Origin: Microcoleus sp. FACHB-1515
GTDB taxonomy: Bacteria; Cyanobacteriota; Cyanobacteriia; Elainellales; Elainellaceae
Reading direction: 5' to 3'
NCBI RefSeq assembly: GCF_014696105.1
Contig: NZ_JACJPO010000042.1
Location: forward strand, 1 to 51,408
Length of the DNA stretch: 51,408 nucleotides
Part shown: in pieces, positions 1 to 51,408 of the stretch
Position numbering within the stretch: the stretch's first letter is position 1
Layout of the letters: each line of letters opens with the position of its first letter
The notes under the pieces: model-generated
What the model was told of the DNA's origin: nothing
Databases searched by the model: none
What the model saw: only the letters and a program-made list of their open reading frames with translations
Position numbers and translations under genes: made by a program

Positions 1-101
1 CCGGAAATTTTCAACATTCGACACACATCAATTTTGCGCTCACCCCGCTCAACGGCCTCAATTGCTTTGCTACGCAGGTCATCGCTGTAAGGATCTGACA
101 T
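1..101 (-). CDS. IS630-family transposase, N-terminal part (cut by window edge)
   Basis: The minus strand opens with ATG at 101 and stays open to the window edge for 33 codons. The peptide begins MSDPYSDDLRSKAIEAVERG and continues with a basic stretch and CRMLKIS. This matches the typical start of IS630/Tc1-mariner-type transposases: a first helix with PYSxDLRxKAI, then the helix-turn-helix that binds the element ends. The DDE catalytic part lies outside the window, so I cannot say whether the copy is intact. The direct repeats just upstream (181-316) probably belong to the end of this element. The family call rests on the short N-terminus only. Confidence 0.72.
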   Translation of the reverse strand, partial: MSDPYSDDLRSKAIEAVERGERKIDVCRMLKIS

Positions 102-180
102 TGTTCGTTCTAAATGCTTTGCTACGCTAACTATAACGTCCTAGCCTAGCTTTGTATGGCTATAACTGCGATTTTTAAAT

Positions 181-316
181 ACGGTTGAACAATTTCATAA
201 GCTGGAGTGCTTGATTTTTCGTTCAGTTTTTCGGTTCAGAAAAATAACGGTTGAACAATTTGTTGTCACAAAACTACAAAAACCTAACTTTTTTGTGAAA
301 TACGGTTGAACAATTT
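181..316. repeat. Three direct copies of a 15-bp repeat beside the transposase start
   Basis: The sequence ACGGTTGAACAATTT occurs exactly at 181-195, 247-261 and 302-316, all in the same orientation. Each copy is preceded by an A/T-rich AAAT or AAATA. Start-to-start distances are 66 and 55 bp. The copies lie between the transposase start and the broken integrase. Their irregular spacing rules out a CRISPR array. I infer transposase-binding sites in the terminal region of the IS630 element, comparable to the IR/DR ends of some Tc1/mariner elements. Integrase arm sites are the alternative. Confidence 0.75.
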
Positions 317-376
317 AGGAAAGCCTTGCTCTGTATCGTTTTCAAGCTTTGGCACCAGTTGAAATCTTGATGGTAC

Positions 377-1411
377 TTATCCTTCAGCGCTTTCCACTTC
401 GATCGCTCGAAAGAACGCCTCTTCAGCAGCGGCTAATCGCTTCCCCTCGATGTAGCGCTGAAACACCTTCTCTGACTTGTGCCCCGTCAAAGCGCGAGCC
501 AATAACGTATCGATCCCTAATTCCACTAACTCGCTGGCGTAGGTATGTCGGAAGCGGTGGGGTGTCAGATTTTGGATTTCAGTTGCCTCGCCCAACCGAA
601 TCTTCGTGAAGTAGTAGATGCCTTGATAGCCTAATCGATGCCCTGGAGAGCGCAAGTCATAGGATAAAAATAAAGGCGTGTCATCGGTTAGCGCCTCACG
701 CTGAGATCGTCGCCGCTCCAGATAGACCAAAATCTGCTCTCTTGCTGACTGCCGCAAAGGAACGATCGCCTCACTCTTGTCCTTCTTCCGCACAAATCGT
801 AGACGAATGCCATCATAGCTGCCGACATTGAGGGCGGATACATCTTCTGCCCGTAGTCCATGCGTGAGGACAGCTAGCAGGGCGCGATCCGGAACGGATC
901 AGCTCCGCTGGCCGCGCAGGTCAATGTCTTGATCTCCGGTTACAGCCTGGGCGATCGCAGACACCTGCTCGTGGCTCAGGTGGCGTGGAAGCGGATTGCC
1001 CAACTTCTCGAACTTGACAGCGGCAGTCGGTAAAACTGCTGCCAACTCCATATAGCCGGAAAGTTGGAACCACTTGTAAAAACTCTTGAGGGCTGTCAAT
1101 GCTTGGTTAATCGCTGAGGGGGACAACGGTTTGCCTTGGCGCGTTTGGCACTCGTCCATCAAATACTGCTTGAAGCGAGCGACATCCCTGGGGGTGACAT
1201 CTACCCAGGTTTTATTGCTCCAGCCTATGAAGCGATCGAGTTCCAAACGGTAGGACTTGCGGGTGTTCGCAGCTAGGTTGCTCGCTTGTAGAAATTCCTT
1301 GATTCGTTCCGATCGCAAGTCAGGAGGCTCGACACTATGAGCTTCCGGCTTTGCTTGATCGCAAACCAGGCGAATGACAGGCTGAGGCTGCGGATCGAGA
1401 GCCATTGGCAT
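377..1411 (-). pseudogene. Tyrosine recombinase/integrase interrupted by one in-frame TGA
   Basis: Two minus-strand open stretches in the same frame together make one tyrosine recombinase of about 340 residues. The N-terminal half (to 902) carries the SAM-like core-binding domain (NTRKSYRLELDRFIGW). The C-terminal half carries the catalytic motif TPHRFRHTYASEL, then LTGH and the region of the nucleophile Tyr in FQRYIEG. The only break is a TGA at 899-901 inside an apparent 15-nt insertion (890-904). Removing those 15 nt would restore the expected RGQR-DRALLAVL junction. Upstream of the second half the reading frame stays recombinase-like (LLAVLTHGLRAEDVSALNV). I infer recent inactivation. ATG at 1411 or 1405 is the likely start. 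Confidence 0.85.
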
Positions 1412-1488
1412 CAAGGATTGGCTTCATGGCACAAATGTACCACGTTGTAGTGTAAAACATTTATTGGATAGCCGTTGCTAGGTCGTCG

Positions 1489-1802
1489 CCACGGGTAGAA
1501 CGATCGCAGCGTGTTGAGGGCGTGATTAACTGAAGCAGGCTTCAACCCCTTGCTTTTCAACTCTCATCGATACTTGCCGATGTCGCTGGGCATTACATCT
1601 AGCCAAGATCTGTCGCACCAAGCGGCAAACCGCTGAAGTTGACTTTGGTAGCTGCGCTGGGTGTTGTCTGCCTTCCCGTCTGCCACAAAAACGCCTCGAT
1701 CTGCCAGCTACGCACATCTGGCGGCGATTTGGGTCGTGACTCCTCAATTTGCCCCCCCGCAATCGGCACAATCACGATCGGAAAGACTGGCTCATGGCTC
1801 AT
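1489..1802 (-). pseudogene. Decayed second copy of the integrase N-terminal domain
   Basis: Read on the minus strand from ATG at 1802, the peptide resembles the neighbouring integrase: PPDVRSWQIEAFLW here against PPDLRSERIKEFLQ there. After a frameshift near 1675 it continues with NTQRSYQSQLQRFAAW and a W-LDV-P-D stretch. A stop follows, and then GLKPASVNHALNTLRSFYPW, which aligns with the LSPSAINQALTALKSFYKW segment of the neighbour. Homology ends near 1489 and no catalytic domain follows. The fragment sits directly upstream of the other integrase in the same orientation. This suggests a tandem duplication or two related elements, of which this one is older. Confidence 0.75.
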
Positions 1803-1820
1803 CTGATTGCCCGCCACGCT

Positions 1821-2591
1821 TCAGCCCAAGACTTCATTTGGATCAATGCCCTTCGCCCGTAGCTGCTCGCGTAATCGCTCGCGCTCCTGGGCAAGTTGGA
1901 TTTCGGCTTGCTCAGCCCGCGATCGCTCCTGTTCTTCGGGCAGCAGAATCAGATTGCCTTGAGCATCGTAAAACCTGAGCCACTCACAAGTGCCCGTCGG
2001 CGGTTCCCGCTGTACACTGCCTGTCCATGTGCCCAGCCATAGTCCGAGCGTTTCACACCACAACCGACCTTGCGTGTTGGGCTGAAGTGCGTGATAGCGT
2101 TGATTGCTCAAATGCCAGCCCTCGAAAGTTGAAGGGTTAAATGGATCGAACACATAGTAGTCTGCCGTCCGAAACACTCGCTCATACAGTGCCTTCTTGG
2201 TGGTGCGATCGACCGTCGCTGTACTCGGTGACAACAACTCAACAATCACATCAGGGTAGCGGCCATCTTCTTCCCACGTCACCCATCCCTGCCGCTCTCG
2301 CGTGCCATCCACATCAAGTACCACAAAGAAATCGGGTCCGCGAAAGTCACGGTTCATCGCTTGATTGCGGCTGTAGTAGATGAACATATTGCCGCCCACA
2401 AACGAGTCGGGTCGATCGGCCAGGGCTGCGATCGCCGAAGCGATCAACACATTCATGGCAATGCGGTGGCGGGCGCTTTCCAATGGTTCTCCATCGTCGA
2501 AAATCAAGTCAGTCGGGGGAGTGGGATGCTCCCAGTCCAGATCAATTTCTGTTGGTGCAATCGATCGACTGGCCGCGCTTTCCGTAGACAT
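1821..2591 (-). CDS. Uma2-family (DUF820) PD-(D/E)XK endonuclease-like protein
   Basis: This is a 256-aa protein. ATG at 2591 is chosen because GGAGGA lies 6 nt upstream; longer frames with non-ATG starts lack such a site. The core has the Uma2/DUF820 signature: RGPDFFVV, then YPDVIVELLSPST, a D-x4-K-x3-Y step, and YYVFDPF. The acidic residues and Lys fit the restriction-endonuclease fold. The last 35 residues are charged and helical (EEQERSRAEQAEIQLAQ), probably a coiled coil, which is common in cyanobacterial members. The family is highly multicopy in cyanobacteria and its biological role is not established. It lies within a zone of mobile-element relics. Confidence 0.85.
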   Translation of the reverse strand: MSTESAASRSIAPTEIDLDWEHPTPPTDLIFDDGEPLESARHRIAMNVLIASAIAALADRPDSFVGGNMFIYYSRNQAMNRDFRGPDFFVVLDVDGTRERQGWVTWEEDGRYPDVIVELLSPSTATVDRTTKKALYERVFRTADYYVFDPFNPSTFEGWHLSNQRYHALQPNTQGRLWCETLGLWLGTWTGSVQREPPTGTCEWLRFYDAQGNLILLPEEQERSRAEQAEIQLAQERERLREQLRAKGIDPNEVLG

Positions 2592-2666
2592 GGCTTCCTC
2601 CTGCATAGGCAGCCTCAGCACTATGCTGCGCCGCCAATGCAGACGCAGTAGGTTGATTGTACTACA

Positions 2667-2831
2667 CGAGAATTGCTCGTCGCGCACGTGGGGCGGACAC
2701 TCACGCTTAAGGTCAAGTATGCCGACTATCACCTGATCACCCGCAGCAAGACGACCGTGAGATCGATCGACTCGATCGATCTCACGTCAAACATTCGCTT
2801 TTTAGCACAGACGTACCAGCATTATGTGTAA
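2667..2831 (+). pseudogene. Fragment of a Y-family DNA polymerase (DinB-like), little-finger region
   Basis: The plus frame starting with codons RELLVAHV reads GRTLTLKVKYADYHLITRSK and ends HYV-stop at 2829-2831. The TLTLKVKYADY-ITRS pattern is typical of the little-finger domain of DNA polymerase IV/DinB. No palm or finger domain lies upstream, where the minus-strand Uma2 gene occupies the DNA. About 55 codons remain. I read it as a relic left by rearrangement; the assignment rests on this single motif block. Confidence 0.6.
2757..2785. repeat. Perfect 14-bp inverted repeat with 1-nt centre
   Basis: GTGAGATCGATCGA at 2757-2770 is the exact reverse complement of 2772-2785, with a single C between. 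It lies inside the DinB-like fragment and is built from the HIP1-like GATCGATC unit. No T-run follows, so it is not an obvious terminator. It may be only a chance product of HIP1-rich sequence. Confidence 0.7.
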
Positions 2832-2850
2832 GATATTGCCCTAATATCTT
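2830..2850. repeat. Small perfect hairpin in the 2592-2997 gap
   Basis: AAGATATT (2830-2837) pairs with AATATCTT (2843-2850) around a 5-nt loop. It directly follows the stop of the DinB-like fragment and could be its old terminator, although no long T-run follows. Between 2851 and 2997 I see no further gene or site. Confidence 0.45.
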
Positions 2851-2997
2851 TGTCTGCTTAAACTCTGACTAAATTAGCGGTAGTCAGCGCTGTCCTGCCG
2901 TGATTGACAGCACGCCGTTTGTGCCTGCCATTGCGGTAGCCTTTCATCTGGCAAATTTGTACGATCGGTTATGTGTACCAAGCTGCCTTAACACCCG

Positions 2998-3543
2998 ATG
3001 GCAAGACCGATCAATCGCCAGTGTCTCGAATGCGCCTGCTTAGTGATCGAGCAAGCCAAGCAGCGTCCTTGCTGGACGGACGAGCGCCAGCGTTGCCACA
3101 AACGCCGATCGCATTACCTCAAGCGCGGCGATCGTAACGTCGTTCGACGAGTCGGCTATCGAGCAAGACAACTTTCGCCTCAAGTTGAACCCGTTACGCT
3201 GGCTTTACCGCCCACAGCCAGCGTAATTCTAGTGATCTACAGTGAGCAGCCCGATCGCTTTCGCTCTGGGGAAACACCCGTTCATGCGATCGGAGCCGAA
3301 TTGTGGATCGGCTCTGAACTTCAAGAGCAGATGGTGCCTGAATTGTGCTACGGCAAGCGCGGGAATGAGGTTGCCCTCCTGCCCCCGTTGATTCTCAAAG
3401 CATTTTCCGATCGCTTTGCCAGCTCTCATAACCACGGCAAGCCATTTACCCGATTTGCGACCAAAGTGCATCGTCATATCTGCGATTGCCCGATTGTCAA
3501 TCCATTCCAGCTAACGCTCGCCAGTCACGCTATCCAGTCGTGA
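2998..3543 (+). CDS. Hypothetical Cys-rich N-terminal protein
   Basis: This is a 181-aa protein I cannot assign. The first 40 residues contain C9, C12, C14, C25 and C33-H34 followed by KRRSHY, which looks like a small zinc-binding or nucleic-acid-binding module. The middle (residues 60-105) is hydrophobic and beta-like (TASVILVIYSEQPDRF, HAIGAELWIGSELQ). The C-terminus has further Cys residues. The codons look like those of neighbouring genes, and the ORF contains several HIP1-type GCGATC sites. Its TGA overlaps the ATG of the next gene (TGATG), which suggests coupled translation and a shared function. It could be a conserved cyanobacterial family; I have no named homologue. Confidence 0.6.
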   Translation: MARPINRQCLECACLVIEQAKQRPCWTDERQRCHKRRSHYLKRGDRNVVRRVGYRARQLSPQVEPVTLALPPTASVILVIYSEQPDRFRSGETPVHAIGAELWIGSELQEQMVPELCYGKRGNEVALLPPLILKAFSDRFASSHNHGKPFTRFATKVHRHICDCPIVNPFQLTLASHAIQS

Positions 3544-4208
3544 TGCAACCGCCGCGATCGACCCTCGATTTCTGGCGAGAACTGCGATCGGCGCTGGCAC
3601 TGCCTGAGCAGGCCAACCTGAAGCGGCTGTGTCAACTGCTGAAGGAGGCGATCGCGCTGCTGCCAGAGCCGGAACAATTGGCTGCCGCAGGAGCGGCGAT
3701 CGAGCAGATGACCGATCTCCATGCTTTGCGCTTCAATCTGCTGATGACGGTGTGGGAAGAGAGTGAGGCACTTCCAGAAGATGCTGTGCCTGTCCTCGAA
3801 TTTGAGGCACTGGAGGCATGGATCAGACAATCGATGTCGGTCGATCTCGATGTGCTGGTGGAGCAACCGCGAGCAAAGCGTCAGCGCGATCGAAAGATTT
3901 CTAGCTCAGCCGATTCGATTGTTGCTGTCGTTGAAACTGAGGCCGTCTTACAGATGGTCGAGGCGATCGAGGCACAGCATCACTCGATGATCCAGGATTT
4001 AGCAGGTGAGGAAGATCCACTCCGCTGGGCGCGGGCGATCACCGCTTGGATACAGTTCCACAAGCTTGAGGAACCGATTGAGATCAGCAGGTTGCTCCAC
4101 GAGCTACAGATGCCTTGGGTCGAAGTTTGGCTCGGCGTATTGCTGGGTGGATTCGAGCTAGAGCAGCACGGCGAGTTTTATGAAGGTAAAATACTTGTGC
4201 GCTGTTGA
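3543..4208 (+). CDS. Hypothetical protein coupled to the upstream Cys-rich gene
   Basis: The product is 221 aa from ATG 3543, whose A is the last base of the upstream stop (TGATG). An upstream in-frame ATG at 3486 would overlap the previous gene by 58 nt and is less likely. The protein is acidic and mostly helical: a leucine-rich helical N-half (residues 10-85), a basic linker (EQPRAKRQRDRK) and a C-terminal block WARAITAWIQFHKLEEPIEISRL-like in character that may be a winged-helix module. It has no signal peptide or membrane segment. I do not recognise it. The coupling suggests it acts with the preceding protein. Confidence 0.6.
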   Translation: MQPPRSTLDFWRELRSALALPEQANLKRLCQLLKEAIALLPEPEQLAAAGAAIEQMTDLHALRFNLLMTVWEESEALPEDAVPVLEFEALEAWIRQSMSVDLDVLVEQPRAKRQRDRKISSSADSIVAVVETEAVLQMVEAIEAQHHSMIQDLAGEEDPLRWARAITAWIQFHKLEEPIEISRLLHELQMPWVEVWLGVLLGGFELEQHGEFYEGKILVRC

Positions 4209-4326
4209 ATCGGTCAATGAAACACAACTCATCCTTTTCGCCCAGCTAGCTCGATCACTATCGATTGAGCCAGAAGTCATTTCACAGCAGAAAAAATTGA
4301 TTATACGAGTTCAAGAGGCAGAGTAG
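4180..4326 (+). CDS. Possible small protein overlapping the upstream gene
   Basis: This is a 48-codon frame from ATG 4180 to TAG 4324-4326. It starts 29 nt inside the end of the preceding gene in a different frame. The peptide (MKVKYLCAVESVNETQLILF then a helical QLARSL and KKLIIRV end) has a protein-like composition, but there is no strong ribosome-binding site. It could be a third gene of the small operon, or the displaced tail of the upstream gene after a frameshift. Confidence 0.35.
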   Translation: MKVKYLCAVESVNETQLILFAQLARSLSIEPEVISQQKKLIIRVQEAE

Positions 4327-4449
4327 ATGTGGCGATCACGCTCAACCAGTCGATTGCCTGAGCAGATCTTGGCGTCTTACTGCCCGCTGGTGCCCAAGCT
4401 CAAGATGGCTGGGAAAAGTGCATCAACCCCAGCCAGTTCCGGTTACCGC

Positions 4450-4956
4450 TCAGGACTTCGATTGCTCCTGCACTGCCCAGTCAATCAGGTCTTCAAATTC
4501 GATCGCAGCAGTGTCGAGGTGAGGGTTGCACAAGACAACCGAGTACGGCGGCACGTAGACCTCGGTCAAGCACTCATACGCAACGCGGTACACATTCAAG
4601 TAGGGCAAGGCATCGTGCAGTAATCGAGTCGTGCCCAGGATGCGCCGTTGTGCAAGTGGATCGACATCGGGTCGGGCGGCTGAGACCATCGCTTGCTGCA
4701 TCCTCGGCTCCCACAGCTTGGCCTCATACTGCTGCCACCACTCGGCCAACTGGTCGCGTATGGCAACATTGGGGATCGGCTCGATCGCAAAGCGCTCCCG
4801 GAACGGTATCGCCTCCCAGACCGCGACGGGTGCAGCTTGATACGGCCTCACACTCGCCAGGGCAGCAGGCAGTAAGGCGGCGATCGCTTGTTGCTCAGTC
4901 GTGTGTTGTGCATAGCGCCCCGCCAAAGATCGTCGGATCGCTTCCCAATCGACCAC
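4450..4956 (-). CDS. Hypothetical protein divergent from comM
   Basis: The open frame runs farther upstream, but that part lies antisense to comM. GTG at 4956 (VVDWEAIRRSLAGRYAQH) is the most plausible start and gives 168 aa. The sequence is helical and rich in W, A and Q, with conserved-looking blocks EWWQQYEAKLWEPRMQQA and YVPPYSVVLCNPHLDTAAIEFEDLI. It has no signal peptide and I do not recognise it. It is convergent with the small operon ending at 4326 and divergent from comM, 58 nt away. No clear Shine-Dalgarno precedes the GTG, so the start is uncertain. Confidence 0.5.
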   Translation of the reverse strand: MVDWEAIRRSLAGRYAQHTTEQQAIAALLPAALASVRPYQAAPVAVWEAIPFRERFAIEPIPNVAIRDQLAEWWQQYEAKLWEPRMQQAMVSAARPDVDPLAQRRILGTTRLLHDALPYLNVYRVAYECLTEVYVPPYSVVLCNPHLDTAAIEFEDLIDWAVQEQSKS

Positions 4957-5014
4957 CTGTTGGATGCCGCATCGTGACGGGAACGCTAGCAAACAGCAGT
5001 TGCAAAGAACGAAT

Positions 5015-6541
5015 ATGCTATCGCGGGTTTGGAGTGCATCGCTTGTTGGAATTGAAGCGGTCAAGGTCGGTGTCGAGGTCGATGTGGCAGGCGGCCTACC
5101 GGGAATCGTGATTGTTGGCTTACCAGATACCGCGATCCAGGAAGCGAAAGAGCGAGTCAAAGCCGCCCTTAAAAATGCCGGATATGCTGTGCCGATGCGA
5201 AAAGTGGTCGTGAATCTGACACCAGCCGATCTGCGGAAGGAAGGTCCCAGCTTCGATTTGCCGATCAGCGTTGGTATTCTCGCCGCCTCAGAACAGGTCG
5301 ATGCCGATCGCCTGTCGGACTACCTCTTCCTGGGTGAAGTGTCGCTCGACGGCTCACTGCGACCTGTAGCGGGCGTGTTGCCGATCGCCGCTGCCGCGCA
5401 GCAAATGGGCTTCAAAGGATTGGTTGTTCCTGCTGACAATGCCCGTGAAGCCGCTGTGGTGCAAGGGTTAGACGTTCACGGACTGAAGCATTTATCGGAA
5501 GTGGCGGATTTTTTGAGCGACCCCGATCGCTACAAGCCGCTGTCGATCGACGCTCAGGTCGAACTCTCACGGACGCAAACGCTCAATCTTGACCTCAAGG
5601 ATGTGAAAGGTCAAGTTCAGGCGCGTCGCGCCCTCGAAATTGCCGCTGCGGGCGGACACAACTTGATTTTTGTTGGGCCTCCGGGCAGCGGAAAAACAAT
5701 GCTGGCGCGGCGATTGCCGTCGATTTTGCCGCCGCTGACCTTTCAAGAAGCGCTTGAAGTCACGCAGATTCACTCGGTTGCAGGTCTGCTGAAAGACAAG
5801 GGGACGCTGGTGAGCGATCGCCCTTTCCGCAGCCCGCATCATTCCGCTTCTGGTCCTTCACTGGTCGGAGGCGGCAGCTTTCCGCGTCCCGGTGAAATCT
5901 CGCTGGCGCATCGGGGGATTCTGTTTCTCGACGAGTTGACAGAATTTAAACGCGACGTACTCGAATTCCTGAGACAGCCGCTTGAAGATGGGTTCGTGTC
6001 GATCGCCCGCACCCGACAGTCTGTGTCTTTTCCGGCTCAGTTTACCCTGGTTGCCAGCACAAACCCTTGTCCCTGCGGCTATTTTGGCGATACGATTCAA
6101 GCCTGTAGCTGTACGGCACAAGTGCGCGAACGCTATTGGGCACGACTGTCGGGACCGCTGCTCGATCGCGTCGATCTGCAAGTGGCAGTCAATCGACTCA
6201 AGCCTGAAGAAATCACGACTCAGCCGACAGGTGAAGCGTCAGAAGTGGTGCGCGATCGCGTCCAGCAAGCTCGCGATCGTGCCCATCAGCGCTTCAAAAA
6301 CAACGGGCTGCGCTGCAATGCCGATATGCAAAGTCGTCATTTGCGTCAGTGGTGTGCGCTGAATGATCCAACGCGCACTTTACTAGAAAATGCAATTCGT
6401 CGCCTCGGATTGTCGGTTCGAGCGACCGATCGAATTTTGAAAGTTGCCCGCACGATCGCAGATTTGGCTGGAGCAGAACAGATTGGCAGTGCTCATGTGG
6501 CCGAAGCGGTTCAGTATCGAACGATCGATCGAATGCAGTAA
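5015..6541 (+). CDS. comM: YifB/ComM-family Mg-chelatase-like AAA+ ATPase
   Basis: The product is 508 aa, the usual length for the family. ATG 5015 gives the classic start MLSRVWSASLVGIEA. The N-terminal third (about 1-170) is the Lon-protease-S5-like domain. Walker A GPPGSGKTM is near residue 220 and Walker B ILFLDELTEF near 302. A Cys cluster CPCGYFGD...CSC lies near 350, followed by the C-terminal Mg-chelatase-like helical domain. ComM homologues are hexameric DNA helicases that promote branch migration during natural transformation. It converges on the metallophosphoesterase gene with only 6 nt between stops, so no terminator fits between them. No competence partners are in the window. 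Confidence 0.93.
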   Translation: MLSRVWSASLVGIEAVKVGVEVDVAGGLPGIVIVGLPDTAIQEAKERVKAALKNAGYAVPMRKVVVNLTPADLRKEGPSFDLPISVGILAASEQVDADRLSDYLFLGEVSLDGSLRPVAGVLPIAAAAQQMGFKGLVVPADNAREAAVVQGLDVHGLKHLSEVADFLSDPDRYKPLSIDAQVELSRTQTLNLDLKDVKGQVQARRALEIAAAGGHNLIFVGPPGSGKTMLARRLPSILPPLTFQEALEVTQIHSVAGLLKDKGTLVSDRPFRSPHHSASGPSLVGGGSFPRPGEISLAHRGILFLDELTEFKRDVLEFLRQPLEDGFVSIARTRQSVSFPAQFTLVASTNPCPCGYFGDTIQACSCTAQVRERYWARLSGPLLDRVDLQVAVNRLKPEEITTQPTGEASEVVRDRVQQARDRAHQRFKNNGLRCNADMQSRHLRQWCALNDPTRTLLENAIRRLGLSVRATDRILKVARTIADLAGAEQIGSAHVAEAVQYRTIDRMQ

Positions 6542-6547
6542 TTTCTG

Positions 6548-8263
6548 TTAAGTTCGCAGCCGAAATTCATCGAACTTGACGACTGATGAATTGGGCTGAT
6601 TTGGATCAAATCGATAGCTGCTGATCGTTCCGGTTGCGGTGTCGAAAATGCTAAAAGCGGTGATGTCGTTGCTGGCAATGTAGGGTTGCGGTTTACCGTT
6701 TTCGGTGAGTGGAGCGATCGATGGCATCACAGGTTCTAATCCGTTGGGATCGCCTGTCGCTACATATTTTTCCTTGAAGCCTGGTGGAACAGGCCGACGC
6801 TTTTCGCCCAGATAAGCACCGTATGTATTGCCGACATTAGAAGATTCTAAAAAATGCATTCCTTTGGAACTGATGAAGCGATTCCACAGATGAGAATGAC
6901 CGTAAAAAACAAGCTGAACGCCTGCTGATTCGAGGAGCGGCACAACATCTCGAATTAAGAAATCTTGCTCGATCGGGTATTCGTAGCGAATATCTTGAAT
7001 TTGCCCTGCTGAACGATCGATGATTTGAACCGGATTCGTATAAGCCGGAACGATGTTATCTCCCAGCGTATGCGGCGGGTGATGAAACATCACAATTTTG
7101 TATTTTGCCTGCTGAAATTCCGGGCTATTCAGTTCAGCTTGCAGCCAATTATATTGCGGTGAACCTTTGGCGATCGGTTCAAAAATATGCTGACCATAAC
7201 CCCATTGATCCGGGGAATTAAAGTCTTCTTTGCGTTCCTGATAGCGGCCTCGCTGACTCGGATTGCGATCGGGAGTGCGCCAAATATTCGCGGCAAACAG
7301 TGATACGAGTCGCACATCGCCAAAGCTAATGGCGTAATAGGAATTTGGAAAATTGAAAAGTTCTTGGACGCTGATTGTATTAAACGATCGATCGGCTAGT
7401 TCTTTCGGTGAAAGTGATGCAAAATTAGCAACTTTCGATCGCGGATAAGGATCGTTGTACTGCTCATTCAGTCCGGTTTCGGTTGAGAAACGTCCCATGA
7501 CTTCGTGATTGCCAACAGCAGGAAATAATGGAGCATTTTGAATAATTTTGCCGCCGCGATACTGTCCACCTTTGGGATGTTGATAGCTGGCTCGTCCTTG
7601 CAGGCTGGGAAAGAATGCGCCGCCGCGATTGTCGTCAAACCATTCGGAAGCGCGATCGGGAATGTTGACCAAATCGCCTGCTAGGAAAACGGCATCGATC
7701 CGATCGATCGTCTCCGTAACTTTTTGCAAATTCACGGGCGTTAACGGCATCAGTTGATGATCGGAAGTTAGTAGGATTTTTAGTTCAGATCCAGGGGTGG
7801 GAGTGGGGACAAGTGAAAATTCTGGGCTGGTAATTCGACTGCCATTTTCGACGCTCACCACGCGATAGGGCGTGCGTTTGCTGATGCCGCTGACGGTGGC
7901 TTCATGTCGCCAAATATTGCGCGAGACAGGCTTTTGATAAAGCTGATTTTCGTCAGTTTGAGCGCCAATTTTCGATCGCCCATCTTCGCGCATTCGACTA
8001 AGTTTGATGGTTGCAGCGGGTGCAATTTGCTCAAAGCGATCGCCAAATTCAACTTGATGATCGCGGCCTTCAAACTCGGTGAACCACACGACCTGCACCG
8101 AATCGGCAGTCGGCCACTGCAAAAACGGATCGGTCAGCAGGATTGCAGCCATTTCTCCTCTAAGCACAGCAGACAGCACGACGCGCCCGATCGCCAAAAC
8201 CGTCAGGGCAAACAGCGTGACGAACAGCAAAAAACCGTTTGAGTGACGATCGATCCGGCGCAT
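6548..8263 (-). CDS. Membrane-anchored metallophosphoesterase (purple-acid-phosphatase-like layout)
   Basis: The product is 571 aa from ATG 8263; a TTG 66 nt upstream would overlap the cysteine desulfurase end. Residues 8-45 include an uncleaved signal-anchor-like segment (FLLFVTLFALTVLAIG), which places the enzyme outside the membrane. A fibronectin-like N-domain is followed by the calcineurin-type metal motifs in order: TSDHQ, GDLVN, GNHEV, MFHHPPH and YGHSHLW. All five metal-ligand motifs are present, so phosphomonoester or diester hydrolysis is likely. The substrate is unknown. It lies 52 nt behind the cysteine desulfurase gene on the same strand, which may be a shared transcript. Confidence 0.87.
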   Translation of the reverse strand: MRRIDRHSNGFLLFVTLFALTVLAIGRVVLSAVLRGEMAAILLTDPFLQWPTADSVQVVWFTEFEGRDHQVEFGDRFEQIAPAATIKLSRMREDGRSKIGAQTDENQLYQKPVSRNIWRHEATVSGISKRTPYRVVSVENGSRITSPEFSLVPTPTPGSELKILLTSDHQLMPLTPVNLQKVTETIDRIDAVFLAGDLVNIPDRASEWFDDNRGGAFFPSLQGRASYQHPKGGQYRGGKIIQNAPLFPAVGNHEVMGRFSTETGLNEQYNDPYPRSKVANFASLSPKELADRSFNTISVQELFNFPNSYYAISFGDVRLVSLFAANIWRTPDRNPSQRGRYQERKEDFNSPDQWGYGQHIFEPIAKGSPQYNWLQAELNSPEFQQAKYKIVMFHHPPHTLGDNIVPAYTNPVQIIDRSAGQIQDIRYEYPIEQDFLIRDVVPLLESAGVQLVFYGHSHLWNRFISSKGMHFLESSNVGNTYGAYLGEKRRPVPPGFKEKYVATGDPNGLEPVMPSIAPLTENGKPQPYIASNDITAFSIFDTATGTISSYRFDPNQPNSSVVKFDEFRLRT

Positions 8264-8315
8264 TCGAGTTTGGGAGAGCTTGACTTGATTAAACTCGATC
8301 GAGATGATGATTCGG

Positions 8316-9476
8316 TTAAACCTGGGCAAATTGGGGAGTCAGCCGCGCCAAAATTTGCTTGAGCACCATTGCCGTCCAGTCGATGTCTTCAATCGAAGTT
8401 TCACGTCCGATCGATAGGCGAATGCCGCATTTCGCCGCGCGATCGCTGTAGCCCATCGCCTGCAAAATCGGGCTGGGAACCAGCTTGCCGCTGTGACAAG
8501 CAGATCCCGCGCTGATGCCAATTCCCGCCAGATTCATCTGCCGGACGATCGTTTTGCCGCTGAGCGTTTCGCCATCTGCACTGAGCAAACAGAAGCTGGC
8601 GTGGTGCGGCAGGCGATGCAGTCGATCGCCCGTTGGCACAAGGTTTGGCACGTCAGCTAGTCGATCGAAGAGTCGATCGCGCAGTTCGATCAGGCGTGGC
8701 GTTTCAGTTGCCAGTTCTTGTGCAGCCAGTTCTGCCGCCGTGCCAAATCCAGCGATGATGGCAACTGCTTGTGTGCCCGATCGCAGCTTGAATTCTTGTC
8801 CGCCACCGCCGAGGAGCGGAACGAGCGAAACCCCCGGACGCACATACAGCGCTCCGGCTCCCTGCGGCCCATAGATTTTGTGGCTTGACAGCGACAGCAA
8901 ATCGACGGGGAGGTTTTGCACATCGATCGCCAGTCGCCCCGCCACCTGAACGGCATCGACATGAAAAAGTGCGCCGTGCGACCGCGTAATTTGACCGAGA
9001 GCTTCGATCGGCTGAAGCGTGCCGACTTCGCTTTGTCCGTAGATGATCGACACGAGAACGGTATTCGGCTGCAATGCAGCTTGGAGATCAAGCGGATTGA
9101 TGCGACCTTGGGCGTTGACAGGTAAGCGCGTCACCTGCCAGCCTTCCTGCTCTAGCAGCTTGGCGGGTTCGGAAACGGCAGAATGCTCGATGCTGGAAAT
9201 AATCAGGTGCTGGGGTCGGCGATATTGCCGTGCCACGCCTAAGATTGCCAGATTGTCCGCTTCCGTTCCGCCGGACGTGAAGGCGATCGCATCCGCTGTC
9301 GCCTCAATCAAATTGGCCACCTGAATTCGGGCTTGCTCAAGAACAGTAGCCGATCGATTGCCCCATTCGTGCAAACTTGACGGATTGCCCCACTGCTGAG
9401 TCAAGACAGATTGCATCTGGGCGATCGCTTCGGGGCGCGGCGGCGTCGTAGCGCTGTAGTCGAGGTAAATTTGCAT
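8316..9476 (-). CDS. Cysteine desulfurase (NifS/IscS family)
   Basis: The product is 386 aa from ATG 9476 (MQIYLDYSATTP); the open frame upstream begins with a TTG and is probably leader. This PLP enzyme converts L-cysteine to L-alanine and delivers persulfide sulfur for Fe-S clusters and thiolated tRNA. Visible features are the DYSATTPPRPEA N-terminus, IEHSAV, the PLP-binding lysine in LSSHKIYGPQGAGAL (about residue 198) and the catalytic Cys in SAGSACHSGKLVPSP (about residue 326). The long loop around the Cys marks a group I (NifS/IscS-like) enzyme rather than SufS. No scaffold gene (iscU/nifU) is adjacent, so iscS versus nifS cannot be settled. Confidence 0.92.
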   Translation of the reverse strand: MQIYLDYSATTPPRPEAIAQMQSVLTQQWGNPSSLHEWGNRSATVLEQARIQVANLIEATADAIAFTSGGTEADNLAILGVARQYRRPQHLIISSIEHSAVSEPAKLLEQEGWQVTRLPVNAQGRINPLDLQAALQPNTVLVSIIYGQSEVGTLQPIEALGQITRSHGALFHVDAVQVAGRLAIDVQNLPVDLLSLSSHKIYGPQGAGALYVRPGVSLVPLLGGGGQEFKLRSGTQAVAIIAGFGTAAELAAQELATETPRLIELRDRLFDRLADVPNLVPTGDRLHRLPHHASFCLLSADGETLSGKTIVRQMNLAGIGISAGSACHSGKLVPSPILQAMGYSDRAAKCGIRLSIGRETSIEDIDWTAMVLKQILARLTPQFAQV

Positions 9477-9601
9477 GAGTTTCGATCGACTGTCTCCTTC
9501 CAGGATATAGCGCGAGTTCCCCAGCTTGTTGCAGTGGACAGAATCGATCGAATCCAATGTGAGAATTGAAGGGCATTGCCTTACCGTCTTTTTTCAACAA
9601 T

Positions 9602-10024
9602 TCAATCGGTTTCGCTGATCACGTTGGCATCGCGTTCAGCAAACGCTTCTTTTGCTACAAAAATGCCGTTGAGTGCAGCCGGAAAACCTGCATAAACTGC
9701 CATTTGCAAAATGACTTCTACGACTTCTTCGCGGCTACAGCCGACATTGAGCGCACCGTGAATGTGCGCTCTGAGTTGAGATTGAGCGTTGCCAAGCGTG
9801 GTGAGAGCGGCGATCGTCGCAATTTGTCTTGACTTGAGATCTAAACCGGGTCGCGAGTAGATATCTCCAAACGGAAATTCAATGATGTAGCGGGCAAAAT
9901 CCGGTGCAATTTCTTTTAGGCTGTCCATGACTTGTTCACCTGCTTGACCGTGAATTTCAATGAGTTTTTGCCAGCCTTGCTGATAGCGATCGCGGCTGTT
10001 TGTTGAATGGTCAAAACCTGTCAT
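9602..10024 (-). CDS. Carboxymuconolactone decarboxylase (CMD)-family protein
   Basis: The product is 140 aa from ATG 10024, with GGAGG 6 nt upstream deciding the start. The core shows the CMD/AhpD-like helical pattern: [17 protein letters not shown], then [19 protein letters not shown] and [12 protein letters not shown]. The H-x3-A-x3-G-C-S-x-E-E segment is the usual CMD active-site block. There is a single Cys rather than the AhpD CxxC pair, so a peroxidase-type AhpD role is unlikely. The substrate is unknown. The gene is divergent from the phospholipase-D-like gene; the 189-nt gap presumably holds both promoters, but I could not identify clear boxes. Confidence 0.85.
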
Positions 10025-10213
10025 TATGTCCTCCCAAGCGTTGATCAGATAAAATTTTGTCGCTAGTTTCGTATGACGCGAATTTCGCATCAGTTGCATA
10101 CTACTTCAGAACTTAGATTTGCTCCGTTCTCAAAAAAATTGAGATGAAAAAGCAATGCGATCGATCGCAATTTTCATGGGCACTCTAAACTTGTCCTCGA
10201 TCGATCGAATCCT

Positions 10214-11605
10214 GTGCGTTTACCGTCTGGTTGGCTGCGATTTGCGCTGTTGCTGTTGGGATTGCTGCTCGCGATCGGCCTTGCCCGCTGGCCGAAAACC
10301 AATGCCGATTCGCTGACGCTTGTGCCCCCATTGCCGCAGGATGAACACATTCAGGTGTATTTCAATCATTCGCCTGCTGCCGTTTATACCGAGCCATATC
10401 GCCAGCAAACTCGACAGGGGGATGATTTGGAGCAGGTGATCGTGGACGCGATCGCCACTGCCAACCAATCGATCGATGTGGCGGTTCACGAGTTGCGCTT
10501 GCCCAACGTCGCGCAGGCGTTGCGGTTGCGTCGTCAGGCCGGAGTGCAGGTGCGCGTGATTGTTGAAAATACCTACCGTCGCGACTGGAGCAGCTTGAAT
10601 GCGAGAGAAGTAGCCGAGTTGGACGATCGCGCCCGCAGCAAATACGACGAGACGATTCGATTTGCCGACCAAAATCAAGACGGTCAAGTGTCAGCAGGCG
10701 AAGCGGCGCAGACAGAAGCGATGGCGATCTTTCACAGTGCAGGCATTCCCGTGATTGACGATACTGCTGACGGCTCCAAAGGCAGCGGCTTGATGCATCA
10801 CAAATTTCTCGTGATTGACCATCGAACAACGATCGTCAGTTCGGCCAACTTGACGTTTAGTGACACGTTTGGCGACTGGAGCAAGCCGGAAACGATAGGA
10901 AACGCGAATCATCTGTTGAAAATTAATAGTCCTGCTGTGGCGCGAGTGTTCACGCAGGAATTCAATTGGATGTGGCGCGATCGCAAGTTTGGCTTGCAAA
11001 AGCCGTATCGTCCGCCTGTCTCTATTCGGGTGGGAAATTCGATCGTCACCATTCAGTTTTCGCCCACGTCGCGCCGTCTGCCTTGGCCGCAAAGCGTCAG
11101 CGGCTTGATTGGAAAAACGCTAAATCAGGCCACCCGCAGTGTGGATATGGCGCTATTTGTGTTTTCAGAGCAAAATTTGAGCAACATTTTGGCAGCGAAA
11201 CATCAGCGCGGCGTCAAGGTGCGATCGCTAATCGAACCCAGCTTTGCTTATCGCGATTATTCAGAATTGCTCGATATGCTGGGTGTTTCGCTGCCGAACA
11301 ATCGCTGTCAGGTTGAAGCAAACAATCGACCTTGGCAAACTCCGATCGCCACAGCGGGCATTCCCAACTTGACCGAGGGCGATATGCTGCATCACAAGTT
11401 CGGCTTGATTGACGATCGCACGGTGATCACCGGGTCGCAAAACTGGAGCGATGCCGCGAATTTGTTGAATGACGAGAATCTGTTGGTAATCAGCAATCCG
11501 ATCGTGGCGGCTCACTTTCGGCGCGAGTTCGATCGACTCTACCAAACGGCCACCTTGGGCATTCCGGACTGGCTGCAAACGAAAATTCAGCAGGGCTGCC
11601 GCTGA
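10214..11605 (+). CDS. Secreted phospholipase-D-like protein with two HKD motifs and an EF-hand-like loop
   Basis: The product is 463 aa from GTG 10214. A signal peptide or anchor is clear (WLRFALLLLGLLLAIGLARW). The first PLD half has HHKFLVIDH near residue 194 and the second HHKFGLIDD near 392, each followed by an S-x-N or S-x-N-W step (VSSANLT, GSQNWS). So both catalytic HKD halves are intact. Residues 152-164 read DQNQDGQVSAGEA, an EF-hand-type calcium loop with acidic/polar ligands at positions 1, 3, 5 and 12, inserted in the first half. Likely an exported phosphodiesterase (phospholipase or nuclease) possibly tuned by calcium. Its stop lies 9 nt from that of the convergent kinase gene. 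Confidence 0.88.
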   Translation: MRLPSGWLRFALLLLGLLLAIGLARWPKTNADSLTLVPPLPQDEHIQVYFNHSPAAVYTEPYRQQTRQGDDLEQVIVDAIATANQSIDVAVHELRLPNVAQALRLRRQAGVQVRVIVENTYRRDWSSLNAREVAELDDRARSKYDETIRFADQNQDGQVSAGEAAQTEAMAIFHSAGIPVIDDTADGSKGSGLMHHKFLVIDHRTTIVSSANLTFSDTFGDWSKPETIGNANHLLKINSPAVARVFTQEFNWMWRDRKFGLQKPYRPPVSIRVGNSIVTIQFSPTSRRLPWPQSVSGLIGKTLNQATRSVDMALFVFSEQNLSNILAAKHQRGVKVRSLIEPSFAYRDYSELLDMLGVSLPNNRCQVEANNRPWQTPIATAGIPNLTEGDMLHHKFGLIDDRTVITGSQNWSDAANLLNDENLLVISNPIVAAHFRREFDRLYQTATLGIPDWLQTKIQQGCR

Positions 11606-11614
11606 TGACACTGG

Positions 11615-14600
11615 TTATGAACCACCTGTGCGTCCGGCAAGGCTGGCAACCACCATCACCAATTCGGTGGGATTGACGGGTTTGGCGACATGCGACTGGA
11701 AGCCGACCAGCAGCGCGCGGCGACGGTCTTCCTCGCGAGCGTAGGCAGTCAGCGCGACGGCAGGTATCCGCCCACCTTGATCGATCGGCAGCGATCGCAC
11801 CCGCCGCATCAGCGAATAGCCGTCTTCGTGAGGCATTCCAATGTCGCTCACCAGCACTTGCGGCTGAAAATCGCTTATTTGTCGCAGGGCTTCTGAGACT
11901 GAGCAGGCGATCGCCACTTCTGCCCCTTGCGATCGCAGCACGGTGCTGACGAGTTCTCGCGCATCGAGTTCGTCATCGACGACCAAAACGCGCAGTTCTT
12001 CGAGGCGTGGCGGTTCATCAGACGGCATTTCTTCGCTGGCGGAACGGGAATCGATCGCTGTCTCCCGCACTTCACTCAGCAGCGGCAACCGAATGGTGAA
12101 GGTTGCGCCTTGCTCTTCGCCGGGACTGTCGGCCTGAACCGTGCCGCCGTGCAGTTCCACCATGTGCCGGACGATCGCCAGTCCCAAGCCCAGCCCGCCA
12201 TACGATCGCGTAATTGAGCTATCGGCCTGCCGAAATCGCTCGAAGACATGCGGCAGGAAGTCGGGGTGGATGCCTTTGCCCGTGTCGGAGACGGTGAGTT
12301 GGGCGGAGGCAGCGGGCAGAAGGAAGGAGGCAGAAGGATCGGAACCTCCTGCCTTTCCTTTCAGCCGCACTTCCACTCGTCCACCGTTGGGCGTGAATTT
12401 GATCGCGTTGGACAGCAGATTCCACAAAACTTGCTGGAGACGATCGGGATCGCCCGAAACGAAACAAGATTCGAGGTGTGATTCGATCGAAATTTCCTTG
12501 GCGGTGGCAGCGGGGCGCATTGCTTCGATCGCGGTTTGCACGATCGGCACGAGTTCGACAGGCCGCATTTCCAGCCGCAGTTTGCCGCGAATGATGCGCG
12601 AGATGTCAAGCAGATCATCGATCAGTTGCACTTGCGCTTTGGCGTTGCGCTCGATCGTTTCAAAGGCGCGATCGCGAGTCGCATCGTTGACTTTGCCGCG
12701 CCGCAGCAGTTGCGCCCAGCCTAAGATGCCGTTGAGGGGCGATCGCAATTCGTGCGACAGCGTCGCGAGAAATTCGTCTTTGACGCGATTGAGGTCTTGA
12801 GCCTGACGATAGAGACGGGCGTTTTCGACGGCTTGGGCAGCGCGGCGCACGAGTTCTTCGGCCAGTCGCAAATCTGCCGTTCCGTATTGCCGCTCGGATT
12901 CTGCCGCAACCAGGGTGATTGCGCCCAGAGGTGTGCCGCCGACGAGCAGCGGCACAATCATAACGGAGCGAACGTTGATTTGCCGGAGCAGTTCGATCGC
13001 TGGACAGTGAATTGCCAGCAGACTGTCCGGTACTTGCGTGTAAAGCTCGGCTTGTCCGGTGCGTAAAACATGCGAAATACCAAGAGCGGCCTGCATGTCG
13101 ATCGCGCCTTGCTGCCACAGTTGTTTTGCCCATTCAATGCGGTCTGGATCAAGATGGGCAACGGCGACTCGGCGCATTTCGCCTTCTTCGATCACATCGA
13201 CCATGCACCAGTCGGCAATTTCGGGAACGGTGACATTGGCAAGTCGATCGAGCGTGGTTTCGTAGTCGAGCGAAGTAGACAACAAACTGCTGGCATTGGC
13301 GAGAAACAGTTCGCGCTGTTCTAGTCGGACGCGATCGGTCACGTCCAGAATATAAATCAGCAGATTTTCGACTTCGCCATTCGGCAAAATGTCCGGCACG
13401 TAGTAAACGTTGTAGTATCCCGGACGGCGATCGATCCGATTCGGCACGTTTACCGCATAATTCGGTGCAATGAACGGTTTTCCCGTCTCGTAAATTCGGC
13501 CAATCAGATCGACCATCGCGGGATCAGATTCGCCAAAGATTTCGAGAATCGATTTGCCAATATGTTCTTCCGGACTGAGGCCGTTGATTTCTGCGAGCGC
13601 CTCGTTGATGGCGACAAAGCGCTGGTCGCGATCGAGAAATCCCAAACCGACCGGAGAAGTCTCAAAGATGTTTGCCAGTTGCCGCTGCGCTGATTCTGCT
13701 TCGTTGCGGGCAGCTTGCTCTAGCATCAGCAGTTGGGCAATTTTGGCCTCGGTGCGCTTGCGATCGGTGATGTTGACAAAAGCGCTGACCGCTCCACGCG
13801 GACGTTTTTGCTCGTCCAGCAGCGGCGTCGCGTAGCCGTAGAGGTTAAACACCTGTCCGTCTCGCCGCACCACATCCAGTTCGACATTCCGCACCTCGAT
13901 GCCATTGGCGGCAGCTTGCTGCAACGGCAGTTCGGTTCCACTGAGTTCGCGTCCATCGCCATACGCGCGGAACGGCGGCATCACTTCGCCTCCTGCTGAG
14001 GAGCTGGCGGCATTTTCATAAATCGAAATTCCGAGCAGTTGCGCGAAGGCAGAATTGACCTGAATTCGTCGGCATTCAGCATCTTGCGCGATCGCAATGC
14101 CGATCGGAATCACTTCAAACAACGCTTGCAGTTCGTTCACCCGTCGCTGCAAATCCTGATTCAAGGCAGCAACTTCAGCCTGAGTGCGACGCAGCGCGGC
14201 TTCGGCTTGCTTTTGCGGCGTAAGATCCACGCAAAAGGCAATGATTTCCGTTTGCTGGTTGAACGGAGCTTGCAGCAGCGTTGCCCCAATCAAAACAGGA
14301 ACGCGGCTGCCGTCTCTGCGGATAAATTCTTTTTCGTAGGGCGTGCAAACGCCTTTTGTGCGGAGTTCTTCGCCGCCGCGAATATCAAGCGGCCAATATT
14401 CACAGGGCGTCATGTCGAACCAGCGGCGTTCTCCGTCTAGCAGTTCGGCGCGATCGCACCCCAGCATAGTCAGTAGGTAATCGTTGACGTAGTGCAGCCC
14501 GCCGTGAAAGTCGCCAAACGCCACACCAAAAATGTTTGACTCGGCCAAACGGCGAAAGCGACGTTCGCTCTCTTGCAAAGCTTCTTGCGTCCGCTTCCGT

Positions 14601-15925
14601 TCGCTCAAGTCCAGCACAAAGCTGACGCCCGCTTCATCCATGCGGGTTGAGCCAACCAGAACGGGAATCATCGCACCATCGGCGCGGCAGAAATCTCGCT
14701 CGATCGGCTGGCGAGTCGCCTGATCGAGCGTGGCGATCGCCTCGGACGCATTTTGCGACAAGATCGCTTGCCAGTTGAGCGGTTCCGACTGGGAATGACC
14801 GAGCAGATCGTAAAATGCCTGGTTTGCCTCGACAATTTCGCCTGTTTGATCCCAAAAGGCTACGCCGATCAGGTTGGAGTCGATCAGGCGGCGGGCGCGG
14901 ATTTCGCTTTCTCTGAGCTGGCGGGTGCGATCGCTCACCTGCTGATCGAGCGTGTGTGTCAAGTCTTGAAGCTGAGCGATCGCCTGATGTCGTTCTGCCA
15001 CTGCTGCCGCTAAGAATAAGCCGCTGACGCTGACCACGCCAACAAACGCCTGCATTGCCAAAACCGCCTGCGCTGCATCGGTGATGCTGACGAGGAACGG
15101 ACTTGCGCCTTCCGCCAATCCCCACAGCGCAATGCCGCAAATTACCAGGCTTGCTAGAGTCGTACCGCGCTGCCCGAACCGCAACGCCGACCAAACCACA
15201 AGCGGAAACAGCAGATATTCCAGCGGAAAAACGGTGAGATTGCCTTGCGACGCGCTTGCTGGTGGCAGTGCCGATCGCGCCGTCAAAACGAGCCAACTCA
15301 GCCCAAACAGCAGCACCAGCCACAGCCCAATCTCGACACGGCGGCGATCGTCCTTCAATTGGATGGGCAGGGCGATCGGCTTGAAATTCGTCCAGGTCAG
15401 CACCACTGGAGTTATTAGCAGCAAAGACAGCACATCGCCCAGCCACCACTGCCCAAAGTGCAGCCCAAACCGATCCCAGGCCAAGGTGCCACTTGTGCTC
15501 AAGCTCGACACGCCGATCAAAGCGCAAAGCGGCGTCGAAAATAGCGCTCCGAGCAGCACTAAACAGGCCACATCATGCAGCCGATTCAAGCTTGGCCGTA
15601 GCCCAAATTGCCGCAGCAGCGTTGCGACTAGCCATGCTTGCAGCGCTAAGCCGCTGGCATAGCCAACTCCAGTTAGCCAAGGCAGATGCAAGCCCCGCGT
15701 GAACAAAAATTCACCGAGCCACACACCAGGAGCGATCGCCGGATCGAGCAGCGTCAAGATTGCCACGTTGAAGCCGAGACACAAGCGAATCGGCGGCAGC
15801 AAATCGTTCAACTGGTTGGCACTGGTAAACAAATACATCAAGCCGCTCATCAGCACATTGAGAGCCGCCAATGCTCCAACAACAGCGTAGTACTGCCAGA
15901 ACTGTGGTGATTTGGCTTTTTCCAT
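11615..15925 (-). CDS. Hybrid histidine kinase: MASE1, four PAS, GAF, HisKA, HATPase, receiver
   Basis: The product is 1436 aa from ATG 15925 (MEKAKSPQFW); the open frame extends farther only through a TTG. Residues 1-310 form a polytopic MASE1 sensor (QWWLGDVLSLLLITPVV). A coiled linker leads to four PAS domains (about 345-460, 470-590, 625-745, 770-890) and a GAF domain (about 890-1045). The phospho-acceptor His is in SHELRSPLNGILGW (about 1058). The ATPase has NLLSNAIKFTPNGG, VSDTGKGI and GLGLGLAIV. The receiver ends the protein, with VLVVDDE and acceptor Asp in VSDIGMP (about 1359). All catalytic residues are present. No partner regulator is adjacent, and the ligand is unknown. Confidence 0.93.
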   Translation of the reverse strand: MEKAKSPQFWQYYAVVGALAALNVLMSGLMYLFTSANQLNDLLPPIRLCLGFNVAILTLLDPAIAPGVWLGEFLFTRGLHLPWLTGVGYASGLALQAWLVATLLRQFGLRPSLNRLHDVACLVLLGALFSTPLCALIGVSSLSTSGTLAWDRFGLHFGQWWLGDVLSLLLITPVVLTWTNFKPIALPIQLKDDRRRVEIGLWLVLLFGLSWLVLTARSALPPASASQGNLTVFPLEYLLFPLVVWSALRFGQRGTTLASLVICGIALWGLAEGASPFLVSITDAAQAVLAMQAFVGVVSVSGLFLAAAVAERHQAIAQLQDLTHTLDQQVSDRTRQLRESEIRARRLIDSNLIGVAFWDQTGEIVEANQAFYDLLGHSQSEPLNWQAILSQNASEAIATLDQATRQPIERDFCRADGAMIPVLVGSTRMDEAGVSFVLDLSERKRTQEALQESERRFRRLAESNIFGVAFGDFHGGLHYVNDYLLTMLGCDRAELLDGERRWFDMTPCEYWPLDIRGGEELRTKGVCTPYEKEFIRRDGSRVPVLIGATLLQAPFNQQTEIIAFCVDLTPQKQAEAALRRTQAEVAALNQDLQRRVNELQALFEVIPIGIAIAQDAECRRIQVNSAFAQLLGISIYENAASSSAGGEVMPPFRAYGDGRELSGTELPLQQAAANGIEVRNVELDVVRRDGQVFNLYGYATPLLDEQKRPRGAVSAFVNITDRKRTEAKIAQLLMLEQAARNEAESAQRQLANIFETSPVGLGFLDRDQRFVAINEALAEINGLSPEEHIGKSILEIFGESDPAMVDLIGRIYETGKPFIAPNYAVNVPNRIDRRPGYYNVYYVPDILPNGEVENLLIYILDVTDRVRLEQRELFLANASSLLSTSLDYETTLDRLANVTVPEIADWCMVDVIEEGEMRRVAVAHLDPDRIEWAKQLWQQGAIDMQAALGISHVLRTGQAELYTQVPDSLLAIHCPAIELLRQINVRSVMIVPLLVGGTPLGAITLVAAESERQYGTADLRLAEELVRRAAQAVENARLYRQAQDLNRVKDEFLATLSHELRSPLNGILGWAQLLRRGKVNDATRDRAFETIERNAKAQVQLIDDLLDISRIIRGKLRLEMRPVELVPIVQTAIEAMRPAATAKEISIESHLESCFVSGDPDRLQQVLWNLLSNAIKFTPNGGRVEVRLKGKAGGSDPSASFLLPAASAQLTVSDTGKGIHPDFLPHVFERFRQADSSITRSYGGLGLGLAIVRHMVELHGGTVQADSPGEEQGATFTIRLPLLSEVRETAIDSRSASEEMPSDEPPRLEELRVLVVDDELDARELVSTVLRSQGAEVAIACSVSEALRQISDFQPQVLVSDIGMPHEDGYSLMRRVRSLPIDQGGRIPAVALTAYAREEDRRRALLVGFQSHVAKPVNPTELVMVVASLAGRTGGS

Positions 15926-16269
15926 TGCGATCGCTCTTAACCAGCAGTAGATCGGTTGCTCATGCCAGAACTGAAGCTGCGATGGTCTCGCCTCCGTTGG
16001 GCGACTCGACACAACTTCAGTAGACCAGTCAACGTCTTGCTCAAACCAGCCCTTCCCTTGCAACAAAAATCAGGAAGGAGTGTTCTGGGTGCAAAAGGTC
16101 TTTGTATCTTCTAGAGAACTGCTTTTTGTCAAACAATGACAACTACCTTTGGTTAGACCAGTGCATTGTCACTATCTATTCCTGGTTGCAGAAGGCTTTC
16201 GCGACTTTTTAAAAAACCAGCGAAAATAGAATCTCTTGACGTTTTTGGAAAAGTTTAGCGAGGTAGATT
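15926..16269. other. Divergent intergenic region between kinase and ABC transporter
   Basis: This 344-bp spacer separates two divergent genes and must hold both promoters. A TTGACG at 16236-16241 could be a plus-strand -35 box, but I see no good -10 box at the right distance. The region is A/T-rich near 16200-16250. I see no RNA gene or repeat. Confidence 0.4.
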
Positions 16270-18081
16270 TTGCAAGTTTTGCCGCGACAACGGGTGCATT
16301 CAAGAATCGATCGATCGCCACCCAAACTTCCGCTTCAGCGATTGCTGCAATATGGACGAGCCTATCGCACTCAAATTTGGCAGGCGACTCTTTGTTCAAT
16401 TCTCAACAAATTTTTCGACCTTGCACCCCCTGTTTTAATTGGAATTGCCGTTGATGTTGTGGTGCAACAGCAAAATTCGCTGCTCTCGAAACTTGGCATC
16501 ACCGATGTATTTGAACAACTGGTGATTTTGTCGCTGCTCACAGTTGTCATTTGGGTGCTTGAATCTACTTTTGAATATGCCTATGCGCGACTGTGGCGCA
16601 ACTTGGCGCAAACGATTCAACATGATCTCAGGCTCGATGCTTATCGTCACATTCAAGAGCTTGAACTGGAATATTTTGAAGCTCGCAGCACTGGCGGACT
16701 GCTGGCAATTTTGAATGATGATATTAACCAGCTAGAACGATTTCTAGACTTTGGCGCAAACGACCTTTTGCAGGTTGCAACAACCGTTATCTTAATTGGT
16801 GGCGCGTTTTTTGTGATGGCTCCCAGCGTCGCTTGGATGGCAATGCTGCCAATGCCGTTTATTTTGTGGGGATCGATCGCCTTTCAAAAACTTTTGGCTC
16901 CCAAATATGCCGACGTGCGCGAAAAAGTCAGCCTCTTAAGCGCTCGTTTAACAAACAATTTGGGCGGCATCATGACGATCAAAAGCTTCACAACCGAAGT
17001 GTATGAAGTCGATCGATTGGCCGAAGAAAGCGAAGCCTATCGCCGCAGCAATCGCAAAGCGATCGCCCTCAGTGCCGCTTTCGTACCGCTCATTCGCATG
17101 ATCATCCTGGCCGGATTCATCGCCATTTTGCTCTATGGCGGACTGGAAGCGACGCGAGGCCGCATTTCCGTTGGAACATACAGCGTCATGGTTTTCCTGA
17201 TTCAGCGTCTTTTGTGGCCGCTGACTCGATTGGGTGAAACGCTCGACCAATATCAGCGAGCAATGGCTTCGACAACGCGCGTGATGAATTTGCTCGACAC
17301 GCCGATCGCCATCCATTCCGGCCACATCCCGCTCTTTCCAGGGGCAGTTCGAGGCGAAGTGAACATTCGCGACATTACCTTTGCCTATCGCGATCGCGCT
17401 CCGGTGGTTGAGCATCTATCGCTACAAATTCCTGCTGGACAAACGATCGCGATCGTTGGCTCAACCGGATCAGGAAAAAGTACGCTGGTGAAACTGCTGC
17501 TGCGGCTGTATGAAGTGCAGTCCGGTGAAATTACGCTGGACAACATTGACATCCGAGATTTGCAGCTTGGCGATCTGCGGCGGGCGATCGGGCTGGTCAG
17601 TCAAGATGTCTTTCTTTTTCACGGCACGGTGCGCGAAAACATCGCCTATGGCAATCCGACCGCGACCGATCGCGAAATCATCCGCGCTGCTCAAATTGCT
17701 GAAGCCCACGATTTCATCTTGCAATTGCCGCAAGGCTACGACACGATCGTCGGAGAGCGCGGCCAGAAATTATCGGGCGGACAGCGTCAGCGCATTGCGA
17801 TCGCTCGTGCCGTCCTTAAAGACCCACCTATCTTGATTCTCGATGAAGCGACTTCTGCGGTTGACAACGAAACCGAAGCAGCAATTCAGCGATCGCTCGA
17901 AAAAATCACCGCCAATCGAACAACGATCGCGATCGCCCATCGACTTTCCACGATTCGCAACGCCGATCGAATCTATGTGATGGAGCACGGTCGCATTGTC
18001 GAGCATGGGCGGCACGAACAACTGCTTGACGCGCAAGGCATCTATGCCAACTTGTGGCGTGTGCAGATGGGGCTACGCTAG
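16270..18081 (+). CDS. ABC exporter, fused permease and ATPase (MsbA/HlyB-like half-transporter)
   Basis: The product is 603 aa; TTG 16270 is chosen because GAGG lies 9 nt upstream and no ATG is nearby. The N-terminal half carries six predicted membrane helices typical of the type IV exporter fold (for example [18 protein letters not shown]). The C-terminal ATPase has all motifs: Walker [10 protein letters not shown] near residue 396, Q-loop SQDVFLFHG, signature LSGGQRQR, Walker [10 protein letters not shown] and H-loop IAHRLST. It should work as a homodimer exporting lipid, peptide or drug. No substrate-specific partner is adjacent, although a nucleotide-sugar operon begins 340 bp downstream. 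Confidence 0.93.
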
Positions 18082-18097
18082 TTTGCTGTTTTGTGGC

Positions 18098-18129
18098 GCG
18101 GCTGATCTGGGAAAACTCAGGTCAGCCGC
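18098..18129 (+). terminator. Terminator-like hairpin after the ABC gene
   Basis: GCGGCTGA (18098-18105) pairs with TCAGCCGC (18122-18129) around a 16-nt loop. It lies 17 nt after the ABC stop. The following bases (ACTTTGCTG) contain only a short T-run, so termination strength is uncertain. Confidence 0.5.
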
Positions 18130-18417
18130 ACTTTGCTGTGGCGCGATCGGTTTCGATCGATGCCTTGAAAAGCGCAATTGAAACTGTTATGAAAACAAGA
18201 CATTTCTCAACTCGCTTTTTGACTTGAGCTGAATCAGTCATGAATTTTTCAAGTTTTCACACAAAGTCTCAAGTTGTTCACTGCTACTTCATCGTTTGTT
18301 CGCAGATCCAATTCTAGTATTGTTACGTAGACAACAATCTTTATCTTGCTTGTTGCTGCCTCAATTTTTGCGATCGATTTTTGCTCTTCCCCCATTTCAA
18401 ATTTCAGAGGTGACTCT
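18130..18417. other. Upstream region of the nucleotide-sugar operon
   Basis: A/T-rich spacer that should carry the operon promoter. TAGTAT at 18315-18320 resembles a -10 box, but no -35 box sits 16-18 bp upstream, so I do not call a promoter. I see no RNA gene here. A clear ribosome-binding site (AGAGGTGA) precedes the rfbF start at 18418. Confidence 0.4.
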
Positions 18418-19191
18418 ATGAAAGCAGTGCTGCTTGCCGGAGGACTTGGAACTCGCCTGAGTGAAGAAACTGCGATCAGGCCAAAGCCAATGGTTGAGAT
18501 TGGTGGTCGCCCAATCCTGTGGCACATCATGAAAATTTATTCAGCGCACGGCATTAATGATTTTGTTATCTGCTGCGGCTACAAAGGCTACATTATCAAA
18601 GAATATTTTGCAAACTATTTCTTGCACATGTCAGATGTCACTTTTGACATGCGATTCAATCAGATGAATGTCCACTGTGGCTATGCAGAACCTTGGCGCG
18701 TCACCCTGGTAGATACGGGAGAAGCAACCATGACCGGAGGCCGTTTGAAGCGCGTCCGCGAGCATTTGGGCAGCGAAACCTTTTGCTTCACGTATGGGGA
18801 TGGCGTCAGCGACGTGAATATCACTGAACTGGTTGCCTTTCACAAAGCGCAAGGCGCTAAGGCAACGCTGACCGCCACGCTGCCACCCGGACGATTTGGG
18901 GCGATCGTCCTTGGTCAAGAGCAAACGAGAATCGAAACTTTTCGAGAAAAACCCGAAGGCGATGGTGCCTGGATCAACGGCGGCTACTTTGTCCTGGAGC
19001 CGGAAGTCATTGATTTAATCGACGATGATTCGACGGTTTGGGAACAGGAACCGCTGGAAAAATTGGCGCAAGAAGGACAGCTTTCGGCCTTCAAGCACAG
19101 TGGCTTTTGGCAGCCAATGGACACGCTACGCGACAAAAATAAGCTTGAAGAATTGTGGCAGCAGGGCAATGCGCCCTGGAAAGTTTGGTAG
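18418..19191 (+). CDS. rfbF: Glucose-1-phosphate cytidylyltransferase
   Basis: The product is 257 aa, full length for RfbF. ATG 18418 is preceded by AGAGGTGA. The enzyme makes CDP-glucose from CTP and glucose-1-phosphate, the first step toward CDP-linked deoxysugars. The nucleotide-binding signature [13 protein letters not shown] with [18 protein letters not shown] opens the protein. [10 protein letters not shown] supplies the metal-binding Asp, and [18 protein letters not shown] is the sugar-phosphate block. It is the first gene of a five-gene plus-strand operon. The usual partner, CDP-glucose 4,6-dehydratase (RfbG), is not found in this window. Confidence 0.95.
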
Positions 19192-19217
19192 TAGCGATCG
19201 CCTCACTTTGACCTTTC

Positions 19218-20441
19218 ATGAGATCACGCAACTCCATGTACGATTTTGCAATTATTGGCGGCGGCATTGTGGGACTCTCGACCGCAATGGCGATCGGTGA
19301 AAATCATCCTGATTCCCGCATTCTCCTGCTCGAAAAAGAAAGCCACTGGGCATTTCACCAAACAGGCAACAACAGCGGCGTCATTCACTCTGGCGTCTAC
19401 TACAAACCAGGCAGCTTCAAGGCCAAATTCTGTCGCGATGGCTGTCAGTCGATGGTGGAATTTTGTCAGAAGTACGATATTCCACATGAAGTCTGCGGCA
19501 AAGTGATTGTTGCAACCGAAGAAAAAGAACTGCCGCTGCTTGAAAATCTTTATCAGCGCGGTTTACAAAACGATATTGCGGTGAAGAAAATTTCGCCGGA
19601 AGAAGTGCGCGAAATTGAACCGAACGTCAACTGTATTGCGGGAATTCGCGTGTATTCAACGGGAATTGCTGACTACAAAAAAGTTGCGGAAAAGTATGCT
19701 GAATTGATTCGACAGCAAGGCGGCGATCTCCATCTAAATACCAAAGTCGATCGCATCATCAAAACCAGCACCGGGCAAACGCTTGAAACCAATCAGGGCA
19801 CATTTGAAACGCGCTTTGTCATCAACTGTGCTGGACTGCATAGCGATCGCGTTGCCAAGCTGGGCGGCGTCGAGCCGCAAGCAAAAATCGTTCCGTTTCG
19901 AGGTGAATACTACGAACTCATTCCGGAAAAGCGCGATTTGGTGAAAACGCTGATTTATCCTGTTCCCAATCCAGCGTTTCCGTTTTTGGGCGTGCATTTC
20001 ACCAAGATGATTGACGGCAGCGTTCATGCTGGTCCCAATGCGGTTTTGAGTTTGAAGCGAGAAGGCTATCAAAAAACAGACTTCGACCTGCGCGATTTTG
20101 TGGAAGTCATGACCTTTCCAGGCTTTTGGAAGCTTGCGGCCAAACATGCGGATGAAGGTATTCAAGAAATGATTCGATCGCTCTCCAAGGCCGCTTTTGT
20201 TCGCAGTCTTCAGCGCTTAATTCCGGCTGTGCAATCCAAAGATTTAATTCCCACTCACGCAGGCGTGCGGGCGCAGGCTCTTATGAATGACGGTAGACTG
20301 GTCGATGACTTTTTGATTGTCGAAGGAGAACGCTCTGTGCATGTTTGCAATGCGCCTTCTCCGGCTGCTACTTCTTCGCTCGAAATTGGTAAAGCGATCG
20401 CCGCTCGCATCCCCGCACCTGTTTTGCGGGTACAACGTTGA
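19218..20441 (+). CDS. lhgO: LhgO-like FAD-dependent oxidoreductase (L-2-hydroxyglutarate oxidase family)
   Basis: The product is 407 aa from ATG 19218; ATG 19236 (MYDFAIIGGG) is equally plausible and no clear ribosome-binding site decides. The FAD dinucleotide-binding motif IIGGGIVGLSTAMAI starts the protein. The DAO-family blocks GNNSGVIHSGVYYKPGS, FRGEYYEL and PTHAGVRAQAL match LhgO/YgaF enzymes, which oxidise L-2-hydroxyglutarate at the membrane. Its place inside a nucleotide-sugar operon suggests it may oxidise a sugar intermediate instead; this is inference. The gene symbol reflects family membership, not proven function. Confidence 0.85.
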   Translation: MRSRNSMYDFAIIGGGIVGLSTAMAIGENHPDSRILLLEKESHWAFHQTGNNSGVIHSGVYYKPGSFKAKFCRDGCQSMVEFCQKYDIPHEVCGKVIVATEEKELPLLENLYQRGLQNDIAVKKISPEEVREIEPNVNCIAGIRVYSTGIADYKKVAEKYAELIRQQGGDLHLNTKVDRIIKTSTGQTLETNQGTFETRFVINCAGLHSDRVAKLGGVEPQAKIVPFRGEYYELIPEKRDLVKTLIYPVPNPAFPFLGVHFTKMIDGSVHAGPNAVLSLKREGYQKTDFDLRDFVEVMTFPGFWKLAAKHADEGIQEMIRSLSKAAFVRSLQRLIPAVQSKDLIPTHAGVRAQALMNDGRLVDDFLIVEGERSVHVCNAPSPAATSSLEIGKAIAARIPAPVLRVQR

Positions 20442-20498
20442 AAGCAGCTTCAGTCTGCTTAGAGTCTTCATTCGGAAACTTCACTCGGTACTTCATCC

Positions 20499-21545
20499 AT
20501 GAAAATTTTAGTGACAGGCACAGAAGGCTATCTTGGCTGTCTGCTGGCTCCCTTGCTGATCGATCGCGGCCACGAAGTAATAGGCGTTGATACAGGATTC
20601 TACAAAGTCGGCTGGCTCTACAACAATTCAGAAACCACACCGAAAACGCTGAATAAAGACATTCGCCACATCACGATCGAAGACTTGCAGGGCGTGGAGG
20701 CGATCGTCCACATGGCCGAACTGTCGAACGATCCCACAGGCCAGCTTGCTCCAAATATTACCTACGACATCAACCACAAAGGCTCAGTTCGGCTGGCGGA
20801 ACTCGCCAAGCAAGCCCAAGTCCGCCGCTTTGTCTATATGTCTTCGTGCAGCGTTTACGGCGTGGCTCTGGACGACGCGCTGACGACCGAGGAAACACCA
20901 CCCAATCCCCAAACTGCTTACGCCGAATGCAAAACGCTGGTCGAGCGCGATCTTCAGAAAATGGCTGACGACCAGTTCTCGCCCACTTTTTTACGCAATG
21001 CCACTGCCTTTGGAGCTTCACCTCGGATGCGGTTTGACATTGTGTTGAACAATTTGGCGGGCTTGGCCTGGACGACCAAACAAATCAAGATGAATACGGA
21101 TGGTTCGCCTTGGCGTCCGCTGGTTCACGCGCTCGACATTTGCAAAGCGATCGTCTGCACGCTCGATGCGCCCCGTGACATCGTTCACAACCAAATTTTC
21201 AACGTTGGCGATACGGCCAACAGCTACCGCGTCCGAGATGTTGCCGTGATCGTAGCCGACGTGTTTCAAGGCTGCGAACTCAGCTTTGGCACTAACAATG
21301 CCGACAACCGTAACTATCGCGTTTCATTTGACAAAATCAACAGTCAGCTTCCGGGCTTCAAGTGCGATTGGGATGCACGTCGCGGCGCTCAGCAGCTTTA
21401 CGATTTGTTCTCGCAGATTGACATGAGCAAAGAAGTGTTTGAGATGCGCGGATTCACTCGGCTGAAGCAGCTTGAACATCTGATTCGCACTCAGCAAATC
21501 GATCAAGATTTCTTTTGGAATGAAGTAACAGCCTGGAAGAAATAA
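20499..21545 (+). CDS. NAD(P)-dependent epimerase/dehydratase (extended SDR)
   Basis: The product is 348 aa from ATG 20499. Rossmann motif TGTEGYLG at the N-terminus, and catalytic YxxxK as YAECK in TAYAECKTLVERDL. An upstream SSCSVYG holds the active-site Ser, and NATAFGASPRMR is the usual substrate-binding block. This is a nucleotide-sugar-modifying extended SDR. It differs in sequence from classical CDP-glucose 4,6-dehydratase, but in this operon it could supply the 4,6-dehydratase or a 4-reductase step. The substrate is not determinable from sequence. It starts 57 nt after the LhgO-like gene; I see no strong ribosome-binding site. Confidence 0.88.
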   Translation: MKILVTGTEGYLGCLLAPLLIDRGHEVIGVDTGFYKVGWLYNNSETTPKTLNKDIRHITIEDLQGVEAIVHMAELSNDPTGQLAPNITYDINHKGSVRLAELAKQAQVRRFVYMSSCSVYGVALDDALTTEETPPNPQTAYAECKTLVERDLQKMADDQFSPTFLRNATAFGASPRMRFDIVLNNLAGLAWTTKQIKMNTDGSPWRPLVHALDICKAIVCTLDAPRDIVHNQIFNVGDTANSYRVRDVAVIVADVFQGCELSFGTNNADNRNYRVSFDKINSQLPGFKCDWDARRGAQQLYDLFSQIDMSKEVFEMRGFTRLKQLEHLIRTQQIDQDFFWNEVTAWKK

Positions 21546-21643
21546 CAGCTTGGCAAAAATAGTTCGATCGCCGTTTGTTTGGAGGAATTGAATTGCAGCG
21601 ATCGATCATCTTTGAGTCAATTGAACCTAGCTAGGAGTCGCGA

Positions 21644-22186
21644 ATGATTTTTACGGAAACGAAACTCAAAGGCGCATTTGTAATCGATTTGGAACTGCGA
21701 ACCGACGATCGCGGTGGCTTTGCCCGCACCTTTTGCGCCCAAGAATTTGCAGCACATGGCCTCAAGCCAAGCGTTGCTCAGTGTAATCTGTCGTTCAACC
21801 ACAAAGCCGGAACTTTGCGGGGAATGCACTATCAGCTTCCGCCCGCTGCTGAAACCAAGCTGGTGCGCTGCACGAAAGGCGCAATCTATGACGTGATTAT
21901 CGATTTACGCTCGGATTCACCTACCTATATGCAGCATATCGGGGTTGAACTGACAGCAGACGATCGCCGCGCCCTTTACGTCCCCGAACTGTTTGCACAT
22001 GGCTATCAAACCTTGACCGACGATGCAGAAGTTATCTATCAGGTCGGGGAATTTTACACACCAGGATATGAGCGCGGTTTGCGCTATGACGATCCTGCTT
22101 TTGGCATTCAGTGGCCGCTGCCCGTCACCGTCATTTCTGAGAAGGATCGCGCCTGGAAATCGTTTGAAGTTGCAGTAGGAGTTTGA
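21644..22186 (+). CDS. rfbC: dTDP-4-dehydrorhamnose 3,5-epimerase family protein
   Basis: The product is 180 aa, the family's usual size, with AGGAG 8 nt before ATG 21644. RmlC cupin features are clear: DDRGGFARTFC, the catalytic His in LRGMHYQ, KLVRCTKGAIYDVIIDLR, and the Tyr region YQVGEFYTPGYERGLRYDDP. RfbC epimerises C3 and C5 of 4-keto-6-deoxy sugar nucleotides. Because the operon begins with a CDP-glucose synthase, the real substrate may be a CDP-linked 4-keto sugar rather than dTDP-linked. The other rml genes (rmlA, B, D) are not in the window. The next gene begins 4 nt after its stop, so translation is probably coupled. Confidence 0.92.
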   Translation: MIFTETKLKGAFVIDLELRTDDRGGFARTFCAQEFAAHGLKPSVAQCNLSFNHKAGTLRGMHYQLPPAAETKLVRCTKGAIYDVIIDLRSDSPTYMQHIGVELTADDRRALYVPELFAHGYQTLTDDAEVIYQVGEFYTPGYERGLRYDDPAFGIQWPLPVTVISEKDRAWKSFEVAVGV

Positions 22187-22190
22187 ATTC

Positions 22191-23549
22191 ATGTTCATTG
22201 TTGATACCGCCCTGAAAGCACGTGCCGAAGCAGGTAATCCGGTTCGCGTTGGCATGATTGGCGCTGGATTTATGGCTCGCGGCATTGCCAACCAAATTGC
22301 CAACTCGGTTCCCGGCATGGAACTGGTTGCCATCTTCAGCCGCCGCATTGAAGACGCGAAGCAAGCCTATCGCCAAGCGGGAATCGAAGATTCGCGCGAA
22401 GTGAAAACGGTTGCTGATTTGGAAGATGCAATCGCTCAGAACCAATTTGCCATCACGGACGACGCCATGCTGATTGCTCAGGCAAACGGCATCGACGCGA
22501 TTATTGAAGTCACAGGCGCGATCGAATTTGGCGCGAAAGTGGTGCTGGAGGCGATCGCCCATCAAAAGCACGTGGTTTTGATGAATGCCGAGCTTGACGC
22601 AACGATCGGGCCTATTTTGAAGGTGTATGCCGATCGCGCTGGTGTCATTCTCTCGGCTTGCGATGGCGATCAGCCTGGCGTCGAGATGAATTTGTATCGC
22701 TATGTCAAAAGCATCGGTCTCACTCCGCTGCTGTGCGGCAACATCAAGGGACTGCAAGATCCCTATCGCAACCCGACGACGCAAGCAGGGTTTGCGAAGC
22801 AGTGGGGACAAAAGGCACACATGGTGACGAGCTTTGCCGACGGCACGAAGATTTCCTTTGAGCAGGCGATCGTGGCAAACGGCACGGGCATGACGATCGC
22901 CAAGCGCGGCATGTATGGCTATGACTTCAATCAACACAAAGATGAACTGATCGATCGATTCAACCTGAAGTACAGCGGACATATTGACGACTGCACCAAG
23001 CTGTATGACGTAGATCAGCTCAAGGAACTGGGCGGCATTGTGGATTATGTCGTTGGCGTTCGTCCGGGTCCGGGTGTCTTTGTCTTTGGCACCCATGACG
23101 ATCCAAAGCAACAGCACTATCTCAATCTCTACAAGCTGGGCGAAGGTCCGCTTTACAGCTTCTATACGCCCTATCACCTGTGTCACCTGGAAGTGCCGCT
23201 TTCTGTAGCTCGCGTCGTGCTGTTTCGCGATGTGGTTTTGGCTCCGTTGGGTGCTCCGCAAGTGGATGTTGTGGCAACGGCGAAGATTGATTTGAAGGCA
23301 GGCGGAACGCTAGACGGCATCGGCCACTACATGACCTACGGCCAGTGCGAAACCGCAGCGATCGCGCAGGCGCAAAACCTGCTGCCGATGGGCTTGGCCG
23401 AAGGTTGCCGACTGAAGCACGATGTTCCGAGAGATCAAGTGCTGACCTATGACGATGTAGAACTGCCAGAAGGCCGCCTCTGCGACAAACTCCGGGCAGA
23501 GCAAAACGCCTACTTTGCCGCAGCAAAGCCTTTGGCAGAAGTTGCATAA
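22191..23549 (+). CDS. NAD(P)-dependent oxidoreductase with C-terminal SAF domain
   Basis: The product is 452 aa. AGGAG for ATG 22191 lies inside the end of rfbC. The N-terminal Rossmann domain (VGMIGAGFMARGIANQIA) and middle (EVTGAIEFGAKVVLEAI, CDGDQPGVEMNLYRY) resemble homoserine-dehydrogenase/Gfo-Idh-type enzymes. The C-terminal part from about residue 360 (VVATAKIDLKAGGTLDGIG then RLKHDVPRDQVLTYDDV) is a SAF domain, as in antifreeze-protein-like and sialate-synthase proteins. Such SAF oxidoreductases often sit in surface-polysaccharide clusters. It is the last gene of the operon; a bidirectional hairpin follows 9 nt after the stop. The substrate is unknown. Confidence 0.85.
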   Translation: MFIVDTALKARAEAGNPVRVGMIGAGFMARGIANQIANSVPGMELVAIFSRRIEDAKQAYRQAGIEDSREVKTVADLEDAIAQNQFAITDDAMLIAQANGIDAIIEVTGAIEFGAKVVLEAIAHQKHVVLMNAELDATIGPILKVYADRAGVILSACDGDQPGVEMNLYRYVKSIGLTPLLCGNIKGLQDPYRNPTTQAGFAKQWGQKAHMVTSFADGTKISFEQAIVANGTGMTIAKRGMYGYDFNQHKDELIDRFNLKYSGHIDDCTKLYDVDQLKELGGIVDYVVGVRPGPGVFVFGTHDDPKQQHYLNLYKLGEGPLYSFYTPYHLCHLEVPLSVARVVLFRDVVLAPLGAPQVDVVATAKIDLKAGGTLDGIGHYMTYGQCETAAIAQAQNLLPMGLAEGCRLKHDVPRDQVLTYDDVELPEGRLCDKLRAEQNAYFAAAKPLAEVA

Positions 23550-23557
23550 GCCAAGAA

Positions 23558-23590
23558 AAGGGCAAGAGGCAATCAGAGCCTTTTGCCCTT
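23558..23590. terminator. Bidirectional hairpin between convergent genes
   Basis: AAGGGCAAGAGGC (23558-23570) pairs with GCCTTTTGCCCTT (23578-23590), 13 bp with one G-T pair and a 7-nt loop. It sits between the end of the sugar operon (plus) and the end of the TerB-like gene (minus). No long T-tract lies on either side. Confidence 0.65.
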
Positions 23591-23599
23591 GAGCTGAAT

Positions 23600-24079
23600 T
23601 TACTGCTGCACAAACGCTTGCAGCTTGCGGGCGATCGAGTCCACCATTCCTTCTGACGAATGGGTTTGCCCAGCCACTTCTGCCTGAACGCGATCGACCG
23701 TTTCCGCAGGCAAATTGAGGAGTTGAACCAGCTTTTGAAAAGCCGCTGATTCTTGCTCGTTGATCAAGTCTTCTGATGCGTTGCGGGCGCTCGATCGAAT
23801 CACTTCATAGCCGAGTTGCAAGACGAGTTCGCGCTCTTCGTCGCTTTGCAGTTTCGGCGTCAATTCCGAAAGCGGAATATTTTGCATCAAATAGTCACGC
23901 AGTTCGCAGGACAAGCGCTCGTGCAGGCCACTATCGGGCGCAAAAATTTTGACAAATCGATCGAGCATGACATCGACTTCTTCTTCTGACAAATTGCCGT
24001 CTGACCAAGCCATTGACGTGACAATTCGTAACAAATTCATCTGGCGCGGCGAAATTGATGGGGAAGGCATTTGTACCAT
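23600..24079 (-). CDS. TerB-like (tellurite-resistance-type helical) protein
   Basis: The product is 159 aa from ATG 24079, with GGAGG 6 nt upstream. The N-terminal half matches the TerB helical fold: MNLLRIVTSMAWSDGNLSEEEVDVML, with the acidic DGNLSEEE metal-binding-type loop. The C-terminal half is helical (LVLQLGYEVIRSSARNASEDLINEQE). TerB-like proteins bind divalent metal and are scattered in stress and membrane contexts; a tellurite role cannot be inferred. It is a single gene with its own terminator-like hairpin. Confidence 0.75.
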   Translation of the reverse strand: MVQMPSPSISPRQMNLLRIVTSMAWSDGNLSEEEVDVMLDRFVKIFAPDSGLHERLSCELRDYLMQNIPLSELTPKLQSDEERELVLQLGYEVIRSSARNASEDLINEQESAAFQKLVQLLNLPAETVDRVQAEVAGQTHSSEGMVDSIARKLQAFVQQ

Positions 24080-24227
24080 GATTTTCCTCCAAAGATTTTT
24101 GAGTCAAATCTGAAAATGTCTGTACGCTAACACGCCAATTTCCCCGCGCCATCTAGCTTAAGCTTGTTGTTGGAAAGTTCGTTACGCTACATTTCAGAGC
24201 ATAACGAAAGCGTTACGTTTTAGAAAT

Positions 24228-24261
24228 AAGAGGCGATTGATAGCAGATTCGATCGCCTCTT
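24228..24261 (-). terminator. Terminator-like hairpin after the secreted protein gene
   Basis: AAGAGGCGAT (24228-24237) pairs with ATCGCCTCTT (24252-24261), 10 bp. It lies just beyond the stop of the minus-strand gene ending at 24267. On the minus strand a short T-rich stretch (TATTTC) follows the stem. Confidence 0.65.
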
Positions 24262-24266
24262 TTCAA

Positions 24267-24893
24267 CTAGCGAATAATGCAGATTCCAGCGATCGACAAA
24301 CCGCGACATGTCCTACTTGCAGGCTGAGGCGCAGGAGTTGGAGCGGGTGCTGTCGTTTCCTGAGCAGATTCTGAAGGCCGAATTGCTCCCTGTGCAACCA
24401 AAGGAACATTGCGATATTGAACGGTAAAACTCGTGCCACCGTAATTAAGAAATCCAGCCTCAAGCGCCGACAACTGGGTAACGCTTGCTGCAACTCCACC
24501 AAATTCAATATGTCCGCTTGTAGGAATGCCAGAAATCAAAGTGGTGCCAGTAGTAGCAAAGCTATCTCCAAGAAAAGCACGTCTAGCTCGCAACGCTTCG
24601 CCGGAGGGTTCAAAAGCTCTGCTGCTGGCAAAGTACAATTGTAAATTTCTGTCTCCGGCCAAATTCGTCACGCTGAAGTAGCAGATGATTCCGCTAGTAG
24701 CTTGTCTTTCACATCCTTGTAGTGTTACCGAAAACCGATCGAACTCTACCGGAACTCCAACCTGTCCAGGAACAGTTGCTCGCTGTTTTAATTGAGTAGA
24801 TTCTGAATGATGCGCGAAAGTATCTATCGATCCGATTCCAAGCATCAAGCTAGAGAGGGCGAGTGAGCCAGCAAACTTACCTAAGCAATTCAT
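24267..24893 (-). CDS. Secreted hypothetical protein
   Basis: The product is 208 aa from ATG 24893, with GAGG upstream. A Sec signal peptide is clear (KFAGSLALSSLMLGIG, then probable cleavage near FAHH). The mature part looks like a small beta-sandwich (VEFDRFSVTLQGCERQ, ICYFSVTNL, GHIEFGG) with paired Cys residues in the first half. It ends in a Pro/Ala-rich linker (TTAPAPTPAPQPA) and a short Cys-containing tail. It resembles secreted proteins of unknown function in cyanobacteria. I do not recognise a named family. Spaced as a single gene. Confidence 0.7.
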   Translation of the reverse strand: MNCLGKFAGSLALSSLMLGIGSIDTFAHHSESTQLKQRATVPGQVGVPVEFDRFSVTLQGCERQATSGIICYFSVTNLAGDRNLQLYFASSRAFEPSGEALRARRAFLGDSFATTGTTLISGIPTSGHIEFGGVAASVTQLSALEAGFLNYGGTSFTVQYRNVPLVAQGAIRPSESAQETTAPAPTPAPQPASRTCRGLSIAGICIIR

Positions 24894-24957
24894 TCACGTA
24901 CCTCAATCCTGGAAAGTGACACGTCTGCCTAAGCAGCGTTAGAGACATATTAAACTA

Positions 24958-25000
24958 CGCAAAAAAGGCCAATCATGAACAAAAATTAAATGATTGGCCT
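24958..25000 (-). terminator. Rho-independent terminator of the M61 peptidase gene
   Basis: AGGCCAATCAT (24966-24976) pairs with ATGATTGGCCT (24990-25000), 11 bp with a 13-nt loop. On the minus strand the stem is followed by TTTTT (24961-24965), and the hairpin lies about 40 nt after the peptidase stop. Confidence 0.85.
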
Positions 25001-25038
25001 GATGAATTTAAGAAATTTGAGGACGGATGAACAAAGGT

Positions 25039-26835
25039 TTAACAAATTGATGAAACGGTTACACCCAACCAGCCCTGCAAATTTTGCTGCTGCTCTGCTG
25101 TGGGATTGGCAACGGGAACAAGCTGATAGCGGCTCGATCGCCCTTCTGCCAATTCGATCGACCCTGTACGCAGTTCATCTTGATGGAAATAGGTGATTTC
25201 AATCGCATCGCCAACTTCGTAATCTCGCAGGCGATCGCTGATTTGATCTGCCGTAACGCGCAATCCATCGATCGCCAACAGTTCATCTCCGGCATCAATT
25301 CCAGCTTTTTGAGCGGGCGAATTTGATTCAACGAATTTGACAATTTCGCGACCGTTTTCAGTTTTGACCGTCATGCCTGTGAACGGCGGCAAATTCTCTT
25401 CAGCAGCTTGAAGTTTCAGGCCAAATGGCTGTAGGTATTCATCAAATGGAAGCTCGGTTGTAGTGTGCAAATAGCGATCGAAAAACTCGCTTAAATCCGT
25501 GTCAGCAACTTGTTCGATCGTTTGCTGCAACTGTTTAGGTGTAAAGCCGATTTCGTCTTTGCCAAACTGCTGCCACATCGATCGCATCACGTCATCAAAC
25601 GATCGCTGATTGGCCGATCGCGATCGAATCAGCAGATCGAGCAGCAGCGTCACCATTTCGCCTTTCAGGTAATAGGAAATCTGCGAGTTGTCGCTGTTGG
25701 CATCGCGACGATACAGCTTGATCCAAGCATCGAAACTGGATTCGGCTAACGGCTGTACCAAGCGACCGGGCGTGTTGAGATAGCGGGTGATTTCTTTGCC
25801 TAATGCTGATAGAAATGTCTCGGCACTGTAGATGCCCGCGCGGAATGGAATGTTGAGATCGTAAAAGCTGGTTGTGCCTTCGCTGAACCACAAAGACGGC
25901 GTGTAGTTTTCCTGGTCATAGTCAAATTTTTCTAGGGCGATCGGACGAATGCGCTTGATATTCCACAGGTGAAAAAATTCGTGGGCGACAAGCTGCATGA
26001 AGCGATCGTATTTCTCGCTTGCCTGAAAACCAAAGCGCGGATAAATCAAAGTGCAGGAATTTTTATGCTCTAATCCACCGAAACTCGAAGCGGAAAGGTG
26101 AAGCAGAAAAACGTAGCGATCGTAAGGCAAACCGCCAAACAAATCGGCTTCCACCTGAATGATTTTGCGCGTGTCGGTGATGATGCGATCGACATCAGCA
26201 TTTCCCTGTCCCCAAATCGCGAATTCATGCGGCTTGTCGTTCACCTTAAAGCCGTAAACCTGATGCTGTCCAATCTCGAAGGGACTGTCTACCAAAGTGT
26301 CAAAATCCGCAGCGCGATAGGTGTTTGGCTGATTTTCGACGGGCGGCAGCGGCGTGGTGACGATCCACTTGGTGAACGGTTCGATCGCAATGTCGATCGC
26401 ACAGTCCCTAAATCCGGGAATGTAAAAGCACAGTGCCGCCGGATTGAAAAAGCCGTGCGTGGCGTCGAGATGGTTAGTACGAACGGTGAGTTCATTGGCA
26501 AAAATCCGGTAGCGCACCGTGATATCACCAACGCCAAGCGCATCAATTTGCCAGTGATTTTTGCTAACTTTGCGCCAAGAGAGCGATCGATCGCCTGCCG
26601 CTGCCGTGAAATCTTGTAGATGTCGCGCATATTCACGCACCAAGTAGGAACCCGGAGTCCACACGGGCATCTTCAGATCTAGTCGATCGCTGAGCCAGCC
26701 TTTCACCGTCAGCGTCACCTCAAACAGGTGATTGGTTGGCTCAGGCATCGCAACTCGATAGGCGATCGAGGGATGAGTGCGAGTTTGCGGTTGCGGACGA
26801 ATTTGGGTAGCTTCAGTCATGGCGAACAGCGGCAT
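25039..26835 (-). CDS. M61-family metallopeptidase (glycyl-aminopeptidase type) with PDZ domain
   Basis: The product is 598 aa from ATG 26835; ATG 26820 (MTEATQ) is an alternative and no ribosome-binding site decides. The beta-rich N-domain (about 20-180) precedes a thermolysin-like catalytic domain. The zinc motif is HEFFH in VAHEFFHLWNIKRIRP near residue 281. The third ligand is the Glu in WFSEGTTSFYDL near 318. A PDZ domain follows at about 485-560 (GIDAGDELLAIDGLRV). This matches M61 peptidases, which are usually cytosolic in bacteria; no signal peptide is seen. It ends at the terminator at 24958-25000. Confidence 0.92.
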   Translation of the reverse strand: MPLFAMTEATQIRPQPQTRTHPSIAYRVAMPEPTNHLFEVTLTVKGWLSDRLDLKMPVWTPGSYLVREYARHLQDFTAAAGDRSLSWRKVSKNHWQIDALGVGDITVRYRIFANELTVRTNHLDATHGFFNPAALCFYIPGFRDCAIDIAIEPFTKWIVTTPLPPVENQPNTYRAADFDTLVDSPFEIGQHQVYGFKVNDKPHEFAIWGQGNADVDRIITDTRKIIQVEADLFGGLPYDRYVFLLHLSASSFGGLEHKNSCTLIYPRFGFQASEKYDRFMQLVAHEFFHLWNIKRIRPIALEKFDYDQENYTPSLWFSEGTTSFYDLNIPFRAGIYSAETFLSALGKEITRYLNTPGRLVQPLAESSFDAWIKLYRRDANSDNSQISYYLKGEMVTLLLDLLIRSRSANQRSFDDVMRSMWQQFGKDEIGFTPKQLQQTIEQVADTDLSEFFDRYLHTTTELPFDEYLQPFGLKLQAAEENLPPFTGMTVKTENGREIVKFVESNSPAQKAGIDAGDELLAIDGLRVTADQISDRLRDYEVGDAIEITYFHQDELRTGSIELAEGRSSRYQLVPVANPTAEQQQNLQGWLGVTVSSIC

Positions 26836-26905
26836 TTGGATACTTCATCTTAGCGAACTCATTTGCGCTGTAAACCCTATCCAATTTGTTTTTGAATAAA
26901 TCATC

Positions 26906-26939
26906 GCAGGAAGAAAAAATAGGGTGAATTTCTTCCTGC
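26906..26939 (-). terminator. Hairpin downstream of the SDR gene
   Basis: GCAGGAAGAAA (26906-26916) pairs with TTTCTTCCTGC (26929-26939), 11 bp with a 12-nt loop. It begins 10 nt after the stop of the minus-strand SDR gene. No strong T-tract follows, so it may also act as a 3' stability hairpin. Confidence 0.6.
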
Positions 26940-26948
26940 ATTTAACTT

Positions 26949-27737
26949 TTATTTGTTGGCTGATCCCGGTTCGTTGAGTTTGCGATTGGCTTCGGAAGAT
27001 GCAACATCAGGTAGCACTTGGCTCACTGCACCTTGAATTTTTGACTTGATCGAACCTGCGATCGTGCTGTCTTTTCCGGCCATCAGCGCATCAAAGCCCT
27101 GCTTGGCAACCTGAGCGGGATCGTCTTTTTTGTCTGATCCCACCTTGGTATCGTCCAGATCGGCGCGATGGAAGAAGTTGGTTTCAGTTGCTCCGGGCAT
27201 CAGCGCCGTAACAGTCACGCCTGTATCTTTTAGCTCGTTTCGCAATGCTTCTGAGAACGATTGAACAAACGCCTTGGACGCTGCATAAACGGCTTGAAAT
27301 GGATGCGGAGCCTGCGAAGCGATCGACGAGGTAAACAACACTTTGCCTGCACCGCGATCGACCATATCTTTCACTACGCGCTTCGCTAGATGAACGGTTG
27401 AAGCGATGTTAAGTTCGATCAAGTTCAATTCTTTTTGCAAATCCGTTTCAATGAATGCTCCACCAACGCCGACGCCTGCATTAATGACGATCGCTTCAAC
27501 AGGTCGTCCGGTTGCTTGAATTTGGCTGTAAAGCTTTTCAACGCCGTCATAGGTAGCAAGGTCGGCCTGCACGGTTTCAACCTGCGCCGTCAGGCCGCGA
27601 AACGCTTCTGCCGCCTCTTCGATGCTTTCTCCGGTTGAAGTGACCACGAGATCAAAGCCGTGTTCAGCGAATTGTTTTGCCAGTTCATAGCCAATGCCGC
27701 TGGAAGCTCCGGTGATCACAGCAAGTGGTTTCGCCAT
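26949..27737 (-). CDS. Short-chain dehydrogenase/reductase (classical SDR)
   Basis: The product is 262 aa from ATG 27737; GGAG lies 12 nt upstream and the protein begins MAKPLAVITGASSGIG. Cofactor motif TGASSGIG, then NAGVGVGG, Ser in LFTSSIASQ and catalytic YAASK. These are the complete classical SDR residues. An NADPH preference is plausible but not shown. The C-terminal 25 residues (VASSEANRKLNEPGSANK) are a polar tail. The substrate is unknown. It is a single gene between two long spacers. Confidence 0.9.
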   Translation of the reverse strand: MAKPLAVITGASSGIGYELAKQFAEHGFDLVVTSTGESIEEAAEAFRGLTAQVETVQADLATYDGVEKLYSQIQATGRPVEAIVINAGVGVGGAFIETDLQKELNLIELNIASTVHLAKRVVKDMVDRGAGKVLFTSSIASQAPHPFQAVYAASKAFVQSFSEALRNELKDTGVTVTALMPGATETNFFHRADLDDTKVGSDKKDDPAQVAKQGFDALMAGKDSTIAGSIKSKIQGAVSQVLPDVASSEANRKLNEPGSANK

Positions 27738-28084
27738 AGTAATGTTGTCTCCTGTTTTTAAGACTGGTTTGACCCAATGATTTTTAGTTGTGAATCGGTT
27801 CAGGTGCGATCGCAATGCTTAAACAAAAATGGCCTATTTCGTCACGACAGTTTAATCGATAGGTACCGATTCTTGCAGACAAATAGATTTCGCAAAATCG
27901 ATGCAACTTGAGCTTAGAAACTGAAAAGCTACACTTCCTCTATCTAGAAGCGGGAATTTGCGGGTCTCCTGCTGCCAAATCATGAAGGCTTGCAGTTGAA
28001 CTGGCAATCTCCAGCGCAATCACAGCCACACTGATGCGTCCAGGAAATTTGAGACCTGATGTAAGCCAATGACTCCTTGAAAAG
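27738..28084. other. Intergenic region, no confident gene
   Basis: This 347-bp region lies between the SDR start and the SbcD-like stop. A minus-strand open stretch (27940-28146) overlaps the sbcD end and reads FPGRISVAVIALEIASST, but it has no ribosome-binding site and no recognised family. The SDR promoter should be near 27760-27900. I see no clear boxes, RNA gene or strong hairpin. Confidence 0.4.
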
Positions 28085-29344
28085 TCAGCGCGGAGCTTCA
28101 ACAATTTGCTGGGCAAACTGATAGAGGTCTTCGATCGCCCGTCCATCCTGCTGCAAATCTTTGATCTGCATTAATCCTTTCACAATGTCAGTCGATCGCT
28201 TCTTGTAGGTGCTATTTGCTGTTACCAAATCGGTGAAAACTTCCTGTTCAATTTGCAGGCGCGTTGCGTCTTCTGCCAGCGGTGAATTATAGGCCAGCGC
28301 ATCGACTTCGTATTTGAGGAGGAAAACGAGGGCGTTGCTCTGTTGCTGAAGTCGTTGTTGGAGGCGGCGTGTGTCGAGGTCGAGTCGATCGAATCCCACC
28401 TGTCCTTCAATTCGCAGTTCAACGATCGGTGATTCGGATGGGTCAAGATCGCCCGCCTCGATCGCTTTTTGCACACAGGCGATCGATTGCACTTCGACCT
28501 GTTCGACGGTTTCATTCCCACGCATCATCAGGCGCAACTGGACGATCGATCGCTGGCGATAGTCGCGCTTCAGATGTGCCTGGATGCCGTTCTCGCTAAT
28601 TTCAACGAGATAGACGCCGCGAGCGTAACGGCTTTCTTCGACGCTGTTGGCTTCGATCGATCCGGGATTGAAAATCCAGTTTTCAATTTCGTAATTCTTG
28701 TGAATGTGGCCGAGCGCCAGATAGTCAACGCCCGCATCTCGCAACGGCAAAACTTCGTTGTAGTGCAGCGCTCCCGAATAGCGCGAGATTTGGCCTTCCA
28801 TGCCTTGATGCAGCATCAGGACGGTGTGCGGCGGGGCGGGGGGAAGTTGACGGATGGCGTCGGCAAGCTGCTCGATCGCTTTGGGAGCCGAAACGCCATA
28901 CCAGTTTGAGCCGATGATGCGGACACCGCAGGGTAGATCGACGTAGCCGCCGTGCAGATTTTCGCTGCTCCAAGCTTGATAGCTCGCCGCGCCGCTGTCG
29001 AAGTCGGGTTCGAGCAGAACGATCAGATCACGAGCGGCGAGGTAGCTGAGCCAGCTTGTTTTTGTGCCGAAGGGTCGATTGTCGTGGTTGCCTTCGATCG
29101 CAAAAACGGGAATGCCTTCGTCATGCAGCATTCGCAGGCAAAGTTCGGCCTGATTCAAAATCGCAGGCTGAATGTTGCGATGCTCGAATAGATCGCCTGC
29201 AATCAAAACGAAATCGACCTGAGCGCCGATCGCATATTTTTCGAGTGCTTCTTTGAAGGCGTAGAAGAAATCGAGCGATCGCGTTTTGTTGTCGTAGCGA
29301 TCGTAGCCGAGATGAACATCGGCAACATGAAGAAAGCGAGCCAT
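28085..29344 (-). CDS. SbcD/Mre11-like DNA repair exonuclease
   Basis: The product is 419 aa; ATG 29344 gives the standard start MARFLHVADVHLGY. Phosphoesterase motifs occur in order: DVHLG, GDLFEHR, GNHDNR, LMLHQG and GHIHKN, with all metal ligands present. The enzyme family cleaves DNA ends and hairpins with an SMC-like ATPase partner (SbcC/Rad50). No sbcC lies next to it here, which is unusual for SbcD itself but common for the related exonuclease group in cyanobacteria. The C-terminal third is a helical capping region. It lies downstream of prfA behind a cluster of three hairpins. Confidence 0.88.
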   Translation of the reverse strand: MARFLHVADVHLGYDRYDNKTRSLDFFYAFKEALEKYAIGAQVDFVLIAGDLFEHRNIQPAILNQAELCLRMLHDEGIPVFAIEGNHDNRPFGTKTSWLSYLAARDLIVLLEPDFDSGAASYQAWSSENLHGGYVDLPCGVRIIGSNWYGVSAPKAIEQLADAIRQLPPAPPHTVLMLHQGMEGQISRYSGALHYNEVLPLRDAGVDYLALGHIHKNYEIENWIFNPGSIEANSVEESRYARGVYLVEISENGIQAHLKRDYRQRSIVQLRLMMRGNETVEQVEVQSIACVQKAIEAGDLDPSESPIVELRIEGQVGFDRLDLDTRRLQQRLQQQSNALVFLLKYEVDALAYNSPLAEDATRLQIEQEVFTDLVTANSTYKKRSTDIVKGLMQIKDLQQDGRAIEDLYQFAQQIVEAPR

Positions 29345-29405
29345 CAGCAGACCGAATGGTGTTGTGGCCTTTAGTTTAGCTGAAATTTTGCACCACATCT
29401 CGGAT

Positions 29406-29494
29406 GCCAGGAAATCAATTTCCTGGCTCAAAGCTCAAACCGATTAAAATCGGTTCAAACGCTATGTATGGGTTTGAGTCCGTTTGAACGGACT
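29406..29494. repeat. Three consecutive perfect hairpins between prfA and the SbcD-like gene
   Basis: Hairpin 1: GCCAGGAAAT/ATTTCCTGGC (29406-29427). Hairpin 2: AACCGATT/AATCGGTT (29438-29455). Hairpin 3: AGTCCGTT/AACGGACT (29477-29494). Each has a 2-nt loop and perfect pairing. The arrangement resembles a composite extragenic palindromic repeat of the kind common in filamentous cyanobacteria. It sits between two co-oriented genes, so it could also terminate or process the prfA transcript. Confidence 0.75.
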
Positions 29495-29523
29495 TGCGCT
29501 GTTAGTCTCAATTTATTTCCGGG

Positions 29524-30663
<1,140 letters not shown>

Positions 30664-30676
30664 TCACAACGCTGCT

Positions 30677-30892
30677 CTAGCCTTCACCAAAGCCGCCGTA
30701 TTTGCGACGGAAGCGCTCAACGCGACCTTCGGTGTCAATGATTTTTTGGGTTCCGGTGTAGAACGGGTGATTGCCCGACCAGATATCAACATGGAGTTCT
30801 GGCTTGGTGGAACCAACGGTCATCACCAGTTGACCATCCACGTAAACTTTGGCTTCGGGATACCATTCGGGGTGAATATCAGGTTTTGCCAT
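30677..30892 (-). CDS. rpmE: Ribosomal protein bL31, cysteine-free form
   Basis: The product is 71 aa (MAKPDIHPEWYPEAKVYVDG). The conserved end HPFYTGTQKIIDTEGRVERF is present. None of the four zinc-binding cysteines of the C+ form is present, so this is a C-minus bL31 that should not bind zinc. It follows rpsI by 60 nt on the minus strand. Confidence 0.95.
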   Translation of the reverse strand: MAKPDIHPEWYPEAKVYVDGQLVMTVGSTKPELHVDIWSGNHPFYTGTQKIIDTEGRVERFRRKYGGFGEG

Positions 30893-30952
30893 GATGAGTT
30901 GCGAGGTGGAGATAGTTCTATTGTAGCGATCGAAACTTTGCCCTCAGCGCGA

Positions 30953-31363
30953 TTAACGCTTCGAGTACTGCGGTGCTTTACGAGCTTTATGCAGACCGTA
31001 TTTCTTGCGTTCTTTAGCACGGGGATCGCGAGTCAGGTAGCCTTCGATCTTCAGCGGCTTGCGGTTTTCGGGATCAAGCTGACACAGGGCGCGGGCGACA
31101 CCGAGACGAATCGAATCGGCTTGTCCAGTTAATCCACCGCCTTCTGCCGTCACCAGGATGTCGTATTCGTTTTCCAGTCCCAAGGTTTCCAGAGGAGCTT
31201 TGGCCGCGCTCAGGTAGGCGTGGTTGAACTGGAGGTAGAGATCTCCGGGTTTGCCGTTGATCGTCAGTTGACCGCTGCCGGGAACGAGGCGGACACGGGC
31301 GATCGCGGATTTGCGGCGACCTGTGCCTTGATACATAACGCGGCCTGAATCAGTCGCTTGCAT
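30953..31363 (-). CDS. rpsI: Ribosomal protein uS9
   Basis: The product is 136 aa. The C-terminal tail ends in KAPQYSKR, the usual tail that reaches the P-site tRNA. Hallmarks are [14 protein letters not shown] and [22 protein letters not shown]. Its ATG overlaps the rplM stop by one base (TAATG), a strong sign of coupled translation, as in the standard L13-S9 pair. Confidence 0.97.
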
Positions 31364-31818
31364 TAGTTATCTCCTGCGGGGATCGTGTTGATTTGTAGAA
31401 CTTCGGGCTTTTGGGCGGCGTGGGGATGCTCGGCTCCAGCATAGACCTTCAGCTTGGTGAACAGTTGGCGACCAAGCGAATTTTTCGGCAGCATTCCCTT
31501 GACGGCATGTTCGATAATCCGTTCAGGGATGCGGGCTTGCAGCTTTTCAAAAGTTTCGGTCTTCATGCCACCCGGACGGCCAGAATGACGGCGATACAGT
31601 TTTTGTTCGCGCTTCTTGCCTGTGACATCCACTTTTTCGGCGTTGATCACGATGACAAAATCGCCCGTGTCCATGTGCGGGGTGTAGGTCGGCTTGTTTT
31701 TGCCGCGCAAGATCATGGCGATCGCGGTTGCCAAACGGCCTAAGCGCTGGTCTGCCGCATCGACGACGTACCAGTTTTGCTCAAGCGTCGCCTGTGGCGG
31801 TACATAGGTTTTGTTCAT
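31363..31818 (-). CDS. rplM: Ribosomal protein uL13
   Basis: The product is 151 aa from ATG 31818 (MNKTYVPP). AGGAG lies 16 nt upstream, rather far. Core blocks are [35 protein letters not shown] and [17 protein letters not shown]. Its first 38 nt overlap the end of truA in another frame. The standard neighbour rpsI follows with a 1-nt overlap. Confidence 0.96.
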
Positions 31819-32701
31819 GACTCTCAAATGTCTCCTTATCTAGATTAACGGGCAGCGTGGGTAAAAGAAATTGCGGCTGAGTGTCGAACCACAAGGCGGG
31901 ATCGATGGGTAGATCGTCGTATCCGACTCGCAGCAGGCAAAGACCTTGCGGCGGAGCGGCATATTTGACGAGATCGCGGCGTTCGGTCGTCCAGATCTCG
32001 GTGAACTCGGCGGGCGATCGAACTCCCTGCCCCACCTCGACCAGCATCCCGACCAGCAAGCGCATCATGCCGTACAGAAAACCGCTGGCCTGAAGCTCGA
32101 TCTGCACAAACGACCCGCGCCGAATACATTCTGCCGCCTGCACATCAACCCAAGAATGGGCACGTTTTGATCCGGCACGGTGAAAGGCCGCAAGGTGATG
32201 ACGACCGATCATCGGGGTGAGCGCGGCCTGCATTCGATCGACATCCAACTGCCCGTGATAGTAGTGCCACGCGAACGGACGCACAAACAAATTCGGGCGG
32301 GCATCGGTGTAGATCGTGTAGCGGTAGCGGCGGTAGGTAGCTGAAAAGCGAGCGTGCCAGTCAGCGGGAACCTGAGCCGAAGCCCGCACCACAATATCGT
32401 CCGGCAATCGATTCGTCAGAATGTTTGCCCAGCGGTGCGGCGGCACGACAGCGGGAGCGTCAAAATGCGCCACCTGTGCCGCTGCGTGAACTCCAGCATC
32501 CGTGCGCCCCGCTCCATGTAGGACAACTCGCCGCTGTAACATCGCGGTGAGGCAGTCTTCGATCTCAGCTTGGACGGTGCGCTGATTGAGTTGCCGCTGC
32601 CAGCCGTGAAAGTTAGTCCCTACGTACTGAATAACGAGGGCGATACGGTGGTCGATCGATTCTTTGCGATCTTCCGCTGGCAGCAGTGGACGCACGGGCA
32701 T
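31781..32701 (-). CDS. truA: tRNA pseudouridine(38-40) synthase TruA
   Basis: The product is 306 aa. It converts U38-U40 in the anticodon stem of many tRNAs to pseudouridine. The catalytic Asp68 is in [11 protein letters not shown]. Other blocks are [20 protein letters not shown] and [20 protein letters not shown]. It begins 5 nt after the rplQ stop and its 3' end overlaps rplM by 38 nt. This is the common cyanobacterial order rpoA-rplQ-truA-rplM-rpsI. The C-terminal 20 residues lie in the overlap and are probably not conserved. Confidence 0.94.
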
Positions 32702-32706
32702 GGCAT

Positions 32707-33057
32707 TTAGGTCAGTTCGATGATTGCCATTTCCGCATTGTCACCGCGACGGTTGACCGTGCGAAGAACGCGAGTGTATCCACCTTGGCGATCGGCGTAG
32801 CGGGTTTGCGCGTTCTCAAACAAAGCGTGAACCAGTTGCTTGTCGTAGATGTATCCCATTGCCTGCCGACGGGCGGCAAGCGAGCCATCTTTGGCAAGCG
32901 TGATCATGCGATCGGCTTCTTCGCGCACGGCTTTCGCACGAATTTTGGTGGTAGTGATCCGGCCATGCCGAATCAGTTCGGTCGTCAGGGCACGCAAAAG
33001 GGCGCGGCGCTGATCGGCGGGTTTCCCCAGTTGATTGACTTTGCAGCGGTGACGCAT
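32707..33057 (-). CDS. rplQ: Ribosomal protein bL17
   Basis: The product is 116 aa, the usual length. It opens [20 protein letters not shown] and contains [19 protein letters not shown] and [19 protein letters not shown]. It follows rpoA by 61 nt as in almost all bacteria, and the next gene truA begins 5 nt downstream. Confidence 0.97.
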
Positions 33058-33118
33058 AACAGCACAGAGAGTTTAAACAACAAAATTGAGCGGGGTCAAA
33101 AACCCCGCTTAGAAAAAT

Positions 33119-34069
33119 TCAGGTGGTCTTTGCCGCCTTTTCGTGCGGTAGGGTGATTCCCAATCGCACCTGCAACGCTTCAATCACTTCCTCGGCGGAC
33201 TTGGCTCCGAAATTTTTGATTTCGAGCAAATCTTCCTGGGTGTAGTCGAGCAGATCGGCAACCGAGTTGATTTGCGCCCGCTTCAGGCAGTTGTATGCCC
33301 GAACCGAGAGCTGAAGCTCCTCGATCGGAATTTGATTGACTGGATCGACATCTTCCGACAAGCCATCATCGACGCGCTCAAACTTGATTTCTTTGAGCGG
33401 GTTGAACAGGTCAACCAGGATTTTCGCGGCTTCACTGAGGGCGTCTTGCGGCGTCAGACTGCCATTGGTATAGACTTCCATCACCAAGCGGTCTTTGTCG
33501 ATCGCCCCGCCCGATCGCGCATCTTCAACCGTGTAGTTCACCTTGCGAACAGGCATAAAGACAGAATCGATCTGCAAGAAATCGAGTGACGAGTTTTCAT
33601 CACGTCCGCGCTCGATCGCTCGATAGCCCACGCCCTTTTCGACGCGGAATTCCATTTCTAGGGTTGATCCCGCTGCGATCGTCGCAATATATTGACCGGG
33701 ATCGACAATTTCGACTTCCGCAGGCAATTCAAAATGGTCTGCCGTTACGGTTGCGGGTCCCTGAACCAGAATGCGCCCGATTTGCGGCTGCGACGAATAG
33801 CTTTTGACGACGATTTCCTTCATGTTCAGGAGAATGTCCAAGACATCCTCGCGCACACCGGGAATCGTCATAAATTCGTGCGTCACTCCGGCGATTCGCA
33901 CGGCGGTAATTGCTGCCCCTTCCAGGTTGGAGAGCAACACGCGCCGCAGCGCGTTTCCAACTGTGATGCCCTGTCCCCGCTCTAGAGGTTCCAGCACAAA
34001 GCGCCCGTACAAGCTTTGATCGTTGCCGCTATCGGACTCTACACACTCAACTTGAAATTGTGCTGTCAT
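33119..34069 (-). CDS. rpoA: RNA polymerase alpha subunit
   Basis: The product is 316 aa. The N-terminal domain (about 1-230) drives dimerisation and core assembly: LEPLERGQGITVGNALRRVL and LLSNLEGAAITAVRI. The C-terminal domain (about 245-305) contains the DNA- and activator-binding helices: LSVRAYNCLKRAQINSVADL and IKNFGAKSAEEVIEAL. The sequence is complete. It sits between rpsK and rplQ as usual. Confidence 0.97.
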   Translation of the reverse strand: MTAQFQVECVESDSGNDQSLYGRFVLEPLERGQGITVGNALRRVLLSNLEGAAITAVRIAGVTHEFMTIPGVREDVLDILLNMKEIVVKSYSSQPQIGRILVQGPATVTADHFELPAEVEIVDPGQYIATIAAGSTLEMEFRVEKGVGYRAIERGRDENSSLDFLQIDSVFMPVRKVNYTVEDARSGGAIDKDRLVMEVYTNGSLTPQDALSEAAKILVDLFNPLKEIKFERVDDGLSEDVDPVNQIPIEELQLSVRAYNCLKRAQINSVADLLDYTQEDLLEIKNFGAKSAEEVIEALQVRLGITLPHEKAAKTT

Positions 34070-34171
34070 ACTTCAGCCTTCCTTCTTCCCTTTGCCCACC
34101 AAAATCGATCGCACATCGGGTACGAAGCTGCCCCGCCATCGTACCCGCCTTCCCTCATTCCATCCGAAGTT

Positions 34172-34570
34172 TTAGACGCGGCGACGCTTGGGCGCACGAC
34201 AGCCGTTATGCGGAATCGGCGTTACGTCACGAATCAGCGTGATTTCCAATCCTGCTCCCTGGAGAGCACGGATTGCCGTTTCTCGACCTGATCCCGGCCC
34301 GCTCACCATCACTTCAAGCTGCCGCATTCCTTGATCGACGGCGCGACGAGCCGCGCTTTCAGCCGCCGTTTGAGCCGCGAATGGAGTGCCTTTTTTTGCG
34401 CCTTTGAAGCCGCTCGATCCGGAAGAAGCCCAGGAAATTGCTTCGCCGCTCGTGTCGGTAATCGTGATGATCGTGTTGTTGAACGTGGACTGGATGTGAG
34501 CCACGCCGCTAGGAACGTTGCGCTTGGATTTCTTTGCGCCGCCCGCTTTTTTGGTAGGTTGTCGCGCCAT
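34172..34570 (-). CDS. rpsK: Ribosomal protein uS11
   Basis: The product is 132 aa. It starts [20 protein letters not shown] with a basic tail and contains [19 protein letters not shown] and the end [19 protein letters not shown]. It follows rpsM by 43 nt and is followed by rpoA after a 102-nt gap. It forms part of the 30S platform. Confidence 0.97.
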
Positions 34571-34613
34571 TGTTTCGCCCTCTTGCTGTGAAAACTGAGT
34601 TGTTTATGCTGCG

Positions 34614-34997
34614 TTACTTCTTGCTCGGTGCTTTCTTCTTGCCTGCCACCGTGCGCCGTCCGCCGCGTCGAGTCCGGGCATTCGTGCGGGTGCGCTGGCC
34701 GCGAACGGGCAAGCCCATCCGGTGGCGACGACCGCGATACGTGCCGATGTCCATCAGGCGCTTGATGTTCAAGCCTTCCAAGCGGCGCAAGTCGCCTTCA
34801 ACCTGATAGTTGCTTTCGACGTTATCGCGCAGGGCGGCAACATCGGCATCGGTCAAGTCGCGAACGCGAGTGTCGGGATTCACGCCTGTGGCAGCGATGA
34901 TCTGCTTCGATCGCGTCAATCCAATTCCATAAATGTAGGTCAGACCAATTTCGACACGCTTGTCGCGTGGAAGGTCTACTCCGGCAATCCGTGCCAC
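34614..34997 (-). CDS. rpsM: Ribosomal protein uS13, GTG start
   Basis: The product is 127 aa. The start codon is GTG at 34997 (read as Met in [14 protein letters not shown]), with AGGAG 8 nt upstream. Conserved [14 protein letters not shown], the helix-two-turn-helix region and [18 protein letters not shown] are present, followed by a Lys-rich tail. It contacts the head of the 30S subunit and the tRNAs. Confidence 0.96.
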
Positions 34998-35064
34998 GCT
35001 TTCATCTCCTGTTTGCTTTGTGTTAGGAAGCTACTGATACCAAAATTCTTCAAGTCCCAGCCGT

Positions 35065-35178
35065 TTAGCCTTGACGCTGCTTGTGCTTGGGGTTCTCGCA
35101 AATCACCATGACGCGACCGTGCCGACGGATGACACGGCACTTTTCACAAATTCGACGAACGGATGCTCGGACTTTCAT
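35065..35178 (-). CDS. rpmJ: Ribosomal protein bL36, zinc-ribbon form
   Basis: A 37-aa gene. It reads [14 protein letters not shown] then [20 protein letters not shown]. The CxxC...C...H zinc-binding residues (C11, C14, C27, H32) are all present, so this is the C+ form. This contrasts with the cysteine-free bL31 in the same cluster. Located between infA and rpsM as usual. Confidence 0.95.
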
Positions 35179-35275
35179 TGTCCCCTACTGATCACATGAC
35201 TACAAACTAGATATCATACCAGATGTTCGCACGGATTGACAAATTGCTGCTGCAAAGGGTAAGCGCGATCGCTAG

Positions 35276-35503
35276 TTATTTCTTGTTACGCAAACGATAG
35301 GTAATCCGGCCTTTGGTTAAGTCGTATGGCGTGAGTTCGACCTTGACGCGATCGCCCGGAAGAATTTTGATGTAGTTGCGGCGAATTTTGCCGGAAATAT
35401 GAGCGAGGACATTAAAACCGTTATCCAAATCCACCCGAAACATCGCGTTCGGGAGTGAGTCAGTGACGGTTCCTTCCATTTCAATCAGGTCTTGTTTAGA
35501 CAA
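35276..35503 (-). CDS. infA: Translation initiation factor IF-1, TTG start
   Basis: The product is 75 aa. The start is TTG at 35503 ([12 protein letters not shown] follows), with GGAG 10 nt upstream; no in-frame ATG gives a full-length protein. The OB fold is complete: [39 protein letters not shown] and [13 protein letters not shown]-1 blocks the A site during initiation. It is preceded by a 163-nt gap containing a strong hairpin. Confidence 0.95.
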
Positions 35504-35608
35504 AGCGGTTTTCTCCAGAGTTAGGTTAGGAACGAATTTCAGAAAATGGCTCTACAGCAATAGCACAAAAAAGCACTGATCTCAAGTCTAACAAATCTTT
35601 AAGTAGGC

Positions 35609-35644
35609 TGAATCCCACGAAAAGACTTCTCTTCGTGGGATTCA
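35609..35644 (-). promoter_or_regulatory. 13-bp perfect hairpin between adk and infA
   Basis: TGAATCCCACGAA (35609-35621) pairs perfectly with TTCGTGGGATTCA (35632-35644) around a 10-nt loop. It lies 22 nt after the adk stop and about 105 nt before infA. On the minus strand no T-tract follows the stem, so a processing site, attenuator or stability element is as likely as a terminator. Confidence 0.65.
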
Positions 35645-35666
35645 ACGCGATCGCCGCTTGGTCAGG

Positions 35667-36233
35667 TTAATCGCGCTTCTTGCGTTTCACCAAGTCGTGC
35701 AGATCATCGGTGACGGCTTCGAGTGACTGGTTACCGTTGACCGTCTCTAGCTGATCGCGCTGTTCGTAGAAGTCGATCAGCGGAGCCGTTTGCTTACGGT
35801 AGACCTCTAGGCGAGTGCGAATCACGTCCTCCTGGTCGTCTTTGCGTCCGCGATGCAGCAGTCGCTCGACAATCACCTCGTCGGGAACGTCGAGATTAAC
35901 GACGCAATCGCAGGTTTGATTCATCTCTTGCAGGAGGCGATCGAGAAAGTCAGCTTGCGGTGCAGTACGCGGAAAGCCATCTAAAATCCAGCCGGGCGCG
36001 GCATCAGGTTGGCTGAGTCGATCGCGCACCAAGTCGAGAATAAGCTGGTCTGGTACGAGTTCCCCCCGATCCATGTAGGCTTGGGCTTTTTGGCCTAGCT
36101 CGGTCTGCTGGGCAACGGCACTGCGTAAGATGTCGCCAGTCGAGATGTGTGGAATGCCGCAGTTTCCAGCCAGCGAGTAGGCTTGTGTGCCTTTACCTGC
36201 ACCGGGGGGACCAAGAAAAATCAGTCGTACCAC
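35667..36233 (-). CDS. adk: Adenylate kinase, short-LID form, GTG start
   Basis: The product is 188 aa from GTG 36233, which overlaps the secY stop by one base (TAGTG). It catalyses ATP + AMP to 2 ADP. The P-loop is [10 protein letters not shown], the AMP site includes [10 protein letters not shown] and DGFPRTAPQ, and the LID is short ([21 protein letters not shown]) with no zinc cysteines. Short-LID adenylate kinases are typical of cyanobacteria. The tail is Lys/Arg rich (VKRKKRD). Confidence 0.96.
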
Positions 36234-37531
36234 TATTGCTTCACCATTCCTTCGTAGCGCTGAGAGATGACGTAGGTTTGAATTTGTTTGGCCGTGTCGA
36301 TCGCCACACCCACCAAAATCAGCAGTGAGGTTGCCCCAAAGCCTCGGAAGGTCGGCACACGAGTGGCGTTTTCAACTGCCGTCGGCACGATCGCCACTGC
36401 ACCTAGGAAGATCGCGCCCAAGAACGTCAGACGGTTGAGGACGCGCTCTAGATACTCGCTGGTTGCCCGTCCTGGACGAATGCCCGGAATGCTCGCGCCC
36501 ATCTTTTTGAGGTTCTGCGACATATCGATCGGGTTGACGACCAGCGAGGAGTAGAAGTAGCTGAAGAACAAAATTAGCACGAGGTACAGGGCTGCATACC
36601 ACCAAGTTCCAGGCTGAAGGGCGGTCGCGATTTGAGCCGTAACTTGATTGGGCAGAACTTGCGAGATCGAAGCGGGCAAAATCAGTACGGCTGAAGCGAA
36701 AATGATCGGCATCACGCCGCCTTGATTCAGGCGCAACGGCAAATAGCTGTTTTTCTCCAGATACATTTTGCGTCCGACCTGCCGCCGTGCCGAGATAATT
36801 GGGATGCGTCTTGTACCTTCTTGGACGAAGACGATACCGACGATCATGACGAGGAAGATCAAAAGCAGGATGACGATGCCGCCGACGAGGGAGCGATCGC
36901 CCGTCTGCGCCAGTTCAAACGTTTGACCCAGCGAAGTTGGCAAGCTCGAAACAATGCTCAAGAAAATTAGCAGTGAGGCACCATTGCCCACACCGCGCTC
37001 GGTGATCAGTTCGCCCACCCACATCACGAACATCGAGCCAGCCGTGAGTGCGAGAACGACCTGAGCGATGAACAAGGGACCGGGAGCGATCGCAAACTGA
37101 TTCACCAAAAAGGCTAAACCGAGGCTTTGAACGATCGCCCAAAACACAGCAACGTAGCGCGTATATTGAGAAATTTTGCGGCGACCTGCTTCGCCTTCGT
37201 TCTTCTGCAAGTTTTCCAGCGAGGGAATTGCGGCTGTAAGCAGTTGCAGAATGATCGAGGCGTTGATGAAGGGAATGATCCCCAATGCGAAAATGCCGAG
37301 CGTGGAAATTCCACCCCCGGAAAGCAAGTTTAAAAAGCCAATTAAGTTGTTATTTTGAATCGCGGCTTGAAAGGCTCCGCGATCGATACCGGGAACCGGA
37401 ATATAAACGCCCAGCCGCACCAAGAACAGCAGGCCAATGGTGACAAGCAGCCGACCGCGAAGTCCGGCTGCCTGCGCCATCTGCATAAAGGTTTCTTGAG
37501 CAGTTGGAGCTTTGTCTCGACTGACGACCAT
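36233..37531 (-). CDS. secY: Preprotein translocase subunit SecY
   Basis: The product is 432 aa with ten predicted membrane helices. The channel protein of the Sec translocon. AGGAG precedes ATG 37531. Recognisable blocks are [10 protein letters not shown] at the end of helix 1 region, [26 protein letters not shown] and the cytosolic loop with [20 protein letters not shown]. It follows rplO by 51 nt and overlaps adk by one base. Confidence 0.97.
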
Positions 37532-37582
37532 AGCGGTAAACTCCTACTGTACTTGGCGATCGCAAGGATCGCTTTTCTTCAA

Positions 37583-38029
37583 TTATTCCAGCCCTTCGCA
37601 AGAACCGCCAGCAGCTTCGATTTTGCTGCGAGCCGAAGCGGTGTAAGCTGTCGCCTTGACGCGCAGCGCAACCGAGATTTCACCGTCTCCCAAGATCTTC
37701 AAAGGACCGTCATCAGTGGTGACGATTCCGGCAGATTGCAGTGAGGACAAGGTGACTTCGGTATTGGCGGGAAGGTCAGCCAAGTCCTTGAGATTGACGA
37801 TCGTGTATTCTTGGCGGTTGACCAAGGGGAAGTGCTTGAGCTTGGGAATGCGGCGGTAGAGAGGCATCTGACCGCCTTCAAAGCCGGGGCGTGTGCCGCT
37901 ACCCGATCGCGATTTTTGGCCGCGCATTCCATATCCGCCGCTGGCTCCTTGTCCGGCAGAGATGCCGCGACCGATTCGGCGGCGACGATGTTGCGATCCC
38001 GGTTGAGGCCGCGCATCTGAAAGTCTCAT
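37583..38029 (-). CDS. rplO: Ribosomal protein uL15
   Basis: The product is 148 aa from ATG 38029 ([18 protein letters not shown]). The open frame continues upstream into rpsE, but that part is non-coding in this frame. Conserved [34 protein letters not shown] and [19 protein letters not shown] are present. It begins 10 nt after rpsE. The rpmD gene that often precedes it in other bacteria is absent. Confidence 0.96.
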
Positions 38030-38039
38030 GATGAATTTC

Positions 38040-38606
38040 CTAGACGTAGAGTTTTTCGATCGACACGCCGCGCTCTTCTGCCACATCGGAGAAGGTGCGG
38101 AGTGAGGCGAGGGCACTGGCCGTTGCTCTGGCGTTGTTGAGCGGATTGCCCGATCCAAGCTGTTTGGCAAGGATGTTGCGAACGCCTGCAAGTTCAAGAA
38201 CCGTGCGGACGGCTCCACCTGCAATTACACCTGTACCGGGAGCAGCCGGACGCATCATCACTTTTGCACCGCCGCCTGCACCGTTGACGGGATGCGGAAT
38301 CGAGTTGGCTTTAGTCAAGGGCACTTCGACCAAGTGCTTTTTGCCATCGGCCACGCCTTTGCGGACGGCTCCGATCACGTCGCTGGCTTTGCCGACACCC
38401 ACGCCGACTTGTCCGCGCTCGTTACCGACGATGACGATCGCCCGAAAACTCAGCTTTTTACCGCCCTTCACCACTTTGGTAACGCGGCGGATTTGCACGA
38501 CGCGCTCTTGCCACTCGGATTCTTTTTCCTTGGGAGCTTTCGTATTTTTACTACGACGATTTTGGTTTTTTCCCCTTTGAACGGGATCGTTTTGTGCGGA
38601 TACCAT
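38040..38606 (-). CDS. rpsE: Ribosomal protein uS5
   Basis: The product is 188 aa. Its ATG overlaps the rplR stop by one base (TAATG). A basic N-terminal extension ([19 protein letters not shown]) precedes the double-stranded-RNA-binding domain [38 protein letters not shown] and [20 protein letters not shown] follow. It is involved in decoding accuracy. Confidence 0.97.
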
Positions 38607-38968
38607 TAGAAATCCAGTCCTCCTTCGCGGGCTGCTTCTGCGAGTGCTTTAACGCGACCGTGATACAAATTGCCGCCGCGATCGAACACGACTTTACTGA
38701 CACCAGCGGCGATCGCTCGTTCCGCAATCAGTTTGCCAACCTGCGTGGAGGCATCGCTCGTAGATGTTGATTCTAACGACTTTTTCAGGTCGGGTTCGAG
38801 CGTCGAGGCGGCAGCCAATGTGTGATGCTGCGTGTCGTCGATCACCTGAGCGTAGATGTGTTCGTTGGAACGGAATACGGCCAAGCGGGGGCGATCGGGT
38901 GTGCCGGAAACTGTCCGGCGAATGCGCCCGTGTCGGCGGCGCGTCGATTCTTTGCGAGTACGTTTCAT
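38606..38968 (-). CDS. rplR: Ribosomal protein uL18
   Basis: The product is 120 aa. It starts [20 protein letters not shown] and contains [18 protein letters not shown] and [20 protein letters not shown]. It binds 5S rRNA. It begins 3 nt after rplF and overlaps rpsE by one base. Confidence 0.97.
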
Positions 38969-38971
38969 AGT

Positions 38972-39511
38972 TTATTTCTTCCCTGACTTACCAACCTTGC
39001 GGCGGACGGCTTCTCCGGCATAGCGGATGCCTTTACCTTTGTAGGGTTCGGGCGGACGCACGGCGCGAATGCGGGCGGCAGTGTTGCCGACGATTTCTTT
39101 GTCGATGCCGCTGACGATGACGTTGGTGTTGTTTTCGACTGCGAACTGAATGCCGTCCGGCGGTTCGATTTGCACGGGATTGCTGTAGCCGATGTTCAGC
39201 GTTAAGTTGCGGCCTTGCACCTGAGCGCGGTAGCCGACGCCTTGGATTTCCAGACGGCGAGAGAAGCCTTGCGAAACACCTTCGACCATATTGGCGACGA
39301 GCGTTCGGCTGAGGCCGTGACGCTGGCGGGCGACGCGAGAATCGTTGCGGCGATTTACCTGCACCGACCCGTTTTCTTGCAGCACTTCGACTTCAGCGGG
39401 CAGGGTGCGGGCGAGTTCGCCTTTTGGCCCCTTGACGGCAACATGCTGTTCGTTGATCGTCACCGTGACTTTGTCCGGGACGGGGATGGGACGTTTACCA
39501 ATTCGAGACAT
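38972..39511 (-). CDS. rplF: Ribosomal protein uL6
   Basis: The product is 179 aa: [49 protein letters not shown] and the C-terminal [20 protein letters not shown]. All hallmarks of L6 near the factor-binding centre are present. It lies 17 nt after rpsH. Confidence 0.97.
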
Positions 39512-39528
39512 CGTGTTTGCTCCTTGCG

Positions 39529-39930
39529 CTACCAGACATAGCAGAGAACTTCGCCGCCCAGTCCTTGCCGTCGCGCATCGCGATCGGTCATGATGCCGCT
39601 GGAGGTCGAGATGATGGCAACGCCGATGCCGCCCAAGACGCGGGGAAGATCGCGGCGGTTGGAGTACACGCGCAGTCCCGGCTTGCTGATGCGCTTGAGC
39701 GCGTTGATGATCGGCTGGCGATTTTTGCCTTTGTATTTGAGGGCGATGACCAGGTTGCGCTTGACGCCTTCGCCTTCTTCGGTGAATTCGCCAATGAAGC
39801 CTTCTTCTTGCAGCACTCTGGCGATGCTGCGGGTCATATTCGTGGCTGGAACTTGAGTGGTTTGATGCCGCGCCATGTTCGCGTTGCGGAGGCGCGTCAG
39901 CATATCTGCGATCGTGTCGTTTACCGCCAT
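39529..39930 (-). CDS. rpsH: Ribosomal protein uS8
   Basis: The product is 133 aa: [20 protein letters not shown] at the start, [19 protein letters not shown] in the middle and the terminal block [20 protein letters not shown]. It binds 16S rRNA helix 21. The rpsN (S14) gene that precedes rpsH in many bacteria is missing; rplE is the direct upstream neighbour, as in other cyanobacteria. Confidence 0.97.
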
Positions 39931-39946
39931 AGTGTCCTTGTAGGTG

Positions 39947-40489
39947 TTAGTTCTCCCGGAACGGCATTCCCAATTCTTTCAGCAGGGCGCGGCCTTCTTC
40001 GTCGGTCGTGGCCGTTGTGATGATCGAAATGTCCATGCCGCGAATTTGATCGATGCTGTCGTAGCTGATTTCGGGAAAAATCAGTTGCTCGCGCAGTCCC
40101 AACGTGTAGTTGCCGCGTCCGTCAAAGCTTTTGGGGCTGACACCGCGAAAGTCGCGAATCCGAGGCAGGGCGAGGTTGATCAATCGCTCCAGGAAGGCAT
40201 ACATTCGATCGCTCCGCAGTGTCACCATGATGCCAACGGGCATTCCCTGGCGAATTTTGAAGCCTGCGATCGCCTTTTTTGCGCGAGTGACGACAGGTTT
40301 TTGTCCGGTAATGGTCGCAATTTCAGCCAGTGACGCTTCGAGGGCTTTGGCGTTCTGCGCCGCTTCGCCCATGCCGCGATTCACTGTCACCTTCACCACC
40401 TTGGGAACCTGGTGCATGTTGGCGTACTGAAATTGCTCCATTAGCTTTGGAACAACGGTTTCTTGATAGGTTGATTTGAGATTTGCCAT
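39947..40489 (-). CDS. rplE: Ribosomal protein uL5
   Basis: The product is 180 aa. Conserved blocks are [39 protein letters not shown] and [19 protein letters not shown]. It binds 5S rRNA and contacts P-site tRNA. It lies 39 nt after rplX and 16 nt before rpsH. Confidence 0.97.
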
Positions 40490-40528
40490 TGCGTTTCCTT
40501 TTCCTGGGCTTGGTCAGGAAGTAAATCG

Positions 40529-40873
40529 TTAGTCGATGATTTCGCCAGTTTTCTTCAGCATCCGCACTTTACGTCCTTCCGCATTGAAGGTGTAGCTGAT
40601 GCGGCTTGCCACCTTTTGCTTGTTGGAGTAAAGCATGACGTTGGACGAGTGGATGGGAAATTCGATCGTGGTAATCTGTCCCGACTCGCCTTCTTGCTGT
40701 GGCTTAATGTGCTTCGTCTTCAGGTTGACACCCTGGACGATGACGCGGCTTTCGTCGGGAATCGCACGGATGACTTCACCGACTTTTCCCTTGTCTTTTC
40801 CTGCGATCACCTGAACGGTGTCGCCTTTTTTAACGTGCATTTTGACGCGCTCAGTGGTTTTTTTTCTCGCCAT
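40529..40873 (-). CDS. rplX: Ribosomal protein uL24
   Basis: The product is 114 aa from ATG 40873, which overlaps the rplN stop by one base (TGATG). The KOW motif is [27 protein letters not shown]-type block appears as [16 protein letters not shown]. It is an early 50S assembly protein. Confidence 0.96.
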
Positions 40874-41238
40874 CACAGCACCTCCGGCGCAAGCGAAACG
40901 ATTTTGGTGAAGTTTTTGTCGCGCAGTTCACGGGCAACCGGGCCAAAGACGCGAGTGCCTCTGGGGTTGCCTTCCTGGTTGATGATTACGGCGGCGTTGT
41001 CGTCAAAGCGGATGCTCATGCCGCTGTCGCGCCGCAATCCTTTTCTGGTGCGAACGACAACGGCGCGGACGACATCGGACTTCTTCACGGCCATGTTCGG
41101 CAGAGCGTCTTTGACAACGGCGATGATTACGTCACCGACTCCGGCGTAGCGACGATTGCCGCCCAGAACGCGGATGCACATGAGCTTGCGAGCGCCGCTG
41201 TTGTCGGCCACATTCAGATAGGTTTCTTGTTGAATCAT
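40873..41238 (-). CDS. rplN: Ribosomal protein uL14
   Basis: The product is 121 aa: [20 protein letters not shown], then [18 protein letters not shown] and the C-terminal [20 protein letters not shown]. The ATG overlaps the rpsQ stop by four bases (ATGA). Confidence 0.97.
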
Positions 41239-41522
41239 GCTTCGGTCTCCTGACTGGCTGTAGTCTCTTGACTAGGGGTGGAAGGGTTGGTCAGGTTTTC
41301 GATGACTTGCCAGCGTTTGTGGCGGCTGAGCGGTCGAGTTTCCTGAATGCGGACGCGATCGCCTGTCTTGCAAGCATTTTCTTCGTCGTGGACTTTATAG
41401 CGCTCGGTTCGCACCATGATCTTTTTGTATTTCGGGTGCGGAGCGCGGTTTTCGATCGCCACCACGACGGTTTTATCCATTTTGTCGCTGACGACGACGC
41501 CAACTCTTTCTTTAACTGCCAT
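41235..41522 (-). CDS. rpsQ: Ribosomal protein uS17
   Basis: The product is 95 aa: [39 protein letters not shown] and [21 protein letters not shown] Ser/Thr/Glu-rich C-terminal tail ([17 protein letters not shown]) extends past the usual end and is probably disordered. It begins 6 nt after rpmC. Confidence 0.96.
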
Positions 41523-41528
41523 GATGGG

Positions 41529-41762
41529 TTACTCCTGTTCGGGGGCGGCGATGGTGGTCGCCTGCTGGATTTGGCGTTCGCGCTCGATCGTCTTCAGTTG
41601 AGCGAGGCGATGCCGCAGATGCTTAAACTGGTGCGTTCCGGTTAACTGTCTCGTTGCCTTTTGGAAGCGCAGCTCAAAAAGCTGTCGTCTGGTAGCGGTA
41701 ATTTGATCGGTGATTTCCTGATCGGATAGATCGCGAATCTCGCTGATTTTGGGCAGTGCCAT
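41529..41762 (-). CDS. rpmC: Ribosomal protein uL29
   Basis: The product is 77 aa, with helical [20 protein letters not shown] followed by [21 protein letters not shown] Gln-rich C-terminal tail follows. It lies near the exit tunnel. It starts 3 nt after the rplP stop. Confidence 0.95.
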
Positions 41763-41765
41763 GAT

Positions 41766-42191
41766 TTACGACTCCTCCTCAGCGGTGGTGCGAGTGATGA
41801 ACTTGGTTTTGATCGGCAGCTTGAACGAGGCAAGGCGCATGGCTTCGCGAGCCACTTCCTCAGACACTCCGGCGATCTCAAACAGAATTCGACCCGGTTT
41901 CACGACCGCAACCCAGAATTCTGGGTTTCCCTTACCAGAACCCATCCGGGTTTCAGCAGGACGCATCGTCACAGGTTTGTCGGGGAAGATGCGAATCCAG
42001 ATTTTTCCACCCCGGCGGATGTAGCGAGTCATCGCACGTCGGCTAGCTTCGATTTGGCGAGCGGTAATCCAGGACGGCTCGATCGCTTGAAGGGCAAAAT
42101 CGCCGAAGTCGATGTTGTTGCCGTTAGTGGCGAGGCCGCGCATTTTGCCGCGATGCTGCTTGCGAAATTTTGTTCTCTTGGGACTGAGCAT
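41766..42191 (-). CDS. rplP: Ribosomal protein uL16
   Basis: The product is 141 aa: [20 protein letters not shown], then [20 protein letters not shown] and [20 protein letters not shown]. It helps organise the A-site tRNA. It begins 11 nt after rpsC. Confidence 0.97.
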
Positions 42192-42202
42192 GATGAGTTT
42201 CC

Positions 42203-42958
42203 TTAGCCTTCGTTCGATCGATCTTCAAACTGCTGGCGGCGACGTTGACCCTGCTGACCTTGCGGACGACGACGCGGCTGCTGATTGCTGTTCGCGGCAA
42301 CCACTGCGGGTTCTTCCTGTCCGGGAATAATTTCGCCTTTGAAGATCCACACTTTGATCCCCAAGATGCCGTAGGTGGTTTGGGCGGTGCGGTAGGTGTA
42401 GTCGATGTCGGCGCGGAGCGTGTGGAGCGGCACTTTGCCTTCGCGGGTCGCTTCCGTTCGGGCAATTTCTGCGCCGTTCAGCCGTCCGCTCACCTGAATC
42501 TTGATGCCTTGCACTCCGGCTCGCTGTGCCCGCTGGATTGCCTGACGCACAACACGACGAAAGGAAACCCGACGTTCTAGCTGCTGTGCTACGAATTCGG
42601 CAATCAGTCCGGCATCGGCGTCAACGCGAGCCACTTCCACGACGTTAATGCGAATTTGGCGGTTGCTGTCACCCAAAACCTGCTGGAGGTTGCTCCGCAA
42701 CTGCTCGATGCCCGTGCCGCCGCGACCGACGACCACGCCGGGACGAGCGGTGCGGACTTCCAGGTCAATCTGGTCAGCCTTACGCTCAATGCGGACTTCC
42801 GAGATGCCTGCGTTTGCTAGATTTTTGTTGACGTATTCGCGGATTTTATAGTCTTCTCTCAGGAGTTCGGGGTAGCGATTGCCCTCGGCGAACCAGCGCG
42901 ATCGATGTTCTTGCGTGATGCCGAGCCGAAAGCCGACTGGATGAATTTTCTGTCCCAT
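42203..42958 (-). CDS. rpsC: Ribosomal protein uS3
   Basis: The product is 251 aa: [20 protein letters not shown], the KH domain with [19 protein letters not shown], and [19 protein letters not shown]. The C-terminal 30 residues are a Gln/Arg-rich low-complexity tail ([18 protein letters not shown]), longer than in E. coli S3 and probably disordered. It is at the mRNA entry site. Confidence 0.96.
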
Positions 42959-42979
42959 TTCGTCCTCTTTGTAATGATG

Positions 42980-43342
42980 TTATTCGTCGCCTGCGCCCGG
43001 AGCGACGGCGATCGTAATCGTGCAGGTCGGCTTGCGAATTTGGTAGGCGCGGCCTTGGGCACGCGGACGAAAGCGCTTCAGCACGGCTCCTTGATCGGCA
43101 AACGCCTGAGTGATCACGAGATCGGCAGGCGTGTAGCCTTGGTTATGCTCGGCATTCGCAACCGCCGATCGCAGCACTTTGAGGATCGGCTCGCAGGAAC
43201 GGTAGGGCATAAATTCAAGGATGATCAGCGCTTCACGGTAAGAACGACCGCGAATTTGATCGAGGACGCGGCGCACTTTGTGCGGCGACATGCGGATGTA
43301 GCGAGCGATCGCTTTGACTTCAGTTGGTGTACCAGCAACCAT
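42980..43342 (-). CDS. rplV: Ribosomal protein uL22
   Basis: The product is 120 aa. [20 protein letters not shown] opens the fold. The long hairpin that lines the exit tunnel includes [20 protein letters not shown]. It lies 28 nt after rpsS and 21 nt before rpsC. Confidence 0.97.
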
Positions 43343-43370
43343 ATTTTTTCTCCGGCTTATCGACCTTCAC

Positions 43371-43649
<279 letters not shown>

Positions 43650-43661
43650 GACTTTCTCCTT

Positions 43662-44528
43662 TTACGAATCCCGTCCGCCGCGACCGCGCTTACCGCCACG
43701 ACGACGACGACGAATAATCAGCGAGTTGCTAAGCTTTTTCTTCTTGCGGGTTTTTGCACCCAGCGCAGGCTTTCCGGTTGGCGTGACCGGACGAGCGCGA
43801 CCGATTGGGGCACGACCTTCACCACCACCATGCGGGTGATCGACCGGGTTCATGACGCTACCACGTACTTCGGGGCGGCGACCTTTCCAGCGTTTGCGTC
43901 CAGCTTTACCAATGCTGATGTTGCGAACATCGGCGTTGCCAACCGTGCCGATCGTGGCAAAGCACTCGCGACGAATCAGGCGAACTTCGCCCGAAGGTAG
44001 TCGCAATGTGACGTAGTTGCCTTCTTTTGCCACAAGCTGAGCGGATGCACCCGCAGCGCGAACGATTTGACCGCCCTTACCAGCCACCAGTTCAACGTTG
44101 TGAACAGTCGTACCAAGCGGCATGTTGCCCAGAGGCATTGCGTTTCCAACTTCAAACGGGATATTTTCGGTTCCCGATACGACAGTTGCGCCGACGGCGA
44201 GATCGCCAGGGTGAATGATATAGCGCTTTTCGCCGTCTTGGTAGAACAGAAGGGCAAGACGAGCGTTGCGGTTGGGATCGTATTCGATCGCCACCACTTT
44301 CGCCGGAACGTTGTACTTATTGCGGCGAAAATCCACTTGGCGATACAGCCGCTTGTGGCCGCCGCCGCGATGTCGAGTTGTGATGACGCCGCGATTGTTG
44401 CGGCCTTTTTTGCGGTGCTTCGAGGAGGTGAGCGATTTTTCCGGTTCAGTCTTGGTAATTTCGCTAAACGAAGCGTCCGATCGCTGCCGTGTTCCGGGCG
44501 TATAAGGTCGATAAATCCGAATTGCCAT
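43662..44528 (-). CDS. rplB: Ribosomal protein uL2
   Basis: The product is 288 aa: [39 protein letters not shown] and the catalytic-centre block [20 protein letters not shown] with the conserved His. The basic C-terminus ([16 protein letters not shown]) is Arg/Gly rich. It supports the peptidyl-transferase centre. Confidence 0.97.
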
Positions 44529-44541
44529 GTTATTTACCTGC

Positions 44542-44886
44542 CTACACTTCTGGGAACAAGGTGATCGAATTGCCTTCAGCCAGTGTTATGATCGCCCGCT
44601 TGTACTTGGGGCGATTGCCTGCAAAGCGACCGACGCGCCGCTGCTTGGCCGGAGGATTGTGCGTATTGACCCTGGTGACTTTCACGTCAAACAAAGATTC
44701 AATCGCTGCTTTGATATCTGGCTTGGAAGCGCGGGGATCAACTTCAAAGGTGTATTTGTTTTCTTCCAGGGCGATCGTCGCTTTCTCCGTCACGATCGGG
44801 CGGCGAACCAGATCGGGCAGGCGATCGGCAGGAACGCGAACATCCGTCACCAATCGTCTTTTCGTAACTCGTGATCTCTTAGTCAT
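44542..44886 (-). CDS. rplW: Ribosomal protein uL23
   Basis: The product is 114 aa from ATG 44886 ([13 protein letters not shown]), which overlaps the rplD end by 8 nt. The open frame extends farther upstream inside rplD, but a start there would be inconsistent with the family. [20 protein letters not shown] and [20 protein letters not shown] are typical. It is the chaperone docking site at the exit tunnel. The N-terminal extension (about 25 residues) is longer than in E. coli. Confidence 0.95.
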
Positions 44887-45514
44887 CGCTGTAGACCTCT
44901 TGAATCTTGGTGAGCGCGGAGGCAGTGACAACGATTTTGTCGGCGCTGAGCAAATCGTAAACATTGAGTCCGCTTGCGCCAATCAGCTTCAGCGTGGGAA
45001 CGTTGCGGGCGGAAAGGTAAACGTTGTCATCGCGATCGCCCACAATCAGCAGCACCTTTTCTCCCGCACCAACACCCCAACGGCTCATTGCATCCACCAA
45101 CTCTTTCGTTTTGGGGCGCGATAGCTGGCTAGCAAAATCCTCAACCACAATGAGATCGTCTGTCCGACTTTGCAGCGCGGTTCGCAGGGCGAGACGCCGC
45201 TCCTTGCGGTTCATCTTGGTGCTGTAGTCGCGGGGTTTTGGCCCAAAAATCACGCCGCCGCCTCGCCACAGGGGAGAACGGGTGGAACCCGCTCTGGCGC
45301 GGCCTGTTCCTTTTTGGCGATAGGGTTTACGACCGCCGCCGCTGACTTCGGCTCTGGTTTTAGCCGATGCTGTGCCTTGACGAGCATTGTTCATTTGCCG
45401 CACAAGGGCGCGGTGGACGATGTGGCTCGCCGTTTCTGCTTTTGCGACTTTGAGGTCTAATGAGGCTTGGCCGACTTCAGCGCCTTGCCAATCTCGAATT
45501 GCACAATCTACCAT
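44879..45514 (-). CDS. rplD: Ribosomal protein uL4
   Basis: The product is 211 aa. The tunnel loop [20 protein letters not shown] is conserved, with [18 protein letters not shown]4 of E. coli also represses its own S10 operon by attenuation in the leader; whether it does so here is unknown. It lies 22 nt after rplC and overlaps rplW. Confidence 0.97.
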
Positions 45515-45536
45515 GACTTTCCTCTTCTAGCTGCCT

Positions 45537-46175
45537 TTAGGCTTGACCCACGACGTTTGCCGGGACGATGCTGAGCAGCGCACCGGGTTTGCCGGGAACT
45601 GCCCCTTTGATCAAGAGCAGATTGCGATCGCCATCGACGCGCACAACCGTTAGCTTGCGAATTGTGACGCGAGCGTTGCCCAACTGTCCGGCCATGCGCT
45701 TACCGGGGTAGACGCGACCAGGCGTTGTGCCTGCACCCGTTGAACCGGGCAAGCGATGATTTTTGGAACCGTGCGCCATTGGACCGCGCTTGAAGTTGTG
45801 GCGCTTTTGATAGCCTGCAAAGCCGCGACCAATGCTTGTGCCACTGACATCGACAATTTGGCCTGCTTCAAACAGATCGGCTTTGATTTGCTGACCGAGT
45901 TCATAGCTGCTGGCGTCATCGAGCCGATATTCGCGCAGGTGGCGCATCGGGGCGGTGTTTGACTTGGCAAGATGCCCAATTTCCGGCTTGCTGAGCGCTT
46001 TTTCTTTCACTTCGCCAAACGCGAGTTGAATCGCAGCATAGCCATCGGTTTGTGGCGTCTTGACCTGCGTGACGGTGCAGGGGCCAGCTTGAACCACCGT
46101 CACCGGGATGGCTCGGCCTGCCTCATCAAACACCTGAGTCATGCCGAGTTTTGTGCCGAGAATACCAACAGACAC
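45537..46175 (-). CDS. rplC: Ribosomal protein uL3, GTG start; first gene of the cluster
   Basis: The product is 212 aa from GTG 46175 ([20 protein letters not shown]), with GGGAG 9 nt upstream. The longer open frame contains no family homology before this point. [40 protein letters not shown] and [15 protein letters not shown] are typical. In many bacteria rpsJ precedes rplC; here rpsJ is absent and ndhN is divergent, as in cyanobacteria. A promoter lies far upstream at 46554-46582. Confidence 0.96.
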
Positions 46176-46292
46176 GGTAAGGATCTCCCTTGCTTTACAC
46201 AACAAACCAATAGACGAGACTGCGATCGCCTCGTCGAAATTTTCTTGACGCATTCTGAAGCGCAAAACCCACAGGCTTTTCACAAGCAGGCC

Positions 46293-46433
46293 TTACGCAA
46301 TGATTCGCATGGAAGCGTGGATCAAAAGCTCGGCGTTTGCCTCAACTCCCGCTTGGACTTGAGCAGTGAACTCCTCAGTATCCGATCGGGAAGCTTCCAA
46401 TTCATCTTTTGCTAGCGCAGAAGCGATCGCCAC
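46293..46433 (-). CDS. Possible 46-codon upstream ORF in the rplC leader
   Basis: GTG at 46433 opens a frame that ends TAA at 46293-46295. The predicted peptide is acidic and helical (AIASALAKDELEASRSD, VQAGVEANAELLIHASMRI). GCGGGG just before the GTG is only a weak ribosome-binding site. The frame lies inside the long leader of the ribosomal operon, 117 nt before rplC. It could be a leader peptide, a small gene, or chance. Confidence 0.3.
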   Translation of the reverse strand: MAIASALAKDELEASRSDTEEFTAQVQAGVEANAELLIHASMRIIA

Positions 46434-46553
46434 CCCCGCTTTTCAAGCATTTCTCTGGACTTTGCTACTCAAGCAGTCATCCGAGAGATCGTCCGAATCC
46501 GTCAGCACTGACCGGGATAACGGCGCGGTTTTGAAATTTGGCGACAATTAAAC

Positions 46554-46582
46554 ACTATAGACAATCAAACTGATTTTGTCTA
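46554..46582 (-). promoter_or_regulatory. Sigma70-like promoter for the ribosomal-protein operon
   Basis: Read on the minus strand, TAGACA (46577-46582) and TATAGT (46554-46559) are separated by exactly 17 nt. Transcription would begin near 46547 and leave a leader of about 370 nt before rplC. The interval to 46175 contains no other recognised gene besides the weak leader ORF. Confidence 0.55.
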
Positions 46583-46750
46583 CTTGGGATGCCGATCGAG
46601 GGAATGCATCAAGATCTCTTTATCGAGAAATTTAGCAAATCAAATTCGAGTCGGCGCAATGCACTCCTTATAATAATGACAGAATGTAAACGAATTGGGC
46701 GGTTTGTGCTGCGATCGCCCGATATCACCCTTTTACCCTTGGAGCGACCG

Positions 46751-47227
46751 ATGCCGCTGATTACCACTGGCAAGCAATTTATTCGCGATCTCGAAAACGC
46801 AGGGACGCTGGCACTCTACACGCCGCTGGAAGGCGGGTCTGAAGGCCGATATCAGCGACGGCTCCGGGCAGCAGGCTATGGAATGCTGCACATCAGCGCT
46901 CGCGGCATGGGCGATCCGGCGGCGTATCTAATGGATGTTCACGGCGTTCGTCCGCCACATTTGGGCAAAAAAGATATTGGACGAGAAGGAGCGGTGGGGG
47001 CGCGTTACTTTGTGCCGCCGATCGCAGGCTATCAGCTTGAGAAACTTCAGCCGAACTCGAAAGGTTTAGCAATCTGGATCATCGAGGGCTTTGTGTTTTC
47101 GCGCCAAGAGCTTGAGTATTTGGCGGCGCTGCCAGCCGTTGAACCGCGCATCAAGGTGTGTGTGGAGATGGGGGGCGATCGAGTTTTCCGCTGGAGTCCG
47201 CTGAAGCAGGTTTTGGCCGCTGCGTAA
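46751..47227 (+). CDS. ndhN: NAD(P)H-quinone oxidoreductase subunit N (NDH-1)
   Basis: The product is 158 aa from ATG 46751 with GGAG 6 nt upstream; a longer frame exists but its first 54 residues show no family features. NdhN is an oxygenic-photosynthesis-specific subunit of the thylakoid NDH-1 complex, used in cyclic electron flow and respiration. Typical blocks are LITTGKQFIRDLENAG, LEGGSEGRYQRRLRAAGY, GVRPPHLGKKDIG and VEMGGDRVFRWSPL. Divergence from rplC is the common cyanobacterial arrangement. A TTATAAT at 46668-46674 may be its -10 box; the -35 is weak. Confidence 0.96.
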   Translation: MPLITTGKQFIRDLENAGTLALYTPLEGGSEGRYQRRLRAAGYGMLHISARGMGDPAAYLMDVHGVRPPHLGKKDIGREGAVGARYFVPPIAGYQLEKLQPNSKGLAIWIIEGFVFSRQELEYLAALPAVEPRIKVCVEMGGDRVFRWSPLKQVLAAA

Positions 47228-47243
47228 AGAATTTTGAGAAATG

Positions 47244-47277
47244 AAAAGCCGTCAGTGAAGTTTTGCTGACGGCTTTT
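47244..47277. terminator. Bidirectional terminator between ndhN and the PspA-like gene
   Basis: AAAAGCCGTCAG (47244-47255) pairs with CTGACGGCTTTT (47266-47277), 12 bp with a 10-nt loop. T-runs flank it on both strands. It separates two convergent genes. Confidence 0.88.
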
Positions 47278-47320
47278 TGCTGGAAATTGAGCGATCGGCT
47301 GAGGACTGTTCTATGAAAGT

Positions 47321-48043
47321 CTACAGATGATCTAATTGTCTTGTTAGGCACTCTAGCTCGTCGTCTGTGGAGTCAGCCGTAGTGCGATTCGCAGGGTTGG
47401 AAACAGTGCAACCTTTGAGTAGTTGTGCTTTCAACATTTCCAACTCAAGATCTGGATCTGTGCCATTTTCTAGCAAGGCAAACATCTCCTCTAAATCGAG
47501 CGCTTCTAGCTTCGGCTCAGCCTTCATTGAGGCAGCTTCCAGTTGGTTGAAATATGCTGTTGCTTTATCAATTTCCGACTTGTTCAAACTAGGAGCAGCG
47601 GGAGCAGGCGCAGTAAATTTTAGTACTGCTGCCAGCTTTTTCTCTTGAAGCTGAATAAGCTTGATTGTTAGATCACTCAGATTGTTCTTGAGAACATTCA
47701 GATTGCTCACCTGAGCATTAATTCGAGTCTTCTGTCCAATTGCTTTTTGTTTGCTGGTCTGTTCGCGAATTAATGCTTCTTTGGCAAGATCCTCTCGACC
47801 TCTTTGTTTCGCTAAATTAACTGTGCGACCCCAGTTCAGAACCTCTGAAAGCGTTTGCTTGTGCTGAATCTCTAGATTTCTGAAAGTAGATTCTGCAACA
47901 GCGATCGATTGAGCCAGGATGAGAATGCTTTTAGTCAACTCCTTAATTGATTCATCTTGTAAACACAAAGAGTCAAGCATTTCAGCTTCTCGACGAGCTA
48001 AATTAGCTCTCACTGTACGGTTAGTAGATTCAAACAGTCCCAT
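47321..48043 (-). CDS. PspA/IM30 (Vipp1)-family coiled-coil protein
   Basis: The product is 240 aa from ATG 48043 (MGLFESTNRTVRANLARREA); ATG 48058 adds five residues. The start MGLFxxxxRxVRANL is the usual PspA/IM30 opening. A long helical region (residues 30-145) with QHKQTLSEVLNWGRTVNLAK and GREDLAKEALIREQ follows the ESCRT-III-like helical hairpin plan. A Pro/Ala-rich break (FTAPAPAAPS) precedes an acidic C-terminus. It is a divergent family member, probably acting at membranes; whether it is the essential Vipp1 is doubtful. Confidence 0.72.
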   Translation of the reverse strand: MGLFESTNRTVRANLARREAEMLDSLCLQDESIKELTKSILILAQSIAVAESTFRNLEIQHKQTLSEVLNWGRTVNLAKQRGREDLAKEALIREQTSKQKAIGQKTRINAQVSNLNVLKNNLSDLTIKLIQLQEKKLAAVLKFTAPAPAAPSLNKSEIDKATAYFNQLEAASMKAEPKLEALDLEEMFALLENGTDPDLELEMLKAQLLKGCTVSNPANRTTADSTDDELECLTRQLDHL

Positions 48044-48058
48044 TTGATTTGTTCTCAT

Positions 48059-48415
48059 CTTGAAATTTATTTTTTGAAGATTTCATTGCAGTCATTGCCA
48101 GTGAGTAAAGGATGACTGTAATGATACCTTCCCACCAAGAACAGCCCCATCGTGTACATTCAGCACTTGCTAATATCAACTGGTTCATCATGTGAAATAT
48201 TGTATTTGCTTCAGTCTAAGGATAGCCTTTGGGAGAAGAAGCTTTTTGCAGAATAGAGTGAATCTTTGATGAATTAATGGTGATCGATAAAACAGCAGCT
48301 CTTTCTTCTAGTAACTAGTGATTGATGAATACAAGATCTAGAGTGCCCACGCACTGCCCCTACTGCACTGTGTTCCAAAAAATTTCTTTTGAATCTGAGC
48401 AATTAAGCTGAGATT
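48059..48415. other. A/T-rich region upstream of the PspA-like gene, no gene seen
   Basis: This stretch should hold the PspA-like promoter. I see no clear boxes. CTAGTAACTAG near 48310 is a short palindrome without obvious role. No RNA gene is visible before the tRNA terminator at 48416. Confidence 0.4.
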
Positions 48416-48456
48416 CCGCAAAAACGACAAAACCCGCCTCGAAAGACGGGCTTGTC
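48416..48456 (-). terminator. Rho-independent terminator of tRNA-Pro
   Basis: On the minus strand GACAAGCCCG (48456-48447) pairs with CGGGTTTTGTC (48436-48426), allowing one G-T pair and a bulge; the stem is followed by a TTTTT run. It begins 9 nt after the tRNA 3' end. Confidence 0.8.
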
Positions 48457-48464
48457 TTGATGAA

Positions 48465-48538
48465 TCGGGATGATAGGATTTGAACCTGCGCCCCCCTCGT
48501 CCCGAACGAGGTGCGCTACCAAGCTGCGCTACATCCCG
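48465..48538 (-). tRNA. tRNA-Pro(CGG), with a mismatch in the T stem
   Basis: The 74-nt minus-strand sequence folds as a full cloverleaf. Acceptor CGGGATG/CATCCCG, D arm GCGC/GCGC, anticodon stem CCTCG/CGAGG with loop TTCGGGA (anticodon CGG), variable loop of 5, T loop TTCAAAT, discriminator A. The T stem GCAGG/CCTAT has one C-A mismatch and a terminal G-U pair, which is weaker than usual. CCA is not encoded. A phage-type integrase begins 74 nt from its 5' end, and no clear promoter lies in that gap. The 3' side has its own terminator. It may be an attachment-site copy. Confidence 0.93.
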
Positions 48539-48567
48539 TTGCTTTTTAGCGGGTTTCAGCCATTTGA

Positions 48568-48611
48568 ACCGTACCGTATCTGTACCTTCCGCAATCAGGA
48601 AGGGTACGGTT
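48568..48611 (+). promoter_or_regulatory. Overlapping hairpins covering the integrase ribosome-binding site
   Basis: CCTTCC (48585-48590) pairs with GGAAGG (48598-48603), which is also the integrase Shine-Dalgarno, 8 nt before ATG 48612. An alternative pairing is ACCGTACC (48568-48575) with GGTACGGT (48603-48610). Pairing could hide the ribosome-binding site; alternatively these are integrase or excisionase DNA sites. Confidence 0.5.
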
Positions 48612-49766
48612 ATGGCACGGCAAAGAGGCGCGAAAGGTGGCATCCACATCGAGAATCGATCGGGTCGGTTGGTGCTGCGCTGGAGCTACCAGGGACAGCG
48701 CTACTATCTCAGCCTCAACCTCGCTGACACGGCTCTGAACCGCAAGCTCGCCGCTGCTCGATCGCTGGAGATTGAAAGAGACATCGCCTATGGAGAGTTT
48801 GACCCAACCTTAGAGCGCTATGGCAAAGCTCCAACGATCGCCCGCAATGATGAGCCAACAAACTCGACTCCAGCAACGGTGATCGAGGTTTGGGAAGCTT
48901 ACTATCAGTCGATCGCCTCGACCCTATCCAAAAGCTCACAAGAGAAGTACATCGGAACGAGAGGACGCTTACAGCAGTTTTTTGGGCTAGAGCGTCAAGC
49001 TGCCGACCTCACCAAAAACGACGCGATCGAGTTCGTCACCTGGTACAGCAATCAGGTGACAGCCCGAACGGTGAAAGAAGTTTGCTGTCGGATTCACAAT
49101 GCTTGGCTTCATGCTGGTCTGTCTGCCGATGTTTGGAAGGATGCAGCCAGCCGCCTTAAGCCGACACCGACCGAGCCGCCGCAGCCGTTCACTCAAACTC
49201 AGGTGAGCGCGATTCTCACTTTCTTGAAAGTGCATCACTCCCACTACTACCCATTCGTGGCGTTTCTGTTTCTGACAGGGGTACGGCTCGGTGAAGCGAT
49301 CGGACTGCGGGCAAACGCCATTTCGGAAGACCTGACGGCGATCGTTGTCCGCGAATCGTTCTCTAGAGGACAAAGACGACCCACCAAGACGGGCAAAATT
49401 CGCAGTATTCCCACAAATGAGGCTTTACGGCTCCTGTTAGCTGAGCAATTGGCAAAGCGTCACGAATGGCGATTGAGCGGCAACTATCAAATTCCGCTGG
49501 CTGACCTGCTGGTGTTTCCGGCTAATGGCAACAGCCCGATAGACGATCACAACTTCAGAAATCGAGTCTGGAAACCAACGCTCAAAGCTTTGGGCATCCC
49601 CTACCGCAAGCCCTACAGCACCCGCAGTACGTTTGTTAGTCACGCCCTGGCTTCCGGTATGAATCCGGTCGATGTGGCTGCGATTACAGGCCATGACCCG
49701 CAGGTGATGTTTCAGCATTACGTGGGGTTAGTCGCGTGGCTGAAGTTGCCTGACCTGTATCAGTGA
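48612..49766 (+). CDS. Phage-type site-specific integrase (tyrosine recombinase)
   Basis: The product is 384 aa from ATG 48612 with GGAAGG upstream; the frame is open through the tRNA but translation starts here. An N-terminal arm-binding domain (GGIHIENRSGRLVLRWSYQG) precedes a SAM-like core domain (about 85-185). The catalytic domain has Arg in LTGVRLGEAIGL, YSTRSTFVSHALASG and GHDPQVMFQHY, with the Tyr nucleophile. The second-box His is replaced (YSTR instead of HxLR), as in many phage integrases. It should integrate the element at the neighbouring tRNA-Pro. It differs clearly from the broken integrase at 377-1411. Confidence 0.92.
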   Translation: MARQRGAKGGIHIENRSGRLVLRWSYQGQRYYLSLNLADTALNRKLAAARSLEIERDIAYGEFDPTLERYGKAPTIARNDEPTNSTPATVIEVWEAYYQSIASTLSKSSQEKYIGTRGRLQQFFGLERQAADLTKNDAIEFVTWYSNQVTARTVKEVCCRIHNAWLHAGLSADVWKDAASRLKPTPTEPPQPFTQTQVSAILTFLKVHHSHYYPFVAFLFLTGVRLGEAIGLRANAISEDLTAIVVRESFSRGQRRPTKTGKIRSIPTNEALRLLLAEQLAKRHEWRLSGNYQIPLADLLVFPANGNSPIDDHNFRNRVWKPTLKALGIPYRKPYSTRSTFVSHALASGMNPVDVAAITGHDPQVMFQHYVGLVAWLKLPDLYQ

Positions 49767-49791
49767 AGTCGCGATCGGTAATGAGCGCTTT

Positions 49792-50139
49792 TCAAAACAA
49801 GAAGGCTTCTATTCTAGCCATCACTTCATCCATCAAATCGCGAGGGGCTGTTTCAGCAAACCTAACGTCTCTATGCTGCCAGTCCAAGCTTTTAATTTGA
49901 TCCACCAAAACAACGCCCGATGTATGCATAGTCTCGATCAGTGCAACCTCAAAAGGATACCCTTTTGCTCTGCTGGTGATAGGGCAAAAGAGGGCTAACC
50001 CTGTAGTCTTGTTATATTTCAGGGGAGATATAACAATGGCGGGGCGATGCCCTCTTTGCTCACGACCCGTCTGTGGATCGAAATTTAACCAAACGATGTC
50101 ACCTCGCGCAGGGATGTAGGTAGAGCTACCAGATTTCAC
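49792..50139 (-). CDS. MazF/PemK-type endoribonuclease toxin
   Basis: The product is 115 aa from GTG 50139, overlapping the upstream antitoxin gene by 14 nt. The fold signature is complete: ARGDIVWLNFDPQTGREQRG, HRPAIVISPLKYN, LFCPITSRAKGYPF and VLVDQIKSLDW. MazF toxins cleave mRNA at short sequences. Gene order antitoxin-toxin and overlap are typical of a type II toxin-antitoxin pair. Convergent with the integrase, 25 nt apart. Confidence 0.92.
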   Translation of the reverse strand: MKSGSSTYIPARGDIVWLNFDPQTGREQRGHRPAIVISPLKYNKTTGLALFCPITSRAKGYPFEVALIETMHTSGVVLVDQIKSLDWQHRDVRFAETAPRDLMDEVMARIEAFLF

Positions 50140-50410
50140 TACCTACGGATCTCCCAGTATCCACCTCATCATGCAAATTCTCAGGAGTTACTTCAGTCAG
50201 TAGATCATCGAGGTTATACTTCTGCCTGCGTGTCCAGCGCTCCTCTTCGGGGATGAATGCTGGATCTGCGTCTTCGGGAATTGGGTAAGAAACAACGCCA
50301 GCATACTTTCCGCCCCGTGACCGCACCACCTTCAGCAGGTAGTGTCTCTGTGAAGTGAAGTCCTGCCGTCGCTCTTGCCGAAGGCACTTTGCTCTGTTTC
50401 TGCTTTTCAT
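50126..50410 (-). CDS. MazE/PemI-like antitoxin with an atypical N-terminus
   Basis: The product is 94 aa from ATG 50410, with GGGAGG 6 nt upstream. The last 30 residues, from YNLDDLLTEVTPENLHDEVD to VGSEIW, are the standard MazE/PemI toxin-binding tail. The first 60 residues (MKSRNRAKCLRQERRQDFTS then HYLLKVVRSRGGKYAGVVSY) do not look like the usual AbrB/SpoVT DNA-binding domain of MazE. It may be a domain-swapped antitoxin or a partly decayed gene. The overlap with the toxin supports function. Confidence 0.8.
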   Translation of the reverse strand: MKSRNRAKCLRQERRQDFTSQRHYLLKVVRSRGGKYAGVVSYPIPEDADPAFIPEEERWTRRQKYNLDDLLTEVTPENLHDEVDTGRSVGSEIW

Positions 50411-50581
50411 AGCCGCCCTCCCTACTTCTGTGAGCAACGCGCTGGTATCACCTGTGATGATTAACCATTACACTTTTGCCTTATTTCGATTCTAGTATTG
50501 AATCTCAATATAAAAATCGCTCATGCGGGTTAAAACTTGTATCACTCAAGCGGTTCAGGCGTTTTAGGCCGTTAAAAGTGA

Positions 50582-50914
50582 CTAAACCCGCCGCCAGTTC
50601 CGCCCGTGTTGCCAGTAGTCGCTGTCAGGACAGTCGGAGGCTACTAACCCGATGTCATTGACGTTAGGGCGATCGAAGTCATGGGAGAAAGGGCAAATAT
50701 TCTCTTCCTGTCTCTCCCTGTCATTTTGATCGCCCTGCATTGCCTTTTCAGCCCTCAGCAATTCGCGCTTAGCGCTCCATTTCTTCCTACTGGCATGATT
50801 CCTCAAAGTCCCGTGCTTTGGGCGTTTAGGGTTGCCCGTAGCCTCGCGGGAAAGCTCGCAAAGCTCCGCGCCATCTGCGTACAGTAACCAAAGCTCATTC
50901 CAGTCAGGGCGCAT
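50582..50914 (-). CDS. Phage terminase-small-subunit-like HTH protein
   Basis: The product is 110 aa from ATG 50914. The first 60 residues form a helix-turn-helix region with the motif GTLRNHASRKKWSAKRELLR, typical of small phage terminase or transposase-associated N-domains. The second half is polar and acidic with no recognised domain. Either a phage packaging remnant or a small DNA-binding regulator of the element. It lies upstream of the TA pair on the same strand. Confidence 0.6.
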   Translation of the reverse strand: MRPDWNELWLLYADGAELCELSREATGNPKRPKHGTLRNHASRKKWSAKRELLRAEKAMQGDQNDRERQEENICPFSHDFDRPNVNDIGLVASDCPDSDYWQHGRNWRRV

Positions 50915-50934
50915 CGTTAGTTAGGGCAAAAAAG

Positions 50935-51282
50935 TTAGGCGAAAACACTGTAAGTCTGCAAGCATCGATCGCGAACTCGATTGAATTCCCAATCTGCACA
51001 AAGGCCATGAAAATTGTGAATTTCGAGTAGTTGTCGCGCATTTTGCCAAGCTTTGATCTCTCGCTGACTATCGGTGTCGGGAGCGCTGTCGATCAAGTGA
51101 GCTAGTTCGTGCAAAATGATCGCCGTCATCCCGGCAGTGGGGCGCACACGGCAGACATCGAGCGCAAATCGACAGCACTCCCAATTGTCTAAAACAATTG
51201 CTTTTGTCGGGCGATGAGCTACACCTACGGAATTTTCCCGCATTCCAAGTTTTTGCTTGACCTGGGAAGCGCTTTCATCCAA
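50935..51282 (-). CDS. HELAH zinc-metallopeptidase-like protein (start uncertain)
   Basis: The frame is 115 aa from a TTG at 51282; no ATG lies in frame before the upstream stop. MTAIILHELAHLIDSAPDTD carries the HExxH zinc motif, as in ImmA/IrrE-type and SprT-like small peptidases. The C-terminal part (IKAWQNARQLLEIHNFHG) is helical and has no obvious third ligand motif. ImmA-like peptidases often cleave repressors of mobile elements; that role here is inference. 51283-51408 holds no recognised gene. Confidence 0.65.
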   Translation of the reverse strand: MDESASQVKQKLGMRENSVGVAHRPTKAIVLDNWECCRFALDVCRVRPTAGMTAIILHELAHLIDSAPDTDSQREIKAWQNARQLLEIHNFHGLCADWEFNRVRDRCLQTYSVFA

Positions 51283-51408
51283 AACAAAAATCTCGGGTAG
51301 AGATGTAGAAGTAATGATTCAGGGTTGTAAACTCGCATTGTAGTGGTGGATGAAGTACCAAATTGCTCCAATATGGTTAGCAAGCTTCTTTGAGAACGAG
51401 AGTGTCTT

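Follow-up and report, generated by a model that had tools for sequence, protein, structure and literature searches.

The stretch analysed here, which we call the window, is the entire contig C37 (51,408 bases) of a 5.79-Mb genome (G000) in 96 contigs. ARAGORN finds a sole tRNA in it, tRNA-Pro(CGG) on the minus strand. As the original prediction had it, an integrase gene lies on the 5' side of this tRNA. The gene encodes a tyrosine integrase and diverges from the tRNA, and the gap from the tRNA 5' end to the integrase start is 73 nt (the prediction had said 74). The features of the locus are:

46589-47227, plus strand: ndhN, a chromosomal gene on the host side of the tRNA copy (Pfam NdhN, E 1.4e-72)
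48430-48453, minus strand: terminator-like hairpin at the 3' side of the tRNA, probably part of the original flank in the chromosome (hairpin scan and alignment with the congener G001)
48465-48538, minus strand: tRNA-Pro(CGG), full-length copy, read as a probable attR (ARAGORN, Rfam and comparison with contig C10)
48539-48611, no strand: gap between tRNA and integrase, with no tRNA promoter recognised (promoter scan and box test)
48571-48588, minus strand: arm-type-like site with two TACC/GGTA units, identical with the window 18-mer described below; putative arm site (genome search and paired-end alignment)
48612-49766, plus strand: tyrosine integrase with an arm-binding domain (Phage_integrase and Arm-DNA-bind_2)
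49792-50139, minus strand: MazF/PemK-like gene on the element side (Pfam)
50126-50437, minus strand: small ORF upstream of the MazF/PemK-like gene, without a Pfam match, on the element side (Pfam search)
48539-51408, no strand: predicted portion of the integrated element in the window (HIP1 count, GC and sharing of contig ends)

The integrase has 384 residues, begins with an ATG at 48612, stops at 49766 and reads away from the tRNA; an upstream TTG start inside the tRNA is likewise open. The catalytic residues R225, K259, R338, H361 and Y370 are all present. The usual histidine of the HxxR box is replaced by Y335, and the same tyrosine is found in 82 of 92 aligned relatives. Since the protein keeps the catalytic residues of its relatives, its sequence gives no sign of a dead enzyme. 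The MazF/PemK-like gene and the small ORF upstream of it (49792-50437, minus strand) come directly after the integrase and are likely a toxin-antitoxin pair. On the 3' side of the tRNA we noted a PspA/IM30-like ORF (47321-48058, minus strand) slightly under the Pfam cut-off. Identity to its closest matches among relatives is about 36-39%, and the tRNA-Pro places seen there hold none of these.

The tRNA itself is weakened, as predicted. Position C 48488 stands opposite A 48474 in the T stem, the single non-standard pair marked by cmscan. The Rfam tRNA score of the window copy is 59.6 bits, compared with 65.6 for a second copy on contig C10 and 65.7 for the gene of the congener G001. The tRNA-Pro(CGG) genes in the loci examined have seven T-stem types, of which six are fully paired and only that of the window is broken (G-U counted as paired). 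The faulty pair is U-A, C-G, U-G, A-U or G-C in the other types, always paired.

The suggested check for another tRNA-Pro(CGG) in the genome gave a positive answer. Four Pro-tRNA matches were found, typed by ARAGORN as CGG (window), CGG (C10), TGG (C30) and GGG (C19). The C10 gene lies at 136909-136982 on the plus strand and its T stem is paired. It shares about 75 nt with the window copy with two differing bases, at window positions 48491 and 48488; the change at 48488 creates the C-A pair, and nucleotides 1-47 of the tRNA are identical. Besides the other Pro tRNAs on C4 and C30, no further fitting copy of the tRNA 3' end was found in G000. On C4, near 80306 (L132, L090), there is a tRNA cluster (Pro, Leu, Lys, Gln and Ile among others) whose Pro-tRNA is unlike the other Pro genes of the genome.

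Both copies were then compared for a promoter. A sigma-70-like scan of 48300-48800 recognised none, in line with the earlier remark that the gap holds no clear tRNA promoter, and the same scan finds none at the C10 copy either. Since it is blank there too, the box TGTGNTANNNTA is the better promoter test. C10 matches 8/8 of its specified bases, G001 7/8 and the window copy 5/8, the commonest value among shuffles. In C10 the box reads TGTGATACACTA and lies 24 nt before the tRNA, and the box of G001 is in a like place. The comparison covered 167 distinct upstream sequences; many belong to tRNA clusters, which do not show the box. Judged by the box, the window copy would be silent.

The flanks of the two copies were aligned with those of the G001 tRNA, with 300 shuffles for significance. 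The 5' flank of C10 resembles the 5' flank of G001 (score 37, shuffle maximum 28), and the 3' flank of the window resembles the 3' flank of G001 (score 62, shuffle maximum 28), whereas the 5' flank of the window does not stand out (score 24, shuffle maximum 25). The host-type halves are therefore the 5' side of C10 and the 3' side of the window. The latter includes the hairpin (48453-48430, minus strand), the native-looking terminator of the original prediction. As one hairpin found against a shuffle mean of 0.6 it is weak alone, but at the terminator 34 of 36 aligned columns match the G001 flank. A single tRNA in G001 thus has a 5' flank of the C10 type together with a terminator of the window type, as would be expected of the original site. 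However, beyond the terminator the 3' flank of G001 also resembles the 3' flank of C10, its element side (score 51, shuffle maximum 25). G001 may therefore itself carry the end of an element, and cannot serve as a clean empty site. A search of the G001 assembly, which is 82% complete, gave no relative of the window integrase, although an empty result of this search is no proof. The same tRNA between the same flanks, lacking the integrase, did not turn up in relatives. The genes neighbouring the window and C10 sites do not occur together near the tRNA in relatives, and synteny therefore lends no support.

The other two sides look foreign. The HIP1 motif, GCGATCGC, occurs at 1.22/kb left of the window tRNA and at 1.41/kb left of the C10 tRNA. 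On the foreign sides it is absent from 2,870 bases (window) and from 7,112 bases (C10), where about 3.5 and 8.7 would be expected at the window rate. The GC content of 48539-51408 is 0.512, versus 0.532 left of the window tRNA. Among the genes on the foreign side of C10 are those of a 183-residue integrase, a TerB-like protein and an HTH regulator. This small integrase (L016:10334-10885), at the near end, consists of the catalytic domain only; its relatives occur in 133 of 388 genomes, in many cases on small contigs.

An 18-mer, AAGGTACAGATANGGTAC, occurs exactly twice in G000 and in none of the 387 other genomes (388 searched). The two sites are 17/18 alike. One lies in C10, 79 nt beyond the 3' end of the tRNA; the other, at 48571-48588 of the window, precedes the 5' end of its tRNA by 32 nt. 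Each is on the foreign side and points to its own tRNA; the pair is mutually inverted (score 31, shuffle maximum 22). We infer that the two 18-mers are integrase arm sites at both ends of one element, and that C10 and the window would represent these two ends. The contigs are unjoined in the assembly. Both end in 111-123 nt common to other contigs (the last ~114 bases of the window are of this kind), and since both ends are shared sequence, the assembly cannot join them. The matching repeat that the original prediction wanted sought to the right thus has its candidate on another contig, C10, the window breaking off in those shared bases.

The C10 tRNA is paired and has the promoter box, the 18-mer occurs only beside the two tRNAs, and the foreign sides are free of HIP1; together these make the window copy most likely an attR. 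We therefore propose, with a probability of about 0.8, that the window tRNA is the attR, the far-end copy left by an element integrated in the single original tRNA-Pro(CGG) gene of this genome, and that the attL lies on C10. The two tRNA copies have fitting orientations but are on two unlinked contigs. As in other tRNA-integrated elements, a tyrosine integrase lies inside the proposed element beside the attachment copy. The suggestion of a non-functional attachment copy is well supported by this second tRNA-Pro(CGG) with paired T stem and promoter box, and by the resemblance of the copies to element ends.

Integration would have split the original gene. At C10 (136909-136982) the original promoter and 5' part would be joined to a 3' part and terminator supplied by the element, giving a working gene. 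The window attR would keep the original chromosomal 3' flank and terminator, with element DNA upstream, and since its upstream side is now element DNA, its promoter would be lost. Freed from selection, the attR copy would then have gained two changes, one of which breaks the T-stem pair. The element attachment site would have held the whole tRNA sequence, which would make the far copy full length. SLP1 of Streptomyces is an element of this kind, with a whole tRNA in its attachment site. The integrase gene would sit at the attR end, divergent from the tRNA copy, an arrangement referred to below as OD.

The 5' part of the window copy should then derive from the element. The earlier idea that the element had replaced the tRNA 5' part is compatible with this, except that the crossover cannot be placed within nucleotides 1-47 because both copies are identical there. 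Two other crossover schemes were considered and dropped. Reverse integration at the near-palindromic anticodon arm does not fit, as the window copy has a true 5' half with a D arm and no mirrored 3' half. A T-loop crossover joining different T stems is disfavoured: C10 should then carry the matching 3' strand of the element, yet both copies have CCTAT.

The inverted orientation of the 18-mers is the chief result against the simple one-element reading, and it leads to the strongest of the alternatives. There, two separate elements would have entered the same type of site, C10 holding the near end of one and the window an end of the other, with the partner ends missing or decayed. Besides the inverted, not direct, arm-like sites, the small integrase of C10's own, the lack of a link between the contigs and the tandem copies of such sites in relatives, e.g. 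G302, would all suit two elements. But the genome has the 18-mer at two sites only, the tRNA 3' end has no third copy apart from the Pro tRNAs on C4 and C30, and each flank pair fits one original site, so we regard two elements as improbable.

Much less probable still is a second working tRNA-Pro(CGG) in the window, expressed from element DNA, with an element that targets tRNA 5' ends. The score of 59.6 bits does exceed the Rfam gathering score of 29, and displaced 5' tRNA fragments occur in 159 of 3,919 islands in the available text of the Islander study (PMC4383910). A working gene is contradicted by the T-stem C-A pair, unique among the tRNA-Pro(CGG) types examined, and by the missing promoter box; moreover, the C10 gene would suffice. 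An assembly artefact, in which a wrong join at the 75-nt tRNA repeat made the window arrangement, is the least likely of all: the repeat is on both contigs and these are short-read-like, but the shared 111-123 nt at the contig ends suggest a word length above 75 nt, swapped joins would still leave an element end at the tRNA 5' end or at the terminator, and four other genomes show this order within assembled contigs.

The window integrase (P0001) has matches in 171 of 388 genomes of the class. Removal of 8 duplicates left 150 distinct integrases in the 156 loci surveyed. Of these, 112 are preceded by a tRNA at a distance of up to 600 nt, 35 are not, and 3 are cut by the sequence end. The tRNA 3' end faces the integrase (STI) in 109 of the 112, and only three are OD: the window, G254 and G047. 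Judged by eye, the far copies of STI elements in nine other genomes start within the anticodon arm and are limited to the tRNA 3' part; the same is true of the tRNA-like stretches in all four viral contigs found. Since STI far copies are partial, the full-length far copy of the window is unlike them. In G302 (C7 near 328299, L123) the ~120 nt after a far attachment copy are almost the same as the near-end flank in that genome (L124), a sign of elements arranged in tandem at a single tRNA. Relatives of P0001 also occur in plasmids (5 records) and phages (34 records), in every case with less than 60% identity; a tRNA search of the plasmids gave unrelated tRNAs only.

The order tRNA, element, integrase, tRNA copy is assembled within contigs of G254, G047, G117 and G048, and in all four the integrase is at the far copy and divergent from it. 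Contig C30 of G254 has two full tRNA-Gly copies in direct orientation, 10,222 bases apart, with an 88-nt identical repeat (a 10.2 kb element). The G047 element (6.7 kb) has a 120-nt repeat (99%) that holds the full tRNA-Val, including 44 nt before the tRNA. The repeat of the G117 element (18.5 kb) is 65 nt, 59 nt of it tRNA, and that of the G048 element (6.1 kb) is 103 nt, with the tRNA from nucleotide 11. Full-length tRNA copies are thus present at both ends in two of the four (G254 and G047). Direct arm-like repeats are found at the ends of G047 (score 42, maximum 26), G117 (42, maximum 24) and, barely, G254 (29, maximum 28), in contrast to the inverted pair of G000; no shared site stands out at the ends of G048. 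In G254 a 44-nt sequence occurs on either side of the far tRNA-Gly copy (L292:15395-15560) in inverted orientation (score 63). Another integrase, an STI one, begins on the 3' side of this copy, so two elements may lie back to back there. Full tRNA pairs in two further genomes were rejected as elements. In G027 the two copies have similar flanks on either side and no integrase between them, and in G021 the copies are on two contigs with near flanks alike.

A search with the G254 integrase gave 30 loci: 18 OD, 6 STI and 6 without a tRNA-like match within 700 nt. Twelve of the 18 OD integrases face a full-length tRNA and six a fragment; because these loci were among those from which the tRNA library was built, full identity follows by construction. 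In a smaller sample (n=80; 79 STI, 1 OD) the window had been the only OD case, which the counts of 3/112 and 18/30 overturned. The original statement that integrases usually lie at a tRNA 3' end thus holds for most of the family (109/112) and fails for one clade. This clade is seen in a larger tree of 169 integrases labelled by their upstream tRNA or fragment (131 STI, 24 OD, 14 none), from which rows below 900 or above 1,500 bases or with more than 3 stops were excluded. OD requires 8 changes in this tree vs 22.8 in shuffles. An OD-rich clade of 30 (99% SH-aLRT) comprises 19 OD, 5 STI and 6 without tRNA. The window integrase is one of the other 139 (126 STI, 8 none, 5 OD); its branch is long, and it joins no small group with good support. 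In a smaller tree, holding it together with four OD integrases was not rejected (p-AU 0.82).

A tentative and rather unlikely account is that these integrases use a tRNA target in either orientation, the core and arm sites having been turned round more than once. Such turns would have shifted the integrase gene away from the attL end to the attR end, and would let the element carry a complete tRNA gene. The window would then be a separate turn of this kind, still visible in its inverted arm-like sites.

Among known systems is that of ptwF, a tRNA-Thr pseudogene that lies at the end of CP4-6. The available text of Panis et al. 2010 (PMC2951348) names the divergent arrangement OD among its InTr shapes and counts 736 STI and 438 OC of 1,273 pairs, with OD and SIT together below 8%. 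The OD pairs described there (ptwF-intF) are like the window in that integrase and tRNA are adjacent, opposite and divergent and the integrase promoter region overlaps the attachment region; autorepression was measured for E. coli ptwF-intF (PMC2951348). In the window the genes are likewise adjacent, opposite and divergent, with the arm-like site inside the 73-nt gap. Unlike ptwF-intF as presented in that source, the window has a full-length tRNA copy and a cyanobacterial integrase with an arm-binding domain. The window is thus a divergent integrase at a complete tRNA copy, a variant of a rare known arrangement.

The cyanobacterial STI relatives (e.g. G302, G328, G247) and the phage-like contigs share with it the arm-binding tyrosine integrase, tRNA targets and arm-like GGTA repeats. 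They differ in that the integrase is beside the attL and reads away from the tRNA 3' end, and in that the far copies hold the 3' part only. The islands of Islander (PMC4383910) likewise combine a tyrosine integrase with a tRNA target; one of their ends has the restored tRNA and the opposite end the displaced copy, as is proposed for the element of the window. As far as its available description goes, Islander maps islands by a tRNA and its fragment and rejects matches within full-length tRNAs, so an element such as that of the window would be missed. In tRNA-dependent lysogeny (PMC10865867) the element supplies tRNA function lost by integration into a tRNA gene, as the element proposed here would. 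In the part of that report available, attP and attB share ~10 bp and a separate phage tRNA is required, whereas here the shared stretch is ~75 nt, not a short core, and the tRNA would be rebuilt at the junction. A literature search turned up no description of the window element, which is no proof of absence.

The odd tRNA of the window is accounted for as the probable scar of a mobile element, and some elements are seen to form a group that ends, on the far side, in a full-length copy of the tRNA. These full-length copies are annotated as genes, as with the two tRNA-Pro(CGG) in G000. Since the family has close integrase pairs with the gene at opposite element ends, the effect of gene position on regulation and excision is testable.
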